A stretch of DNA of 64,000 nt from Actinomycetota bacterium (GCA_027315345.1 DAHUYE010000090.1:48241-112240), one strand, 5' to 3'. Positions 1 through 64,000 are shown, counted from the stretch's first letter. Notes: generated from the sequence alone by a model not told the origin. A program made the numbers and translations.

Positions 1-2
1 AC

Positions 3-2042
3 TCGACGGCCCCCGGGCCCCAATCCGCCGGCCTTATCGAGGGCCTGAACGACGCTCAGAGGGCCGCCGTGACCAGCACGGCCTCGCCCTTGTGCGTGCT
101 GGCCGGGGCCGGCTCGGGCAAGACCCGGGTCCTGACCAGGCGGATCGCCTGGCGAGTGGCCGAGGGCGACGCCCATCCCGGCCACGTGCTGGCCCTGACC
201 TTCACCCGGAAGGCGGCCGGGGAGCTGAACACCCGGCTCGGGAGCCTGGGCATCCGGGACCGGGTGGCCGCCGGGACCTTCCACAGCACCGCCTACGCCC
301 AGCTGCGGCGGTGGTGGGCCGATCGGGATCAGTCCGCCCCGGGCCTGTTGGACCGCAAGGTGCGCCTCCTAGCCGGCCTGGTGCCGGGCGGCCCCCGGGA
401 GGCCAAGCCGGTCGAGGCCATGGACCTGGCCGGGGAGATCGAATGGGCCAAGGCCCGCATGATCGGCCCGGACGACTACGCCCTGGAGGCGGAGGGTGCC
501 GGCCGGCGGGCCCCGGTCACGCCGTCGCGGATGGCCGAGATCTACCGGCGCTACGAGGAGGAAAAGCATCGGCGGGGCCTGGTCGATTTCGATGACCTCC
601 TGTCCATGTGCGCACGGGCGATCGAGGAAGACGCCGGTTTCGCCGCTGCGCAGCGCTGGCGCTTCCGGCACCTGTTCGTGGACGAGTTCCAGGACGTCAA
701 CCCGTCGCAGTTCCGGCTGCTCTCGGCGTGGTTGGGCGACCGGCTCGACCTGTGCGTCGTGGGTGACCCCAACCAGGCCATCTACTCCTGGAACGGTGCC
801 GATCCGACCCTTCTGACCAGCTTCACGGCCCGGTTTCCGAGCGCCGAGGTCATCAACCTGGAGGACAACTACCGCTCGACGCCGCAGATCCTGACCGTGG
901 CCGGGGCCGTCCTGGGGCGAAGTTCCCTGCGGGCCAACCGGGCCGAGGGACCCGTGCCGGCGGTGCGCTCCTACGGAAGCGATGTGGAGGAGGCGCGCGG
1001 GGTGGCCGCCCTGGTCCGCCAGGCCCGCCGGCCCGGCGCGCCCTGGTCGGACATCGCCATCCTGGCCCGCACCAACGCCCAGCTGCCGGCGCTGGAGCGC
1101 GCCCTGCGCTCCCTCCAGGTCCCCAGCCGGACCGCCGGTGGCGCCGCCCTGCTGGAACAGCCGGAGGTCAAGGCGGCACTACGTCAGCTGGCCCAGGCGC
1201 CACCGGGGGCAACCTTCCTGGCCGTGGTGGCCGACATCGAACAGGCGGCTGGTGACGACACCGGCCCGCTGGACGCCTCCGCTCTGGAGGAACGGCGCAT
1301 GCAGCTGGTGGCTTTCGCCCAGCTGGCCCGGGAGTACGCCGCCCTCGACGCCCGCCCCAGCGCCGGCGGCTTCCGGTCCTGGCTGACCACCACTTTGGCC
1401 GGGGACGGCGGGGCCGGAGCAGGCGACGCCGTGGCCCTGTCCACCTTCCACCGGGCCAAGGGCCTCGAATGGCCGGTCGTGTTCCTGGTCGGGCTGGAGC
1501 GGGGCCTGGTCCCCATCGGGCGCAGTAGCGGTCCGGCCGAGGAGGCCGAGGAGCGCCGCCTGCTGTACGTGGCCGCCACCCGGGCCGAGCATCGCCTGCA
1601 TTGCTCCTGGGCGGAGCGGCGCAGCTTCGGCCAACGCAGCCTGCCCCGCCAGCCATCCCCCTACCTGGAGGCCATCGAGATGGCCTGCCTGCGTCTGGAG
1701 GGCCGTGACGTACCCGCCCCCGACACGGCGGCGGGCCTGAGCCGGGCCCGCTCGGCGCTGCCGGCACCACGGCGTCGCCCCGGGAACACCGCCGCCGACC
1801 TGGTCGCCGACGCCGATCCGGGCGTGCTGAGCGCTCTGCGCCAGTGGCGTTCGGTGACCGCCAAGGCCTCCGGTGTCCCCGCCTACGTCATCTTCCACGA
1901 CTCCACCCTGGCGGCCATGGCCGCCTCCTGCCCGACCAGCACCAAGCAACTGCTGGGGCTGCCGGGGCTGGGGCCGGTCAAGGTGTCCCGTTACGGGGAT
2001 GCCATCCTGGCTCTGGTGGCCGAACACCGGGCCAGCGCCTGA
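3..2042 (+). CDS. uvrD2: UvrD/PcrA-family ATP-dependent DNA helicase with C-terminal HRDC domain (5' end truncated by window)
   Basis: Frame open to the window edge (..LIEGLNDAQRAAV); Walker A AGAGSGKT; VDEFQDVNPSQ; GDPNQAIYSWNGA; TFHRAKGLEWPVVF; C-terminal HRDC-like LGLPGLGPVKVSRYGDAIL. Confidence 0.93.
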   Translation, partial: STAPGPQSAGLIEGLNDAQRAAVTSTASPLCVLAGAGSGKTRVLTRRIAWRVAEGDAHPGHVLALTFTRKAAGELNTRLGSLGIRDRVAAGTFHSTAYAQLRRWWADRDQSAPGLLDRKVRLLAGLVPGGPREAKPVEAMDLAGEIEWAKARMIGPDDYALEAEGAGRRAPVTPSRMAEIYRRYEEEKHRRGLVDFDDLLSMCARAIEEDAGFAAAQRWRFRHLFVDEFQDVNPSQFRLLSAWLGDRLDLCVVGDPNQAIYSWNGADPTLLTSFTARFPSAEVINLEDNYRSTPQILTVAGAVLGRSSLRANRAEGPVPAVRSYGSDVEEARGVAALVRQARRPGAPWSDIAILARTNAQLPALERALRSLQVPSRTAGGAALLEQPEVKAALRQLAQAPPGATFLAVVADIEQAAGDDTGPLDASALEERRMQLVAFAQLAREYAALDARPSAGGFRSWLTTTLAGDGGAGAGDAVALSTFHRAKGLEWPVVFLVGLERGLVPIGRSSGPAEEAEERRLLYVAATRAEHRLHCSWAERRSFGQRSLPRQPSPYLEAIEMACLRLEGRDVPAPDTAAGLSRARSALPAPRRRPGNTAADLVADADPGVLSALRQWRSVTAKASGVPAYVIFHDSTLAAMAASCPTSTKQLLGLPGLGPVKVSRYGDAILALVAEHRASA

Positions 2043-2046
2043 GAGT

Positions 2047-2751
2047 TCACTCGGCCGGATCGGGCTCCTGCCGGGATATCAGCAGTTGGGCGAAGCGTTC
2101 GGCGTTGAGGGAGATGAATATCCCCTCCGACTCCGCCGTCAGCTGACCGTCCACGAAGGAGCGGCCGACCACCGTCACCTTCCGGCCGTCCACCTTGACC
2201 AGCTCGGCCTCCAGGGCGATGACCCGATGCAACGGCGTGGGCCGGCGGTAACGGATGGTCAAGGTGCCGGTCATGCCGCTCTGCCCCGACAGTGTCTGGG
2301 CCAGCCCGAGCAACTCATCGAAGGTGGCGGCCAGATACCCGCCGTGCACGTGTCCGGGCGGTCCTTCGTAGGCGGAACCGAACACGACCGAGCCGACCAC
2401 CTTGTCCCCCTCGATGCTCAGCTGGGCGGGTGGAGCCAGCGGGTTGGCCATGCCGATGATGGGGCTGTTGTCGAAGAAGGTGTAAGGGGTATCGGCGTTG
2501 GCCGCCTCAGCGAAGCTCTCATAGGCGCGCTGGCCCGGCTGACGCCCCAGCAGGTCGGCCACCTGCTGGATCAGGGCCGTGGCCTCCTCCATCTCGGCCA
2601 AGGGGGCCCGGTGGGCCACCAAGCCCTCGATGATCTGGCGAACGCCCTCGGCCAGCCGGCCGATGGCATCCCGTTCGGGAGTGTCGACGATGTCGGCGGC
2701 GGCATGGATCATGCGGCCGTAGGGATGATCGGGCTGGATCGGGTCGGTCAC
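2047..2751 (-). CDS. PaaI/4HBT hotdog-fold thioesterase family protein
   Basis: YEGPPGHVHGGYLAATFDELLGLAQ resembles the hotdog thioesterase motif; overlaps the next gene by 4 bp. Confidence 0.8.
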   Translation of the reverse strand: MTDPIQPDHPYGRMIHAAADIVDTPERDAIGRLAEGVRQIIEGLVAHRAPLAEMEEATALIQQVADLLGRQPGQRAYESFAEAANADTPYTFFDNSPIIGMANPLAPPAQLSIEGDKVVGSVVFGSAYEGPPGHVHGGYLAATFDELLGLAQTLSGQSGMTGTLTIRYRRPTPLHRVIALEAELVKVDGRKVTVVGRSFVDGQLTAESEGIFISLNAERFAQLLISRQEPDPAE

Positions 2752-3551
2752 GGGGCCAGGTCGAAGTCGACGATCACCGGAGCGTGATCGGAGGGCAGTT
2801 TTCCCTTGCGGGCGTTGCGGTCGATGAAGGCCATCCGGGCCCGTTCCGCCAATGAGGCCGAGGCGAGAGCAAGGTCGATGCGCATGCCGCGATGGTTGTG
2901 GAAGTCACCGGCCCGGTAGTCCCACCACGTGAACAACTTGTCCTGCGGCTGGCACTGGCGGAATACATCGACCAGTCCCCAGTCGAGAATGTTCTGAAGG
3001 GCTTCCCTCTCCGCCGCGCTCACGTGGGTGGCGCCCACGAACTTGGACGGGTCGTACACATCCCGGTCCTCGGGGGCCACGTTGAAGTCACCGCAGACGA
3101 TCACGTCCCCGGTCGGTTGTGCGCTGGCGTCGAGGTGCGACCGCAGTTGGGCCAGCCAGGCCAGCTTGGCCTCATAGTGCTCGGTCCCCACTTCCCTTCC
3201 GTTGGGAACGTAGACGCTGGCCACCCGCACCCCGGCACAGGTGGCGGCGATGAAACGTGACTCCGCCTCCGGGTCCTCATCGAAGCCGGCCGTGATCTGG
3301 TCCAGACCCACCCGGCTCAGAATGGCCACCCCGTTCCAACGCCCCGCCCCCCCGTGGTGGGCGTGGTCATAACCGAGACCCTGGAAGGCCAGGGCCGGAA
3401 AAGCCGCATCGGTGACTTTGGTCTCCTGCATACACAACACGTCGGGAGCGGCGTAGCCGATGAACTCCTCCACCCTGGGCATCCGGGCCCGCAGCGAGTT
3501 GACGTTCCAAGTGGCTATCCGAAGGGTGCCGGGGGGCCGCCAGGGGTCCAT
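2748..3551 (-). CDS. xthA: Exodeoxyribonuclease III (AP endonuclease, EEP family)
   Basis: IATWNVNSLRAR, LCMQETKV, GDFNVAPEDRDVYDP, SDHAPVIVDFDL motifs. Confidence 0.92.
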   Translation of the reverse strand: MDPWRPPGTLRIATWNVNSLRARMPRVEEFIGYAAPDVLCMQETKVTDAAFPALAFQGLGYDHAHHGGAGRWNGVAILSRVGLDQITAGFDEDPEAESRFIAATCAGVRVASVYVPNGREVGTEHYEAKLAWLAQLRSHLDASAQPTGDVIVCGDFNVAPEDRDVYDPSKFVGATHVSAAEREALQNILDWGLVDVFRQCQPQDKLFTWWDYRAGDFHNHRGMRIDLALASASLAERARMAFIDRNARKGKLPSDHAPVIVDFDLAP

Positions 3552-3599
3552 CCCCCGTTTCTACCCCAGGTCCGCCGCCCCGGCGCACGGCCGGGGGTG

Positions 3600-5222
3600 C
3601 TAGCGGCGGCCGCTCCTCTTGGAGGGTGGCTCGGCCGGCGCCGGGCTCTTCTGGACCGCGGCCGCCTTCTTGACGGCCGGAGCTTTCTTGACGGCCGGAG
3701 CCTTCTTGGTGGCAGGAGCTTTCTGGGTGCTCGGAGCCGCGGCCTTCTTGGGGGCCGGAGCCGCCTTTTTGGATGAAGCCGCCTTCTTGGCCGAACCCGG
3801 CCCCGGTGCCTTCGTGGCCGGAGCCTTCTTGGCGCCCACCGACTTCGTCGCCACCGCCGCCTTCTTGGCCGGAGCCGCCGCCTTCTTGGCCGGAGCCGCC
3901 GCCTTCGTGGCCGGAGCCGCCGCCTTCTTGGCCGGAGCCGCCGCCTTCTTGGCCGGAGCGGCCGCCTTCTTGGCCGGAGCCGCCGCCTTCTTGGCCGGAG
4001 CGGCCGCCTTCTTGGCCGGAGCCGCCGCCTTCTTGGCCGGAGCCGCCGCCTTCTTGGCCGGAGCCGCCGCCTTCTTGGCCGGAGCCGCCGCCTTCTTGGC
4101 CGGAGCGGCCGCCTTCTTGGCGGTCGCCACCTTCTGAGTGGCTGCGGTCTTCCTGACGGTCCTGGATTGGGCCGGGGCCTTCCCGGCGGCCGACTTCCTG
4201 CCCCTCCCCGAGCCGGACTTCTCCCCCGCCGGTTGGGACTCGGCTATCTCCGCCTCCACCGTCTCGTCCTGGGGGGAGCCGGAGACGTGGGCGAAGCCGG
4301 GCAGAGCCAGTTCGATCCCCCGCCGCTGGGGGTCGAGGGCCTGGAGGACGAAGCTATGCCGGTCTCCCCGGTTGAGGATCTCCCGGGCGCTGCGGGGCGG
4401 CGGATCGCCCATTCCGGCCAGGGGCAGGTAGCACTTGGCCCCCTGGGCGGTGATGAAGCACCCGTGGGAGGCGAAGCTGTCAACCTCGCCCTCGACCTCG
4501 GAACCGAGCGGGTGGTCAGCGATGAACTGGATGAAGGTCAGCGGGTCGTTGAGGGCCTCGGGAGGGGGTCCTGCCCCCCGGCGGCGGCGCCGGCGGCCGG
4601 AGCCGGGCGCCTCCGGGGAGACCACCTCCTCGGTGGCGGCGGCGATGGCGTCGGACAGGCCGGCTTTGGGCCGGGACGTGCCTGTGGCGGCTCCGGGCCG
4701 GGGCGGGGGCGCCTTGGGCACCGGCATGGGCCGGCTGGCCTCCTTGGAGCCGATCCGGACCCGGGTCTTGCGCGCCTCGCGCATCGAATCCCGGCTCTTG
4801 GGGCCCCGGACGGGGTTCCGGGGCGTGAAGATCCACCCTATGCCGGGGACCGGCTTGCCCCCGATCAGGCGGTCCTTGGTGAAGAGCCACTCGTACTCAC
4901 CGTGGAACTCCTGGAAGGAGTCGTTGGACAGGACGGTGGCACCGGAGCGATCGGCGATGCGCAGGAGGAAGGCGTCCCCGCGCCCGATGGCGCCGGCAGG
5001 GGGAGAGACCATCTCCCCGTGGGCGACGGCATCATCGAAGGCCGACCGCTCCGAGTTGTCTATCCGGTGGCCGAAGGTGGCATCGACCACCACGGTGATC
5101 TCGGCGTGGGGAAACTCATTATGGAACTCGCGCACGGCTTCATCGAGCTGGGCGAGACTGGGGATCGAACGGCCCTCGGTGGCGATGTTGGACCCGTCGA
5201 CCACTACGTGGGTGAACGGCAT
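3600..5222 (-). CDS. NYN-domain (Zc3h12a-like) ribonuclease with S1-like domain and Lys/Ala/Pro-rich histone-H1-like C-terminal tail
   Basis: N-term HVVVDGSNIATEGRSIPS, VVVDATFGHRID, SNDSFQEF (NYN/PIN-like acidic residues); mid EGEVDSFASHGCFITAQGAKCYLPLAG (S1-like); tail (AAAPAKK)n. GTG at 5249 is an alternative start. Confidence 0.82.
   Translation of the reverse strand: MPFTHVVVDGSNIATEGRSIPSLAQLDEAVREFHNEFPHAEITVVVDATFGHRIDNSERSAFDDAVAHGEMVSPPAGAIGRGDAFLLRIADRSGATVLSNDSFQEFHGEYEWLFTKDRLIGGKPVPGIGWIFTPRNPVRGPKSRDSMREARKTRVRIGSKEASRPMPVPKAPPPRPGAATGTSRPKAGLSDAIAAATEEVVSPEAPGSGRRRRRRGAGPPPEALNDPLTFIQFIADHPLGSEVEGEVDSFASHGCFITAQGAKCYLPLAGMGDPPPRSAREILNRGDRHSFVLQALDPQRRGIELALPGFAHVSGSPQDETVEAEIAESQPAGEKSGSGRGRKSAAGKAPAQSRTVRKTAATQKVATAKKAAAPAKKAAAPAKKAAAPAKKAAAPAKKAAAPAKKAAAPAKKAAAPAKKAAAPAKKAAAPAKKAAAPATKAAAPAKKAAAPAKKAAVATKSVGAKKAPATKAPGPGSAKKAASSKKAAPAPKKAAAPSTQKAPATKKAPAVKKAPAVKKAAAVQKSPAPAEPPSKRSGRR
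3859..4110. repeat. 21-bp tandem repeat (gccttcttggccggagcSgcc), 12 units, coding for AAAPAKK heptapeptides
   Basis: Read directly: 12 contiguous 21-bp units, near identical, with one gtgg variant in unit 3 and ccg/cgg variation; a degenerate 13th unit follows at 4111-4131. Confidence 0.95.
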
Positions 5223-5337
5223 GTTCCGGGTAGTCAAGCATCCAGCCACCCCGGGAGTGGGTGACCGGGGCAGCCTTTACCATGGTCAGCCAACCGGTCA
5301 GAACCGGCTACGGAGCGTCAGGGAACAGGGAGCGGGG

Positions 5338-5949
5338 ATGATCAGGGCAGCACTGTTCGACTTCGGCGGGGTCGTCCTGTCGAGCCCCTTCGAGGCCTTC
5401 GCCCGCTACGAGGCCGTCCAGGGTCTGCCCCCCGGATTCCTCCGGGGCCTCAATGCCACCAACCCCGACACCAATGCCTGGGCCCGGCTGGAGCGCAGCG
5501 AGGTCCTCTTCGAGGAGTTCTGCCTCCTCTACGAGGAGGAGGCCGCCCAGGCCGGGGGCTCCATCGACGCCCGCCAGGTCATGGCCCTGCTGGCCGGGGA
5601 GCTGCGCCCGGCCATGGTCCAGGCCGTCAAGCGTTGCCGGGAGCGGCTCAAGACCGCCTGCCTGACCAACAACTTCGTCACCGGCCCCGGGTCACGCCGG
5701 ATCGGGATGGACGAGATGTTCGACGCCGTCATCGAGTCCAGTCGGGTGGGAGTGCGCAAGCCCGATCCCCGCTTTTACACCTTGGCCTGCGAGATGCTGG
5801 AGATCGAGCCCAGCGAGGCCGTCTTCCTGGACGATCTGGGCGTCAACCTGAAGCCGGCCCGGGAGATGGGGATGACCACCATCAAGGTGGAGGACCCCGA
5901 CATCGCCATCAAGGCGCTGGAAGAGGTGGTCGGCTTCTCCCTGAGTTGA
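5338..5949 (+). CDS. HAD-superfamily hydrolase (HAD-IA)
   Basis: MIRAALFDFGGVVLSS, ACLTNNF, VGVRKPDPRFY, AVFLDDLGVNLKPAREMGM; start ATG after cagggagcgggg. Confidence 0.9.
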   Translation: MIRAALFDFGGVVLSSPFEAFARYEAVQGLPPGFLRGLNATNPDTNAWARLERSEVLFEEFCLLYEEEAAQAGGSIDARQVMALLAGELRPAMVQAVKRCRERLKTACLTNNFVTGPGSRRIGMDEMFDAVIESSRVGVRKPDPRFYTLACEMLEIEPSEAVFLDDLGVNLKPAREMGMTTIKVEDPDIAIKALEEVVGFSLS

Positions 5950-5999
5950 CCTGAGTTGACGCCGGCGCCGGACCTATGACGACACGGGCCGTCAGCGGG

Positions 6000-8900
6000 T
6001 CAGCCCAGCGCCCGCCGCAGGATGTCCTCGGTCTCCAGTTGGTGGATGGCCGCTACCCCCGCCGCCGGGCTGGCCGACTCGGCCCGGCTGACGTGAACCA
6101 GTTCGAAGTCCTGGCGCAGGGCCCGGTGCAGGCGGCCGTGGACGAAGGACCACGCCCCCATGTTTTCCGGCTCCTCCTGGAGCCAGACCACCCGGGAGGC
6201 GGAGCTGTAGCGGGCCAGCAGGGCGGCTATCTCGTCCTCCGGCCAGGGGTAGAGCTGCTCGACCCGGACCACGGCCACGGTGTCCTGCATCGACTGCGCA
6301 TCCCGCTGGGCCATGGCGTCATAGGCCACCTTGCCCGAGCACAGGACGATGCGCTCCACCTTGGAGGGATCGGTGACGTTCGGGTCATCCAGGACGTGGG
6401 CGAACGAACCTGACTCCAGGTCCGTCACCGGGGAACGGGACTGCCGGGCCCGGAGCAGCGACTTGGGGGTCAGCACCACCAGGGGTGTCCTCGTCTCCCG
6501 CCGGACCTGGCGGCGAAGAACGTGGAAGTACTGGGCGGCGGTGGTCGGATTGACCACGGAGAGGTTCCCGCCGGCGCAGAGGATGAGGAAGCGCTCCATG
6601 CGGGCCGAGGAATGCTCGGGACCCTGGCCCTCGTAGCCGTGGGGCAGAAGGAGGATCAGGCCCGAGTTCTGGCCCCACTTGTCCTCGGCGGCCACGATGA
6701 ACTGGTCGATGATGATCTGGGCTCCGTTGACGAAGTCACCGAACTGGGCCTCCCAGGCCACCAGCGCATCCCGGTGCTCGACGGAGTACCCGTATTCGAA
6801 ACCGAGGGCGGCGTACTCGCTGAGGAGGGAGTCGTAGACGAAGAAGCGGCCGGCAGGGCGGTCCTCCCCCGCCAGGGTGGACAGCGGCACATGTTCTTCA
6901 CCGGTGCGGTAGTCGACCAGGACCGAATGGCGCTGGCTGAAGGTGCCCCGGCGGGTGTCCTGACCGGACAGACGGACGTCGGTGCCCTCGATGAGCAGGC
7001 TGCCCAGGGCCAAGGCCTCCCCCAGGGACCAGTCGACCTCACCCGATCCGTACAGCTTCGCCCTGGCCTCGAGCTGGCGGGCCAGCTTGGGATGAACGGT
7101 GAAGCCGTCCGGGGCGGCGGTGACGGTGGCAGCGATGGCATCTAGCCGATCCCTCGGCACACCGGTCAGAGTCGGGGGCGCCGGCTTGGGATTGGCCGGA
7201 GGCGCCGGCAGGGCCGTGGGCCGGGGCGGCGCCGAGGAGCGGGTCTCGTCCAGGGCCACCTGGAGGCGGGCGCTGAAGTCGGACAGCGACTTTTCCGCCT
7301 CGTCCAGGGTGATGTCGCCCCGGCGCACCAGGGTCTCGGTGTAGAGCTTGCGCACGGAGCGGTGTTGATCGATCAACTCGTACATGCGCGGCTGGGTGTA
7401 GCTCGGCTCATCGCCCTCGTTGTGGCCGAACCGGCGATAGCAGACCATGTCGATGACCACGTCTTTGTGGAAGGCCTGGCGGAAGGCCAGAGCCAGCCGG
7501 CCCACGCGCACACAGGCCTCGGGGTCGTCCCCGTTGACATGGAATATGGGGGCCTGGACCATCTTGGCCACGTCGGTCGGGTACACAGAGGACCGGGCCG
7601 ACTCGGGACCGGTGGTGAAACCGAGCTGGTTGTTGATGACCAGATGGATTGTGCCGCCGGTGCGGTAACCGCTCAGCTGGGACAGGTTGAAGGTCTCGGC
7701 CACCACGCCCTGGCCGGCGAAGGCGGCGTCCCCGTGCACCAGCAGGGACAGCACCGGATAGGCCTCCGGGTCGGGATGCAGATCCTGCTTGGCCCGGCCC
7801 ATGCCTTCCACCACGGGATCGACGGCTTCGAGGTGGGATGGATTGGAGGCCAGGGTCAGAGGGATCTCCACGCCGGACAGCCCGACGAACTTGCCCACCG
7901 CCCCCTTGTGGTATTTCACGTCACCGGAGCCCTGAACGGTGTCGGGGTCGATGTCTCCTTCGAACTCGCGGAACATCTCCCGGTAGGACTTGCCCACGAT
8001 GTTGGCGAGCACATTGAGCCGGCCCCGGTGGGCCATGCCCATGACCGCCTCGGTGATACCGCGCTTGGCCGCCTCGTCCAGGATGGCGTCGAGGAGCGGA
8101 ATGGCGGACTCACCGCCTTCGAGGCCGAAACGCTTCTGTCCGACGTATTTGGTGTGCAGAAACCGCTCGAAAGCTTCGGCGTCGTTGAGCCGCTCCAGGA
8201 CGTGGCGCTGCTCCTCCGGGCCAAGCTCGGTGTGCACCCCTTCGACCTGGTTCTGAATCCAGCGCTTCTGCTCCGGATCCTGGATGTGCATGTACTCGAC
8301 GCCGGTTGTGCGGCAGTAGGCGTCCCGCAGGACTCCGAGGATGTCCCCGAGAGTCATGACGTCACGGTTGGCCAGGCCGTCGGTCAGGAACTCCCGATCC
8401 AGATCCCAGATGGTGAGGCCGTAAGTGGCCGGGTCGAGCTCGGCATGCATGCGCGGCTCTTTGACCGCCAGCGGGTCCAGATCGGCGATGAGGTGGCCCC
8501 GCACCCGGTACATGTTGATCAGGGTCTGGACGTGGACCTGCTTCTCCAAACGGGAGCGGTCCCGGTCCACCGGGTTGGTGTCATCCCGCCAGGCCACCGG
8601 CTCGTAGGGGACCTCCATGGACCGGAAGACATCCTCGTAGAAGCCGCCCTCCCCCAGCAGATAGCGGTGGACCCGGGCCAGGAACTCACCCGACTCGGCG
8701 CCCTGGATGATGCGGTGGTCGTAGGTGGAGGTCAGGGTGACCACCTTGGAGACGCCCAACTCGGCCAGCATCCGGGGATCGGCGGCCTGGAACCCGGCCG
8801 GGTGCTCGATGGCGCCCACCCCGACGATGAGCCCCTGACCGGGCATGAGGCGGGGCACGGAGTGGACCGTTCCCAACGTCCCCGGGTTGGTGATGGTGAC

Positions 8901-9719
8901 GGTCGTGCCGGCCAGGTCATCGGCCCCGGCCTTGCCGTTCCGCACCTTGCGGATCAGGTCCTCGTAGGCCAGCCAGAAGGCCCGGAACTCAAGGGTGTCG
9001 GCCTGCCGGATGCAGGGCACCATCAAGGTGCGGGATCCGTCCGGGCGGGCCAGGTCGACGGCCATGCCCAGGCCGACGTGTTGGTGGCGCACCACGCCCG
9101 GCGTGCCCTTCTCGTCAATGCCGGCCACAAAGGTCGAGTTCATGACCGGGACGTCGGCCAGGGCCCGGACCACGGCGTAGGCGATGAGGTGGGTGAAGCT
9201 CACCTTTCCGCCCCGGCCCCGGGCCAGGTGATTGTTGATGACCTTGCGGTTCACCTCCAGCAGCCGGGCGGGAACCTCCCGCACGCTGGTGGCGGTGGGG
9301 ACCCCGAGGCTGGCCTCCATGTTGGAGACCACCCGGGCGGCCGCTCCCCGCAGCGGCCTGGGTTCCTCGGCAGCGGGGGGGACGGCCGGGGCGGCTGCAG
9401 CCGGGGCCGCCTTGACAGCCCCGTTGGCGGGGACGGCCTGGAGCGGGGCCAAGGGGGGCGAAGAAGCGGCCGGAACGGAGGCGGCGGAAGCGGATGGGAC
9501 CGGCGCGGCAGGAGCGCCAGCTGCGGCGGGAGCAGTCGCGGTGGGGGCGGCGGACGGGGCGGGAGGGGATGTGCGGGCCTCATCACCGCGGCGGTAATCG
9601 CTGAAGAACTCCCGCCAGCTCTCGCTCACCGACTCGGGGTTCTGGCGGTACTGCTCGTACATCTCATCCACCAGCCACGCATTGGGGCCAAAGGACTGGC
9701 GGGACCCGGTTTCGACCAT
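6000..9719 (-). CDS. kgd: Multifunctional 2-oxoglutarate dehydrogenase E1 / decarboxylase with fused E2-like succinyltransferase domain
   Basis: 1239 aa; N-term [30 protein letters not shown], Ala/Pro linker, E2 catalytic-like ([16 protein letters not shown]), E1 ThDP motifs ([40 protein letters not shown]). Confidence 0.95.
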
Positions 9720-9809
9720 TTAACGAACATCCTACCGGGCTGGACCGCGGCCCCGACCCGGCCCTGGGGCGGGGCGGGAGCCCGGCAGGAGGAGGGGTAC
9801 CGTGCAGGC

Positions 9810-11486
<1,677 letters not shown>

Positions 11487-11526
11487 GCCGCGGCCCAGGC
11501 GGCCGTAACGGCCATAGACGCCGGGG

Positions 11527-11551
11527 TCGGGTGCACGGCGGACGCACCCGA
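11527..11551. terminator. Stem-loop TCGGGTGC-N9-GCACCCGA downstream of ettA (terminator-like, no U-tract)
   Basis: 8-bp perfect stem 40 nt after the ettA stop; another dyad GGCCGT-A-ACGGCC at 11501-11513. Confidence 0.4.
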
Positions 11552-11684
11552 GCCCCAGCGCGAACCAAACATCACACCTCGGAAGGCCTCCCGTCAATGG
11601 GAGACCCGGTCCAAACCACCCAAACCGGCCCCAGCCACCCCCTAGGAGGCTCATATATCCGTCCGGAATGCCGTTAATGACAAC

Positions 11685-11906
11685 GTGGGCAATCTCATCG
11701 CCAGAAGCAGGGCGGTGGTCCGGAATGTCGACCCGGGCAACTCGGCCACCTGCCGGCACTGCGGCGCCCCGGTCAAGTTCGTGGCCCGGGCCGGGCTGCG
11801 CCAGGTGATCGCCAACGTCTACTGCGACGGGGTGTGGGACCGGGTCGAGCATTACCACGAGCCCTGCTACGCCGACGCCGGCCGGCCCCACGGCCGGGTG
11901 GCCTGA
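11685..11906 (+). CDS. Small protein with CxxC...CH-type putative zinc-binding residues (hypothetical)
   Basis: 73 aa ATCRHCGAPVKFVARAGLRQVIANVYCDGVWDRVEHYHEPCYADAGRPHG; GTG start. Confidence 0.7.
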   Translation: MGNLIARSRAVVRNVDPGNSATCRHCGAPVKFVARAGLRQVIANVYCDGVWDRVEHYHEPCYADAGRPHGRVA

Positions 11907-11982
11907 GCCGACCCGGGGCTCCGTCGAACCCGGGCCCCGCCCTGCGGGTTACCGTGCCCCCCGACGAAGCGGGAGGTGAGCC

Positions 11983-13014
11983 GTGCGGCTCGGGGCGGGG
12001 ATCGGGCGGGGAAGTCCGGAGCAGATAAGGGCCCGGGCCCAGCGGCTGGAGGCGGCCGGCATCGATGTGCTGTGGGTGGCCGAGCTCTACGGCCTGGACG
12101 GGGTGAGCCTGATGGGCTTCCTGGCTGGGGTGACCGAGAGGGTGCAGATCGGCTCCTCGATCCTCACCTTCTACTCCCGGACCCCCACCCTGCTGGCCAT
12201 GAGCGCGGCCGGGGTGGACGCCCTGTCCGGGGGCCGCTGCATCCTCGGCATCGGCGCTTCCGGGCCCCAGGTCATCGAGGGCTTCCACGGGGTCCCCTAC
12301 GAGGCGCCGGTGGGACGGACCCGGGAGGTCATCGACATTTGCCGGAAGGTGTGGAAGCGGGAGCCGACCAGCTACTCGGGCCGCTACTACACCCTGCCGG
12401 TGCCCGAAGACCAGGGCACCGGCCTGGGCAAGCCACTGCGGATGATCGACCATCCGGTACGCGACCGGATCCCCGTCTATGTGGCCGCCATCGGCCCGGC
12501 CAACGTGGAGATGGTGGCCCGCACCGCCGAAGGCTGGATTCCCATCTTCTTCTGGCCGGAGAAGGCCGGGGAGGTCTGGGGCGGTTCCCTGGGCGCCGGC
12601 CGGGCCAACCGCGACCCGGAGCTGGGCGAACTGGAGATCGTGGCGGGGGGCACCGTCATCATCGGTGACGACGTCGAGCACCTGCGGGAGAGCGCCCGTC
12701 CCAACCTGGCCCTCTACATCGGGGGGATGGGGGCCAGGGGGCGCAACTTCTACAACGACCTGGCCGGCCGCTACGGCTACGAGAAGGACGCGGCCGCCAT
12801 CCAGGATGCCTACCTGGACGGACGCAAGGACGAAGCCGCCGCCCTGGTCCCGGAAGGCCTGATCGAGGCCACCACCCTCATCGGGCCGGCCGGCTTCGTC
12901 CGGGACCGGGTGGCCGCCTACCGAGCCGCCGGGGTCAGCATTCTCAACGTCAACGCCCCCGGGCCAGACGCCGAGTCCACCATCGCCCAGGTCCGGGAGT
13001 GGGCCGAGGCCTGA
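11983..13014 (+). CDS. LLM-class F420-dependent oxidoreductase
   Basis: RAQRLEAAGIDVLWVAELYG, ALSGGRCILGIGASGPQV; RBS gggaggtga before GTG. Confidence 0.9.
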   Translation: MRLGAGIGRGSPEQIRARAQRLEAAGIDVLWVAELYGLDGVSLMGFLAGVTERVQIGSSILTFYSRTPTLLAMSAAGVDALSGGRCILGIGASGPQVIEGFHGVPYEAPVGRTREVIDICRKVWKREPTSYSGRYYTLPVPEDQGTGLGKPLRMIDHPVRDRIPVYVAAIGPANVEMVARTAEGWIPIFFWPEKAGEVWGGSLGAGRANRDPELGELEIVAGGTVIIGDDVEHLRESARPNLALYIGGMGARGRNFYNDLAGRYGYEKDAAAIQDAYLDGRKDEAAALVPEGLIEATTLIGPAGFVRDRVAAYRAAGVSILNVNAPGPDAESTIAQVREWAEA

Positions 13015-13054
13015 GCCGTTCCGGAAGGGTCCCCGGGGCTGGCACCATGGCCGC

Positions 13055-13972
13055 ATGAGGGTGTGCGTAACGGGCAGCAGCGGGCTCATAGGCTCGGCCC
13101 TGGTCCGCCGGTTGGAGGCCGACGGCCACGAGGTGGTCCGCCTGATCCGGACCGGCTCGGGCCGACCTGAACCCGGCACGGCCACCTGGGACCCCGCCGC
13201 CGGGGTGGTGGAGCCTTCGGCGCTGGAGGGCACCGAGGCCGTCGTCCATCTGGCCGGAGCCGGGATCGGGGACCGGCGCTGGAGCGAGGCCTACAAGCGC
13301 ACCCTGCTGCGCAGCCGGGTGGACGGGACCACGACCATCGCCCAGGCGGTGGCGGCCCGGGGCCGGGAGGCGCCCGCCCTCATCAGCGGATCAGCCATCG
13401 GGTACTACGGCACCGACCGGGGCGACGCCGTCCTGACCGAGGACGACCCCCCGGGCACCGACTTCCTGGCCCGGCTGTGCGTCGAGTGGGAAGGCGCCAC
13501 CGCCCCGGCCCGGCAGGCCGGGGCCCGGGTGGTCCACCTGCGCACGGGCCTGGTGCTGAGCGCAGCCGGCGGGGTCCTGGCCAAGCAGCTGCCGTTGTTC
13601 CGCTTCGGCGTGGGCGGCCGCCTGGGGTCGGGCCGGCAGTACCAGAGCTGGATCAGCCGCCACGATGAGGTGGCCGCCATCGTCCATGCCATCCACGACA
13701 GCTCGCTGTCCGGGCCGCTCAACCTGACCGCTCCGGACTCCGTCACCAACGCCCGGCTGGCCACCGCCATCGGGCGGGCCCTGCACCGCCCGTCCGCCCT
13801 CAGCGTCCCCGCCCCGGCCATGCGCCTGGTCTTCGGACGGGAGATGGCCGATGAGACGGTGCTGGCTGGCCAGCGGGTCGCCCCGGCCCGGCTGCTGGGC
13901 TCGGGCTTCCACTTCGCCCACACCGATCTGACCGACGCCCTGCGGGCCGCCCTGGCCGACCGGGCCAAGTGA
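13055..13972 (+). CDS. TIGR01777-family (SDR) epimerase
   Basis: VCVTGSSGLIGSALVRRLEADGHEV, TWDPAAG, VVHLAGAGIGDRRWSEAYKRTLLRSRVDGT. Confidence 0.93.
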   Translation: MRVCVTGSSGLIGSALVRRLEADGHEVVRLIRTGSGRPEPGTATWDPAAGVVEPSALEGTEAVVHLAGAGIGDRRWSEAYKRTLLRSRVDGTTTIAQAVAARGREAPALISGSAIGYYGTDRGDAVLTEDDPPGTDFLARLCVEWEGATAPARQAGARVVHLRTGLVLSAAGGVLAKQLPLFRFGVGGRLGSGRQYQSWISRHDEVAAIVHAIHDSSLSGPLNLTAPDSVTNARLATAIGRALHRPSALSVPAPAMRLVFGREMADETVLAGQRVAPARLLGSGFHFAHTDLTDALRAALADRAK

Positions 13973-13982
13973 CCCCCCGGCG

Positions 13983-15194
13983 GTGAGCCGCTACGACGCC
14001 ATCGTGGCCGGGGCCGGCCCGGCCGGGGTGGCCGCCGCCCTCACCCTGGCCCGGGGCGGAGCGGAGGTTCTTGTCCTCGATCGGGCCCGGTTCCCCCGGG
14101 ACAAGTGTTGCGGGGACGGGCTCACCGCCGGCGCCCTGCGGGGCCTGGAGAGCCTGGGGCTGGACCCATCAGCGGTGCCGTCGTGGACGGTGGTCACCGA
14201 CGTCTGCCTGCGCTCCCCCTCCGGCCGGGAGGTGGCCATGGGCCTGCCCGGGGACGGCGTGCATGCCGCCGTGGCCCCGCGGCTCGAACTGGACGCCGCC
14301 CTGGTCGACCTGCTCCGGGGCGCGGCCGGGGTGACCCTGGCCGAGGGCGTGCCCCTGGAGGGACTGGGGCTGGAGCATGATCGGGTCAGGGTGAGGGCGG
14401 GATCCGAGGACCACGAAGCTCCCTTCGTGGTGGGGGCCGACGGCGCCTGGTCGCCGACCCGGCGGTTCCTGGGCGGGGGCGGGGACCGGGGTGGGTACCG
14501 CGGGGAGTGGCACGCCATGAGGCAGTACTGGTCCGGGGTGGAGGGCGACGCCGCCCATCGGCTTTGGGTCTGGTTCGAGCCCGACCTGCTGCCGGCCTAC
14601 GCCTGGTCGTTCCCGTTGGGGGGTGGCCGGGTGAACCTCGGCCTCGGCATCGTGCGCCGGCCGGGCTGGCGGGCGGGGGGGATGGCGCCGCTGTGGAGCG
14701 GGCTGGTCCGCCGTCCTCACATCCGGGAGGTGTTGGGGCGGGCGGAGCCGGAGGGAACGGTCAAGGCCTGGCCGATCCCGGCCTCCCCGGACCCGAGCCG
14801 GCTGGCCGGCGCGGGTGGGCGGGTCCTGTTCATCGGGGACGCCGCCCGGGTGGCCGACCCCATGACCGGGGAGGGCATCGGCCAGGCTCTGACCTCGGGC
14901 CGGGCCGTCGCCCGGGCCATCCTGGCCGGCCCGGCCGGCCGGCCGGCGGCGGTGGCGGCCGCCTACCGCCGGTCGGTGGAGCCCCTCCATCTGGACAACC
15001 GCTGGGCCGGGCTCCTGTCGGGAGTAATGGCCCATCCACTGGGCGCCCGGGGGGCCCTCCGGGTGGCCGGGCTGTCGGCCTGGACCCGGGCCAACTTCGC
15101 CCGCTGGATGTTCGAGGACTATCCGAGGGCGGTGCTGGCCACCCCGGGCCGATGGGGTCACCGGGCCCTGCACCCGCCCGGGGCCTACGCCTGA
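13983..15194 (+). CDS. Geranylgeranyl-reductase-family FAD-dependent oxidoreductase
   Basis: YDAIVAGAGPAGVAAALTLARGGAEVLVLDRARFPRDKCCGDGLTAGALRGLE; GDAARVADPMTGEGIGQAL. Confidence 0.9.
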   Translation: MSRYDAIVAGAGPAGVAAALTLARGGAEVLVLDRARFPRDKCCGDGLTAGALRGLESLGLDPSAVPSWTVVTDVCLRSPSGREVAMGLPGDGVHAAVAPRLELDAALVDLLRGAAGVTLAEGVPLEGLGLEHDRVRVRAGSEDHEAPFVVGADGAWSPTRRFLGGGGDRGGYRGEWHAMRQYWSGVEGDAAHRLWVWFEPDLLPAYAWSFPLGGGRVNLGLGIVRRPGWRAGGMAPLWSGLVRRPHIREVLGRAEPEGTVKAWPIPASPDPSRLAGAGGRVLFIGDAARVADPMTGEGIGQALTSGRAVARAILAGPAGRPAAVAAAYRRSVEPLHLDNRWAGLLSGVMAHPLGARGALRVAGLSAWTRANFARWMFEDYPRAVLATPGRWGHRALHPPGAYA

Positions 15195-16372
15195 GCGGCG
15201 CCCCTGGCTGAGGGCGATGGCCGCCCTAATGGGGATCGACCACCTGACTCGCTGACGTCGATGTCGTGGGGCAGGCCCAGGACCCGCTCCCCGATGATGT
15301 TGCGCTGCACCTCGGAAGTGCCCCCGCCGATGGTCAGGGCCGGAGCGAACAGATAGCCGTAGTGCCACTGGGGATCGGCCGCGCCCATGGGCCCGGCGTC
15401 GCTCAGCATCCCCTGCGGACCGCACAGATCCTTGGCCAGGCCCATGATGACCTGGCCGTGATGGTCCGAGAGGGCCTTGCGCACGGAGGCCTCGGCCCCG
15501 GGGGGCCGGCCCTGGACCGCGGCGGTGACGGTCCGGAGGCGGATGAGGCGGAGGATCTCCGACTCGGTGAACAGCCGGGCCAGGCGCTGGCGGACCAGAG
15601 GGTCGGAGCATCCGCCCTGCTTGCGCACCAGCTCGATCAGGTCCCCGGCGGTTGGGCCCCGGCCCCAGAGGGCACCCTCCCCCGACAGCGAGACCCGCTC
15701 GTTGCCCAGGGTCACCTTGGCCAGAGACCACCCGGCGTTCACGTCACCTACCAGGCTCGAGGCCGGCAGACGGACCTCGTCCAGGAAGACCTCGTTGAAC
15801 GTGTGCCCGCCGGTCATGTCCGGGATCGGCCTGACCGTTATCCCCGGGGTGGCCATGGGGCAGATGAAATAGGAGATGCCGGTGTGCTTGGGAGCATCGG
15901 GATCGGTGCGGGCGATGAGAATGCCGAACTTGGCCACATGGCCGATGCTGGTCCAGATCTTCTGGCCCGAGACCACCCACTCGTCCCCGTCCCGGACGGC
16001 CCGGGTGCGCAGGCCGGCCAGATCGCTGCCGGCCTCCGGCTCGCTGAAGAGCTGGCACCACAGCTCCTCCCCGGCCAGGAGGGGCATGAGGTAGCGGTCC
16101 TTCTGCTCATCGGTGCCGGCGTAGAGGATGGTGGGGCCGGCCCAACCGATTCCGATGGGATTGACCGGGCGGCTGAGGCCGGCCCGGCGCAACTCGGCGT
16201 CGATGACCAGCTGCTGGATGGGCGTGGCGTCCCGGCCCCAGGGGGCGGGCCAGTGCGGGGCCACCAGGCCGGCCTCAGCCAGAGCCCGTCCGGTGGGCCG
16301 GGGGTTGGCCTCAATCCAGGCCCGGATGTCCGAGCGGTAGGCGTCGTCTTCCCCGGGCAGATCGAAGTCCAT
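15185..16372 (-). CDS. Acyl-CoA dehydrogenase family protein
   Basis: QLFSEPEAGSDLAGLRTRAVRDGDEWVVSGQKIWTS; GGTSEVQRNIIGERVLGLP; start MDFDLPGEDDAYR. Confidence 0.93.
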   Translation of the reverse strand: MDFDLPGEDDAYRSDIRAWIEANPRPTGRALAEAGLVAPHWPAPWGRDATPIQQLVIDAELRRAGLSRPVNPIGIGWAGPTILYAGTDEQKDRYLMPLLAGEELWCQLFSEPEAGSDLAGLRTRAVRDGDEWVVSGQKIWTSIGHVAKFGILIARTDPDAPKHTGISYFICPMATPGITVRPIPDMTGGHTFNEVFLDEVRLPASSLVGDVNAGWSLAKVTLGNERVSLSGEGALWGRGPTAGDLIELVRKQGGCSDPLVRQRLARLFTESEILRLIRLRTVTAAVQGRPPGAEASVRKALSDHHGQVIMGLAKDLCGPQGMLSDAGPMGAADPQWHYGYLFAPALTIGGGTSEVQRNIIGERVLGLPHDIDVSESGGRSPLGRPSPSARGAAQA

Positions 16373-16450
16373 CGGCCGCAGCGTATTCTTTCCGACTTGA
16401 CCGTCCCCCGGGCCGCCGGTGGTGGGGGTGCCGGGAGCCGAGGGGGTCCG

Positions 16451-18052
16451 ATGAGCGATTGGAACTTTGCCGATGTCTGGGAGACGGTGGCCGAAGCGCT
16501 GCCCGAGGCCCAGGCCCAGGTCCAGGGCAAGCGCCGCCTTTCCTGGTCGGAGATGGACCGACGGGCCAACGGCGTGGCCGCCGCCCTCCTCGGCCTCAAG
16601 CTGGAGCACCAGGACAAGGTGGCCCAGTACCTGTACAACGGACCCGAGTACATGGAGTCGATGTTCGCCGCCTACAAGGCGGGACTGGTGCCGGTCAACA
16701 CCAACTACCGCTACGGGGACGAGGAACTCCTGTACCTGTGGGACAACGCCGACGCCGTGGCCGTCATCTTCCACGGCGCCTTCGCGGAGCGGATCGAGCC
16801 GCTGCGCTCCCGGCTGCCCAAGGTCAAGGGCTGGCTGTGGGTGGACGACGGAAACGGTCCCTGCCCGGCCTGGGCCAGCCCCTACGAGGAGGCGGCCGCA
16901 TCCCACCCGGAGCGGACGGTGGCGCCGTGGGGCCGCAGCGGTGACGACCTCTACATGCTCTACACCGGCGGCACCACCGGCATGCCCAAGGGCGTGATGT
17001 GGCGCCAGGACGACATCTACATGACCCTGGCCGCCCAGGGCGCCAACCGTGATCCGGATTCCGGTCTCGAGGGCCTGCGCCAGTCCCTCACCCAGCCCGG
17101 CATGGTCGGCATGCCGGCCTGCCCGCTGATGCACGGGACCGGCGCCATGTCCTCGATGTCGGCCATGAGCGGCGGGGGCTCGGTGGTCACCCTGGAAGGC
17201 CGCAGCTTCGACGTGGAGGAACTGCTCGACACCATCCAGGCCGAACGGGTCAACAGCCTGGCCATCGTGGGCGACACCTTCGCCAAGCCCATGCTGGGCG
17301 CCCTGGAGGCCAACCCGGGGCGGTGGGACATCTCCAGCCTGGTCCTCATCGTGTCCTCCGGCGTGATGTGGAGCGAGGCCACCAAGCAGGGACTGCTGAA
17401 GCACCATCCCGGCATGCTGCTGGCCGACGCCTTCTCCTCCTCCGAGGCCCTGGGTATGGGCAGCTCCATCTCCAGCGCGGGGGGAACCTCGGCCACGGCC
17501 AAGTTCCGCCTCGGGGAGAACGCCCGGGTCATCACCGAGGACGGGCGGGACGTGGAGCCCGGATCGGCCGAGACGGGCATGGTGGCGGTCAAGGGCCGGG
17601 TGCCGGTCGGCTACTACAAGGACGAGGAGAAGTCGGCCCGCACCTTCCGGGTCATCGACGGGGAGCGCTATTCGATACCCGGGGACTTCGCCATGGTCGA
17701 GGCCGACGGCACCCTCAAGCTCCTGGGCCGCGGGTCGGTCTGCATAAACACCGGCGGGGAGAAGGTCTACCCCGAGGAGGTGGAGGAGGCCATCAAGGAG
17801 CACCCCTCGGTGGCCGACGCCGTGGCCGTGGGCGTTCCCGACGACCGCTTCGGGGAGACCATCTGCGCCATGGTCCAGGCCAAGCCGGGTCAGGAGGTGG
17901 ACGAGGCCGCCATCATCGCCCACGTCAAGACCAGGCTGGCCTCCTACAAGGCGCCCAAGCGCGTGCTTCCCATCGACACGGTGGGCCGGGGTCCCAACGG
18001 AAAGGTCGACTACAAGCGGCTGCGGGACGAGGCCATCAGCCGCGTCGGTTGA
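16451..18052 (+). CDS. AMP-dependent acyl-CoA synthetase/ligase
   Basis: YMLYTGGTTGMPKGVMWRQDD, GRGSVCINTGGEKVYPEEVEEAIKEHPSV, GRGPNGKVDYKRLR. Confidence 0.93.
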   Translation: MSDWNFADVWETVAEALPEAQAQVQGKRRLSWSEMDRRANGVAAALLGLKLEHQDKVAQYLYNGPEYMESMFAAYKAGLVPVNTNYRYGDEELLYLWDNADAVAVIFHGAFAERIEPLRSRLPKVKGWLWVDDGNGPCPAWASPYEEAAASHPERTVAPWGRSGDDLYMLYTGGTTGMPKGVMWRQDDIYMTLAAQGANRDPDSGLEGLRQSLTQPGMVGMPACPLMHGTGAMSSMSAMSGGGSVVTLEGRSFDVEELLDTIQAERVNSLAIVGDTFAKPMLGALEANPGRWDISSLVLIVSSGVMWSEATKQGLLKHHPGMLLADAFSSSEALGMGSSISSAGGTSATAKFRLGENARVITEDGRDVEPGSAETGMVAVKGRVPVGYYKDEEKSARTFRVIDGERYSIPGDFAMVEADGTLKLLGRGSVCINTGGEKVYPEEVEEAIKEHPSVADAVAVGVPDDRFGETICAMVQAKPGQEVDEAAIIAHVKTRLASYKAPKRVLPIDTVGRGPNGKVDYKRLRDEAISRVG

Positions 18053-19901
18053 CGCTGAGGGCCCCGGCCAGGTTGAGGGCCAGGGGATCCTCGAAGAGTG
18101 CTTCCACCGGGTTGGGAAGGGCGAGGGACCAGTTGGCCCGTTCCGCCTCGGTGGTCCCGGGCAGATTGGGACGCTCCTCCACCGCCTGGGCATCCTCCAG
18201 GGTGGCCAGGACCACCGCCGAAGGCGCCTGGCTCAGCAACTGGTGGGTGCCGACGATGACGTTGCGCACCGGGGCGTCATCGGGCACGCCCAGCCACGAC
18301 GCCAGGCGCTGGCGGACCCCTTCCAGCGACTCGGAGTTGGGTTCGACCCCGGCCCGGCGTTGGTCGTCCTGATCGGACCGGGTCCAGAGGCCGGCCACGG
18401 TCGGCAGGTCGTGGGTCGTCACCGCCCCCATCGAGCGTTCCGGATAGCGGGCGGGCAGCTCGGGCTCGAACCACAGCAACCGGGTGGAAAGGATGTTGCG
18501 CCGGGCCATCTCCTCCCGCACGTAGGGCTCGACCGTCCCCAGGTCCTCCCCCACCACCCAGGCGCCGGCGCGGACGCTCTCCAGGCTCAGGATGGCCAGC
18601 ATCTCCTGCCAGGGCAGGCGGACGTAGACCCCCGCCGAGGCCTCCCGGCCCTCGGGGATCCAGTAGAGCCGGAACAGCCCGGCCACATGGTCGATCCGCA
18701 GGCCCCCGGCGTGGGCCAGGACGGAGCGCACGACCCGCACGAACGGCTCGAAGGCGGCCGCCCTCAGCTTCCAGGGGTCGAAGGGGGGGAAACCCCAGTC
18801 CTGCCCGCTGGTGTTGAACTCGTCCGGCGGCGCTCCGACCTTCACCGACAGGGCCAGGCTGTCCTGCCACAGCCAGGCGTCGGCGCCGGCCGGATCGGCC
18901 CCGATGGCCAGGTCCTGCACCAGTCCGATGGCCTGGCCGGCCTGCTCCAACTGCTCGTCCACCAGCCACTGCAGCCAGGCTTGGAAGCGGATGCGATCGG
19001 CGTGCTCGGCCGTGAAGGCCGCCACCCCGGGCGAGTCGGGCCGGCGCAGGCGGGCCGGCCAGTCCGACCAGCCCCGGCCCAGCTGTTCGGTCAGAACGCA
19101 GAAGGTGGCATAGCCCTGGAGCAGGTCGCCCTGTTCGGCGGAGTACCGGGCGAAGCCGGGGTCGCTCCCGGTGCGGGCCGCCGAGGTCTGCCAGATGGCC
19201 TCCAGGGCGCCCAGCTTGAGATCCCACACCGCGTCGCGGTCGATGAGCCGGTCCTGGTTGAGCTTCCGGCCGGCGGCGGCGGCCGCCTCGACCTCGCCCA
19301 GTCCCTCCGAGCCGGGGATATCCTCCACCCGCAGGAAGAGCGGATTCCGGAAGCACCGGCTGCTGGAGAAGTAGGGGCTGGGCTGCTGGGGCAGGCCGGG
19401 GAGCGGGGCGTGGAGGGGGCTGAGGAGGGCGACATCGGCGCCGACCGAGGTGGCCCAGCGCCCCAGCAGACTCAGGTCGGCCAGGTCCCCCAGGCCCCAG
19501 CTGGTGGTGGAACGCAACGACGGCAGCTGCACAGCCCAGCCCCAGGACCGCAATCCTTCCGGCAGGTGACAGGCGGCCGGGGTGACGATGACCCGGACGG
19601 GGGGACCGGCGGCGGGAGATCGGGTGAGGTCGTGGTAACCGAGGGGCAGGTCGGCGGGCAGGGCGTGGCGGCCCTCCCGCTCGGTGCCACCCTCGAGGCG
19701 CAGCGACCATTCCCCGTCGCAGCGGACGGTGTCGCCCTGGCGGACCACCCACACGTCCCGCTCGGTGAGAGGGGGCGGCCCGGCCGAGTCGGCTCCCATG
19801 GCCTCGAGCACTGCTTCCACCGAGACCGGATCGGCGTCGTGCCAGGTCCCGCCCACGTCGTGGTAACCGGGCTCAATGCCCCAGGCGGCCGGATCCGTCA
19901 T
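18036..19901 (-). CDS. malQ: 4-alpha-glucanotransferase
   Basis: QLPSLRSTTSWGLGDLADLSLL, QPSPYFSSSRCFRNPLFLRVED, LRIDHVAGLFRLYWIPEG, VVGEDLGTVEPYVREEM, TTHDLPTVAGLW. Confidence 0.93.
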   Translation of the reverse strand: MTDPAAWGIEPGYHDVGGTWHDADPVSVEAVLEAMGADSAGPPPLTERDVWVVRQGDTVRCDGEWSLRLEGGTEREGRHALPADLPLGYHDLTRSPAAGPPVRVIVTPAACHLPEGLRSWGWAVQLPSLRSTTSWGLGDLADLSLLGRWATSVGADVALLSPLHAPLPGLPQQPSPYFSSSRCFRNPLFLRVEDIPGSEGLGEVEAAAAAGRKLNQDRLIDRDAVWDLKLGALEAIWQTSAARTGSDPGFARYSAEQGDLLQGYATFCVLTEQLGRGWSDWPARLRRPDSPGVAAFTAEHADRIRFQAWLQWLVDEQLEQAGQAIGLVQDLAIGADPAGADAWLWQDSLALSVKVGAPPDEFNTSGQDWGFPPFDPWKLRAAAFEPFVRVVRSVLAHAGGLRIDHVAGLFRLYWIPEGREASAGVYVRLPWQEMLAILSLESVRAGAWVVGEDLGTVEPYVREEMARRNILSTRLLWFEPELPARYPERSMGAVTTHDLPTVAGLWTRSDQDDQRRAGVEPNSESLEGVRQRLASWLGVPDDAPVRNVIVGTHQLLSQAPSAVVLATLEDAQAVEERPNLPGTTEAERANWSLALPNPVEALFEDPLALNLAGALSVNRRG

Positions 19902-19985
19902 CCTTCCGAACCTACCCCGCCCCGCCGGGTTGACCGGACCGGGATCCCAGGGCCCGTCACAGGCGCCGCGTAGCCTGACCGGCAA

Positions 19986-20882
19986 ATGAGTCTGCCCCTT
20001 CCGACCACCCTCAGCCCCTCCAAGGTCTCCTCTTTCAAGGACTGCGCCCTGGCCTTCCGGTTCTCGACCATCGACCGGCTCCCCGAGCCGCCCTCCCCGG
20101 CCGCGGCCAAGGGAACGCTGGTCCACAAGGCTCTCGAACTCCTCTTCTGGGACCACCCCCAGGGCTCCCGATCCCTGGCCGCCGCCCTGGACTGCCTGGG
20201 CCGGGCCTGGTCCCTTCTGGCCAGCGACGCGGAGTTCACCGAGCTGGGCCTGAGTGACGAGGAGGCGGCTCAGTTCCGCCACGAGGCCGACCAACTCCTG
20301 CGCCGGTACTTCCAGCTGGAGGACCCGGACCGGATCCAGGTGCTGGGCACCGAGCTGATGCTCCAGGCCCCCTTGGGGGACATGCAGCTGCGCGGCATCA
20401 TCGACCGGCTGGAGCTCGATCCCGACGGCCGTCTGGTGGTCACCGATTACAAGACCGGCCGGGTCCCGCCCGAGTCGCGCGAGCAGGCCCGCCTGGGGGG
20501 AGTCCACTTCTACGCCTACCTGTGCGAGAAGGCCCTGGGCGTCCGGCCGGCCCGGGTTCAGCTCCTGTACCTGGCCGAGCCCATGTCCATCTCGGCCACC
20601 CCCTCCGACCAGTCCATCAAGGGCATGGCCGTCCGGGCCCAGGCGGTGTGGGCGGCGGTGGAGCGGGCCTGCCAGACCGAGGACTTCCGGCCCCATCCTT
20701 CGGCCCTGTGCGGCTACTGCGCCTATCAGGCCTTCTGCCCCGCCTTCGGTGGGGATCCGGCCCTGGCCGTCTCCCAACGGCCCGGGTCCACCGAAGCCCA
20801 GGTGGGTCCGGCCGAGGCCCGGCCCGATCCCACCCAAGCGGTGCGGGACGCGCTGCGGGCCGCCGGCCTGGTCGGCGTCTGA
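19986..20882 (+). CDS. RecB-family nuclease (PD-(D/E)XK, Cas4/AddB-like)
   Basis: LSPSKVSSFKDCALAFRFSTID; KGTLVHKALELLF; VVTDYKTGRVP; CGYCAYQAFCPAF. Confidence 0.88.
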   Translation: MSLPLPTTLSPSKVSSFKDCALAFRFSTIDRLPEPPSPAAAKGTLVHKALELLFWDHPQGSRSLAAALDCLGRAWSLLASDAEFTELGLSDEEAAQFRHEADQLLRRYFQLEDPDRIQVLGTELMLQAPLGDMQLRGIIDRLELDPDGRLVVTDYKTGRVPPESREQARLGGVHFYAYLCEKALGVRPARVQLLYLAEPMSISATPSDQSIKGMAVRAQAVWAAVERACQTEDFRPHPSALCGYCAYQAFCPAFGGDPALAVSQRPGSTEAQVGPAEARPDPTQAVRDALRAAGLVGV

Positions 20883-20889
20883 GCCGGCG

Positions 20890-21480
20890 TTGGCCCGGCC
20901 CCGGGGGCCCCTAGCCCGTTTCGACGCCGCCGCCGACCGCGCCTTCGACCGGCTCCGGGGCCGGAACTGGGCCGACCGCCTCTTCTACGCCGCTTCGGCC
21001 CTGGGCGACCACGGCATCCTCTGGCTCATCCTGGCCGCCCTGCGGGCGGCCCGGCCCGACGGCGGCACCGGGCGCAGCCGCCAGGCGGCCGTGAGGGCGG
21101 CGGCCGGGGTCGGGATCGAGTCGGCCATCGTCAACCTGGGGGTCAAGTCCCTCTTCCGCCGGGTGAGGCCGGTACCTCCGGCGTCCCACCCCCTTCCCTT
21201 CCGCCATCCCCGGACCAGCAGCTTCCCCAGCGGCCACGCCACCTCGGCCTTCTGCGCCGCCGACCTGCTGGGCGAGGACGACCCTCTCATGCCTGCCTAC
21301 TACGGCCTGGCGGTGGTGGTCGCCACCAGCCGGGTCTACGTCCGGATCCACCACGCCTCCGACGTGGCCGCCGGGGCGATGCTGGGGGCGGCCATGGGCC
21401 GGCTGGGCCGGAAGCTGGCGCCCCTGGGCGCCCCGCCCGTCTGGCGCCGGGAATCCGGGGCGGCGGCGCGACGTTCCTAA
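20890..21480 (+). CDS. PAP2-family phosphatase
   Basis: KSLFRRVRPVPPA, SSFPSGHATSAFCAADLL, SRVYVRIHHASDVAAGAMLG (PAP2 signature); probable TTG start. Confidence 0.88.
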   Translation: MARPRGPLARFDAAADRAFDRLRGRNWADRLFYAASALGDHGILWLILAALRAARPDGGTGRSRQAAVRAAAGVGIESAIVNLGVKSLFRRVRPVPPASHPLPFRHPRTSSFPSGHATSAFCAADLLGEDDPLMPAYYGLAVVVATSRVYVRIHHASDVAAGAMLGAAMGRLGRKLAPLGAPPVWRRESGAAARRS

Positions 21481-21485
21481 GGGGG

Positions 21486-22088
21486 ATGCCCCGCACCTTC
21501 TCCGTCAACTGGGACTACCGCTGCCCCTTCGCCCGCAACGCCCATGAGCACGTCCTGGCGGGCCTGCGGGCCGGGGCCGACTGGAGCGTCGAGTTCCTCC
21601 CCTACTCCCTGTCCCAGGGCCACCGCGAAGTGGGGGATCCCCCGGTGTGGGATGACCCGGCCAAGGCCCCCGACCTGCTGGCCATGCTGGCTTCCCTGGC
21701 GGTCCAGGAGACCCAGCCCGATCGCTTTCTGGACGTCCACGCCGCTCTGTTCCGGGCCCGCCATGACCAGGGCCGGGACCTGCGCCGGGAGGAAGTGGCC
21801 CGGGAGGTCCTGGCCGAAGCCGGGGCCGACGCCGACGCCGCCCTGGCCGAGGTGGCCTCGGGCGGACCACTGGATTCCTTCCGCAAGGCCCACGAGGCGT
21901 CCGAAGCCGACTACGACGTGTGGGGGGTACCCACCTTCGTGGTCGGAGACCGGGCCGCCTTCGTTCGGCTCATGACCCGGCCGGACGGGGATGCCTCGGC
22001 CTCCGTCGACCTCATCGATCGGGTGGTCGGGGCGGTGGGGGGCTGGACCGAGGTCAACGAGCTGAAGCACACCACCCTGGATCGCTGA
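21486..22088 (+). CDS. DsbA/HCCA-isomerase-like thioredoxin-fold protein
   Basis: WDYRCPFARNAHEHVL; DVWGVPTFVVGDRAAFVRLM. Confidence 0.82.
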   Translation: MPRTFSVNWDYRCPFARNAHEHVLAGLRAGADWSVEFLPYSLSQGHREVGDPPVWDDPAKAPDLLAMLASLAVQETQPDRFLDVHAALFRARHDQGRDLRREEVAREVLAEAGADADAALAEVASGGPLDSFRKAHEASEADYDVWGVPTFVVGDRAAFVRLMTRPDGDASASVDLIDRVVGAVGGWTEVNELKHTTLDR

Positions 22089-22123
22089 GCCGGCCGGCAG
22101 GCGCCGATCCGGCCCCACGGCCT

Positions 22124-22129
22124 TAGCAT
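22124..22129 (+). promoter_or_regulatory. -10 element TAGCAT of the 22136 gene, leaderless
   Basis: TAGCAT then cggtgc (6 nt) then ATG at 22136. Confidence 0.55.
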
Positions 22130-22135
22130 CGGTGC

Positions 22136-23122
22136 ATGGCCATACGCCTCGAGCCCCAGGACGAATACATGCACGAGCTCGGCCCCGAGCCGACCTTCAA
22201 CGAGAGCATGTATTTCAACGTCTACGACCCCTCCAAGCACGTGGGCGGGTTCGTGCGGATAGGCAACCGGGCCAATGAGGGCTACGCCGAGATGACCGTG
22301 TGCCTTTACCTGCCCGACGGGCGGGTCGCCTTCATGTTCAACCGGCCCAAGATCAGCGACAACTCCGCCTTCGACGCCGGCGGGCTGCGCTTCGAGGTGG
22401 TCCGGCCCTTCGAGGAACTGCTCGTCTCCTACCAGGGCTCGGTGGTCCTCCTGGATGACCCGCTCCAGATGGCCGATCCCCGGACCGCCTTCAAGGAGAA
22501 CCCGTCGGCCCCGGCCGAGATCAGCCTGGCCTTCGGAGGTCTGTCCTCCATGTTCGGAGGGGAGTCGGACGAGCCCCAGGAGGCCGAGGGGGAGGAGTTC
22601 GCCCGCGGTCACTACGAGCAGCTGGTCTCGGGGGTGGGGTCGATAAAGGTGGGGGACGACACCTGGGAGATCGACGGCTTCGGCCTCCGTGACCACTCCT
22701 GGGGCCCGCGCACCTGGCAGGCCCCGTGGTATTACCGCTGGCTCACGGCCAACTTCGGTCCCAACTTCGGCTTCATGGCCTCCCGCATCGCCCGCAAGGA
22801 GGGACCCGGAACCCGGGGGGGCTTCGTCTGGGACGGCACGGCCATGCACTACTGCAACCAGGTGGAGATCAGCACCGGCTGGCGGGGCGAGGACAACTAC
22901 CACGACACCGTCACCGTCGCCCTACGCAGCGGGGATCAGGAGTGGAAGGCGGTGGGCAAGGTGCTCTCCCTCATACCGCTGCGGAACCGCCGGGAGGGCA
23001 TGATCACCCGCATATCCGAGGGCATGACCTGCTGGACCACCGAGGACCAGCGGGTCGGCTACGGGCTGTCCGAGTACCTGGACCAGATCATCGACGCCGG
23101 CCCGGTGGGCCTGGCCGAGTAG
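22136..23122 (+). CDS. Conserved hypothetical protein (DUF7064/7065-like)
   Basis: 328 aa; FNESMYFNVYDPSKHVGGFVRIGNRANEGYAEMTV; GLRDHSWGPRTWQAPWYYRWL. Confidence 0.72.
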   Translation: MAIRLEPQDEYMHELGPEPTFNESMYFNVYDPSKHVGGFVRIGNRANEGYAEMTVCLYLPDGRVAFMFNRPKISDNSAFDAGGLRFEVVRPFEELLVSYQGSVVLLDDPLQMADPRTAFKENPSAPAEISLAFGGLSSMFGGESDEPQEAEGEEFARGHYEQLVSGVGSIKVGDDTWEIDGFGLRDHSWGPRTWQAPWYYRWLTANFGPNFGFMASRIARKEGPGTRGGFVWDGTAMHYCNQVEISTGWRGEDNYHDTVTVALRSGDQEWKAVGKVLSLIPLRNRREGMITRISEGMTCWTTEDQRVGYGLSEYLDQIIDAGPVGLAE

Positions 23123-23129
23123 CTCCCGC

Positions 23130-25763
23130 TCAGCCCGGCGGGCGGCGGCGGTCGAGGACGATGTCGGCCACCAGGCCGGTCCAGCCCGTCTGGTGGGACG
23201 CCCCCAGGCCGGCGCCGGTGTCCCCGTTGAAGTACTCGTGGAAGGGGATGAGGTCGTGCCAGGCCGGATCGGTCTGGAACAACTCGTAGCCGCCGAAGAC
23301 GGGCCGGCGGCCGTCCGGGCCGGGCAGGAAGATGGAGAGCAGTCGCTGGCCCAGGTCATCGGCCACGTCGGAGAGGCGGCGGCCCGGTTCGGTTCCGGTC
23401 GGATCCTCGACCACGAAGTCGGTACCGAAGTGACGGTCGAAGCGGCGCAGCGCTTCGATGACCAGGTAGTTGAGCGGAAACCAGATCGGTCCCCGCCAGT
23501 TGGAGTTGCCACCGAACAGGCCGGTGCGCGACTCGGCCGGCTCATAGTCGACCGAGCCGTGGATGCCCTCGACGTCGATGTTGAAGGGATGGTCCCGGTG
23601 ATAGGCCGACACCGACCGCAGCCCGTACGGGGACAGAAACTCGGCCTCGGACAGGATGGCCTCCAGCAGCCGGCGCAACCGATCAGGCGAGACCACCGAC
23701 AGCATCAGATTGTCTGCGCCGTCGGCCTGGCCGTGGAAGACGGACTGGGCGTAGTGAGGCTTGTTGGCCACGAACCACCGCAGACGGGCGGCAAAGTCGG
23801 GCAGCCGGTTGATGGCGGCGCTATCCAGCACGGCTACCGCGCAGAGAGGGATGAGGCCGACCAGGGACCTGACCCGAAGGGGAAAGCGCCGGCCGTCACC
23901 GAGTTGGAGGACGTCGTAGTAGAAGCCGTCCTGGTCGTCCCACAGCCCCTGGTCCGAGGTGGCGGCGGCTATGTAGGTGAAGTGTTCGAAGAACTTGGTG
24001 GCGATGTCCTCGTACACGTCATCGTGGGCAGCCAGCACCATCGACATCTCCAGCAGGTTGAGGCAGTACATCGCCATCCAGGCGGTGCCGTCGGACTGCT
24101 CGAGCCGGCCGGCCACCGGCAGGGCGGCGGAGCGGTCGATGGGGCCGATGTTGTCCAACCCCAGGAAGCCCCCTTCGAACACGTTGGAACCCTGGCTGTC
24201 CTTGCGGTTCACCCACCAGTTGAAGTTGAGCAGCAGCTTGTGCAGGACCCGCTCCAGGAACTCGAAATCGCTGGAACCGTCGATCTCGAAGACCCGCAGC
24301 GCCGCCCAGGCCTGCACGGGAGGATTGACGTCCTCGAACTTCCACTCGTAGGCGGGCAGCTGGCCGTCGGGGTGCATGTACCACTCGCGACAGAGCAGAA
24401 CCAGCTGCTCCTTGGCCAGTTCCGGATCCAGGTGGGCCAGGACCACGCAGTGGAAGGCCAGGTCCCAGCTGGCGTACCAGGGGTACTCCCACTTGTCCGG
24501 CATGGAGATGACATCCCGGTTGTTGAGATGGCGCCACCCGGAGTTGCGTCCGCTCAGCCGCTGGGCCGGAGGCGGGGGCCCGGCCGGATCACCATCCAGC
24601 CAGCGCTCGACGTCGTAGTGGAAGAACTGCTGGCTCCAGATCATCCCGGCGCAGGCCTGGCGGGCCACGGCCGCCTCGGTCGGGCCGGCCCCGGCCGGGA
24701 CGATGTCGGCGTAGAAGGCGTCGGCTTCGGAACGCCGGTCCGCCATGACCTCGTCCCACTCGTTCCCCAACCCGGCCGGCGGCAGGGCTGGGGAACCGGG
24801 GCCGGGGAGGCGGCTGAGCCGCAGGCGCAACTCGACCGTCTGTCCCGGCCCGGCGTCGAGGACGTAGAGAAGGGCTCCCTTGGTCCCGAGCCCCTCAGGG
24901 TTGACGGAGGCGGTGCCGGCCACGACGTGATCACCGATGCCGTCCTTGGGCCAGGGGGTGGCGGCCGGAGCCCCGAAGAGGCGGGCCAGGTTCGACTCGT
25001 TCTCGCACACCAGCGCCTCGGGATCTCCCTCGCCCAAGAGGCGGTAGCGGCCCAGCTCGGTGTGGTCGGCCAGCAGGCCGGCGGCCTGGGCGGTGATGGA
25101 AGGTCGGTCGACGCCGGGCGCCCAGCTCCACGTGTTGCGGAACCACAGGGTGGGCAGCACGTGGAGGCGGGCCGGCTCCGGCCCGGCGTTGCGGGCCTGC
25201 AGGCGGATGCACAGGTCATGCGGATCCGCCTTGGCATAGTCCACGGCTATGTCCCAGTAACGGCCGTCGGAGAAGACACCGGTGTCGAGGAGTTCGTATT
25301 CGGGCTCGTCCTTGGTACGGGAGGCATTGACCTGCACCAGCTCGTCATAGGGGAAAGGCGCCTGCGGGTACATGTAGCGCCACCGCATCCAGGCGTGGGA
25401 CGGGGTGGCGTCCTCGTACCACCAGTACTCCTTGGCATCCTCCCCGTGGTTGCCCTGGGGGCCGGACAGCCCGAAGATGCGTTCTTTGAGGATGGGGTCG
25501 CGCCCGTTCCAGAAGGCGAAGGAGAAACACAGCCGCTGCTGGTCATCGCAGATGCCGCCCAGGCCGTCCTCACTCCACCGGTAGGCGCGGGACCGGGCGT
25601 GATCATGGGGGAAGAAGTCCCAGGCATCGCCCCCGGGGCTGTAGTCCTCCCGGACCGTGCCCCAGGCCCGTTCGCTCAGATAGGGGCCCCACTGGCGCCA
25701 CTGGCGTCGGGACTGCAGCCGGGCCCGCTCCGCCGGCACCGGTCCGTCCCGGTCAGGGGTCAC
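23130..25763 (-). CDS. MGH1/GH63-like glycoside hydrolase (glucosidase)
   Basis: 877 aa; DSQGSNVFEGGFLGLDNIGPIDRS, WDDQDGFYYDV, LFGGNSNWRGPIWFPLNYLVIEAL, FHEYFNGDTGAGLGASHQTGWTGLVADI. Confidence 0.9.
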   Translation of the reverse strand: MTPDRDGPVPAERARLQSRRQWRQWGPYLSERAWGTVREDYSPGGDAWDFFPHDHARSRAYRWSEDGLGGICDDQQRLCFSFAFWNGRDPILKERIFGLSGPQGNHGEDAKEYWWYEDATPSHAWMRWRYMYPQAPFPYDELVQVNASRTKDEPEYELLDTGVFSDGRYWDIAVDYAKADPHDLCIRLQARNAGPEPARLHVLPTLWFRNTWSWAPGVDRPSITAQAAGLLADHTELGRYRLLGEGDPEALVCENESNLARLFGAPAATPWPKDGIGDHVVAGTASVNPEGLGTKGALLYVLDAGPGQTVELRLRLSRLPGPGSPALPPAGLGNEWDEVMADRRSEADAFYADIVPAGAGPTEAAVARQACAGMIWSQQFFHYDVERWLDGDPAGPPPPAQRLSGRNSGWRHLNNRDVISMPDKWEYPWYASWDLAFHCVVLAHLDPELAKEQLVLLCREWYMHPDGQLPAYEWKFEDVNPPVQAWAALRVFEIDGSSDFEFLERVLHKLLLNFNWWVNRKDSQGSNVFEGGFLGLDNIGPIDRSAALPVAGRLEQSDGTAWMAMYCLNLLEMSMVLAAHDDVYEDIATKFFEHFTYIAAATSDQGLWDDQDGFYYDVLQLGDGRRFPLRVRSLVGLIPLCAVAVLDSAAINRLPDFAARLRWFVANKPHYAQSVFHGQADGADNLMLSVVSPDRLRRLLEAILSEAEFLSPYGLRSVSAYHRDHPFNIDVEGIHGSVDYEPAESRTGLFGGNSNWRGPIWFPLNYLVIEALRRFDRHFGTDFVVEDPTGTEPGRRLSDVADDLGQRLLSIFLPGPDGRRPVFGGYELFQTDPAWHDLIPFHEYFNGDTGAGLGASHQTGWTGLVADIVLDRRRPPG

Positions 25764-25772
25764 CCGAAAGTG

Positions 25773-26372
25773 TTAGCAAACCCCGGGCCCGGCCACGGGC
25801 GGCGCCGGTGGGCGGGGGCCAAGCCCGAGGGCGAAGCCGTCCAGAAACAGCCCGGCGTCGGCGCTGCGCTCAAAGCGGGCAATGAGGCGCGCGAACCCCG
25901 GCCCGTGATCGGGCACCAGGAGATGGGCCAGCTCGTGCACCAGGACGGCATCGATCACCCACGGCGGCGCCGGCCGCAGTCGCTCGGACAGGCGGATGTC
26001 ACCGGCCGGCAGGCTGCAGGACCCCCAACGCGACCACTGACGGGGGCTCCAGGTGACCGACCGGGGCCGGACGCCGTCGAGGTAGGCGTCGGCCAGGGCC
26101 ATGGCCCGCTGGGCCAGCCCGGCGTCTCCGAGGGTGAGCCCTGTACGCCGCTCCAGTAACCCCTCCACCAGCCGGCGGGTGACGGCCTCGGCGGTCCGGC
26201 GGTCCATGGAGGCGGGCAGGTCCACCAGGATGCGCCCCTCCTCCAGCCGGGCGCTGGCCCGCCGCTTGCGCCGGGCGGAGTACCTCACCTCCACCTCCGG
26301 GCGGCCCGGACCCGCCCCGGGGCGGTCGGGCTCAGGTTGGTGGGGATGACCCCGATGCAGGGTTTCGACCAT
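25773..26372 (-). CDS. YgjP-like (DUF45/M48-type) metal-dependent hydrolase
   Basis: SPRQWSRWGSCSLPAGDIRLSERLRPAPPWVIDAVLVHELAHLLVPDHGPGF (HExxH). Confidence 0.88.
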   Translation of the reverse strand: MVETLHRGHPHQPEPDRPGAGPGRPEVEVRYSARRKRRASARLEEGRILVDLPASMDRRTAEAVTRRLVEGLLERRTGLTLGDAGLAQRAMALADAYLDGVRPRSVTWSPRQWSRWGSCSLPAGDIRLSERLRPAPPWVIDAVLVHELAHLLVPDHGPGFARLIARFERSADAGLFLDGFALGLGPRPPAPPVAGPGVC

Positions 26373-26427
26373 GGCGATGACATTAGGAACGGCCTGTAAC
26401 GGGCCCAAGGGCTGGTAGAACCCGGCC

Positions 26428-27609
26428 ATGCCAGGAAGAAGGCGGCTTCCGAGTATCCCGGCCGGCGCCGGCCGCCTGGCCCCCGTCCTGGCGGTGGCCG
26501 TGGCGGTGCTGGCCGGCTCGGCGGCGTCAGCCCTATGGGCCGGGCCCTCCCGCCCCGTCGCCCACAGCTCCGCCCGGGCCCAGCCCGCCGCGGCGGCACA
26601 GCCGAGGGGCCGCCGCCCGGCGGCCTCCGGCGGGGAACGGGCCGTCCCCGCGCCGACCAGGGCCAGCTCGACCATCACCACCATCCCGGTTCCAGCCACC
26701 GACCTCGCCCTGGCCGGCTGCCCGCCGCCGCCCTACACCGGCCCGCCCCCGACTCCCCCCTGGCACCCGACCATCCTGGTCCCGGACTCGGCGCTCCCGC
26801 CCACGCCGCCGGCCCCACCCCGCACCGCCTCTACCACCCCCCTCACCGGCAAGGGCATGTGGATCTGGGAGTACGACCAGACCGACGGGGGGCGGGCCGG
26901 CGCCATCGTGGCCGCCGCCCGGGCCGCCGGGCTGCACCAGCTCTGGGTCCGGGTGGGCGACTCCCAGGCCGGTTTCTACGGGGCGGCCTTTCTGGACCAG
27001 CTGGTCCCGGCCGCCCACCGGGCCGGGCTGGACGTGATCGGCTGGGGCTTCCCCTACCTGTACGACCCGGCCGGGGACGCCCGCTGGACCGGCCAGGCCC
27101 TGGCCTGGCGGTCGCCCTCGGGAGCCCGCCTGGACGGCTTCAGCGCCGACATCGAGACCGCCTCGGAGGGCGTCGACCTGACCGCCAGGAGGGCGGCCCT
27201 TTACTTGGGCCTGGTCCGCCAGGAGGACCCGGGCTCACTGCTGGTGGCCACCGTGTTCCCGCCCACCGACCAGGAGTGGGGCAGCTATCCCTATGCGGCT
27301 ATTGCGCCGTTCATCGATGCCATGGCGCCGATGGTCTATTGGGGCTGCACCCAGCCGGTGGTGGAAGCGGACCAGGCCATGACCCGACTGGCTCCGCTGG
27401 CCCCGCTTCACCTGATCGGCCAGGCCTTCAGCATGGCCGGGGAGGAGTACGGCCGGACTAGCCCCCCGGCCCCGGCCGAGATCACCGCCTTCCTGCAGGC
27501 GGCCCAGCGGGGCGGGGCGTTGGGGGCCTCCTTCTGGAGCTGGCAGGCCATCGACCCCGCCGAGTGGCTGACCCTCGGGGCCTATCCCTGGGCCGCCGGC
27601 CCGGGCTGA
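26428..27609 (+). CDS. Secreted putative TIM-barrel (glycoside-hydrolase-like) protein of unknown function
   Basis: N-terminal hydrophobic signal LAPVLAVAVAVLAGSAASAL, Pro-rich linker, then KGMWIWEYDQTDGGRAGAIVAAARAAGLHQLWVRVGD...GFSADIETAS...MAPMVYWG. Confidence 0.75.
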   Translation: MPGRRRLPSIPAGAGRLAPVLAVAVAVLAGSAASALWAGPSRPVAHSSARAQPAAAAQPRGRRPAASGGERAVPAPTRASSTITTIPVPATDLALAGCPPPPYTGPPPTPPWHPTILVPDSALPPTPPAPPRTASTTPLTGKGMWIWEYDQTDGGRAGAIVAAARAAGLHQLWVRVGDSQAGFYGAAFLDQLVPAAHRAGLDVIGWGFPYLYDPAGDARWTGQALAWRSPSGARLDGFSADIETASEGVDLTARRAALYLGLVRQEDPGSLLVATVFPPTDQEWGSYPYAAIAPFIDAMAPMVYWGCTQPVVEADQAMTRLAPLAPLHLIGQAFSMAGEEYGRTSPPAPAEITAFLQAAQRGGALGASFWSWQAIDPAEWLTLGAYPWAAGPG

Positions 27610-27624
27610 GGCTCGGTCCTGGGC

Positions 27625-28998
27625 CTAGTTGTCGCCCGCCGGGCGGGTGGCCCCGGCGAAATCACTCCACAGATAGGACTCCACCCTCACGTCGGCCCCG
27701 GTGTGGGGAGCGTCGACCATCATCCCGTTGCCGATGTAGATGCCGTCGTGGGTGATGGCGGTGGGGGTGCCGAAGAAGACGATGTCACCGGGCTGCAGCG
27801 GCGTCCCGGCGGCCAGCTGCGGGCCGAAGTCGTACTGGTCCTGGGCCACCCGGGGCAGGGTGACGCCGGCGGAGGCGTAAGCCTCCATGACCAGGCCCGA
27901 GCAGTCGAAGCCGTCCGGCCCGGTGCCCCCGTAGACGTAGGGCTTGCCCACCTGGGCCAGCGCGTAGACCACGGCCCGGGCCGCCATGGGGGGCGGACCG
28001 GGAGCGGCCACGGCCACCACCGGGTCCGCCACCGAGACGGCGGTGGCCACCGAGGCCGCCGTCGGTGCCGCCGTGCCCATGCCGGTGTCGGCGGGGGCGG
28101 CGGTGGCGGTGGCGGTGGCGGTGGCCAACCCCAGGGTCGCGTCCCCAAAGCCCAGGACCCGGCCCGAGGCCGTGGCCAACCAGTAGCCGGCGCCATCCGA
28201 GGTGGCGGCTATCCCGACGGCCGGGCTGGCCAGGGGCGGCCCGCTCAAGGCGTCGCCGTAGCGGCCGGCGTCCCCGTAGGCGAAGACCTGGCCGGCGGTG
28301 GTGACCAGCCAGTAGCCGTGTCCGTCGGGGGTGACGGCCATGCCCACGGCCGGGTGGTGGAGACCGAGACCGCCGGCCGATCCGTAGAACTGGGCGTCCC
28401 CGAAGGAGAAGATGCCCCCGTCGGAGGCCAGCAGCCAGTAGCCCTTTCCGTCGGCGGTGGCCGCCATCCCGATGACCGGCTTGTTGAGGCGGATGGCCCC
28501 GGTGGAGCCGTAGAACTGGGCGTCTCCGAAGGTGAAGATGCCGCCGTCCCCGGCCACCAGCCAGTAACCCTTACCGTCCGGGGAGCTGGTCATCCCGACC
28601 ACGGGGGCGTTCAGGGCGGCCGGAGGGGGCGGGCTTTGGACCGAAGCGTCCCCGGCGGCAGTCACGGTGGCGTCCGCCCTGGCCACCCAGTATCCACCGC
28701 CGTCGGGCGTGGCGGCCAGGGCGACGGCCCGGGAGCTGTCCGTGGTGGCGGGCCCGCTGGATCCGAAGGGTGGCGCCCCGCCGGCGGTGACGGTGCCGCT
28801 GGAGTCCAATACCCAGTAACCGGGGGTGGAAGCAGCGGTGGCCGCCGGTCCGGGCGCGGCCGACGCCGCCGGGCTGGTCGGGGCCGGAGCCGTGGCGGCA
28901 CCAGCCGGGCCGGCCAGGCCCAGGAGACCTCCACCCAGGGAGGCCGCACCCAGACTGACGGCGGTGACGAGGCGAGCGGGGAAGTTTTGGCGGTTCAT
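27625..28998 (-). CDS. Secreted C40 (NlpC/P60) peptidase with N-terminal GYW-xxxxGG propeller-like repeats
   Basis: C-term ALAQVGKPYVYGGTGPDGFDCSGLVMEAY...GDIVFFGTPTAITHDGIYIG; six GYW repeats (GYWLVAGDGGIFTFGDAQFYGS); signal peptide after MNRQNF. ATG at 29025 is an alternative start. Confidence 0.88.
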   Translation of the reverse strand: MNRQNFPARLVTAVSLGAASLGGGLLGLAGPAGAATAPAPTSPAASAAPGPAATAASTPGYWVLDSSGTVTAGGAPPFGSSGPATTDSSRAVALAATPDGGGYWVARADATVTAAGDASVQSPPPPAALNAPVVGMTSSPDGKGYWLVAGDGGIFTFGDAQFYGSTGAIRLNKPVIGMAATADGKGYWLLASDGGIFSFGDAQFYGSAGGLGLHHPAVGMAVTPDGHGYWLVTTAGQVFAYGDAGRYGDALSGPPLASPAVGIAATSDGAGYWLATASGRVLGFGDATLGLATATATATAAPADTGMGTAAPTAASVATAVSVADPVVAVAAPGPPPMAARAVVYALAQVGKPYVYGGTGPDGFDCSGLVMEAYASAGVTLPRVAQDQYDFGPQLAAGTPLQPGDIVFFGTPTAITHDGIYIGNGMMVDAPHTGADVRVESYLWSDFAGATRPAGDN

Positions 28999-29190
28999 TT
29001 GGACCCAGACAGGCGGGGACGTCATCGGGCTCGACGTCCGGTCCCAGAGCTATCGGCCCCGGGGGCCGCCGGCTTGAACCACGACCTGAGCCCGCCGGTA
29101 TGCCAGAGTGGCCGGGAGCCCGTCAATCCGGGATGACGGTGAAATCAGGCAGATGTCCCTTTTGGGTAAGAACACTCCAACCTGGGTACC

Positions 29191-31611
29191 ATGACCAGAG
29201 CCAATCAGGGCTCACAAGGATGGGATCCCACGGGACCGGCTCCAACCGTTTCAGTACGGCGGCGGGCGGTGAGGGTGGCGGTTGCCGTCACCGCTCTGGC
29301 GTCCGTGGTCCTCTTTGCCTATCCACTTCTCCCGGGTCATCCGTCCGTTGACTGGACCGTCTACGGGCCGACCGCCGGGGCCGCCCTTCTGGGGGCCGGA
29401 GGCTTCGGACTGCTCCCCTGGGAGCGCCTGCTCCAGTCCCCGGCGGGAGGGCGCTGCCTCTACGCCTGGTCCTTCTTCGACATAGCCCTCATCAGCGTCG
29501 GGGTGGCCGCCAGTGGCGGGGCCCGGTCCCAGTTGGTGTGGCTCTACAGCCTGACCACGGTCTTCTCCGCCCTGTCCTCATATCCCTGGCGGGCCCAGGT
29601 GGCCCTGCTGCTGCTGACCTACGGCGGCTACCTGGGGGCGGCCGGGTCCGGGGCGGTGGTCCTGACGGTGGCCCAGGCCTTCTCCGACCTCGGGGTCATA
29701 ACCCTGCTCATGATCATGTCCGCCTTCCTGTCCGTCGAGTTGTCGCGCCAGGCCCGGGTCCAGCACGACCTGGCCGAGGGCTCCGCCCGGCGGGCCGCCC
29801 TCCTGGCCCGGGTGGCCCAGCGGGCCCGGGTCATCAACACCCAGGACCGGGAGCAGATGCTCGACTCGGTGGTGGAGAGCGTGGGCGACCTCGGCTTCGA
29901 CACCGCCCAGCTCTGCCTCTACGACCCGGACCGCGATCAGTGGGAGATGGTCGCGTCCTACGGGCTGCCCACGACCCACGGCGCCCAGGCCCTCGGCTCC
30001 GGCATCGTGGGCCGGGTCTGGGCCCAGCGCAGCACGGTGGCGGTCCAGGACTATCCGGCCCACCCCGACGCCCTGCCCATGGCCCTGGAAGCCGGAGTCC
30101 GTTCGGCGGTGGCGGTGCCGGTCTGGTGCGAAGGCGGCCTCCGGGCCGCCCTGGTGGCGGCCAGGACCCGGGAGGGCGGGCTCAGGCCCGAAGAGGTCGA
30201 ATGCGTGGAGATACTGGCCGCCCACGCCGGGATCGCCCTCGGCAACATCGAGCGGCTGGACGAGCGGAACCGGTGGGAGGCCGAGCTCGCCTATCAGGCC
30301 ACTCACGACGTGCTGACCGGGCTTCCCAACTGGACGCTCTTTGCCGAGTTGCAGGACCGGGCCCGAGCCCATGCCCACCGTTCCGGCCGCTCGGCCGCCG
30401 TTCTGTTGCTGGACCTGGACCGGTTCAAGGCCGTCAACGACAGCCTGGGTCACGACCTGGGCGATGACCTGCTGCGCGAGGTGGCGGTCCGCCTGCGCGA
30501 TGCGGTGGGCAATGACGGCGTCGTGGCCCGATACGGCGGGGATGAGTTTGTGGTGCTGGTCGAGGACCTGCTGGACGACACCGCCGCCGTGTTGATGGCC
30601 GACCGGCTGTTGGCGGCGCTGCGTCCTCCGGTACGGGTCGGCGTCGATGACGAGGTCTACACGACGGCCAGCATCGGCATCGCCTTCATCCGCAAGGACT
30701 CCACCGCCGAGCACAACCCGCTGCGCGAGGCCGACCTGGCCATGTACCGGGCCAAGGAGTCGGGCAAGGGACGCTGGAAGGTCTTTGAAACCGGCATGGA
30801 TGCCCGGGCCCTCCGGCTGATGCAGATCGAGGCCCAGCTGCGCAAAGCCGTGTCCGGGGGAGAGATGTACCTCGCCTATCAGCCCATAGTGGATCTGGTC
30901 GAAGGGCGGATGACCGGGGTGGAGGCGTTGCTGCGCTGGCGCCACCCGGACCGGGGCCTGATGATGCCCGATGAGTTCATCCCGGTGGCCGAGGAGTCGG
31001 GCCTCATCATCGACATCGGCCAGTGGGTCATGGAGGAGGCGTGCCAGCAGGTGCAGGCCTGGAACGGCATGGGTGGCGGCCTGCGGGTCTCGGTCAACCT
31101 GTCGGGCCGGCAGTTCCACGACCCCAGCCTGGTCAGCCGGGTCCGCTCCGTGCTGTCCCGCACCGGTCTCGATCCCGACCGTCTGGTGCTGGAGATAACC
31201 GAGACCATCGCCATGGAGGATCTGGGCAACACCATCGACATGGTCGGGGACTTGAGCCATCTGGGTGTAGGCATCGCCCTCGATGACTTCGGCCAGGGCT
31301 CATCGTCCCTGTCGGCCCTGCGCCGCTTCCCCCTCGAGTCGGTGAAGATCGACAAGGTCTTCGTGTCCGGTGTCACCGAGGACGGACCCGACCGGGCCAT
31401 AGTCGGATCCGTGCTCACCCTGGCCGACAGCCTGGGTATCAACGTCACCGCCGAGGGCATCGAGACGGCTCTGCAGATGGAGGCCCTCATCGACATGGGC
31501 TGCCCGCAGGGCCAGGGCTACCTCCTGTCGCGTCCGGTCCACCGGGACGAGGTGCCCGGCCTGGTGGCGGGCATGCGGGACCGGCTGCGCTGGGTCGAGG
31601 CCGCCGAGTAG
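29191..31611 (+). CDS. Membrane GAF-GGDEF-EAL bifunctional diguanylate cyclase/phosphodiesterase
   Basis: N-terminal TM segments; GAF-like region; ARYGGDEFVVLVED; GVEALLRWRHPDRGLMMPDEFIP; LALDDFGQGSSSLS-type EAL motif. Confidence 0.93.
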   Translation: MTRANQGSQGWDPTGPAPTVSVRRRAVRVAVAVTALASVVLFAYPLLPGHPSVDWTVYGPTAGAALLGAGGFGLLPWERLLQSPAGGRCLYAWSFFDIALISVGVAASGGARSQLVWLYSLTTVFSALSSYPWRAQVALLLLTYGGYLGAAGSGAVVLTVAQAFSDLGVITLLMIMSAFLSVELSRQARVQHDLAEGSARRAALLARVAQRARVINTQDREQMLDSVVESVGDLGFDTAQLCLYDPDRDQWEMVASYGLPTTHGAQALGSGIVGRVWAQRSTVAVQDYPAHPDALPMALEAGVRSAVAVPVWCEGGLRAALVAARTREGGLRPEEVECVEILAAHAGIALGNIERLDERNRWEAELAYQATHDVLTGLPNWTLFAELQDRARAHAHRSGRSAAVLLLDLDRFKAVNDSLGHDLGDDLLREVAVRLRDAVGNDGVVARYGGDEFVVLVEDLLDDTAAVLMADRLLAALRPPVRVGVDDEVYTTASIGIAFIRKDSTAEHNPLREADLAMYRAKESGKGRWKVFETGMDARALRLMQIEAQLRKAVSGGEMYLAYQPIVDLVEGRMTGVEALLRWRHPDRGLMMPDEFIPVAEESGLIIDIGQWVMEEACQQVQAWNGMGGGLRVSVNLSGRQFHDPSLVSRVRSVLSRTGLDPDRLVLEITETIAMEDLGNTIDMVGDLSHLGVGIALDDFGQGSSSLSALRRFPLESVKIDKVFVSGVTEDGPDRAIVGSVLTLADSLGINVTAEGIETALQMEALIDMGCPQGQGYLLSRPVHRDEVPGLVAGMRDRLRWVEAAE

Positions 31612-31624
31612 TTCCCGCCCCGCT

Positions 31625-32584
31625 TCAGGCCTGGGGGGCCAGGGCCTGTACGGCTTGGCGGACGTCGATGCCGAAGGGGAGGATGTTGAGGGCCGGGGTC
31701 GTGACCCCGTTGGCCACGTAACGGGCGATGTGCCGGCGGCACTCATCCGGGGATCCGTGCACGATCAGGTCGTCCACCACCTGATCCGGTATGGCCGCCA
31801 GAGCCGCCTTGCGGTCACCGGCGGTCCAGGCGTCCCACATCCCCTTCAGCTGGTCACCCCGGCCCAGCCACTCGTGAAAGGCGGCGTACACCGGGACGTT
31901 GAGATAGGCGGCCACCGCCATGCGGCCCATGTTCCGCACCGTCTCGGCGTCCTCGGAAGGACACACGAAGATGCGGGCGACTATCTCCTTGCCCTCACCC
32001 ACCTCGGGTGCGACCTGCTTGACGTCCTCGGCCGACAGCCAGTTGATGATGGCTCCGTCCCCGAGCCGGCCGGCCATGCGCAGCATCCCCGGGCGCAGGC
32101 CGGCCACCAGGATCGGCGGCGGCGTCTCGATCCGCCGGCCCAGCCGGAAGCCCTTGACGGTGAAGGACCGGCACTCCATGTCCACCTTCTCACCGGTCAG
32201 AGCCTGGCGCAGGAAGCGGACCATGTCAGCCGTGCGGTGGTACGGATCCTCGAAGGGGATGCCGTTCCAGCGTTCCACGATCACGTTGGAAGAAGTGCCG
32301 ATGCCCAGGGCGAAGCGGCCCGGGGCGGCTTCGGCCATGGCTGCCGCGCTCTGGGCCATGATGGCCGGACCGCGGGTGAAGGCGGGGATAATGGCCACGC
32401 CCAGGCGCAAGGCCGGCGTCCACGCCGCCGCCATGGCCAGGGGGGTGAAGCCATCGGTGCCGTTGGCCTCGCTCGACCACACGTCGGTGTAACCGAGGTC
32501 GACCAGTTCCTCCAGGTACGGGCGGTGCTCATGCAAGGGGACGTGATCGAACGGGATGGTCATTCCGTAGCGGGGCTCGGCCAT
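31625..32584 (-). CDS. LLM-class F420-dependent oxidoreductase
   Basis: GYTDVWSSEANGTDGFTPLAMAAAWTPALRLGVAIIPAFTRGPAIMAQSAAAMAEAAPGRFALGIGTSSNVIVERWNGIPF. Confidence 0.92.
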   Translation of the reverse strand: MAEPRYGMTIPFDHVPLHEHRPYLEELVDLGYTDVWSSEANGTDGFTPLAMAAAWTPALRLGVAIIPAFTRGPAIMAQSAAAMAEAAPGRFALGIGTSSNVIVERWNGIPFEDPYHRTADMVRFLRQALTGEKVDMECRSFTVKGFRLGRRIETPPPILVAGLRPGMLRMAGRLGDGAIINWLSAEDVKQVAPEVGEGKEIVARIFVCPSEDAETVRNMGRMAVAAYLNVPVYAAFHEWLGRGDQLKGMWDAWTAGDRKAALAAIPDQVVDDLIVHGSPDECRRHIARYVANGVTTPALNILPFGIDVRQAVQALAPQA

Positions 32585-32595
32585 GGGCCGAGACG

Positions 32596-33075
32596 CTAAT
32601 GAACCGCTTCGAGCGGTGTGCGCCCGGCCCGGTATCCGGGTCCGGGCACGGCCCGGACGGAGCGGGCGCCCATAGGCCGGCCGCAGTGCTCACAGACCAG
32701 CCGGCCCACCGCCGCCTGGCCGCAGTCCTTGTGCACCACCTCCACCGGCGGTCCGTCGGGTGCGGCGTGGCGGTCGCCCCACTGGCGCATGGCGGTCAGG
32801 ACCGGCCACAGGTCGATGCCCTTCTCGGTCAGGCGGTACTCGTGACGCAGGGGCCGCTCGGAATAGGCGACCTTCTGGAGAACGCCGGCGTCGACCAGGC
32901 TGACCAGGCGATGCTGGAGGATGTTGCGGGAGATCCCGAGCCGGCGCTGGAAGTCATCGAAACGGGTGACGCCCATGAAGGCGTCCCGGATGATGAGCAT
33001 GCTCCACCACTCCCCGACCACCTCGAGGCACTGGGCCACCGAGCAGCTCATGTCCGAGAAGCTCTTCCGTTCCAC
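32596..33075 (-). CDS. HxlR-family winged-helix transcriptional regulator
   Basis: VERKSFSDMSCSVAQCLEVVGEWWSMLIIRDAFMGVTRFDDFQRRLGISRNILQHRLVSLVDAGVLQK; GTG start. Confidence 0.93.
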   Translation of the reverse strand: MERKSFSDMSCSVAQCLEVVGEWWSMLIIRDAFMGVTRFDDFQRRLGISRNILQHRLVSLVDAGVLQKVAYSERPLRHEYRLTEKGIDLWPVLTAMRQWGDRHAAPDGPPVEVVHKDCGQAAVGRLVCEHCGRPMGARSVRAVPGPGYRAGRTPLEAVH

Positions 33076-33094
33076 GTCCTCGAGGATAGGTGGG

Positions 33095-33112
33095 TTGCAT
33101 GATGAAATGCAA
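33095..33112. promoter_or_regulatory. Operator candidate TTGCAT-N6-ATGCAA in the HxlR/MFS divergent intergenic region
   Basis: Perfect 6+6 inverted repeat; each arm is also positioned as a -35 (17 bp to TAGAGT on +, 18 bp to TATCCT on -). Confidence 0.8.
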
Positions 33113-33130
33113 GGGTCTAGAGTAGGTTTC

Positions 33131-34594
33131 ATGAGCGAACTGACTGCGCGCCGGACCCGGGCCGTCTTCATCGTCACAGCCCTGGGGGCCTTCATGGCGT
33201 CGCTCGACCTGTCCATCGTCAACGTGGCCTTTCCCGCCCTGGCCCGCTCCTTCCCCCACGTCCCCCGGGCCTCCCTGGCCTGGGTCATCACCGCCTACAG
33301 CATCGTGTTCGGCTCCCTGCTCGTAACGGCGGGGCGTACGGCGGACCGCCTGGGCCGGCGGCGGGTGTTCTTCCTCGGGCTGGCCGTCTTCTGCGCCGGT
33401 TCGGCCTTGTGCGGCCTGGCCCCCTCGGTCCCCCTGCTGGTGGCGGGCCGGGTCGCGCAGGGCTCGGGGGCGGCCGCCCTGCTGCCCGCCTCCCTGGGTC
33501 TTCTCCTCGGGGCCTTCCCGGCCGAAAAGCGGTCCCAGGTGGTCGCCCTGTGGGGTGGGGTCGGGGCCCTGGCGGTGGCCACCGGGCCGTCCCTGGGGGC
33601 GGCCCTCATCACCGCCGGCGGCTGGCGGTCGGCCTTCTACGTGAACCTGCCCGTAGGGGCGCTGGCCTGGCTCTGGGGCCGGAGGATCCTGGAGGAATCC
33701 ACCGTCGAGACGGCCCACGGCACGCCGGACTTCCCCGGGGTCGCCCTCATCAGCGTTGCCCTGGCCAGCCTGGTGCTGGCCATATCCGAAGGACCATCCT
33801 GGGGCTGGACCAACCCGCGCGTGTTAGCCGCCCTGCTCGTGGCGGTGGGCCTCGGGGCCGCCTTCCTGTTCAGGAGCGCCGGGCACCCGGCGCCGGTGCT
33901 CGACCTCAGCCTGTTCCGAGCCCGCTCCTTCAGCGTGGCCAACGCCTCCACCCTGGTCTACGCCATGGGCTTTTTCGCCATGCTGCTCGGGAACATCCTG
34001 TTCCTCACCGGGGTCTGGCATTACACCATCCTCCGGGCGGGACTGGCCGTGACCCCTGGTCCCCTGGTGGTGGCGGTGGTGTCGGGACCAGCGGGACGGA
34101 TGGCGGGCCGGTTCGGGTTCCGGGCCGTGCTGATGCCCGGGGCGGTCTGCTTCGCGGCCGGGTTGAGCTGGTACGTCCTGCGGGTGGGGACTCACCCCGC
34201 CTATCTGGCCGAGTGGCTGCCGGGCACGCTGATGGCCGGCCTGGGCATCGGGCTCACCTTCCCCGTATTCAGCGCGGCGGCGGTGGCCAGCCTCCCCCCG
34301 GAGCGCCTGGCCGTGGGCGGCGCCGTCAACCAGACCGCTCGCCAGATCGGCGGCGCCCTGGGCGTGGCCCTCCTGGTGGTACTGGTGGGAAACCCGACCA
34401 GCCCGGCGTCAGCCCTGAACCACTTCCACCGGCTGTGGATCTACTGCGCAGCCATGGCTCTGGGTTCAGGGCTCATCGGGTCCCGGCTGCGCCGACCGTC
34501 GCGGGCCGGGGCCGAGGTGGTGGATGAACTGGCTCCCGAGCTGCCGGCGGCACTGGCGGCGCTGCCCATAGCCCTGGAGGCGGGAGCGGAGTGA
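33131..34594 (+). CDS. MFS drug-efflux transporter (DHA2/EmrB-QacA type)
   Basis: GAFMASLDLSIVNVAFPALARSF, LGRRRVFFLGLAVFCAGSALCGLAP, many TM segments. Confidence 0.93.
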   Translation: MSELTARRTRAVFIVTALGAFMASLDLSIVNVAFPALARSFPHVPRASLAWVITAYSIVFGSLLVTAGRTADRLGRRRVFFLGLAVFCAGSALCGLAPSVPLLVAGRVAQGSGAAALLPASLGLLLGAFPAEKRSQVVALWGGVGALAVATGPSLGAALITAGGWRSAFYVNLPVGALAWLWGRRILEESTVETAHGTPDFPGVALISVALASLVLAISEGPSWGWTNPRVLAALLVAVGLGAAFLFRSAGHPAPVLDLSLFRARSFSVANASTLVYAMGFFAMLLGNILFLTGVWHYTILRAGLAVTPGPLVVAVVSGPAGRMAGRFGFRAVLMPGAVCFAAGLSWYVLRVGTHPAYLAEWLPGTLMAGLGIGLTFPVFSAAAVASLPPERLAVGGAVNQTARQIGGALGVALLVVLVGNPTSPASALNHFHRLWIYCAAMALGSGLIGSRLRRPSRAGAEVVDELAPELPAALAALPIALEAGAE

Positions 34595-34623
34595 GCCGGA
34601 CCGGATCGGGCCCGCCGGAGGCG

Positions 34624-34929
34624 TCAGCGCCGTCTGGCCCGCCGGAGGCGGTTGACGGGGAAGCTGCGCACGGCCGGCACCCGGGCGGCGGCCCGGCCGT
34701 CGAGCAGGGGCCCGAAGACCTCGGCGGTGGGAACGGCACCGTCAAGAAAAAAGGCCTTGCAGCGGAACCGGCCCCGCAGCCCTTCGACTCTGACCTCGTC
34801 ACCCACCAGGAAGCCGTCGAGACCGTCGACCCGGTCATGGACGGGGGTGGCCGGAGCGGCGGGCGCTCGCTTGGCGCCCCGCTTGGACGGACCTCCGTCC
34901 CCGGAAAACAGGGGCAGGCTGGGCTGCAC
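34624..34929 (-). CDS. Hypothetical protein
   Basis: 101 aa ORF ending in VRVEGLRGRFRCKAFFLDGAVPTAEVFGPLLDGRAAARVPAVRSFPVNRLRR; fills an otherwise empty gap. Confidence 0.5.
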   Translation of the reverse strand: MQPSLPLFSGDGGPSKRGAKRAPAAPATPVHDRVDGLDGFLVGDEVRVEGLRGRFRCKAFFLDGAVPTAEVFGPLLDGRAAARVPAVRSFPVNRLRRARRR

Positions 34930-35099
34930 CCCGCCAGTGTGTCAGGCTCCGCCGTGGCCGCCGACCCCGGGCCGGCTGAGGCCCTGTTCCGCTGCACCCC
35001 CGCCGTCCTGTGGCCCCGCTAGGGCGCATCTCCCGAAGCGAATGACCAGCGCCGGCCCGGGGAAGAGTGGTTGTCACACCCTCCTGTCAAGGTGGACCC

Positions 35100-35267
35100 A
35101 TGAGTGACCAGCTCACCCTCATCGATCCGAGCCCGGAACTGACCTGGCGGCTGGACGAACCGACCCGAGAAGCGGGCCGGCGGGGCATCGAAGCCGCCCG
35201 TCTGGCCCTGCAGGAGGCTTCCCGGCGGCGCATCCAGCGCCTCGAGTCGGACCGCCGGGCCGCCTGA
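35100..35267 (+). CDS. Small hypothetical protein (55 aa)
   Basis: MSDQLTLIDPSPELTWRLDEPTREAGRRGIEAARLALQEASRRRIQRLESDRRAA. Confidence 0.5.
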   Translation: MSDQLTLIDPSPELTWRLDEPTREAGRRGIEAARLALQEASRRRIQRLESDRRAA

Positions 35268-35324
35268 CCCTCAGACTCAGCCCGACCCGGCCCGCGACCC
35301 GGGCCGCTCCGGCGGGGCGGCCAT

Positions 35325-35330
35325 TAGGCT
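35325..35330 (+). promoter_or_regulatory. -10 element TAGGCT of the ChbG/YdjC gene, leaderless
   Basis: TAGGCT then cggacc (6 nt) then ATG at 35337. Confidence 0.55.
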
Positions 35331-35336
35331 CGGACC

Positions 35337-36173
35337 ATGAGCTCGCCCACCCTGGCTGAGCGCCTCGGACACCCTCCCGACGCCAAGCTGCTGATCGTCA
35401 ACTGTGACGACCTCGGCTCCAGCCACTCGGCCAACCTGGCCATCTACCAGGCCCTCCGGTCAGGCCTGGCCACCAGTGCCACCCTGATGGTCCCCTGCCC
35501 CTGGGCCCGGGAGGCGGCCGCCCAGTACCGGGGCGAGGACATCGGCGTTCACCTGACCCTCAACGCCGAGTGGGACCTGTACCGCTGGGGGCCGATCACC
35601 CGGGCTCCCTCCCTGCTCGACGGGGACGGCGGCTTCCCCCGCACGGTGGTGGACGTCTGGGACCACGCCGACATGGACGAGGTCCGCAAGGAACTGAGGG
35701 CCCAGGTGGAGCGGGCCATCTTCTGGGGCTTCGACGTCACCCACGTCGACTCCCACATGGGCTCGGTGCAGCTACGTCCGGAGTTCTTCGACGTCTACCT
35801 GGAGCTGGCCAGCGACTTCCGCCTGCCCATGAGACTGTCGGGGGCCTCCACCCAGAAGTCCATCGGGTTCCCCTTCCGGGACTTGGCCGCGGCTGAAGGC
35901 GTGGTCTTCCCCGACCATCTCATCGTCACCAGTGGGGTCGGTTCCCGTCGCTCCATCGAGTCGGCCCTGGCCCGCCTACCCGATGGGGTGACCGAGATGT
36001 ACCTGCACCCGGCTGTGCGCAGCGGGGAACTGGAGGCCTCCCATCCCGACTGGGAGGGCCGGGTCGATGACCACCAGCTCCTGACCAACGAGGACACCCT
36101 GAGGGAGATGGCCGAACGGGCCGGGGCCAGCTTCATCGGCTACCGCCCGCTGCGCGACCTGATGCGGGGCTGA
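35337..36173 (+). CDS. ChbG/HpnK (YdjC-like) carbohydrate deacetylase
   Basis: LIVNCDDLGSSHSANLAIYQAL, DIGVHLTLNAEWD, THVDSHMGS. Confidence 0.9.
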   Translation: MSSPTLAERLGHPPDAKLLIVNCDDLGSSHSANLAIYQALRSGLATSATLMVPCPWAREAAAQYRGEDIGVHLTLNAEWDLYRWGPITRAPSLLDGDGGFPRTVVDVWDHADMDEVRKELRAQVERAIFWGFDVTHVDSHMGSVQLRPEFFDVYLELASDFRLPMRLSGASTQKSIGFPFRDLAAAEGVVFPDHLIVTSGVGSRRSIESALARLPDGVTEMYLHPAVRSGELEASHPDWEGRVDDHQLLTNEDTLREMAERAGASFIGYRPLRDLMRG

Positions 36174-36230
36174 GCCGGCCCGGTCCCTCCGGGCGTCAGC
36201 GCCCGAGGGACCGTTCCAGCTGGGCCCTGT

Positions 36231-36659
36231 TCATCTTGGAGCGTCCGGGTACTCCGTCTCGGCGCCGACGCTCCGCAGCAGGTCCTTGTAGGCACTCGAA
36301 GCCGTGACGGGCAGGACCGACATGAGCTTGGCCAGGTCCCCGGACACTTTGACCCGGCCCTGCATGACAAGGGCGTTGAGGTCCATAGTCCCGGCCTGGA
36401 TGGCCACGGCGTCGGCATAGGTCTCGGTCAGGGTCACATCGGCCTTCTCCCCCTGAGGGCCGGACCCGGAGGTCTCGATGGGTCCGGTCCCGGCCCGACG
36501 GAGCCGGCCGTCCTCCAACATCCACCAGTAGCCGGTGTCGGGCCCGGGCGCCCCGGTGATCAGGACCTGGATCGCGGCGGAAGGCCCGGAGTCATCCAGC
36601 GTCTCAGCCCAGATCCGGGTGGTCAGATCCAGCCACTCCTGGCTCAGGAATACGGCCAT
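36231..36659 (-). CDS. SCP2 sterol-binding domain protein
   Basis: MAVFLSQEWLDLTTRIWAETL...ADVTLTETYADAVAIQAGTMDLNALVMQGRVKVSGDLAKLMSV. Confidence 0.82.
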   Translation of the reverse strand: MAVFLSQEWLDLTTRIWAETLDDSGPSAAIQVLITGAPGPDTGYWWMLEDGRLRRAGTGPIETSGSGPQGEKADVTLTETYADAVAIQAGTMDLNALVMQGRVKVSGDLAKLMSVLPVTASSAYKDLLRSVGAETEYPDAPR

Positions 36660-36678
36660 GTCGCCCGCGACCGGCTGA

Positions 36679-37548
36679 TCAGCGCGAAGCCAGATCGGCG
36701 ACGCCGGCGAAGAGATCTGTCTCCCGCTCGACCGCCTCCACCCGGCTGCGGGCCAGGATGAACTCCTCCACCGGATGCACGGTGCGGGCCACCTCGGGCG
36801 GCAATCCGAACCAGAACTTGGAGGTGGGATCGACCTGGGTGGCATGGGCCAGGAGGGCCTGGCTGCGCACCTCGGTGTGGCCGGAGATGTCGATGACGGT
36901 GGTGATGCGGTCGTCATGCGACGGCCGTTCCAGCCACCGCTCGTCATAGGGGCTTTCCAAGCCCAACTCCAGGAACTTCTGGTGCAGGGCCAGGGTCCGG
37001 GCCCGGGACCAGACGTTGTAATACATCTTGGAGGGACTCCACGGCGGTCCCAGTTCGGGATAGGCGTCGGGGTCACCGGCGGCATCGAAGGCGATGACGC
37101 TGATCTCGTGCACCCGAAGATGGTCGGGATGCGGGTAGCCGGTCTGGTCATCGGCGTAGGTGATGATGACCTGGGGACGGGTCCGGCGGATCACCCGCAC
37201 CAGCCGGCCGACCGCCTCGTCCAGCGGAGCCCGGGCGAAGCAGTCCGGCCGGGCGTTGGCCGGGCTGTCGGGCATGCCCGAGTCCCGGTAGCCCAGCATG
37301 ACCAGCTCGTCATATCCGATGATCTCCACCGACCGGGCCAGCTCCTCCATGCGCACCTCGGCCAGGCGCTCCCGCACGTCGGGGATGTCCATGGCCGGGT
37401 TGAGGATTTCGCCCTCCTCCCCGCCCGTGCAGCAAACCAGGACGGTGTGCACACCCTGGGCGTGGTAGGCGGCCACCGTGGACGCCCCCTTGGACGCCTC
37501 GTCATCGGGGTGGGCGTGAACGCAGAGCAGGCAGAGCCGGTCGTCCAT
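36679..37548 (-). CDS. PIG-L family deacetylase (Mca/MshB-like)
   Basis: LLCVHAHPDDEASKGASTVAAYHAQGVHTVLVCCTGGEEGEILNPAMD; YADDQTGYPHPDHLRVHEI. Confidence 0.9.
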   Translation of the reverse strand: MDDRLCLLCVHAHPDDEASKGASTVAAYHAQGVHTVLVCCTGGEEGEILNPAMDIPDVRERLAEVRMEELARSVEIIGYDELVMLGYRDSGMPDSPANARPDCFARAPLDEAVGRLVRVIRRTRPQVIITYADDQTGYPHPDHLRVHEISVIAFDAAGDPDAYPELGPPWSPSKMYYNVWSRARTLALHQKFLELGLESPYDERWLERPSHDDRITTVIDISGHTEVRSQALLAHATQVDPTSKFWFGLPPEVARTVHPVEEFILARSRVEAVERETDLFAGVADLASR

Positions 37549-37601
37549 AGACCAACGCTACCGGCCGGTCCCGGGAGCGGATTCCCATCTGGCCGGGATA
37601 A

Positions 37602-37630
37602 TTGACAGATTGCCTCAAGTATTAGATTAT
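37602..37630 (+). promoter_or_regulatory. Promoter of TetR gene: TTGACA-N17-GATTAT, leaderless
   Basis: Consensus -35, 17-bp spacer, -10-like GATTAT, then 6 nt to GTG at 37637. Confidence 0.68.
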
Positions 37631-37636
37631 TGGGGC

Positions 37637-38260
37637 GTGACGGCCACCGAAGAAAGAGCAGCGGCCCCGTCCGAGGCCGCCACCAAGGGAGAGCGGACCC
37701 GGCGGGCCCTTCTGGACGGAGCCATCCGCCGCTTTGCCGCCGACGGCTTCCGGGGCACCTCGGTCTCCGGCATCGCCCGGGATGCCGGTCTGACGCCGGC
37801 CGCCGCCTACGCCTACTTCGAAGGCAAGGAAGGACTGTTCGCGGCGGCGGTGGATGCCGACGCCGCCGGACTGATCGGAAAGGCGCTGGGTCCGGTCCTC
37901 AACGGGACCTTCGATACCGAATGGCAATCACTCATCGGGGCCCTGGTGGCGGGGATGGACGACCATCCCCTGGCCCGCCGGGTCCTGGCCGGAAGAGAAC
38001 CCGAACACACCGAGCGGCTCCTCGGCATCCCGGCCCTGGCCGACCTCCAGGCGGGCATCGTCCAGCGCCTGCTGAGCGGCCAGGCCGTCGGAGAGGTGCG
38101 CTCCGACATCGATCCCGAGCTGATCGCCTCCGGACTGGTCACCACCATCATGTCGGTGCTCATAGCCGTTCTGCAGACGGGCATCCCGGCCGACAGCGCC
38201 CGGGCCGACGGGGTGGCCGCCCTCCTCGGCGCCGCCCTGATGCCGCCCCGCTCGGCCTGA
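37637..38260 (+). CDS. TetR/AcrR-family transcriptional regulator
   Basis: TRRALLDGAIRRFAADGFRGTSVSGIARDAGLTPAAAYAYFEGKEGLFAAAV; GTG start. Confidence 0.92.
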   Translation: MTATEERAAAPSEAATKGERTRRALLDGAIRRFAADGFRGTSVSGIARDAGLTPAAAYAYFEGKEGLFAAAVDADAAGLIGKALGPVLNGTFDTEWQSLIGALVAGMDDHPLARRVLAGREPEHTERLLGIPALADLQAGIVQRLLSGQAVGEVRSDIDPELIASGLVTTIMSVLIAVLQTGIPADSARADGVAALLGAALMPPRSA

Positions 38261-38361
38261 CCCGCTCCGCTCACCACGTCTGACCGACCCGGTCCGTCGG
38301 TCTCTGGGCAGGCGGTGCCGGTGAGGCCTACCCTCGCGTCCAGGACGGCCAAGGGGGACTG

Positions 38362-38802
38362 TTGAGCGACTCGTTCGACCAGGCGCGAGAGAACCGGGCA
38401 GGACTGCGGGCCGCCATGGGTGAGGTGGAGAGGTCGCTGGCCAGTCCCGCCACCGGCCGGGTGCAGGCCTGGACCAAGACCCTCGGCCAGGACCTGGAGC
38501 GCCTGGGCGCCGCTTTGGAGAACCACATAGCCGCCTCGGAGGCATCCGGCGGGATGCTGGACGACATCGTCCAGGCCGCCCCCCGGCTCTCCCACCGGGT
38601 GGAGCGGGCCCGACGGGAGCACACCGAACTTCGCTACCGGCTGGAGGCGGCCGTGCGGGCCCTGCCCGGAGACGCCGACGGGGACACCCACGCCGCCCAC
38701 GAGCAGGTGGTGGAGGTCCTGGCCGGGATCGTGCGGCACCGTCACCTCGGCGCCGACCTGGTCTACGAGGCCTTCAACGTCGACATCGAGGCCGCCGACT
38801 AG
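38362..38802 (+). CDS. Hypothetical helical/coiled-coil protein
   Basis: 146 aa, TTG start after aaggggg RBS; MSDSFDQARENRAGLRAAMGEVERSLAS...EQVVEVLAGIVRHRHLGADLVYEAFNVDIE. Confidence 0.7.
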   Translation: MSDSFDQARENRAGLRAAMGEVERSLASPATGRVQAWTKTLGQDLERLGAALENHIAASEASGGMLDDIVQAAPRLSHRVERARREHTELRYRLEAAVRALPGDADGDTHAAHEQVVEVLAGIVRHRHLGADLVYEAFNVDIEAAD

Positions 38803-38808
38803 ACATCC

Positions 38809-39558
38809 TCAGACCCGGGCGCAGGTGTAGGCGGCGTAGACCCCGGAGTCGCTGTAGCTGGCCTCGAGGATGTCGAAGCCGGACCGCTCCAGCATGGGCT
38901 CGAGCAGCCAGGTGAAGGTGCTGTACTCCTCCCGCAGGTGGGTCTCCAGTTCCTGTCGCGTCCAGCCGTCCACGGGCTGGTCGGCAGCCGAGTCCAGCCA
39001 GGCGGAGATCCGGTCCTCCACCTCGGTGGGGGCGAAGGAGAAGACCAGGTCCCGCAGGCGCAGCACTCCGCCCGGGACCAGCAGGGCCGCCACCCGGCGC
39101 AGGGCCACCGCCTTCCAAAAGTCGGGCAGGTGGTGAAGGGCGTTGCGGGAGTAGACGAAATCGGCCGGTTCGCCGGAATGCTCGTAGGTCAGGAAGCCGG
39201 CATTGACGCACTGCGGGCGCGACGGCGCGTCCAGGGCGGCGGCGCCGGCTCGAACGGCGTCGAGCATCTCGGCGGAGACATCCACGGCCACGACCCGGCG
39301 GCAGAGGGGAGCCGCGGCCAGAGCGAGGCGCCCGGTCCCACAGCCGATGTCCACCAGCACGCTGTCGCGGGTGAGACCCATGTCCCGCAGTAGGGCCACG
39401 TCAGGGCCCGGATCGGTGCCGGCCTTGAGGTCGTAGCCGGCCACGTAGCCGGCGTCGAGATGCTCGGGTCCGGCGTGGGCGATCTCGTCCAGCCGCCAGG
39501 CCTCCGCCTGGCCCTTCACCATCCGCAGCGGCGCCGGGCGACCGGCCTCCCTTGCCAC
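38809..39558 (-). CDS. SAM-dependent methyltransferase
   Basis: VLVDIGCGTGRLALAAAPLCRRVVAVDVSAEMLDAVR; NALHHLPDFWKAVALRRVAALLVPGGVLRLRD. Confidence 0.9.
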   Translation of the reverse strand: MAREAGRPAPLRMVKGQAEAWRLDEIAHAGPEHLDAGYVAGYDLKAGTDPGPDVALLRDMGLTRDSVLVDIGCGTGRLALAAAPLCRRVVAVDVSAEMLDAVRAGAAALDAPSRPQCVNAGFLTYEHSGEPADFVYSRNALHHLPDFWKAVALRRVAALLVPGGVLRLRDLVFSFAPTEVEDRISAWLDSAADQPVDGWTRQELETHLREEYSTFTWLLEPMLERSGFDILEASYSDSGVYAAYTCARV

Positions 39559-39630
39559 TGGCCCCCAGCGTAGGGCCTGCCCGCAACATCGGTACCCCGG
39601 GGCCGCCGACGGCGGAGCCGATGGAGGCCC

Positions 39631-40200
39631 TCAGCTCAGGTGGGTGGCGGGCACCTCCGAGACCTGACCGTCCCGACGCAACTCGACCACCGCCGGCACC
39701 GGGTCGGGATCGGCGAAGAGACCCGGGTCGCCATAATCGACCGGCCGCCCGGTCGGATCGACCACCCAGTAGGAGGCCTCCAGGGCGATCCCGTGCGGGT
39801 CGGTGAAATACACCGATCGCAACATGCCGTGGTCGACGACGTCGGTCACCTCACAGCCGGCGGCCTTCAGCCGGCCGCGGAGGTCGATGAGAGCGTTCTC
39901 GTCGGGAAGATTGAAGGACAGGTGGTCGAACTGTGCCTTGCGGGCGTCAGGCACGCCGGCCGGAACGGCAAAGGTCTCCACCTCATGATGGCGGTATTCG
40001 AAGAAGGCCACCGTGTTGGCCTCCCCGAACTCGAAGAAGTAGTGGCGGAAGCCCGGACCGGCCAGATCGGCCACCAGACGGGCCCCGAGGACGCCGTGGT
40101 AGAAGCGCACGGTGGCGTCCATGTCCGGCGTCACCAAGGCGAGGTGGTTGATTCCTCGCCAGTGGGGAGTCTCAGCGGGGAGATCTGCCTGTCGGGCCAT
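39631..40200 (-). CDS. VOC-family (glyoxalase/dioxygenase) protein
   Basis: INHLALVTPDMDATVRFYHGVLGARLVADL; VYFTDPHGIALEASYWV. Confidence 0.9.
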   Translation of the reverse strand: MARQADLPAETPHWRGINHLALVTPDMDATVRFYHGVLGARLVADLAGPGFRHYFFEFGEANTVAFFEYRHHEVETFAVPAGVPDARKAQFDHLSFNLPDENALIDLRGRLKAAGCEVTDVVDHGMLRSVYFTDPHGIALEASYWVVDPTGRPVDYGDPGLFADPDPVPAVVELRRDGQVSEVPATHLS

Positions 40201-40235
40201 CGCCCAAGCGTAGATCCGACGTTAGGGTGGCGGCC

Positions 40236-40622
40236 ATGAGCCATCCGGTCGACACCACCGAGCTGGCCGCCCAGATCGATGGACGCGGCAACAGCGCCTT
40301 CCTCCTCACCGCCGGGCCCGCCGGCGGACCTCATGCCGTATCGGTGCGGTTGGCGTGGAACGGAACGGCTCTGCTGACCCGGGCCGGACGCACCACCCGG
40401 GCCAACCTGGCCGACCGGCCGGACGTGACCCTGCTCTGGCCCGCTCCCGATGAGGACGGGTATTTCCTGATTGTCGACGGCCGGGCCGAGGTGGTCCCCT
40501 CCACCGAGGACCAGTTGCTCATCCGCCCTACCGCCGCCGTCCTGCACCGCAGCCCGGCCCGCCAGGCCGAGGACCCCCCCGGGTCGGAGTGCGTAACCGT
40601 CTTGCGCACCTCCGCCGGCTGA
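40236..40622 (+). CDS. Pyridoxamine 5'-phosphate oxidase-like (split-barrel FMN/F420) protein
   Basis: NSAFLLTAGPAGGPHAVSVRLAWNGTALLTRAGRTTRANLADRPDVTLLWP; GTG at 40227 is an alternative start. Confidence 0.78.
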   Translation: MSHPVDTTELAAQIDGRGNSAFLLTAGPAGGPHAVSVRLAWNGTALLTRAGRTTRANLADRPDVTLLWPAPDEDGYFLIVDGRAEVVPSTEDQLLIRPTAAVLHRSPARQAEDPPGSECVTVLRTSAG

Positions 40623-40683
40623 ACGCCACACGCCGGGCGAGCTCTAGAGCCGCCGCCGGGAGCCCCTATTAGGGTCTGGCCTC

Positions 40684-41601
40684 GTGGCCGAAGAACCTCG
40701 ATTTTCCCTGGCACCGATCGGAGTCTGGACCGGCGCCCTCGACTCCATTCCGGCCTCCCGGGCCAAGGAGTTGGCCGCCGAGCTGGATGAAATGGGTTAC
40801 GGCGCCGTCTGGATACCCGAGGTGGCCGGGCGGGACGTCTTCGTGCACCTGGCCCTGCTGCTGTCGGCCACCCGGCGGATCGTCGGCGCCACCGGCATCG
40901 CCAACATCTGGGGTCGCGACGCCGTGGCCATGGCCGGCGCCGTCAAGGGGCTGACCGAGGCCTTCCCGGAGCGGATGCTCCTGGGCCTGGGCGTCAGCCA
41001 TCAGAGCCTGGTCAACGATCTGCGTGGCCACGACTACCGCCGGCCCCTGTCGGCCATGCGTGGCTACCTCGACGCCATGGACGCCTCCCCCTACACGGCC
41101 CAGCGGCCCACCACCCCGGTGCGAAGGGTGCTGGCCGCCCTCGGACCCAAGATGCTCGAACTGGCCGGCTCCCGGGCCGACGGCGCCCACCCTTACTTCG
41201 TCACACCGGAGCACACCGCCACCGCCCGCGGCTTGCTGGGGCCCCAGCCACTGCTCTGCCCGGAGCAGGCGGTGGTGCTGGAGACCGATGCGACCAAGGC
41301 CAGGGAGATCGGGCGGGGCTACACGGCCATCTATCTGTCTCAGCCCAACTACGTCAACAACATGCTGCGCCTGGGCTGGCGTCAGGAAGATCTCGATTCG
41401 GCCGGTTCGGATGCCTTCGTGGACGCCCTGGTGGCGTGGGGTGACGAATCCTCCATCCTCCGGCGCGTGCAGGAACACTTCGACGCCGGAGCCGACCACG
41501 TCTGCATCCAGGCCCTGGAGCCGGGACGCCGGGATATTCCCCAGGAGCAGTGGAAGCGGCTGGCCCCAGCCCTGCTGGAGGGAGTGCGGCCCGGCCGTTG
41601 A
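40684..41601 (+). CDS. LLM-class F420-dependent oxidoreductase (TIGR03620-like)
   Basis: GVWTGALDSIPASRAKELAAELDEMGYGAVWIPEVAGRDVFVHLALLLSATRRIVGATGIANIWGRD. Confidence 0.92.
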   Translation: MAEEPRFSLAPIGVWTGALDSIPASRAKELAAELDEMGYGAVWIPEVAGRDVFVHLALLLSATRRIVGATGIANIWGRDAVAMAGAVKGLTEAFPERMLLGLGVSHQSLVNDLRGHDYRRPLSAMRGYLDAMDASPYTAQRPTTPVRRVLAALGPKMLELAGSRADGAHPYFVTPEHTATARGLLGPQPLLCPEQAVVLETDATKAREIGRGYTAIYLSQPNYVNNMLRLGWRQEDLDSAGSDAFVDALVAWGDESSILRRVQEHFDAGADHVCIQALEPGRRDIPQEQWKRLAPALLEGVRPGR

Positions 41602-41611
41602 GACGGAAGGT

Positions 41612-42856
41612 TCAACTGCTGCGGGGGATGTCCTTCCAGGGGGCGTTGCGGGACGGGTCCGGCTCCCGGGGCAGGCCTAGAACCCGGTCGCCCAGGATGT
41701 TGCGCATGACCTCGGAGGTGCCGCCTTCGATGGTATTGGCCCGGCTGCGCAGGAAACCACGTACCGAACCACCGACCGGGGAGTTCTGGTCCCAGGCCAG
41801 GGCGGCGGATCCGAGGACGTCTACGGCCAGGTTCTGCAGACGCTGGTTGTGCTCGGCCTGGAACAGCTTGGTGATGGAACCCTCCGGGCCGGCCGGGCGG
41901 CCCGACTTACGGGCGGCGGCGGAGCGGAAGTTGGTGATCTTGAGCACCCGGCTCTCGATCATGGCCTGCACCAGGCGCTGGCGCAGCACCGGGTCCGACC
42001 AGGCCCCGCCGGCCTTGGCCGCCGCCACCAGGGCGTCGACGGGCCCGCCGCCCACGTTGTCCCCACCGCTGCTGCCGGCGCCCGAGAGCGCCACCCGCTC
42101 GTTCATGAGAGTGGTGGTGGCCACCGCCCATCCCTCGCCCACCGGTCCGAGGCGGTGGGAGTCGGGGATGCGTACGTCGGTGAGGAAGACCTCGTTGAAC
42201 TCGGCGTCACCGGTCATCTGCTTGAGCGGGCGAACCTCGACCCCGGGGGCGTGCATGTCCACCACGAAATAGGTGAGGCCCTTGTGCTTGGGGGCGTCGG
42301 GATCGGTCCGGGCCACCAGCATCCCGAAGGAAGCCACGTGGGCCAGTGTGGTCCAGACCTTCTGGCCGTTGACAACCCACTCGTCCCCGTCCCGCTCGGC
42401 TCGGGTGGATAGGCCGGCCACGTCCGACCCGGCGCCGGGTTCGGAGAAGAGCTGGCACCAGATCTCCTTGTGCTGCGCCATCGGAGGCAGGTACCGGTGC
42501 TTCAGTTCCTCGCTCCCCCACTGCATGATGGTCGGACCGCCCATACCGATACCGATGACGTTGAACGAGCGCGGAACCTTGTAGCGGGACAGTTCCTCGT
42601 TCACCACCCGGGCCTGACCGGGCTCCAGGCCGCCCCCGCCGTATTCCCGGGGCCAGGTGGGTGTGGCCCATCCGGCCTCCCCGAGCCGGGCACACCACTC
42701 GTTGAATTCGACCTGGGGCCGGGCCCGGGCCAGGAGTTGGTCGTCCCCGGTGTCGATGGCCTCCACCCAGGGGGCCGGGAGGTTGTCCCGCAGCCAGGTG
42801 ACGACCCGGTCCCGGAGCTGTTCATCGGTGAGCGGGGCGTCCTCGGTGACGGTCAT
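41612..42856 (-). CDS. Acyl-CoA dehydrogenase family protein
   Basis: QLFSEPGAGSDVAGLSTRAERDGDEWVVNGQKVWTTLAHVASFG; IEGGTSEVMRNILGDRVLGLP. Confidence 0.95.
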   Translation of the reverse strand: MTVTEDAPLTDEQLRDRVVTWLRDNLPAPWVEAIDTGDDQLLARARPQVEFNEWCARLGEAGWATPTWPREYGGGGLEPGQARVVNEELSRYKVPRSFNVIGIGMGGPTIMQWGSEELKHRYLPPMAQHKEIWCQLFSEPGAGSDVAGLSTRAERDGDEWVVNGQKVWTTLAHVASFGMLVARTDPDAPKHKGLTYFVVDMHAPGVEVRPLKQMTGDAEFNEVFLTDVRIPDSHRLGPVGEGWAVATTTLMNERVALSGAGSSGGDNVGGGPVDALVAAAKAGGAWSDPVLRQRLVQAMIESRVLKITNFRSAAARKSGRPAGPEGSITKLFQAEHNQRLQNLAVDVLGSAALAWDQNSPVGGSVRGFLRSRANTIEGGTSEVMRNILGDRVLGLPREPDPSRNAPWKDIPRSS

Positions 42857-42869
42857 CCAGTGAGGGTAA

Positions 42870-42885
42870 TTGACCGTCCGGTCAA
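42870..42885. promoter_or_regulatory. Operator candidate TTGACCG-TC-CGGTCAA upstream of acyl-CoA dehydrogenase
   Basis: Perfect 7-bp arms with 2-bp centre; adjacent to minus-strand -10 TACCCT (42863-42868), 6 nt from the ATG at 42856. Confidence 0.78.
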
Positions 42886-43907
42886 GTTTCCAGGGCCGCT
42901 CCCAGGGCGGCGGTGACCATCGCCTCGACCCGGTCCGGGGCCAGCTGGCTGGTGCCGGGTTCGTTGCCGGGGGTGCCGGGGTGGGTGCCGGGCTCGGGGA
43001 CCAACCGGGCGATGGTGGCCCGGACCCCGTTGAAGGACCACCGCCCCGGGCCGGGTTCCGCCGCGCTGAGATCGGCGGCCACAGCGCTCAGGTCGAGGCG
43101 GGGGGCCCAGGCCGGGGAGGCCAGCTCGACCCAGGTCTCGTAGCGGAAGTACAACTCGAAGCGGGGCGGGCTGAGGACGAGCACCCGGCTCCGGGCGCTG
43201 CGGTTGTGGACCGCCACCGGATGCACCGCCGCCGCCCGGCGCCGGCCCAGCTGGCTGGCCGGCCGCCAGTTCACCCCCCCAGCCCGCACCACGGCCAGAT
43301 CCAGATCGGGCCGCTCGTCGATCACCACGGCCCCGGCGTCCAGCGCCGCCTGACTGTCGGTCAGGAACTCCTCCTCTTCTTCCCAGTCGGTGCGCCACTG
43401 CTTCGATCCGGCCAGGAGGGCCGGCAGGCGCTCGAGGCCGGTCCGGTGCAGCCCGCCGTCGAGGGCGGGATTGGGAGCGGGGCCGATCCAGGACTCGGCC
43501 AACCGGCTGAGGGCGAAGGACGCTCGGAGGGCGGTCGGGTCGTGGCCCCGGGCGAAATCACCCGCCTCGGCCAGCGCCATCAACCGGTCCTCGCTGGCCA
43601 GGGCGGCGGCCGGGTCGGTGAGGGCGTAAACGCCGGCCAAACCGTCCTGATCGAAGTGGTCGGTGGTGACCACGGTCTGCTCGGCCCGCAGCCGCCGCCG
43701 CCCCGCCCAGCGGGCCCCGGCCCGCAGCCAGGCGAAGACGATCCCGGTCGACAGGTCCTGCTTCAGGGCCGGGGGCGTGGGGCTGCCGGGCCAGTGCGAG
43801 AGGGTGAGAACGGTGCTCTCCACCGGGGCACCGTCGACCATGACGTTGGGCCGGTCGTTCAACTCGCTCAGGGCGAAAAACTCCAGGCCCGCCTGAAGGC
43901 GGCTCAC
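42882..43907 (-). CDS. Conserved hypothetical protein
   Basis: About 341 aa; SRLQAGLEFFALSELNDRPNVMVDGAPVESTVLTLSHWPGSPTPPALKQDLSTGIVFAWL; overlaps PCD stop by 4 bp; GTG start. Confidence 0.78.
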   Translation of the reverse strand: MSRLQAGLEFFALSELNDRPNVMVDGAPVESTVLTLSHWPGSPTPPALKQDLSTGIVFAWLRAGARWAGRRRLRAEQTVVTTDHFDQDGLAGVYALTDPAAALASEDRLMALAEAGDFARGHDPTALRASFALSRLAESWIGPAPNPALDGGLHRTGLERLPALLAGSKQWRTDWEEEEEFLTDSQAALDAGAVVIDERPDLDLAVVRAGGVNWRPASQLGRRRAAAVHPVAVHNRSARSRVLVLSPPRFELYFRYETWVELASPAWAPRLDLSAVAADLSAAEPGPGRWSFNGVRATIARLVPEPGTHPGTPGNEPGTSQLAPDRVEAMVTAALGAALET

Positions 43908-44182
43908 ACCATCTGATCTATGCGGGCAGCCAGATCCAGATCGAGGTGGGTGATGCCCCCGGCGGTGTGGGTCCACAACTCCAGGGTCACCGTCCGCCAG
44001 GACAGCGCGATATCCGGATGATGGTCGGCTTCCTCGGCCAGATCCGCTACACGGTTGACGAAATCGACCGCCGCCCGGAAGCTGGCGAGGTCGGCCACCC
44101 GGATGAGCCGATCCCCCCGACGCTCCCAATGAAGGCCGGTCAGCCCAGCCTCGATCTCCTGGTCCGACAGGCGCTTCGGCAC
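43904..44182 (-). CDS. 4a-hydroxytetrahydrobiopterin dehydratase (pterin-4a-carbinolamine dehydratase)
   Basis: LSDQEIEAGLTGLHWERRGDRLIR...DFVNRVADLAEEADHHPDIALSWRTVTLELWTHTAGGITHLDLDLAARID. Confidence 0.93.
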   Translation of the reverse strand: MPKRLSDQEIEAGLTGLHWERRGDRLIRVADLASFRAAVDFVNRVADLAEEADHHPDIALSWRTVTLELWTHTAGGITHLDLDLAARIDQMV

Positions 44183-44206
44183 GCCGGCGACGCTACCCTC
44201 GCCGCC
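44183..44206. promoter_or_regulatory. Bidirectional leaderless promoter with overlapping -10 elements (acgcTAccct)
   Basis: Minus -10 TAGCGT (44190-44195) and plus -10 TACCCT (44194-44199) share TA; each is exactly 7 nt from its start codon (GTG at 44182, ATG at 44207). Confidence 0.72.
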
Positions 44207-45841
44207 ATGACTGAGGACCACGGCGGGAGGGACGACCTGGATGGGCTGATCCAGGACTGGATGGATGAGGAAATGGCCGCAGCCCCAGTGCGGGCCACCA
44301 GCTTGGGGGTCGACGGCCACGATCACGAGTTGGGCCACTTCGGGGCCGACTTCTTCGAGGCCGAAATCGCCCGAGCCGACGGCTGGCGCGCCCGGCTGGA
44401 GAAGGTAGGCGACGACGGCCTGAGCACCAGCCAGATCATCGACCGGGACCTGGTCCTCTCCGGGCTTCGGGGCCGGCTGGTAATGGACGACTGGCAGGCC
44501 TGGCGGCGGGATCCGTCCCTGTACCTGGACCCCTGTCTGAGCGGGGTGTTCATGCTTTTCCTGCAGGATCAGCATCCTCTGGCGGAGTTGGTCGACTCGG
44601 CCTGCGCCCGCCTGGCCCAGGTGCCCTCCGCCCTGGAGGCGGCCGCCGGCCAGCTCGATCCCGGCCTGCTGGCACCGGTCATCCGCGACCGGGCCGTCGG
44701 GCAGTGTGAGGCGGCCATCCGGTACTACCGGGAACTGCTCCCGGCCGACATCCCCGATCCGGCCGGCCGCCAACGGGTGGCGGAAGCCGGCCGAGTGGCG
44801 GCTGACGCCTTCGAGGGACTGGCCGCGCATTTGGCGGGGCTGGAGCCCAAAGGCGGCTATGCCATCGGTGAGGAGCGCTACAGCGCCCTACTCCGCCAGC
44901 GGGAGTTGCTCGACTACGGAACCGACGGCCTGCACCAGCGGGGCCGGGCGGCCTGGTCCGACCTGGACGGAAGGATGACGGAGGTGGCTGCCCGGCTGGG
45001 CTCGAAGAGTTGGCGCCAAGCCCTGGAGGCAATCAACGACCGGCATCCGGCCACACCCGAGGAGATGCTAGAGGGCTACCGGTCGGTCACCGAGCGCTGC
45101 AGGCGCTTCCTGATCGACCGCGACCTGGTGACCATGCCCGAGGGCGAGACCTGCTCGGTCGTCCCCTCCCCGCCCTTCCAGCGCCCCCTCCTGGCGGTGG
45201 CCTCCTACTCGGCGCCGCCCACCTTCAAGCCGTCCCGGGCCGGGCACTTTTTCGTTCCCTATCCGCCCGGAGGCACCAGCCCCGAACAGATCCAGCAGCG
45301 GATGGCCACCAACAGTTACGCCACCATGGCGACCATCGCCGCTCACGAGGCGTACCCCGGGCATCACTGGCACCTGGTCTGGTCCCAGGACCATGCCAGC
45401 CCGGTCCGCTCCATGGTGCGGACCCCTTATTTCAGCGAGGGATGGGCTCTCTTCGCCGAGCACATCATGAACGAGGCCGGATTCTTCGCCGACGACGCCG
45501 AAGTGTTGTGCCACCTCGAGGCCCGTCTGTTTCGGGCCGCCCGCATCGTGGTCGACACCAGCCTCCACGCCGGTGACATGACCATGGAGCAGGCGGTCGA
45601 GCACATGCGCAGCCACACCGGCCTGTCAGAGGCCACGGCCCGGGCCGAGGTCGGTCGCTACTGCGCCTGGCCCACCCAGGCCGCTTCCTACCTGACCGGG
45701 GCCATCGAGTTGGAGCGCATCCGGGGGAGCTACCTGGCCCAAGGGCGGGGCACGGCCCGTTCCTTCAACGATGCGGTGGCCGCCACCGGTTCGCTCCCTC
45801 TCGGGCTAGCCGAGCTGGCGGTCATGTCTCAGGGCGGCTGA
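44207..45841 (+). CDS. DUF885 family metallopeptidase-like protein
   Basis: TIAAHEAYPGHHWHLVWSQ (HExxGHH-like), YFSEGWALFAEHIMNEAGFF, QAASYLTGAIELERIR. Confidence 0.92.
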   Translation: MTEDHGGRDDLDGLIQDWMDEEMAAAPVRATSLGVDGHDHELGHFGADFFEAEIARADGWRARLEKVGDDGLSTSQIIDRDLVLSGLRGRLVMDDWQAWRRDPSLYLDPCLSGVFMLFLQDQHPLAELVDSACARLAQVPSALEAAAGQLDPGLLAPVIRDRAVGQCEAAIRYYRELLPADIPDPAGRQRVAEAGRVAADAFEGLAAHLAGLEPKGGYAIGEERYSALLRQRELLDYGTDGLHQRGRAAWSDLDGRMTEVAARLGSKSWRQALEAINDRHPATPEEMLEGYRSVTERCRRFLIDRDLVTMPEGETCSVVPSPPFQRPLLAVASYSAPPTFKPSRAGHFFVPYPPGGTSPEQIQQRMATNSYATMATIAAHEAYPGHHWHLVWSQDHASPVRSMVRTPYFSEGWALFAEHIMNEAGFFADDAEVLCHLEARLFRAARIVVDTSLHAGDMTMEQAVEHMRSHTGLSEATARAEVGRYCAWPTQAASYLTGAIELERIRGSYLAQGRGTARSFNDAVAATGSLPLGLAELAVMSQGG

Positions 45842-45911
45842 GCGCCAGACATCCCCCGGCGTCATGTCCGGTCGGGCCAAGATGGAACGAGGCTCTAGGG
45901 CAGGAGGAAAT

Positions 45912-47330
45912 ATGGCCGTAACGGTCCCGCCGAGGCACGATCAGACCGAGGAACCGTCCGCATTTCACATCGAGCAGCACGGAATCGACCACATCCGCGA
46001 GTCGGAGCGCTGGGGCCGGCCATCCTCGCTGTTCTGGATGTGGGCCGGAGCCGTATGGAACATGGAGTTTGTCGTCTACGGCGCCCTGATGGTGGTCGTC
46101 TTCGGTCTCTCCTTCGCCCAGGCCGTCCTGATCGGCTTGGTGGGAAACCTGTTCTACGTGCTGACCGGGCTGTGCAGTATCCAGGGGCCGGTGGCCGGCA
46201 CCACCGCCTTCGGAGTCAGCCGGGCCGCCTTCGGCCCGAATGGCAACCGCCTGCCTTCACTGTTCAACTGGATCACCCAGGTCGGCTTCGAAATCGAGGG
46301 CATCGCTCTCATCGTCTTTGCCGGGGTGGCGCTGGGTGAGAAGGCCGGCTACCACCCGGGTACGCCGTTCAAGACCGTCCTCATCGTCGCGGCGGTGGTT
46401 ATCCAGGCGATCCTTCCCTTTCTCGGTCATGCCACGGTGCTCAAGGTGCTGAAGATGCTCACCATCCCCTTCATCGCCCTGTTCGCGGCGATGGCGGTAC
46501 TGACCTACTCCAAGGTCCACGTGCACGCCGTGCACCACGGCGCCGGCTGGGGATCGATGCTGGTGGCACTGGCCCTCGTGATAGCCACCGGCGGCCTGGG
46601 CTGGACCGAGAACGCCAACGACTACTCCCGGTACCTGCCCCGGGACACCGACCCCCGCCGGATCGTGATAGCCGTCGGCCTGGGAGCCGGAGTCCCGTCT
46701 TTTCTTATGGAGGTCCTGGGGGCGGCCATCGCCACCGGGGTTCCCGCCGCCACTTCGATCACCGGGATGCTGGGTGCCTTCACGGCCTGGTTCACCTGGC
46801 CGTTCTTGATCTTCGCCATCGCCCAGCTCTTCGCCATCAACACCCTTGACCTGTACTCGTCAGGCGTGACCCTGCAGAGCCTCGGGCTGCGACTGGCCCG
46901 GGTGCACTGCGTGCTGCTCGACGCGGTGGTGGCGGGAGGCTTCACCGCTTACGCCGTGTTCTCCAACCGCTTCTACCAACTCCTGTCCGACTTCCTGTTG
47001 TTCATCATCGTCTGGCTGGCGCCGTGGTGCGCCATCTATCTGGTCGACTGCCTGCTGCGGCGCAACCGGTACGACGTCGCCGCTCTTATGGACACCCGCG
47101 GCGGGCTCTACTACCGCTCCGGTGGCATCCACTGGCCGGCCATCATCGCCCAGGTGGTCGGAATGGTGGCCGCCTTCTCCTGGCTCGATGCCTACTCGCC
47201 CTACGTGTCCTGGTTGTCGTCCCACTTCGACGGGTCGGACTTCAGCGTCTTCATGGGGCTGTTCTTCGGCGGCCTGGTCTACTGGCTGCTGGCCGCTCGC
47301 GGCGTCAAGCGGGAGGTCCCCGTCTCCTGA
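45912..47330 (+). CDS. NCS1-family (cytosine/purine/thiamine-precursor) permease
   Basis: Multi-TM; GWTENANDYSRYLPRDTDPRRIV; RBS aggaggaaat-ATG. Confidence 0.9.
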   Translation: MAVTVPPRHDQTEEPSAFHIEQHGIDHIRESERWGRPSSLFWMWAGAVWNMEFVVYGALMVVVFGLSFAQAVLIGLVGNLFYVLTGLCSIQGPVAGTTAFGVSRAAFGPNGNRLPSLFNWITQVGFEIEGIALIVFAGVALGEKAGYHPGTPFKTVLIVAAVVIQAILPFLGHATVLKVLKMLTIPFIALFAAMAVLTYSKVHVHAVHHGAGWGSMLVALALVIATGGLGWTENANDYSRYLPRDTDPRRIVIAVGLGAGVPSFLMEVLGAAIATGVPAATSITGMLGAFTAWFTWPFLIFAIAQLFAINTLDLYSSGVTLQSLGLRLARVHCVLLDAVVAGGFTAYAVFSNRFYQLLSDFLLFIIVWLAPWCAIYLVDCLLRRNRYDVAALMDTRGGLYYRSGGIHWPAIIAQVVGMVAAFSWLDAYSPYVSWLSSHFDGSDFSVFMGLFFGGLVYWLLAARGVKREVPVS

Positions 47331-47333
47331 GGC

Positions 47334-48137
47334 TCAGGAGACCCAGAGGCGGTAGAAGTGGTGGACGGGGCCGTGCCCTCGGCCCACGTCCAGCTGGTCT
47401 GCAGCCGCCAAAGCGCCCGTCAGGTAATCCTTGGCCTCGACCACGGCGTGGCGCCAGTCTTGTGAACTCGGCCTCAGGGCGGCAATGGCCGCCGAGAGGG
47501 TGCAGCCGGTGCCGTGGTCGTTATCGGTGGCGATGCGCGGCGCCCTCAGCACCTCCACCCCTTCCTCAGTCAGGAGTACGTCGATGCTTTCGGCGTCGGC
47601 CAGGTGCCCCCCCTTGAGCAGGACCCGCTTGGCTCCCAGGGCGGCCACCCGCTCGGCTTGGCCTGGCAGGTCCCGAGCGGCGGTGACGACCGGCTCGCCC
47701 AGCATCACGGCGGCCTCATCCAGGTTAGGGGTGACCAGGTCGACGGCCGGCATCAGTTCCCCCACCAGGCCTTCCACTGCCGCCGGCTGGAGCAGGATGT
47801 CCCCGCTTTTGGCCACCATCACCGGATCCAGCACCACATAAGCAGGCCGGTAGCGGTGCAGGCAGTCGGCCACGGCCCTGATCACGTCGGTATTGGCCAG
47901 CATGCCGATCTTGACGGCGTCGACGCGGACGTCCGCCAACAGCACCTCCAGTTGAGTGGTCACGAACTCGGCTGGCACGTCCATGACCTCGTGCACTCCG
48001 GTCGTGGTTTGGGCCACCAGAGCGGTGACCACCGACATCCCGTAGACGCCCAGGGCCGAGAAGGTCTTGAGGTCGGCCTGGATCCCGGCCCCGCCGCTCG
48101 GGTCCGTGCCGGCGATGGTCAGGACGTTGAAGATCAT
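47334..48137 (-). CDS. thiD: Bifunctional hydroxymethylpyrimidine kinase/phosphomethylpyrimidine kinase
   Basis: [71 protein letters not shown]. Confidence 0.95.
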
Positions 48138-48230
48138 GGAGCCGGCCAACTTACGCCTTTGCCGACCAAGGTCTGGGCGCAGGACAGGGTAGGCGCCACG
48201 CCCCGCCCCCGGGCAGGGCAAGCTGTGGGC

Positions 48231-49073
48231 ATGACGCCGTCCCGACAGTTGACCCTCATGGCCGTCCACGCCCATCCCGATGACGAGTCCTCCAGCACCG
48301 GCGGGGTGCTGGCCCACTATTCCGACCAGGGGGTGCGTACCGTCCTGGTCACGTGCACCAACGGGGAGTATGGGGACGGCCCGGATCATGTTAAGCCGGG
48401 CGAGGACGGCCACGATCCCGAACTGGTGGCCAAGGTCCGCCTGGAGGAACTGCGCACGGCGTGTGGCCACCTGGGGGTCAGCGATCTGGAGCTGCTCGGC
48501 TACCACGACTCGGGCATGTCGGACTGGGAATACAAGGACCATGCGCATACCTTCTGCAACGTGCCGATGGAGGAGTCGGTCGGACGCCTCATCGGCCTGA
48601 TGGAGCACTACCGCCCCGACGTGGTCATCACCTATGACGACATGGGTGGCTACAACCATCCCGATCACATCCGGGCCCACGACATTGCCGTGGCGGCGGT
48701 GGAGCAGACCGACATACCCGCCAAGCTCTATTTCATCGGCCGGCGCCGCCGGGACTGGGAGAAGCTCCGGGAGCGCATGGAGGCGGCCGGCATCGAAGTG
48801 CCCAACTTCCCCCAGCGCCAGACCACCCCGGAGGCCATCGCCCGCATGGAGGAGATGGAGCAAAGGATCTCGACCACGGTGGACACCTCGGCGGTGGCCG
48901 CCCGCAAACGGGCCGCCCTGGCTGCCCACGCCAGCCAGCTGGATCAGTCGTGGTGGCTCAAGTTCCCGGAGGACATGTTCAGCGAGGTGTTCTCCCACGA
49001 GTCCTTCATCCGGGCCCGGGACCGGAGCGGGGCGCCGGTGCCGGAAGACGACCTCTTCGCCGGGTTGCGCTGA
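48231..49073 (+). CDS. PIG-L family deacetylase (mycothiol conjugate amidase Mca-like)
   Basis: LMAVHAHPDDESSSTGGVLAHYSDQGVRTVLVTCTNGEYGDGPDHVKPGEDGHDPELVAKVRLEEL; YDDMGGYNHPDHIRAHDI. Confidence 0.93.
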   Translation: MTPSRQLTLMAVHAHPDDESSSTGGVLAHYSDQGVRTVLVTCTNGEYGDGPDHVKPGEDGHDPELVAKVRLEELRTACGHLGVSDLELLGYHDSGMSDWEYKDHAHTFCNVPMEESVGRLIGLMEHYRPDVVITYDDMGGYNHPDHIRAHDIAVAAVEQTDIPAKLYFIGRRRRDWEKLRERMEAAGIEVPNFPQRQTTPEAIARMEEMEQRISTTVDTSAVAARKRAALAAHASQLDQSWWLKFPEDMFSEVFSHESFIRARDRSGAPVPEDDLFAGLR

Positions 49074-49080
49074 ACCGGTG

Positions 49081-50511
49081 ATGGACGAGGCGGTGGCGGC
49101 CGTCGAAGCCGCCCTGGCTGCAGGGGCGGCCTACGCCGACGCCCGGGTGATGGTGACCCGGGCCGAGGCCATGTCGGCCCAGAACGCCGAGATCGAAGAC
49201 ATGCGCCGCTCGGAGTCCAGCGGGGTGGGCGTCCGGGCGCTGATCGGGTCCTCCTGGGGCTTCTTCGCGGTGGCCGACCTGTCCCCGGCGGCGGTGCGCC
49301 GGGCCGGGGAACGGGCAGCGGAGACGGCCCAGGCGTCGGCCCGGGTCCCCGGTCCGGCTCTGGAGCTGGCGCCGGTGCCGCCGGTGGTGGACCACTGGGA
49401 GAGCGCCTGTCGGGAAGATCCACTGTCCGTATCCCTGTCCGAGAAGGGTGATCTCCTGGTGGAGTCGACCCGGGCCGCACTGGCGTCCGGGGCCCAGCTG
49501 GCCCAGGGTTCGTACCGGATATGGGACACCGATAAGGCCTTCGCCTCCAGCCAGGGGTCGCGGATCTCCCAGCGGATCCGGGAGTGCGGGGCGGAGATGT
49601 CGGCCACCGCCGTGGGTGACAGCGAGACCCAGCGCCGCTCCTATCCCGGTATCCGGGGTCAGTACGGGACCCAGGGCTGGGAGCTGATTCGGTCCCTCGA
49701 CCTGGTCGCCAATGCCGCCCGGGTCGGGGAGGAGGCGGTGGCGCTTCTCTCGGCTCCGCCCTGCCCGGAGGCGACCACCGACCTCATCCTCGGCTCCGAG
49801 CAGATGGCCCTGCAGATCCACGAGTCGGTCGGCCACGCCACCGAGTTGGACCGCATCCTGGGCTGGGAGGCGGCCTTTGCCGGAACGTCATGGCTGGATC
49901 TGAGCCAGATGGGTTCACTGCGCTTCGGTTCCGAGCTCATGAACATCACCGCCGACGCCAGCCTGCCCGGCGCCCTGGGCTCCTTCGGGTATGACGATGA
50001 AGGCACCCCGGCCCACCGGGTCGACATCGTCAAGGACGGCATCTGGGTCGGCGTCCTGTCGGGGCGCGACTCGGCGGCTCTGGCCGGCATACCGGCGGGG
50101 GGGATGGTGCGAGCCGACGGCCACGACCGTATCCCGATGGTGAGGATGACCAACATCGGCCTCCTGCCCGGGCCCCATTCCCTCGAGCAGATGGTGGCCG
50201 AGACCTCCGACGGCATACTGATGGACACCAACCGGTCCTGGTCCATCGACGACCGCCGACTCAACTTCCAATTTGGCTGCGAGATCGCCTGGGAGATCAA
50301 AGACGGCCGGCGGGGCCGCATGCTGCGCAACCCGACCTACACGGGCATCAGCCCCAAGTTCTGGGGTTCGATGGACATGGTCGGGGGCCAGGCCGAACTG
50401 ATCTACTGGGGCACACCCAACTGCGGCAAGGGCCAGCCCATGCAGATCGGCCACACCGGCCATCCGGCCGTTCCGTGCCGGTTCCGGGGCGTGAGGGTGG
50501 GCGTGCGTTGA
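49081..50511 (+). CDS. tldD: TldD family metallopeptidase subunit
   Basis: HESVGHATELDRILGWEAAFAGTSWLD (HExxxH); GILMDTNRSWSIDDRRLNFQFGCEIAWEIKDGRRGRMLRNPTYTGISPKFW. Confidence 0.93.
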   Translation: MDEAVAAVEAALAAGAAYADARVMVTRAEAMSAQNAEIEDMRRSESSGVGVRALIGSSWGFFAVADLSPAAVRRAGERAAETAQASARVPGPALELAPVPPVVDHWESACREDPLSVSLSEKGDLLVESTRAALASGAQLAQGSYRIWDTDKAFASSQGSRISQRIRECGAEMSATAVGDSETQRRSYPGIRGQYGTQGWELIRSLDLVANAARVGEEAVALLSAPPCPEATTDLILGSEQMALQIHESVGHATELDRILGWEAAFAGTSWLDLSQMGSLRFGSELMNITADASLPGALGSFGYDDEGTPAHRVDIVKDGIWVGVLSGRDSAALAGIPAGGMVRADGHDRIPMVRMTNIGLLPGPHSLEQMVAETSDGILMDTNRSWSIDDRRLNFQFGCEIAWEIKDGRRGRMLRNPTYTGISPKFWGSMDMVGGQAELIYWGTPNCGKGQPMQIGHTGHPAVPCRFRGVRVGVR

Positions 50512-51866
50512 CAAGCGACACCCAGGCGGACGCGGCGACTCTGGCCGACCGGGTTCTGGACCGGATCGGAAGCCGGGCCGAGGCCGCCGTGACGGTGAGT
50601 ACCGTCCACGACGGGCTGACCCGGTTCGCCAACTCCTTCATCCACCAGAACGTGGGCGATGAGCACGTGCTGGTCAGCCTGGAGCTGGTCAGCGACGGCC
50701 GCCCGGCGGCGGCGTCCACCTCCATCCTCGACGACGACTCCTTGACCCGGCTGGTGGACGGCGCCCTGGCCACCGCCTCACTTCGGCCCGTGGATCCCAG
50801 TTGGGCAGGTTTGTGCCCCCCCACCGCGCCGCACTTCAATCAGGTCCACTACGACCCGGCCACCGCCGCCATCGGCCCGGCCCAGCGGGCCGAAGTGGTG
50901 CAGGGATTCGTGGAGGCAGGTGCAGGGCTGGAGGCGGCCGGCTACTGCCAGACCACGACGGTCGAGTCGCTGCTGGTCAACTCCCTGGGACAGCGGGTCT
51001 CGGACCGCACCACCATGGCCGTCATCGACGGCATCCACCGGCAGGGCCGGGCCGACGGGTGCGCGTCGGCGGCCACGAGCCGGTTTGCCGATCTGGACGG
51101 GCACCGGGTGGGCACCGAGGCGGCCCGGCGGGCCCGGGCGGCGGCGGAGCCGATCGAACTGGCGGCCGGTCGCTACGAGGTCGTGCTCGATCCACGCTGC
51201 GTCGCCTACATGATGGACTTCTTCACCGTCTACGGATTCAACGCCCGGGCCGTGCAGGAGGGCCGATCCTTCGTGTCGGTGGGTGAGATGCAGATGGACC
51301 CCTCCGTGTCCATCTGGGACGACGCCGGGGACCCCCGGCACCTCGGGCCCTCCTATGACAGCGACGGCACCCCCAAGGCCCGGCTGGACCTGGTCAGCTC
51401 CGGCCTGACCGTGGGGGTCACCCATGACCGGCGCACGGCGGCCAAGTCCGGGGTCACCTCCACCGCTCACGCCGTGCCCGGTGGGGCGGGCATGGGCGCC
51501 CTGGCCAGCAACCTGTTCTTGGGGCCGGCCTCCGGTCCCGGCGTCCCCCATACCGAACTGGTGGCCGGCGTCCAACGAGGACTGCTGGTCAGCGACTTCT
51601 GGTACACCCGGGTCCTCGACCCCAAGACCCTGGTGGTGACCGGCCTGACCCGCAACGGCGTCTTCGTCATCGAGGACGGCGCGCTGGGGCCGGCCGTCTC
51701 CAACCTCCGCTTCACTCAGTCCCCGGTGGCCGCCCTGGCTCCCGGTCATGTCCTGGGGGTCGGTGATGACGGCACCCTGGCCCCCGGGGGGCTGCACTTC
51801 GCCTGGAACCACGCCCCCAGCCTGCGCCTGGAGCAGTGGGCCTTCACCGGCAATGCCTCCGGGTAG
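50508..51866 (+). CDS. tldE: TldE/PmbA family protein
   Basis: TTG start overlapping the TldD stop (TTGA); YEVVLDPRCVAYMMDFFTVYGFNARAVQEGRSFVS; LLVSDFWYTRVLDPKTLVVTGLTRNGVFVIEDG. Confidence 0.9.
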   Translation: MTSDTQADAATLADRVLDRIGSRAEAAVTVSTVHDGLTRFANSFIHQNVGDEHVLVSLELVSDGRPAAASTSILDDDSLTRLVDGALATASLRPVDPSWAGLCPPTAPHFNQVHYDPATAAIGPAQRAEVVQGFVEAGAGLEAAGYCQTTTVESLLVNSLGQRVSDRTTMAVIDGIHRQGRADGCASAATSRFADLDGHRVGTEAARRARAAAEPIELAAGRYEVVLDPRCVAYMMDFFTVYGFNARAVQEGRSFVSVGEMQMDPSVSIWDDAGDPRHLGPSYDSDGTPKARLDLVSSGLTVGVTHDRRTAAKSGVTSTAHAVPGGAGMGALASNLFLGPASGPGVPHTELVAGVQRGLLVSDFWYTRVLDPKTLVVTGLTRNGVFVIEDGALGPAVSNLRFTQSPVAALAPGHVLGVGDDGTLAPGGLHFAWNHAPSLRLEQWAFTGNASG

Positions 51867-51895
51867 CCCCGTCGGCGGCGCCCGGGCCGGCGGGG

Positions 51896-53197
51896 CTACA
51901 GGTTGGCGCTGGCCTCCTCCAGCAGCTCGGCAAAGCGAGCCTCGGCGGCGGCCCGGCGGGTCGGCACATGCTCGGTGGGCACATCGACCGGCTTGTACTG
52001 CTTGAGGACCTGACGGGCCACGGTCACCTTGTGCACCTCATCGGGCCCGTCATAGATGCGGGCGGCCCGGGCGGCCCGGTACATGTGCTCGAGAGGCAGG
52101 TCGGTGGAGAACCCCAGTGACCCGTGGGCCTGGATGGCCCGGTCGATGACGTTGTAGAGCACCTGGGCACCCCAGAACTTGATCATGGCGATCTCGACCC
52201 GGGCGGCCGGGGCGCCGACCTGATCGATCTTCCAGGCGGCGTAGAGGGTCATGAGCCGGGCGGCGGTCATCTCGGCCATGGACTCGGCCACCCAGTTCTG
52301 GACCGTCTGCTTCTCGGCCAGGGTGGACCCGTGCACGTAGCGCGACACCGAGCGCTCGCAGAGCATGTCGAAGGCCCGCCGGGACTGGCCCAGCCAGCGC
52401 ATGGCGTGATGGATGCGGCCCGGCCCCAACCGCTTCTGGGCCAGCAGGAAGCCCTCACCCTCGTTTCCGATCAGGTTCTCATAGGGCACCCGGACGTCCT
52501 CGTAGAGGATCTCCGAGTGGCCCCCGGGAGCCCCGGTCCGCTCGAAGGGATGCTCCATGGTCGGGATGTCCCGCAGGATGTTGACCCCGGGCGTGTTGGT
52601 GGGGACCACGATCATCGACGTGCCCTGGTAGGCGTGGACGTCGGGGTTGGTCACCGCCATGACGATGAGAATGTCGGCCACCGAGCCGTTGGAGGTGAAC
52701 CACTTGTGGCCGTTGATGACCCATTCGTCACCGTCCCGGATGGCCCGGGTACTGATGAGGGTCGGATCGGCGCCGGCACCCGGTTCGGTCATGGAGAAGG
52801 CGCTGCGGATCCTGCTGTCGAGCAGGGGCTGGAGCCAACGCTCCCGCTGCCAGGCCTTGGACGGGTTCATCTCGATGCCCACGGCGATGATCTCGGCGTT
52901 GCCGGAATCCGGGGCGTTGTTCCCGAACACGAAGGGGGCCAGACTGCACTGGCCCAGGATCTCGTGCATCAGGCCGAGCTTGACCTGGCCGAACCCACCG
53001 CCTCCCATCTCGGGCGGGAGATGGGAGGCCCACAGGCCCTGGGCCTTGACCTGCTCCTGGAGGGGCCGGACGATCTTGAGGGTGGTGGCGTTGTCCAGTT
53101 CGAGGGTCTCGAGCGGGATGATCTCATCCCGCACGAAGTTGCGCATCCACTCCAGCTTCGCTTCGAACTCCGGTTCGGTCGAGAAGTCCCAGGCCAC
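51896..53197 (-). CDS. Acyl-CoA dehydrogenase family protein
   Basis: SMTEPGAGADPTLISTRAIRDGDEWVINGHKWFTSNGSVADI; QAHGSLGFSTDLPLEHMYRAARAARIYDGPDEVHK; strong taggagg RBS before GTG. Confidence 0.95.
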   Translation of the reverse strand: MAWDFSTEPEFEAKLEWMRNFVRDEIIPLETLELDNATTLKIVRPLQEQVKAQGLWASHLPPEMGGGGFGQVKLGLMHEILGQCSLAPFVFGNNAPDSGNAEIIAVGIEMNPSKAWQRERWLQPLLDSRIRSAFSMTEPGAGADPTLISTRAIRDGDEWVINGHKWFTSNGSVADILIVMAVTNPDVHAYQGTSMIVVPTNTPGVNILRDIPTMEHPFERTGAPGGHSEILYEDVRVPYENLIGNEGEGFLLAQKRLGPGRIHHAMRWLGQSRRAFDMLCERSVSRYVHGSTLAEKQTVQNWVAESMAEMTAARLMTLYAAWKIDQVGAPAARVEIAMIKFWGAQVLYNVIDRAIQAHGSLGFSTDLPLEHMYRAARAARIYDGPDEVHKVTVARQVLKQYKPVDVPTEHVPTRRAAAEARFAELLEEASANL

Positions 53198-53254
53198 AGC
53201 CCCTCCTAGGGATCGGTCGGCCCGCCGACACCCGGCGGCCCGTCGGATCCGAAC

Positions 53255-54106
53255 CTACTTGAGGATGAGCCGCTCGAGCCTCCGGGAGGCCACCATCAGC
53301 CCCGCCACCGACATGACCAGCAGGTACAGGCAGTGGCCGGCCATCGACCAGGTCGGAGACCCCAGGTCCAAGCCCCGGATCACGGCCACGCCCTGGTACA
53401 GGGGCGTGGCCAACACCAGCTCCCGCAGCCCGGAGGGGTATACCGACAGGGGGTAGAAGGTGCCCGAGAAGAGGAACATCGGCATGAGGGCCAGGGTCAC
53501 GAAGTCGAAGTCCTGCCAGGACCGCATATAGGTGGCCGTGGCCATGGCCACGGCGGCAAAGCCGAATCCCTCCAGCAGGGAGACCGGCACGGCCAGGGCG
53601 GCCCAGGGCGAGTGGACCAGGCCCATGCCCGCCATGACCACCAGGAAGACACAGGAGTAGATCCCTCCCCGCAGGACGGCCCAGGAGATCTCGCCCAGGG
53701 CGACGTCCCCGCTGTCCATGGGCGTGGCCAGAACGGCGTCGTAGACCTTGGCGAACTTGAGTTTGAAGAACACGCCGAAGGTGGCGTCCATGACCGCCCC
53801 GTTCATGGACGAGACCGCCATCAGGGCCGGGGCCACGAAGGCGGTGTAGGAGATCAGATGGCCACCGGGCCCCGCCACCGGCCCGGCCAGCTTGCTGATC
53901 CCCACCGAGATGGACAACAGGTAGAACAGCGGCTCGAAGAATCCGGAGACGAAGATGACCCACATCCGGAAATAGACCCGGCCGTTGCGCTCCACCAGCC
54001 GCATGGCCCGGCGCGAACCCAGGGACCAGGTGGGCGTGATACGCAGGCCGGCGGCGGCCCCCGCCGCTCCGTCCGCAGCCCGGTCGAGCACGGTGGGCGT
54101 GCTCAT
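53255..54106 (-). CDS. ABC-2 type transporter permease
   Basis: FRMWVIFVSGFFEPLFYLLSISVGISKL; FVTLALMPMFLFSGTFYPLSVYPSGLRELVLATPLYQGVAVIRGL; ATGA overlap with the upstream gene. Confidence 0.9.
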   Translation of the reverse strand: MSTPTVLDRAADGAAGAAAGLRITPTWSLGSRRAMRLVERNGRVYFRMWVIFVSGFFEPLFYLLSISVGISKLAGPVAGPGGHLISYTAFVAPALMAVSSMNGAVMDATFGVFFKLKFAKVYDAVLATPMDSGDVALGEISWAVLRGGIYSCVFLVVMAGMGLVHSPWAALAVPVSLLEGFGFAAVAMATATYMRSWQDFDFVTLALMPMFLFSGTFYPLSVYPSGLRELVLATPLYQGVAVIRGLDLGSPTWSMAGHCLYLLVMSVAGLMVASRRLERLILK

Positions 54107-54918
54107 GCCGCCAGCCGTCGGGAGAAGGTGCGCCGGGCCACCAGGGTGGCCACGGCAATGAAGGCCAGGAGGTAGCCGACGTGGCCCAGGCTGGACGCCC
54201 AGGAGGCGTCGCCCAGCGACAGCGACCGGCACAAAACCACTCCGTGCCAGAGAGGAGTGGCGTAGGCCAGCGGCCGGAGCCAGGCCGGCAGCTGGGTGAC
54301 GGGGAAGAAGGTCCCGGAGAAGAGGAACATCGGCATGACCACGAAGCGGATGACGCCGATGAGCGCCTGGTCCGACTCCCGGGTGGCGGTGAAGGCGGCG
54401 GCCGGCACGGCCATGGACATACCGGTCAGCACCGCCACCGGGACGGCGGCCAGCACCTCGGCCGAGCGGGGGGCGCCAAAGGCGAACATGGCGACCAGGA
54501 AGATGGACGAGACCATGGCCACCCGGGTGGCCATCCACAGGAGGTGGGCGTAGAGGACCTCGGTCACGGTTATCGGCGTGGCCAACATGGCCTGGTAGAA
54601 CTTGATCCACTTGATGCCGGCCATCACGGGGAACATGCCCTCGATGGCGGCCATCTGCATGGCCGAGGCAGCCAGCAGCCCGGGGGCGATGAAGTCGAGA
54701 TAACTGACTCCGCCCAGCTGGTGGGCAGAAGAGCCGTGGTGGTTGACCAGGGTGCCCAGACCCACCCCCATGGCCGCCATGAACAGGGTAGGGGTGAGGA
54801 ACCCGGAGGCGATCGAAGCCCGCCAGGTTCGCCTGTAGATGTGGGTCCAGTACAGATACGACCGCCAGATGCGGTGGGCGGACTCCTGGGTCGGGCGGCG
54901 GGCCGGGGCGGTGATCAT
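54103..54918 (-). CDS. ABC-2 type transporter permease
   Basis: GFLTPTLFMAAMGVGLGTLVN; FVVMPMFLFSGTFFPVTQLPAWLRPLAYATPLWHGVVLCRSL; TGATG overlap with the ATPase gene. Confidence 0.9.
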   Translation of the reverse strand: MITAPARRPTQESAHRIWRSYLYWTHIYRRTWRASIASGFLTPTLFMAAMGVGLGTLVNHHGSSAHQLGGVSYLDFIAPGLLAASAMQMAAIEGMFPVMAGIKWIKFYQAMLATPITVTEVLYAHLLWMATRVAMVSSIFLVAMFAFGAPRSAEVLAAVPVAVLTGMSMAVPAAAFTATRESDQALIGVIRFVVMPMFLFSGTFFPVTQLPAWLRPLAYATPLWHGVVLCRSLSLGDASWASSLGHVGYLLAFIAVATLVARRTFSRRLAA

Positions 54919-55850
54919 CAGTCCACCAGGGTGCGGCCGGTCAGGCGGAGGAAGACGTCCTCCAAACTGGAGCGGCGAACGAAGGAGGCCACCGGATCCA
55001 ACCCCCGGTCTGCCACGGACTTGGCTGCCGACTCACCGTCATCGGTGTAGACGAGCAGACGGTCGGGCAGCGTCTCGATCCGCTCCCCCAGCCCGGCCAG
55101 CTGGGCGGCCAGCGGGGCATGGTCGTCAACCCGGAAGCGCAGCTCGAGCACCTCCCGGGTCGAGTACCGGGTGATCAGCTCCCGGGGCGATCCCTCGGCG
55201 GCTATGCGGCCCTTGTCCATCACCACCAACCGGTCACAGAGCTGTTCGGCTTCGTCCATGTAGTGAGTCGTGATGATGAGAGTCACGCCCTGCTGCTTGA
55301 GCCGGTAGAGCCGGTCCCAGAGCAGATGACGGGCCTGCGGATCGAGCCCGGTGGTGGGCTCGTCCAGCAACAGCAGTTCCGGCTCGCTGATGAGGGAGCG
55401 GGCAATGGTGAGGCGGCGCTTCAGGCCGCCCGACAGGGGATCGACCTTGTCATTGGCCCGGTCGGTCAACTGGGCGAAGTCCAGGAGACGGCGGGCCCGC
55501 TCCCGGATGACCTTGCGGGGAAGATCGAAGTAGCGGCCGTAGACCAGGAGGTTGTCCAGTACGGTCATCTCCAGGTCCAGGGTGTCCTCCTGGGGCACCA
55601 GGCCTATCCGGCGGCGGATGTTCGGCCCGTCGGTGATCGGGTCCATCCCCAGGATGCGCAGTGTCCCCGAGCTGACCGGGGACATGCAGGCGATCATCCG
55701 CATGGTCGAGGTCTTCCCGGCTCCGTTGGGCCCGAGAAAGCCGAAGGCTTCGCCCGGGGCGACGTCGAAGTCGATGCCGTCCACTGCCACGAAAGAGCCG
55801 AAGCGCTTGGTCAGGGCGCGCGCCTGGATAAGGGGAGATTCGGGGAACAA
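54918..55850 (-). CDS. ABC transporter ATP-binding protein (DrrA/NodI-like)
   Basis: [78 protein letters not shown]; probable TTG start. Confidence 0.94.
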   Translation of the reverse strand: MFPESPLIQARALTKRFGSFVAVDGIDFDVAPGEAFGFLGPNGAGKTSTMRMIACMSPVSSGTLRILGMDPITDGPNIRRRIGLVPQEDTLDLEMTVLDNLLVYGRYFDLPRKVIRERARRLLDFAQLTDRANDKVDPLSGGLKRRLTIARSLISEPELLLLDEPTTGLDPQARHLLWDRLYRLKQQGVTLIITTHYMDEAEQLCDRLVVMDKGRIAAEGSPRELITRYSTREVLELRFRVDDHAPLAAQLAGLGERIETLPDRLLVYTDDGESAAKSVADRGLDPVASFVRRSSLEDVFLRLTGRTLVD

Positions 55851-55884
55851 GGCTTTCGACTGTAATGAGGGCAGCCGTTGGGGA

Positions 55885-58800
55885 CTAACGAAAATCCCGG
55901 GACGGGGCGGCGGCGGTGGCGATGTCCAGGGCCTCTATGCGCCTCACCACCAGGGCGATGGCTCCCTCGTTGCGCTCCAGGTCGGCCCGGATGAGCAGGG
56001 CCGGGGCCGTCCTGGCCACCTTACGGAAGCGGGCCCAGACCCCGACCGAACAGATGGCGTTGACCATCCCGGTCTCGTCCTCCAGGTTCAAGAAGATGGT
56101 CCCCCCGGCCGTGGCCGGGCGTTGGCGGTGGGTCACCACCCCTCCGAAGGTGACCTTGGCCCCGTCGGGCAGGCCGGCCAGGGAGGCGGCCGGAACCGCC
56201 CCCACCTTGTCCAGGTGCTCACGGGCGAACTGGGTCACCGACCAGCGGGTGGACAAGCCCGTGGACCAAAGGTCGGCGGCCGCCTCCTCGATGTCGGTCA
56301 TGGGGGCCAGCCGGGGCGCCCGGCCGCCCGACACGATGCCGGGCAACTTCCCCGGCCCGGACCGGGACAGGGCCCCGGCCGCCCACAGCGCCTCCCGCCG
56401 CTCCAGACCGAATCCCCCCAGCGCCCCGGCCGTGGCCAGGGCCTCCAGCTGAGGTTCGGATAGGCCGGCCCGGTGGGCCAGGTCTTCGGGGCTGGCATAA
56501 GGGCGCCCCGACGCCACTTCCTTGGCCTTGTCCTCCCCCAGATTGCGGACATAGGACAGCCCCAGCCTCACGGCAGGCTCACTCCCCTCCAGGGTGCACT
56601 TCCAGTCGCTGGCGTTGACGTCGGGGGCCAGGACGGTCACCCGGTGGCGGCGGGCATCGGCCACCAGGGTCTGGGGCGACCAGAAGCCCATGGGCTGGGC
56701 GTTGAGCAGGCCGGCGTAGAAGGCGGCCGGATAATGCAGCTTGAGCCAGGCGCTGGAGTAGACGAGGTAGGCGAAGGACACCGAATGGCTCTCGGGGAAG
56801 CCGAAGTTGGCGAAGGCGGCCAGCTGGGACCAGATGGCGTCGGCCACCTCCCCCACCACCCCCCGCTCGGCCATGCCCGCGTAGAGACGGGCCTTGAGGG
56901 CCTCCATACGCTGGGCGGATCGCTTGGATCCCATGGCCTGGCGTAGCTGATCGGCCTCCGAGGCGCTGAAGCCGGCCACGTCGATGGCCATCTGCATGAG
57001 CTGCTCCTGGAAGAGCGGCACCCCGAGGGTCTTGGCCAGGCTGCGCTCCAGCAACGGGTGGAGGTAGGTCACCTTCTCCTGTCCGTTGCGCCGGCGAATG
57101 TAGGGATGGACCGATCCCCCCTGAATCGGGCCGGGCCGGATGAGGGCCACCTCCACCACCAGGTCGTAGAAGGTCCGGGGCTTGAGCCGGGGCAAGGTGG
57201 CCATCTGGGCCCGGCTCTCGACCTGGAACACCCCCACCGAATCGGCCCGGCACAACATCTCATAGACGGCTTCTTCCTGATCCAGCTGGCCCAGATCGAG
57301 GGTGATCCCGTAACGGGCCTCGACCATGCCGACGGCTTCGTGCAGAGCCGAGAGCATCTGCAGGCCGAGCAGGTCGAACTTCACCAGGCCGACGGCGGCG
57401 CAGTCGTCCTTGTCCCACTGCAACACGGAGCGGTTGGGCATCCTCGCCCACTCCACCGGGCACACCTCCACCACCGGCCGGTCACAGATCACCATGCCGC
57501 CAGAATGGATGCCGAGGTGGCGGGGGAAGCCCTGGATCTCCTTGGCCAGATCCATCACCGGTTCGGGCACGTCGGTCTCGGCCGGGCCGGGCATACCCGA
57601 CCACATGTCCATCTGCTTGGACCAGGCATCGAGTTGTCCGGGGGGATAGCCCAGGGCCCGGCCCATGTCCCGCACCGCCGAACGGGGCCGGTAGGTGATG
57701 ACGTTGGCCACCTGGGCGGCCCGCTCCCGCCCGTAGCGGTTGTACACGTACTGGATGGCCTCCTCCCGCCGGCCGGCCTCGATGTCCACATCGATGTCGG
57801 GGGGCCCGTCCCTCTCCGGCGAAAGGAACCTCTCGAACAACAGCCCCAGCTTCACCGCATCGGCGGCGGTGATGCCCAGGGCGAAGCACACCGCCGAGTT
57901 GGCCGCCGACCCTCTCCCCTGACAGAAGATGTCGCTCCTCCTGCAGAACTGCACGATGTCCCACACCACCAGGAAATAGCCGGGGAAACCGAGCCTTTCG
58001 ATGACCTCCAACTCGTGGTCGATCTGCCTCCACGCCCCGTGAACCTCTTCCGAACCCCTCGGGCCGTAGCGCTGCGTCGCTCCCTCGTAGGTGAGCAGGC
58101 GGAGGTAGTCCATCTCGCTGATGCCATCCGGTGTCGGCCAGTCGGGCAGCCTGGGCGCCACCAGCTTCAGGTCAAAGGAGCAGGCGTCGGCCACCTCGGC
58201 CGCCCTTTCCACCACGCCGGGGTAGCGCCGCATCCGCCTGGCCTGATCGGCGCCCGAGCGCAGGCAGGCCCCGGTGGAGGCGGGCAGCCAGCCGTCCATC
58301 TCGTCCAGGCTGCGCCGGGCCCGGACCGCGGCCATGGCGGCGGCCAGGCGGGCCCGGTCGGGCGTGGCGTAATGGACGTTGTTGGTGGCCACCATCTCCA
58401 ATTGACGCCGGCCGGCCAGCTGGACGAGGGCATCGTTGCGGGCCGAATCCAACGGGTCCCCGTGGTCCCACAGTTCGACCAGCACGTTGGTGGGGCCGAA
58501 CACGTCCACCAGGCGGTCCAACTCACGGCCGGCGGCGGCCGGACCCTCCTCGACCAGGGCACGCGGCACCGCCCCCTTCCGGCAACCGGTGAGCACCATC
58601 CAGTGTCCGCCGTGGTGGGAACCCAACAGATCCAGGTCGGCCAGGGGCCGGCCCTTCTCCCCTCCTCTCATCTGAGCCTCGGTGATGGTGCGGGACAGCC
58701 GGGCGTAGCCCTCCGGGCCTTTGGCCAGGAGCAGCACGTGACTGCCCTCCGGATCGGCCAACGCCGTGGTGTGGCTGGACCGGGACAGGCCCAATGTGAG

Positions 58801-59148
58801 CTCGGCGCCGAAGACGGTGGGCAGTCCGGCCGCCCGGGCCGCCTCGGAGAAGCGGACCACCCCGGCCAGGTTGTCATGGTCGGTTACGGCCAGGGCCGAG
58901 AGACCCAGCTCCACTGCCCGGTCCACCAGCTCATCGGGATGCGACGCCCCGTCCAGAAAGCTGAAGTTGGAGTGGCAGTGAAGCTCAGCGTATTGGGTGT
59001 GAGGGTGACGGGTTGTGCTCTCGCGCCGGGCGCCTGAGTCCCGTCCGCGGCGTCTGGCGTAGACGGCCAGGGGTTCGGGACTGGTGCTGGTGCCCCCCAA
59101 GCGGCTCTCCAGCTCCTTCCAGGGAACCGGTGGATTCCTCCAACCCAT
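55885..59148 (-). CDS. dnaE2: Error-prone DNA polymerase (C-family)
   Basis: 1087 aa; PHP domain YAELHCHSNFSFLDGASHPDELV; catalytic GPPDIDVDIEAGRREEAIQYVYNRYG; FGFPESHSVSFAYLVYSSAWLKLHYPAAFYAGLLNAQPMGFW. Confidence 0.96.
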   Translation of the reverse strand: MGWRNPPVPWKELESRLGGTSTSPEPLAVYARRRGRDSGARRESTTRHPHTQYAELHCHSNFSFLDGASHPDELVDRAVELGLSALAVTDHDNLAGVVRFSEAARAAGLPTVFGAELTLGLSRSSHTTALADPEGSHVLLLAKGPEGYARLSRTITEAQMRGGEKGRPLADLDLLGSHHGGHWMVLTGCRKGAVPRALVEEGPAAAGRELDRLVDVFGPTNVLVELWDHGDPLDSARNDALVQLAGRRQLEMVATNNVHYATPDRARLAAAMAAVRARRSLDEMDGWLPASTGACLRSGADQARRMRRYPGVVERAAEVADACSFDLKLVAPRLPDWPTPDGISEMDYLRLLTYEGATQRYGPRGSEEVHGAWRQIDHELEVIERLGFPGYFLVVWDIVQFCRRSDIFCQGRGSAANSAVCFALGITAADAVKLGLLFERFLSPERDGPPDIDVDIEAGRREEAIQYVYNRYGRERAAQVANVITYRPRSAVRDMGRALGYPPGQLDAWSKQMDMWSGMPGPAETDVPEPVMDLAKEIQGFPRHLGIHSGGMVICDRPVVEVCPVEWARMPNRSVLQWDKDDCAAVGLVKFDLLGLQMLSALHEAVGMVEARYGITLDLGQLDQEEAVYEMLCRADSVGVFQVESRAQMATLPRLKPRTFYDLVVEVALIRPGPIQGGSVHPYIRRRNGQEKVTYLHPLLERSLAKTLGVPLFQEQLMQMAIDVAGFSASEADQLRQAMGSKRSAQRMEALKARLYAGMAERGVVGEVADAIWSQLAAFANFGFPESHSVSFAYLVYSSAWLKLHYPAAFYAGLLNAQPMGFWSPQTLVADARRHRVTVLAPDVNASDWKCTLEGSEPAVRLGLSYVRNLGEDKAKEVASGRPYASPEDLAHRAGLSEPQLEALATAGALGGFGLERREALWAAGALSRSGPGKLPGIVSGGRAPRLAPMTDIEEAAADLWSTGLSTRWSVTQFAREHLDKVGAVPAASLAGLPDGAKVTFGGVVTHRQRPATAGGTIFLNLEDETGMVNAICSVGVWARFRKVARTAPALLIRADLERNEGAIALVVRRIEALDIATAAAPSRDFR

Positions 59149-59161
59149 CGTGCGAACATAT

Positions 59162-59177
59162 ACGAACAGTTGTTCGT
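59162..59177. promoter_or_regulatory. LexA/SOS box of dnaE2: ACGAAC-AGTT-GTTCGT
   Basis: Perfect 6-bp inverted arms with 4-bp spacer, core CGAACN4GTTCG as in actinobacterial LexA boxes; one base from the dnaE2 -10 (TATGTT, minus strand, 59155-59160). Confidence 0.88.
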
Positions 59178-59252
59178 GTGCTAGTTGATGCGGATAAGAG
59201 CAATGACAACCCCAGGCAGGACTAACCCGGGCCGGCGGGGAACTGGAAGACC

Positions 59253-60809
59253 ATGGTCCGCGGCGTTCTCCTGACGGCCGCGGCCGGTCTGACCGCCCTG
59301 GGGATCATGGCGGTGCCGGCTCCGGCCCGCGCCTCGGCAGGACCGGCACCGGGCAGCCCGGCCTACCTGGCCCGGGACGCCGCCAACATCGAGAACGCCT
59401 TCGGGCGCGACCTCGGCCCGGGCGGGGAGTTCACCAGCCCGGCCTACTTGTCCGGCCTGCCCCCGGCCATGGCCCAGACCTGGCTGGCCCAGATGTCCTA
59501 CCAGGCCGCCCACCCGGCCGATCCCTCCCTGACCGGGGGGAACCTGGTGCCGGGCTGGAACGCCGGTAACCCGGATCGGTCCGATTGGGCCGGGACCCGG
59601 GGCCGGGAGCTGGCCATCCACTTCGCCGCCGCCGACGGAGCCGTCCTGTCCGGGCATCTCTTCGCCCCGCTGGCCCACGCCCGGGATCCGTACACCCACC
59701 TGCCCATCGCCTACCCGCTGCCGGGAGTGGTGATCACGACGGGGTCCATCCAGGCCTCGGCCGGCGTCTACAGCTGGCTGGCCGAGGATCTGGCCGAGCG
59801 GGGCTATCTGGTTCTGACCTTCGACGTGCAGGGCCAGGGCACCAGCGAGACCTTCCCCCACCAGGGCCCGGACGCCGGCCTGCCCGGCTGCGGCTCCTCT
59901 GCGACCACCGGCCAGGCCACCGCCTGTGCCGGCGTGCCCTCCGAGCAGCAGATGAACTTCGATGAGGACACCGAGGACGCCATCACCTTCCTCCTCTCCA
60001 GCCCGGCCCACCCGTATCCCAAGACGCCGACGGCAGCCCCGGTGGCGGCCTACAACCCGTGGTGGCAGTTCTTCGACCACAGCCCCGACCGCCACACCGT
60101 TACGCCCGGGCGCACCACCCGGGTCGCCCTGATCGGGCACTCGACCGGGGCCGTGACCACCTCCTACCTGCAGGGTGTCGACCCGCGCATCGAGGCGGCC
60201 GTGGCCCTGGACAAGATCACCGCCACCCCCGGCGCCATCAGCGACGACCAGGCCGAGCTCGGCTCCCTGCCGGGACCGGTCGTGCCCAAGGTGCCCATTC
60301 TCGGGATGCAGTCCGAGTACGGCTTCGAGCCCCAGCCCTACTGGGAGGCGAGCTGTTCGTCCTTCGAACCCTGCCCGGCGGCTCCGGGCGGCTCGGCCGC
60401 GCCCCCCGATCTGTCCCAGGCTCCCAACCCGCGCCGGGAGGAGCAGACCGGCTTCGACACCTGGGTGGCCCGCGGCGTCGACTCCATGCTCATCGTCCCC
60501 CGGGCCTCGACCCATCTCGACTACACCGATGAGCCCCCGATCCTGCCCGCCTCGGCCTGGGGACAGGCCATGGCCAGCTACTACACCCAGGCCTGGCTGG
60601 ACCAGTACCTCAAGCACGAGCCGGGCGCCGACCAGAGGCTGCTGGCCACCACGCTGGCCTATCTCCAGCCGGTGGGCGGAGACGTGTGGAAGCCCATCAC
60701 CATCAACCGCAACGCCGACCTTTCCTTCTACTTCTGCTCCGGCTACGACTTCCACATCGGAAGCCACCGGGCTCAGAACACCGACCTGGTCGGTGACGGC
60801 TGTAGCTGA
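59253..60809 (+). CDS. Secreted alpha/beta-hydrolase family protein
   Basis: N-terminal signal MVRGVLLTAAAGLTALGIMAVPAPARA; LVLTFDVQGQGTSETFPHQG; ALIGHSTGAVTTSYLQG (GxSxG); TG-ATG with ggaag RBS. Confidence 0.88.
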   Translation: MVRGVLLTAAAGLTALGIMAVPAPARASAGPAPGSPAYLARDAANIENAFGRDLGPGGEFTSPAYLSGLPPAMAQTWLAQMSYQAAHPADPSLTGGNLVPGWNAGNPDRSDWAGTRGRELAIHFAAADGAVLSGHLFAPLAHARDPYTHLPIAYPLPGVVITTGSIQASAGVYSWLAEDLAERGYLVLTFDVQGQGTSETFPHQGPDAGLPGCGSSATTGQATACAGVPSEQQMNFDEDTEDAITFLLSSPAHPYPKTPTAAPVAAYNPWWQFFDHSPDRHTVTPGRTTRVALIGHSTGAVTTSYLQGVDPRIEAAVALDKITATPGAISDDQAELGSLPGPVVPKVPILGMQSEYGFEPQPYWEASCSSFEPCPAAPGGSAAPPDLSQAPNPRREEQTGFDTWVARGVDSMLIVPRASTHLDYTDEPPILPASAWGQAMASYYTQAWLDQYLKHEPGADQRLLATTLAYLQPVGGDVWKPITINRNADLSFYFCSGYDFHIGSHRAQNTDLVGDGCS

Positions 60810-60884
60810 TCTCCCCCACTCCTAGTCTCCCCGGTAAACAGGATTGAGATCGAGATAAAGCTCTAATCGATGCACCGGCGTTGA

Positions 60885-61259
60885 TCAGCAGTCCACCACG
60901 GCGATAGCCGGGTCCAGACCCTCCAGGTCAGCCCGGTCAGAGCTGATAACGGTGGCCCCGTGGCGGCGAGCCGCCAGCACGACGGAGGCGTCGATCACGT
61001 CACTCGTGCCCGTCGCACCACAGAGCACCCCTGCCGCCCGGGCCGCTACATGGGTCAGCGGATCGACCACGACGTCCCTGGCGTTGAGCAGCCTCGCCAA
61101 CCTGACCTGGCGCCCGCCCCCTCGCCAAACTTGGCCCACCACGCCCGCGGGCACGATCACGGCGCGGTGATCCAGGCGCGCCACCTCGATGACAGCGGCG
61201 GTGGAACGATCGCCCCGCTCCACCGCTATCAGGGCTCCGGCGTCAAGGATGAGGCTCAA
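60885..61259 (-). CDS. PIN-domain (VapC-like) toxin
   Basis: MSLILDAGALIAVERGD; VDPLTHVAARAAG; DVIDASVVLAARRHGATVISSDRADLEGL (PIN acidic residues); 4-bp overlap with the antitoxin. Confidence 0.88.
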   Translation of the reverse strand: MSLILDAGALIAVERGDRSTAAVIEVARLDHRAVIVPAGVVGQVWRGGGRQVRLARLLNARDVVVDPLTHVAARAAGVLCGATGTSDVIDASVVLAARRHGATVISSDRADLEGLDPAIAVVDC

Positions 61260-61498
61260 GGCTGCTCGGCCAGCGCCAGGCGCTGACGAGCTTGGGCGAG
61301 CTCCTCGTCCGTCAGTGGTCCGCCCGTCTCGTCGAATAGTTGGGCCAATACGGCAGCGAGGTCCTCACCTTCTACCCGCGCCCGCCCGGCCTCATTGAGC
61401 CAAGCGCTCAGGGACTTCGCCCTGCCCTGAGCAACATCTAGGCGGGCCCGCTCGGCAACGGCGGGCTCCAGACTCACGGTCACCTTGGTCACGGTCAT
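61256..61498 (-). CDS. VapB-like antitoxin
   Basis: 80 aa MTVTKVTVSLEPAVAERARLDVAQGRAKSLSAWLNEAGRARVEGEDLAAVLAQLFDETGGPLTDEEL (ribbon-helix-helix-like N-term) upstream of and overlapping the PIN gene. Confidence 0.82.
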   Translation of the reverse strand: MTVTKVTVSLEPAVAERARLDVAQGRAKSLSAWLNEAGRARVEGEDLAAVLAQLFDETGGPLTDEELAQARQRLALAEQP

Positions 61499-61504
61499 AC
61501 TTTT

Positions 61505-61510
61505 ACCTTA
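61505..61510 (-). promoter_or_regulatory. -10 element TAAGGT of the vapB-like gene, leaderless
   Basis: TAAGGT then 6 nt (aaaagt) to ATG at 61498; sits in a short GGTAAGGTAA direct repeat. Confidence 0.55.
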
Positions 61511-61701
61511 CCAGGTGCCCGGCCAACGGGAGCCACGTTGAGTCCTTGAGATGGGTGCGGTCCCCTCGCAAGCGTCCTTGCACCGAAGTCTGGACGATCT
61601 CGACCTGGGGCGGTGGTGCAGCGGGGTCGTCTTCGACTCCAGAGCGGCAGCCGAGCAACTGACTTCCGGACTGACGGTCGGCCGAGAACTCCGTGACGGC
61701 G

Positions 61702-63237
61702 TCAGTCGTAGACGGCTTCGACCGACCAGCACCCACCCTCGGCCGCCAGCAGGAAGGCCCGACCGTCATCGACGGCCACCTGCATCCAAGCCCGGCGACG
61801 ATGACCGTCGGGATCCCACCACCGCTCCTGACACGGCCAGGGGGCCGACCAGCCCCTTACGATCAGCTCCGGACCGCGAGAGGGACGGAGCCGGGCCGGT
61901 GCGCCGCTGGGTTCGGCCCGGCTATTGACCATAACCGGACCACCTCGGGAGTCCTCCAGGGCGATGGAGCCGCCCGGCGCACCGGTGAGGGCGGGGGCGG
62001 GGGGAGGTATGCGGCCCGGCCAGGGCAGCTCGGGGCGACGCCGGGGGGCGCGTTGGTCGCCCCAGGGGACGAGGGTGGCCCGTTCGATCGGGGACCGCCC
62101 GCCATCCAGGACGGCGGTGAGTACGCGGTCAGGCCCGATCATCGACTGCACCCGGGCCAGGACCCGGGCCGCCTGCTGGTCGGCTTCGGCCATCCCGCCC
62201 CAGAAGCCGAGCTGGGTGCCGTGGTCGGCCACCATCTCCTCGGGGATCAGGCGCAGCCTGGTCAACCCGGCCGTCGGCCGGGACGGCCCGGTCAGCCAGC
62301 CGTCCAGCTGCCATCTCACCCGCTCGGCCAGGGTGGCGGCGTTGAAGGTGCCGTCGTGACGCCAGATCCGGGACAGGGATTCCCCGTGCTCGGATTCGGC
62401 CTCGATGCGCACCAGCGTGCAGCGCCAGCCGCCCTCGACCAACCCGGCATAGAGGCGGTCGGCCAGTGCCTTGGCCACGAAGGCAGCCGTGTCAACCCGT
62501 TCCACCGGCGGATCCAGCTCGTCCTCCACTGACAGATCCTCGGGCGGCTGGCGGGCATCCAGCTGCCTCTCGTCCAGGCCCCGGGCTAGACGGTGAACAG
62601 CCGCTCCCTCCCATCCGAACCGGCTCAGCACCTGGGGGGCCGGCAGGGCGGCCAGCTGCCCCAGCGTCCTCACCCCCAGGCGTTCCAGGAGGTCGGCCAG
62701 TTCGGGCCGGCCCAGTTCACGGACGGAAAGGGGGGCCAGGAACTCCGCGGTGGCCCCCGGCGGCACGATCCGGCCCCGGCGGGCGGCCAGGGTCCCGGCA
62801 AAGGGACCGTCGGCCACCCCCACCCGGCACCCCTCTCCCCCGGTCCCGGACACCGCCGCCGTGGCCGTGGCTGCGTCGACCGACTCGGCCACCTGGCGGG
62901 CGAGAGACTCCTCCCCCCCGAAATAGCGGGCCGGGCCCCGGGCCGCAAAGGCGCACAGACCCGGCCGTATAACCTCCACGGTGGGGCAGAAGCCGGCCAC
63001 CGCCGCAACCAGGGGTTCGAAGGCCCGGGCGTCGCGGTCCTCATCCCGGCCCACGACGGACAACCCGGGACAGGCCGCCTCGGCCTGGCGCCTTCGCTGT
63101 CCGATCCGGACCCCCTCAGCCCGGGCCTGGGCCGAGGCGACCACCACCCGGTTGGCATGGATGACCACCACCGGGCCGGCCACACCACTGGCCACCACCG
63201 GCCAGTCCGGGCACCAAACCACCACACTCCTGGTCAC
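61702..63237 (-). CDS. imuB: ImuB: Y-family polymerase-like mutasome subunit
   Basis: VVWCPDWPVVASGVAGPVVVIHANRVVVASAQARAEGVRIGQRRRQAEAACPGL; DLLERLGVRTLGQLAALPAPQVLSRFGWEGAAVHRLARG; internal QLGFWG resembles a beta-clamp-binding motif; overlaps imuA' by 4 bp. Confidence 0.93.
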   Translation of the reverse strand: MTRSVVVWCPDWPVVASGVAGPVVVIHANRVVVASAQARAEGVRIGQRRRQAEAACPGLSVVGRDEDRDARAFEPLVAAVAGFCPTVEVIRPGLCAFAARGPARYFGGEESLARQVAESVDAATATAAVSGTGGEGCRVGVADGPFAGTLAARRGRIVPPGATAEFLAPLSVRELGRPELADLLERLGVRTLGQLAALPAPQVLSRFGWEGAAVHRLARGLDERQLDARQPPEDLSVEDELDPPVERVDTAAFVAKALADRLYAGLVEGGWRCTLVRIEAESEHGESLSRIWRHDGTFNAATLAERVRWQLDGWLTGPSRPTAGLTRLRLIPEEMVADHGTQLGFWGGMAEADQQAARVLARVQSMIGPDRVLTAVLDGGRSPIERATLVPWGDQRAPRRRPELPWPGRIPPPAPALTGAPGGSIALEDSRGGPVMVNSRAEPSGAPARLRPSRGPELIVRGWSAPWPCQERWWDPDGHRRRAWMQVAVDDGRAFLLAAEGGCWSVEAVYD

Positions 63238-63968
63238 AGGGTTCTTCGCCCCGCCGGGTCCCCTGCACCCCGGCTCCTCCGGACGGCGGGGGCCCCTGCC
63301 CCGCCGCCGGCCGTGGGCAACGTCAGAAGGGTGTCATCGACGGGTTCGGAGCGGCCGGATTCATCCGGGAGCCACAGGGCAGCCTGGCGGCGGCGGGAAG
63401 CGGCTCGACGGCCCCCGACGGCCACCTCCACCCGGCGCCGGGTCAGGCTGCCGTAGCCGGCCCCCAGGCCTTCCCACTCCCCCGCCACCACGTCCAGGGA
63501 AAGGTCACAGCCTTCGGGCCAAGGCGTCCCGGTGGCGATCAAGACCGAGGACTGGTGCCGGGCCCGGGCCGCCAGCCTCCGGGCTTCCCCCGGACGGGGC
63601 CGCAGGCGGCCGCCGAGGCGGACGGCCACCAGGTCGATGCCGTCCAGGAGGGCGGACACCACCGCCGGCCACTGCTCCCCGGGGTCGGGCACCAGGGCCA
63701 GGCGGCCCAGATCGACACCCATAGAGGCAGCCGCTTCGGGGCCGACCTCGGGCATCCCCACCAGGGCGGCCCAGGAGCCCTCCGCCGAGGCCCCGACCAG
63801 GAGGGCCAGCAGCAACGAGGTGGCCCCGGCCCCCGCGCTGATGGCGACGGTGCTTCCCCGGCGCAATCCTCCGGGCAGCAGGGGGGTCAGGGCGGGCGTG
63901 ACCGGAAGGGCGCGCTGGGCGGCCAGGGCGACGGGCCGGGCCCGTTCGAGAAGTTCCGCCACCTCCAT
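63234..63968 (-). CDS. imuA': ImuA' (RecA/SulA-like SOS mutasome accessory)
   Basis: Directly upstream of imuB, ALTPLLPGGLRRGSTVAISAGAGATSLLLALLVGASAEGSWAALVGMPEVGPEAAASMGVDLGRL; SOS box immediately upstream. Confidence 0.88.
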   Translation of the reverse strand: MEVAELLERARPVALAAQRALPVTPALTPLLPGGLRRGSTVAISAGAGATSLLLALLVGASAEGSWAALVGMPEVGPEAAASMGVDLGRLALVPDPGEQWPAVVSALLDGIDLVAVRLGGRLRPRPGEARRLAARARHQSSVLIATGTPWPEGCDLSLDVVAGEWEGLGAGYGSLTRRRVEVAVGGRRAASRRRQAALWLPDESGRSEPVDDTLLTLPTAGGGAGAPAVRRSRGAGDPAGRRTL

Positions 63969-63980
63969 GCCGCCAGCGTA

Positions 63981-63996
63981 TCGAACAGATGTTCGA
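63981..63996. promoter_or_regulatory. LexA/SOS box of imuA': TCGAAC-AGAT-GTTCGA
   Basis: Perfect palindrome matching TCGAACN4GTTCGA; abuts minus-strand -10 TACGCT (63975-63980) which lies 6 nt from the imuA' ATG. Confidence 0.92.
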
Positions 63997-64000
63997 CACG

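Follow-up and report, generated by a model that had tools for sequence, protein, structure and literature searches.

In actinobacteria, mycobacteria included, induced mutation is driven by mutagenesis that depends on DnaE2. Contiguous imuA-imuB-dnaE2 operons occur in many Alphaproteobacteria (PMC3901139), and split cassettes, in which imuA'-imuB and dnaE2 stand apart, are a recognised form described for mycobacteria (PMC6511836, PMC10421592, both citing Erill et al., 2006). In mycobacteria, PafBC is used as well (PMC10421592).

The locus described here lies in a window of 64,000 nucleotides (C7:48241-112240) of a 3.84-Mb draft genome in 106 contigs, whose host probably belongs to the class Acidimicrobiia, judging from named neighbours. 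The genes imuA'-imuB and dnaE2 are on one strand, and the 2.55 kb between the two halves hold a VapBC-type pair and a divergent hydrolase gene. All six open reading frames (ORFs) were recovered with the positions and strands given in the earlier note, and ORFs and profile matches agree with its placing of a same-strand VapBC-like pair and an opposite-strand hydrolase in the gap. The features are as follows.

63983-63994, minus strand: LexA box of imuA'-imuB, core GAACAGATGTTC (GAACATCTGTTC on the minus strand), a perfect palindrome just 5' of the imuA' ATG
63234-63968, minus strand: imuA', ImuA'-type accessory factor (244 aa), NCBIfam NF058630, E 2.9e-49, 166.7 bits against a cut-off of 65
61702-63237, minus strand: imuB, Y-family-like protein (511 aa), Pfam IMS 5.5e-10, with relatives throughout the order
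61256-61498, minus strand: candidate VapB-like antitoxin (80 aa), starting 203 bp beyond the imuB stop codon and accompanied by vapC in five other genomes (76-85% identity)
60885-61259, minus strand: VapC-like PIN-domain toxin candidate (124 aa), PF01850 8.2e-7, with homologues 77-84% identical in other families
59253-60809, plus strand: putative secreted alpha/beta hydrolase (518 aa), divergent from dnaE2, PF12146 at 28.3 bits against a cut-off of 27, 37 residues
59164-59175, minus strand: LexA box of dnaE2, core GAACAGTTGTTC (GAACAACTGTTC on the minus strand), a perfect palindrome with its start 27 bp 5' of the dnaE2 ATG
55885-59148, minus strand: dnaE2, error-prone C-family polymerase (1087 aa), NF004225 at 1441.9 bits against a cut-off of 939

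Profile searches identify the components of a mutasome, namely a DnaE2-type polymerase and an ImuA' adjoining a Y-family-like ImuB. DnaE2 has a PHP domain and the catalytic motif PDIDVDIE, and matches Pfam PHP, DNA_pol3_alpha, finger and HHH_6. The imuA' and imuB ORFs overlap by 4 nt. Read by eye, ImuB contains QLGFWG, similar to the mycobacterial clamp-binding motif, and the usual SIDEA-type motif is not seen in it.

The locus consists of two separate units, each with a predicted LexA operator, and an opposite-strand hydrolase gene in between. It resembles the split cassettes of M. tuberculosis and M. smegmatis, in which the same three proteins are encoded in two transcription units, both under LexA control. 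In M. tuberculosis, however, the halves are about two dozen genes apart, as counted from locus numbers, whereas here the distance is 2.55 kb. Contiguous operons, present also in Micromonosporaceae and in both sister genera of this genome (locus comparison), have the same genes in the same order and strand, but differ by a single promoter, overlapping or near-touching imuB and dnaE2, and absence of a second box.

That each half has its own SOS box, as proposed in the earlier note, is borne out by two perfect cores that form part of the LexA regulon of the genome. The chance of a perfect core in any 30-bp stretch is about 2e-4 from base composition. The motif GAACN4GTTC alone is weak evidence in a genome of 70% GC, with 58 sites genome-wide compared to 17 for the reversed control. 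The extended form CGAACN4GTTCG is found in 15 places (2 for the reversed control), including both mutasome boxes. Since further extended sites adjoin recA, lexA, ruvC, a DEDD exonuclease/UvrC-like gene and an Rv2578c-type radical SAM gene, CGAACN4GTTCG is taken as the LexA box of this organism; a sequence survey found a lexA gene and a LexA regulon in the genome.

With the flanking C and G included, the boxes end 14 bp (dnaE2) and 13 bp (imuA') 5' of the start codons. The dnaE2 box is followed by GTATATG and the imuA' box by GATACG, both -10-like, and the geometry of the imuA' box and the position of the dnaE2 box are each conserved among relatives in the order. For 54 dnaE2 boxes of the order, the extended operator consensus is C-GAAC-N4-GTTC-G-ATA and the start of dnaE2 most often lies 26-27 bp away, which together place the operator just before the -10-like element. 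Because the operator and this element are so close to the start codon, transcription probably starts at or near it, giving leaderless messages. Consensus scans gave no sigma-70 promoters or terminators above chance, and no PafBC-like sites with up to two mismatches are present in the window.

Two other boxes of the genome deserve mention. The ruvC start codon seemingly lies within its own LexA box (CGAACAGATGTTCG, with the ATG inside; contig C17, position about 115), which suggests an operator overlapping the translation start. Another LexA box lies 14 bp 5' of the start of a 111-aa protein that matches no NCBIfam entry (contig C48, position about 3951); its geometry is that of the mutasome boxes, and the gene is a candidate for a further SOS gene.

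Regulation and function would follow the known scheme. LexA dimers on both operators would block both promoters, and damage-activated RecA would promote LexA cleavage, opening both together; promoter activity and co-induction in this organism are predictions from the operators. Clamp-held ImuB would then recruit DnaE2, with ImuA', for error-prone bypass. This protein mechanism comes from work on mycobacteria (PMC10421592) and is extended to the present proteins by family membership.

The earlier note regarded close but separated halves as unusual, recognising only contiguous operons or a distant dnaE2. This view fails within the order. The comparison covers 75 genomes of the same order from 32 families in which dnaE2 follows imuB on the same contig and the same strand. 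A gap of at least 396 bp separates the two genes in 57 of the 75 (median 4,357 bp, maximum 11,561 bp), a count that is not an unbiased frequency, since genomes were picked by imuB match and contig size. The split is the commonest layout among the order genomes examined, a known kind rather than a rare third arrangement. In an additional 19 genomes, the stretch downstream of imuB lacks dnaE2 for at least 9 kb. Of 110 loci, 109 have an intact imuA'-imuB junction, and lability therefore belongs to the imuB-dnaE2 junction.

A perfect LexA box precedes dnaE2 in 55 of the 57 split loci, 41 of these boxes lying at -24 to -31. Loci with shorter gaps have the box in 5 of 18 cases, and those with gaps of 20 bp or less in one of nine. 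The association between gap and second box, with a Fisher p of 6e-9 on raw counts, loses significance when phylogenetically independent pairs are compared (median p 0.22). Gap genes differ between families and have no common function. A hidden fourth component encoded in the gap was considered and rejected, as genes recur only in close relatives or belong to general families (amidase, MFS, two-component proteins). Six Pseudonocardiales metagenome genomes (L127, L131, L132, L137, L138, L160) have imuB-dnaE2 gaps of 1.2-4.1 kb with a common gap gene of about 290 aa, and most of these six loci are without a perfect box before dnaE2.

The order thus offers a continuous series from overlapping genes to same-strand gaps over 10 kb, in which almost all dnaE2 genes set apart from imuB are preceded by an operator of their own, mostly at a nearly constant distance from the start. 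Such a series allows testing how co-regulation survives operon breakage. It is the useful part of the comparison, the finding in the window itself being mostly ordinary.

The family of this genome is represented in the set by two other genomes, of sister genera G001 and G002. In both, imuB and dnaE2 overlap by 1 nt (TGATG, TAGTG), and there is neither a second box nor the hydrolase; the downstream ABC-transporter genes are identical in kind in all three genomes. The DnaE2 tree joins this genome to G001 (100/98), with AU rejecting a G001+G002 grouping (p 0.003). The ImuB tree also joins it to G001 (100/96), the G001+G002 grouping not being rejected (AU p 0.06), and the RpoB tree joins it to G002 (98/89; AU on G001+G002 p 0.14, not rejected). 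None of the three trees supports G001+G002, and RpoB and DnaE2 differ on the closest sister. On the 75-row DnaE2 tree, a two-state model reconstructs the family ancestor as contiguous with P 0.81 and without second box with P 0.77, and the order root as split with P 0.999 and with a box.

The VapBC-like pair has a history of its own. The two ORFs overlap by 4 nt, and a PIN-domain toxin with an adjacent small partner is the arrangement of type II VapBC modules, in which the PIN-domain protein follows a small overlapping partner gene. The partner here, however, is without family match: the VapB candidate has no Pfam or NCBIfam hit at 0.001, and thus no recognised DNA-binding antitoxin family, so the pair is called VapBC-like only. 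For VapC, no solved-structure relative was found by sequence. A block of exactly 614 bp is common to this genome and five genomes of four other families, at 74-78% DNA identity and with almost nothing shared outside it, and VapC identity across families (up to 84%) exceeds DnaE2 identity inside the own family. Judged by these sequences, VapBC is a horizontally shared mobile block. The hydrolase has a weak S33-type match, a GHSTG motif and, by eye, a signal-peptide-like N-terminus; among 298 genomes of the order, 12 have it, with a best match of 50%.

Taken together, the locus is read as a known split cassette with two predicted LexA-repressed promoters, probably re-split here by insertion, with dnaE2 regaining an operator (probability about 0.8). 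With imuB and dnaE2 contiguous in its two closest relatives, this genome probably acquired the gap through a recent insertion. A fuller version, at about even odds, is that of a toggling operon: the junction would have been fused on the family stem with loss of the operator and then re-opened by insertion in this lineage, a new LexA promoter of dnaE2 arising at the same -26/-27 position and dnaE2 relying from then on on its own operator. If this is true, the junction is a repeated natural experiment in regaining SOS control after leaving an operon.

Alternatively, the split could be ancestral, the order-wide layout and the dnaE2 operator having been kept here while G001 and G002 were each fused by deletion. 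This is a possible but doubtful account. It agrees with the modelled root, with the position of the dnaE2 box, which equals that in split relatives, and with the split state of G040, the nearest genome outside the family in DnaE2 trees; by plain parsimony, one fusion plus one re-split takes as many steps as two fusions. It fits poorly with the identical 1-nt stop/start overlap in both sisters, with a foreign VapBC and a hydrolase missing from both, with the contiguous and box-less family ancestor favoured by the model, and with a largely contiguous nearest sister clade in the 75-row tree. The earlier note had named relatives with ancestral spacing as the finding that would speak against an interrupted operon. 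Such relatives exist at order level, where 57 of 75 loci and the modelled ancestor are split, but not within the family, where both sister genera are contiguous. Interruption by insertion is accordingly upheld as probable within the family by the contiguous sisters and the mobile VapBC, but its direction is less firm, two sister fusions being the competing course. As to whether the second LexA site was retained or acquired, which the earlier note had left undecided, the model leans towards acquired or regained.

A further proposal places VapBC and/or the hydrolase within the SOS unit, with vapBC transcribed by read-through from imuB and the hydrolase, too, repressed from the dnaE2 box. The same-strand vapB begins 203 bp after imuB with no terminator-like site between, and the hydrolase ATG lies 76 bp from the end of the dnaE2 box. 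However, vapB has its own leaderless-type start (TAAGGTAAAAGTATG) and travels between genomes as an independent block of 614 bp, the -10-like element next to the box is oriented toward dnaE2 and away from the hydrolase, and gap genes of relatives are unrelated and evenly oriented (98 co-directional, 106 anti-directional), which makes the proposal unlikely. VapBC and the hydrolase appear to be passengers in the gap, nothing in their sequences linking either to the damage response.

An assembly artefact joining unrelated fragments is very improbable in spite of the draft state of the assembly and the foreign affinity of VapBC and hydrolase, for the locus is internal to a 298,723-bp contig, trees place both flanks with the family, downstream synteny is kept, and a gap of the same kind is found in 56 other genomes of the order.

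The two genes flanking the gap carry a direct repeat, noticed after the fact, with copies matching at 18 of 20 positions.

61697-61716, unstranded: direct repeat copy 1 (18/20), spanning the imuB stop codon
59048-59067, unstranded: direct repeat copy 2 (18/20), about 27 codons into dnaE2, in its variable N-terminal linker

The copies are 2,649 bp apart and in frame (AVYD*/AVYARRR), and an equal match was obtained in 0 of 1485 and 0 of 600 random window pairs. The repeat may be a recombination end, although a copy within dnaE2 does not follow from any simple model of insertion.

This genome may have received a second insertion 5' of imuA', since the gene directly preceding imuA' in G002 (81% identical) lies about 1.9 kb from it in this genome (L061, oriented 3879-5793), past the right end of the window.
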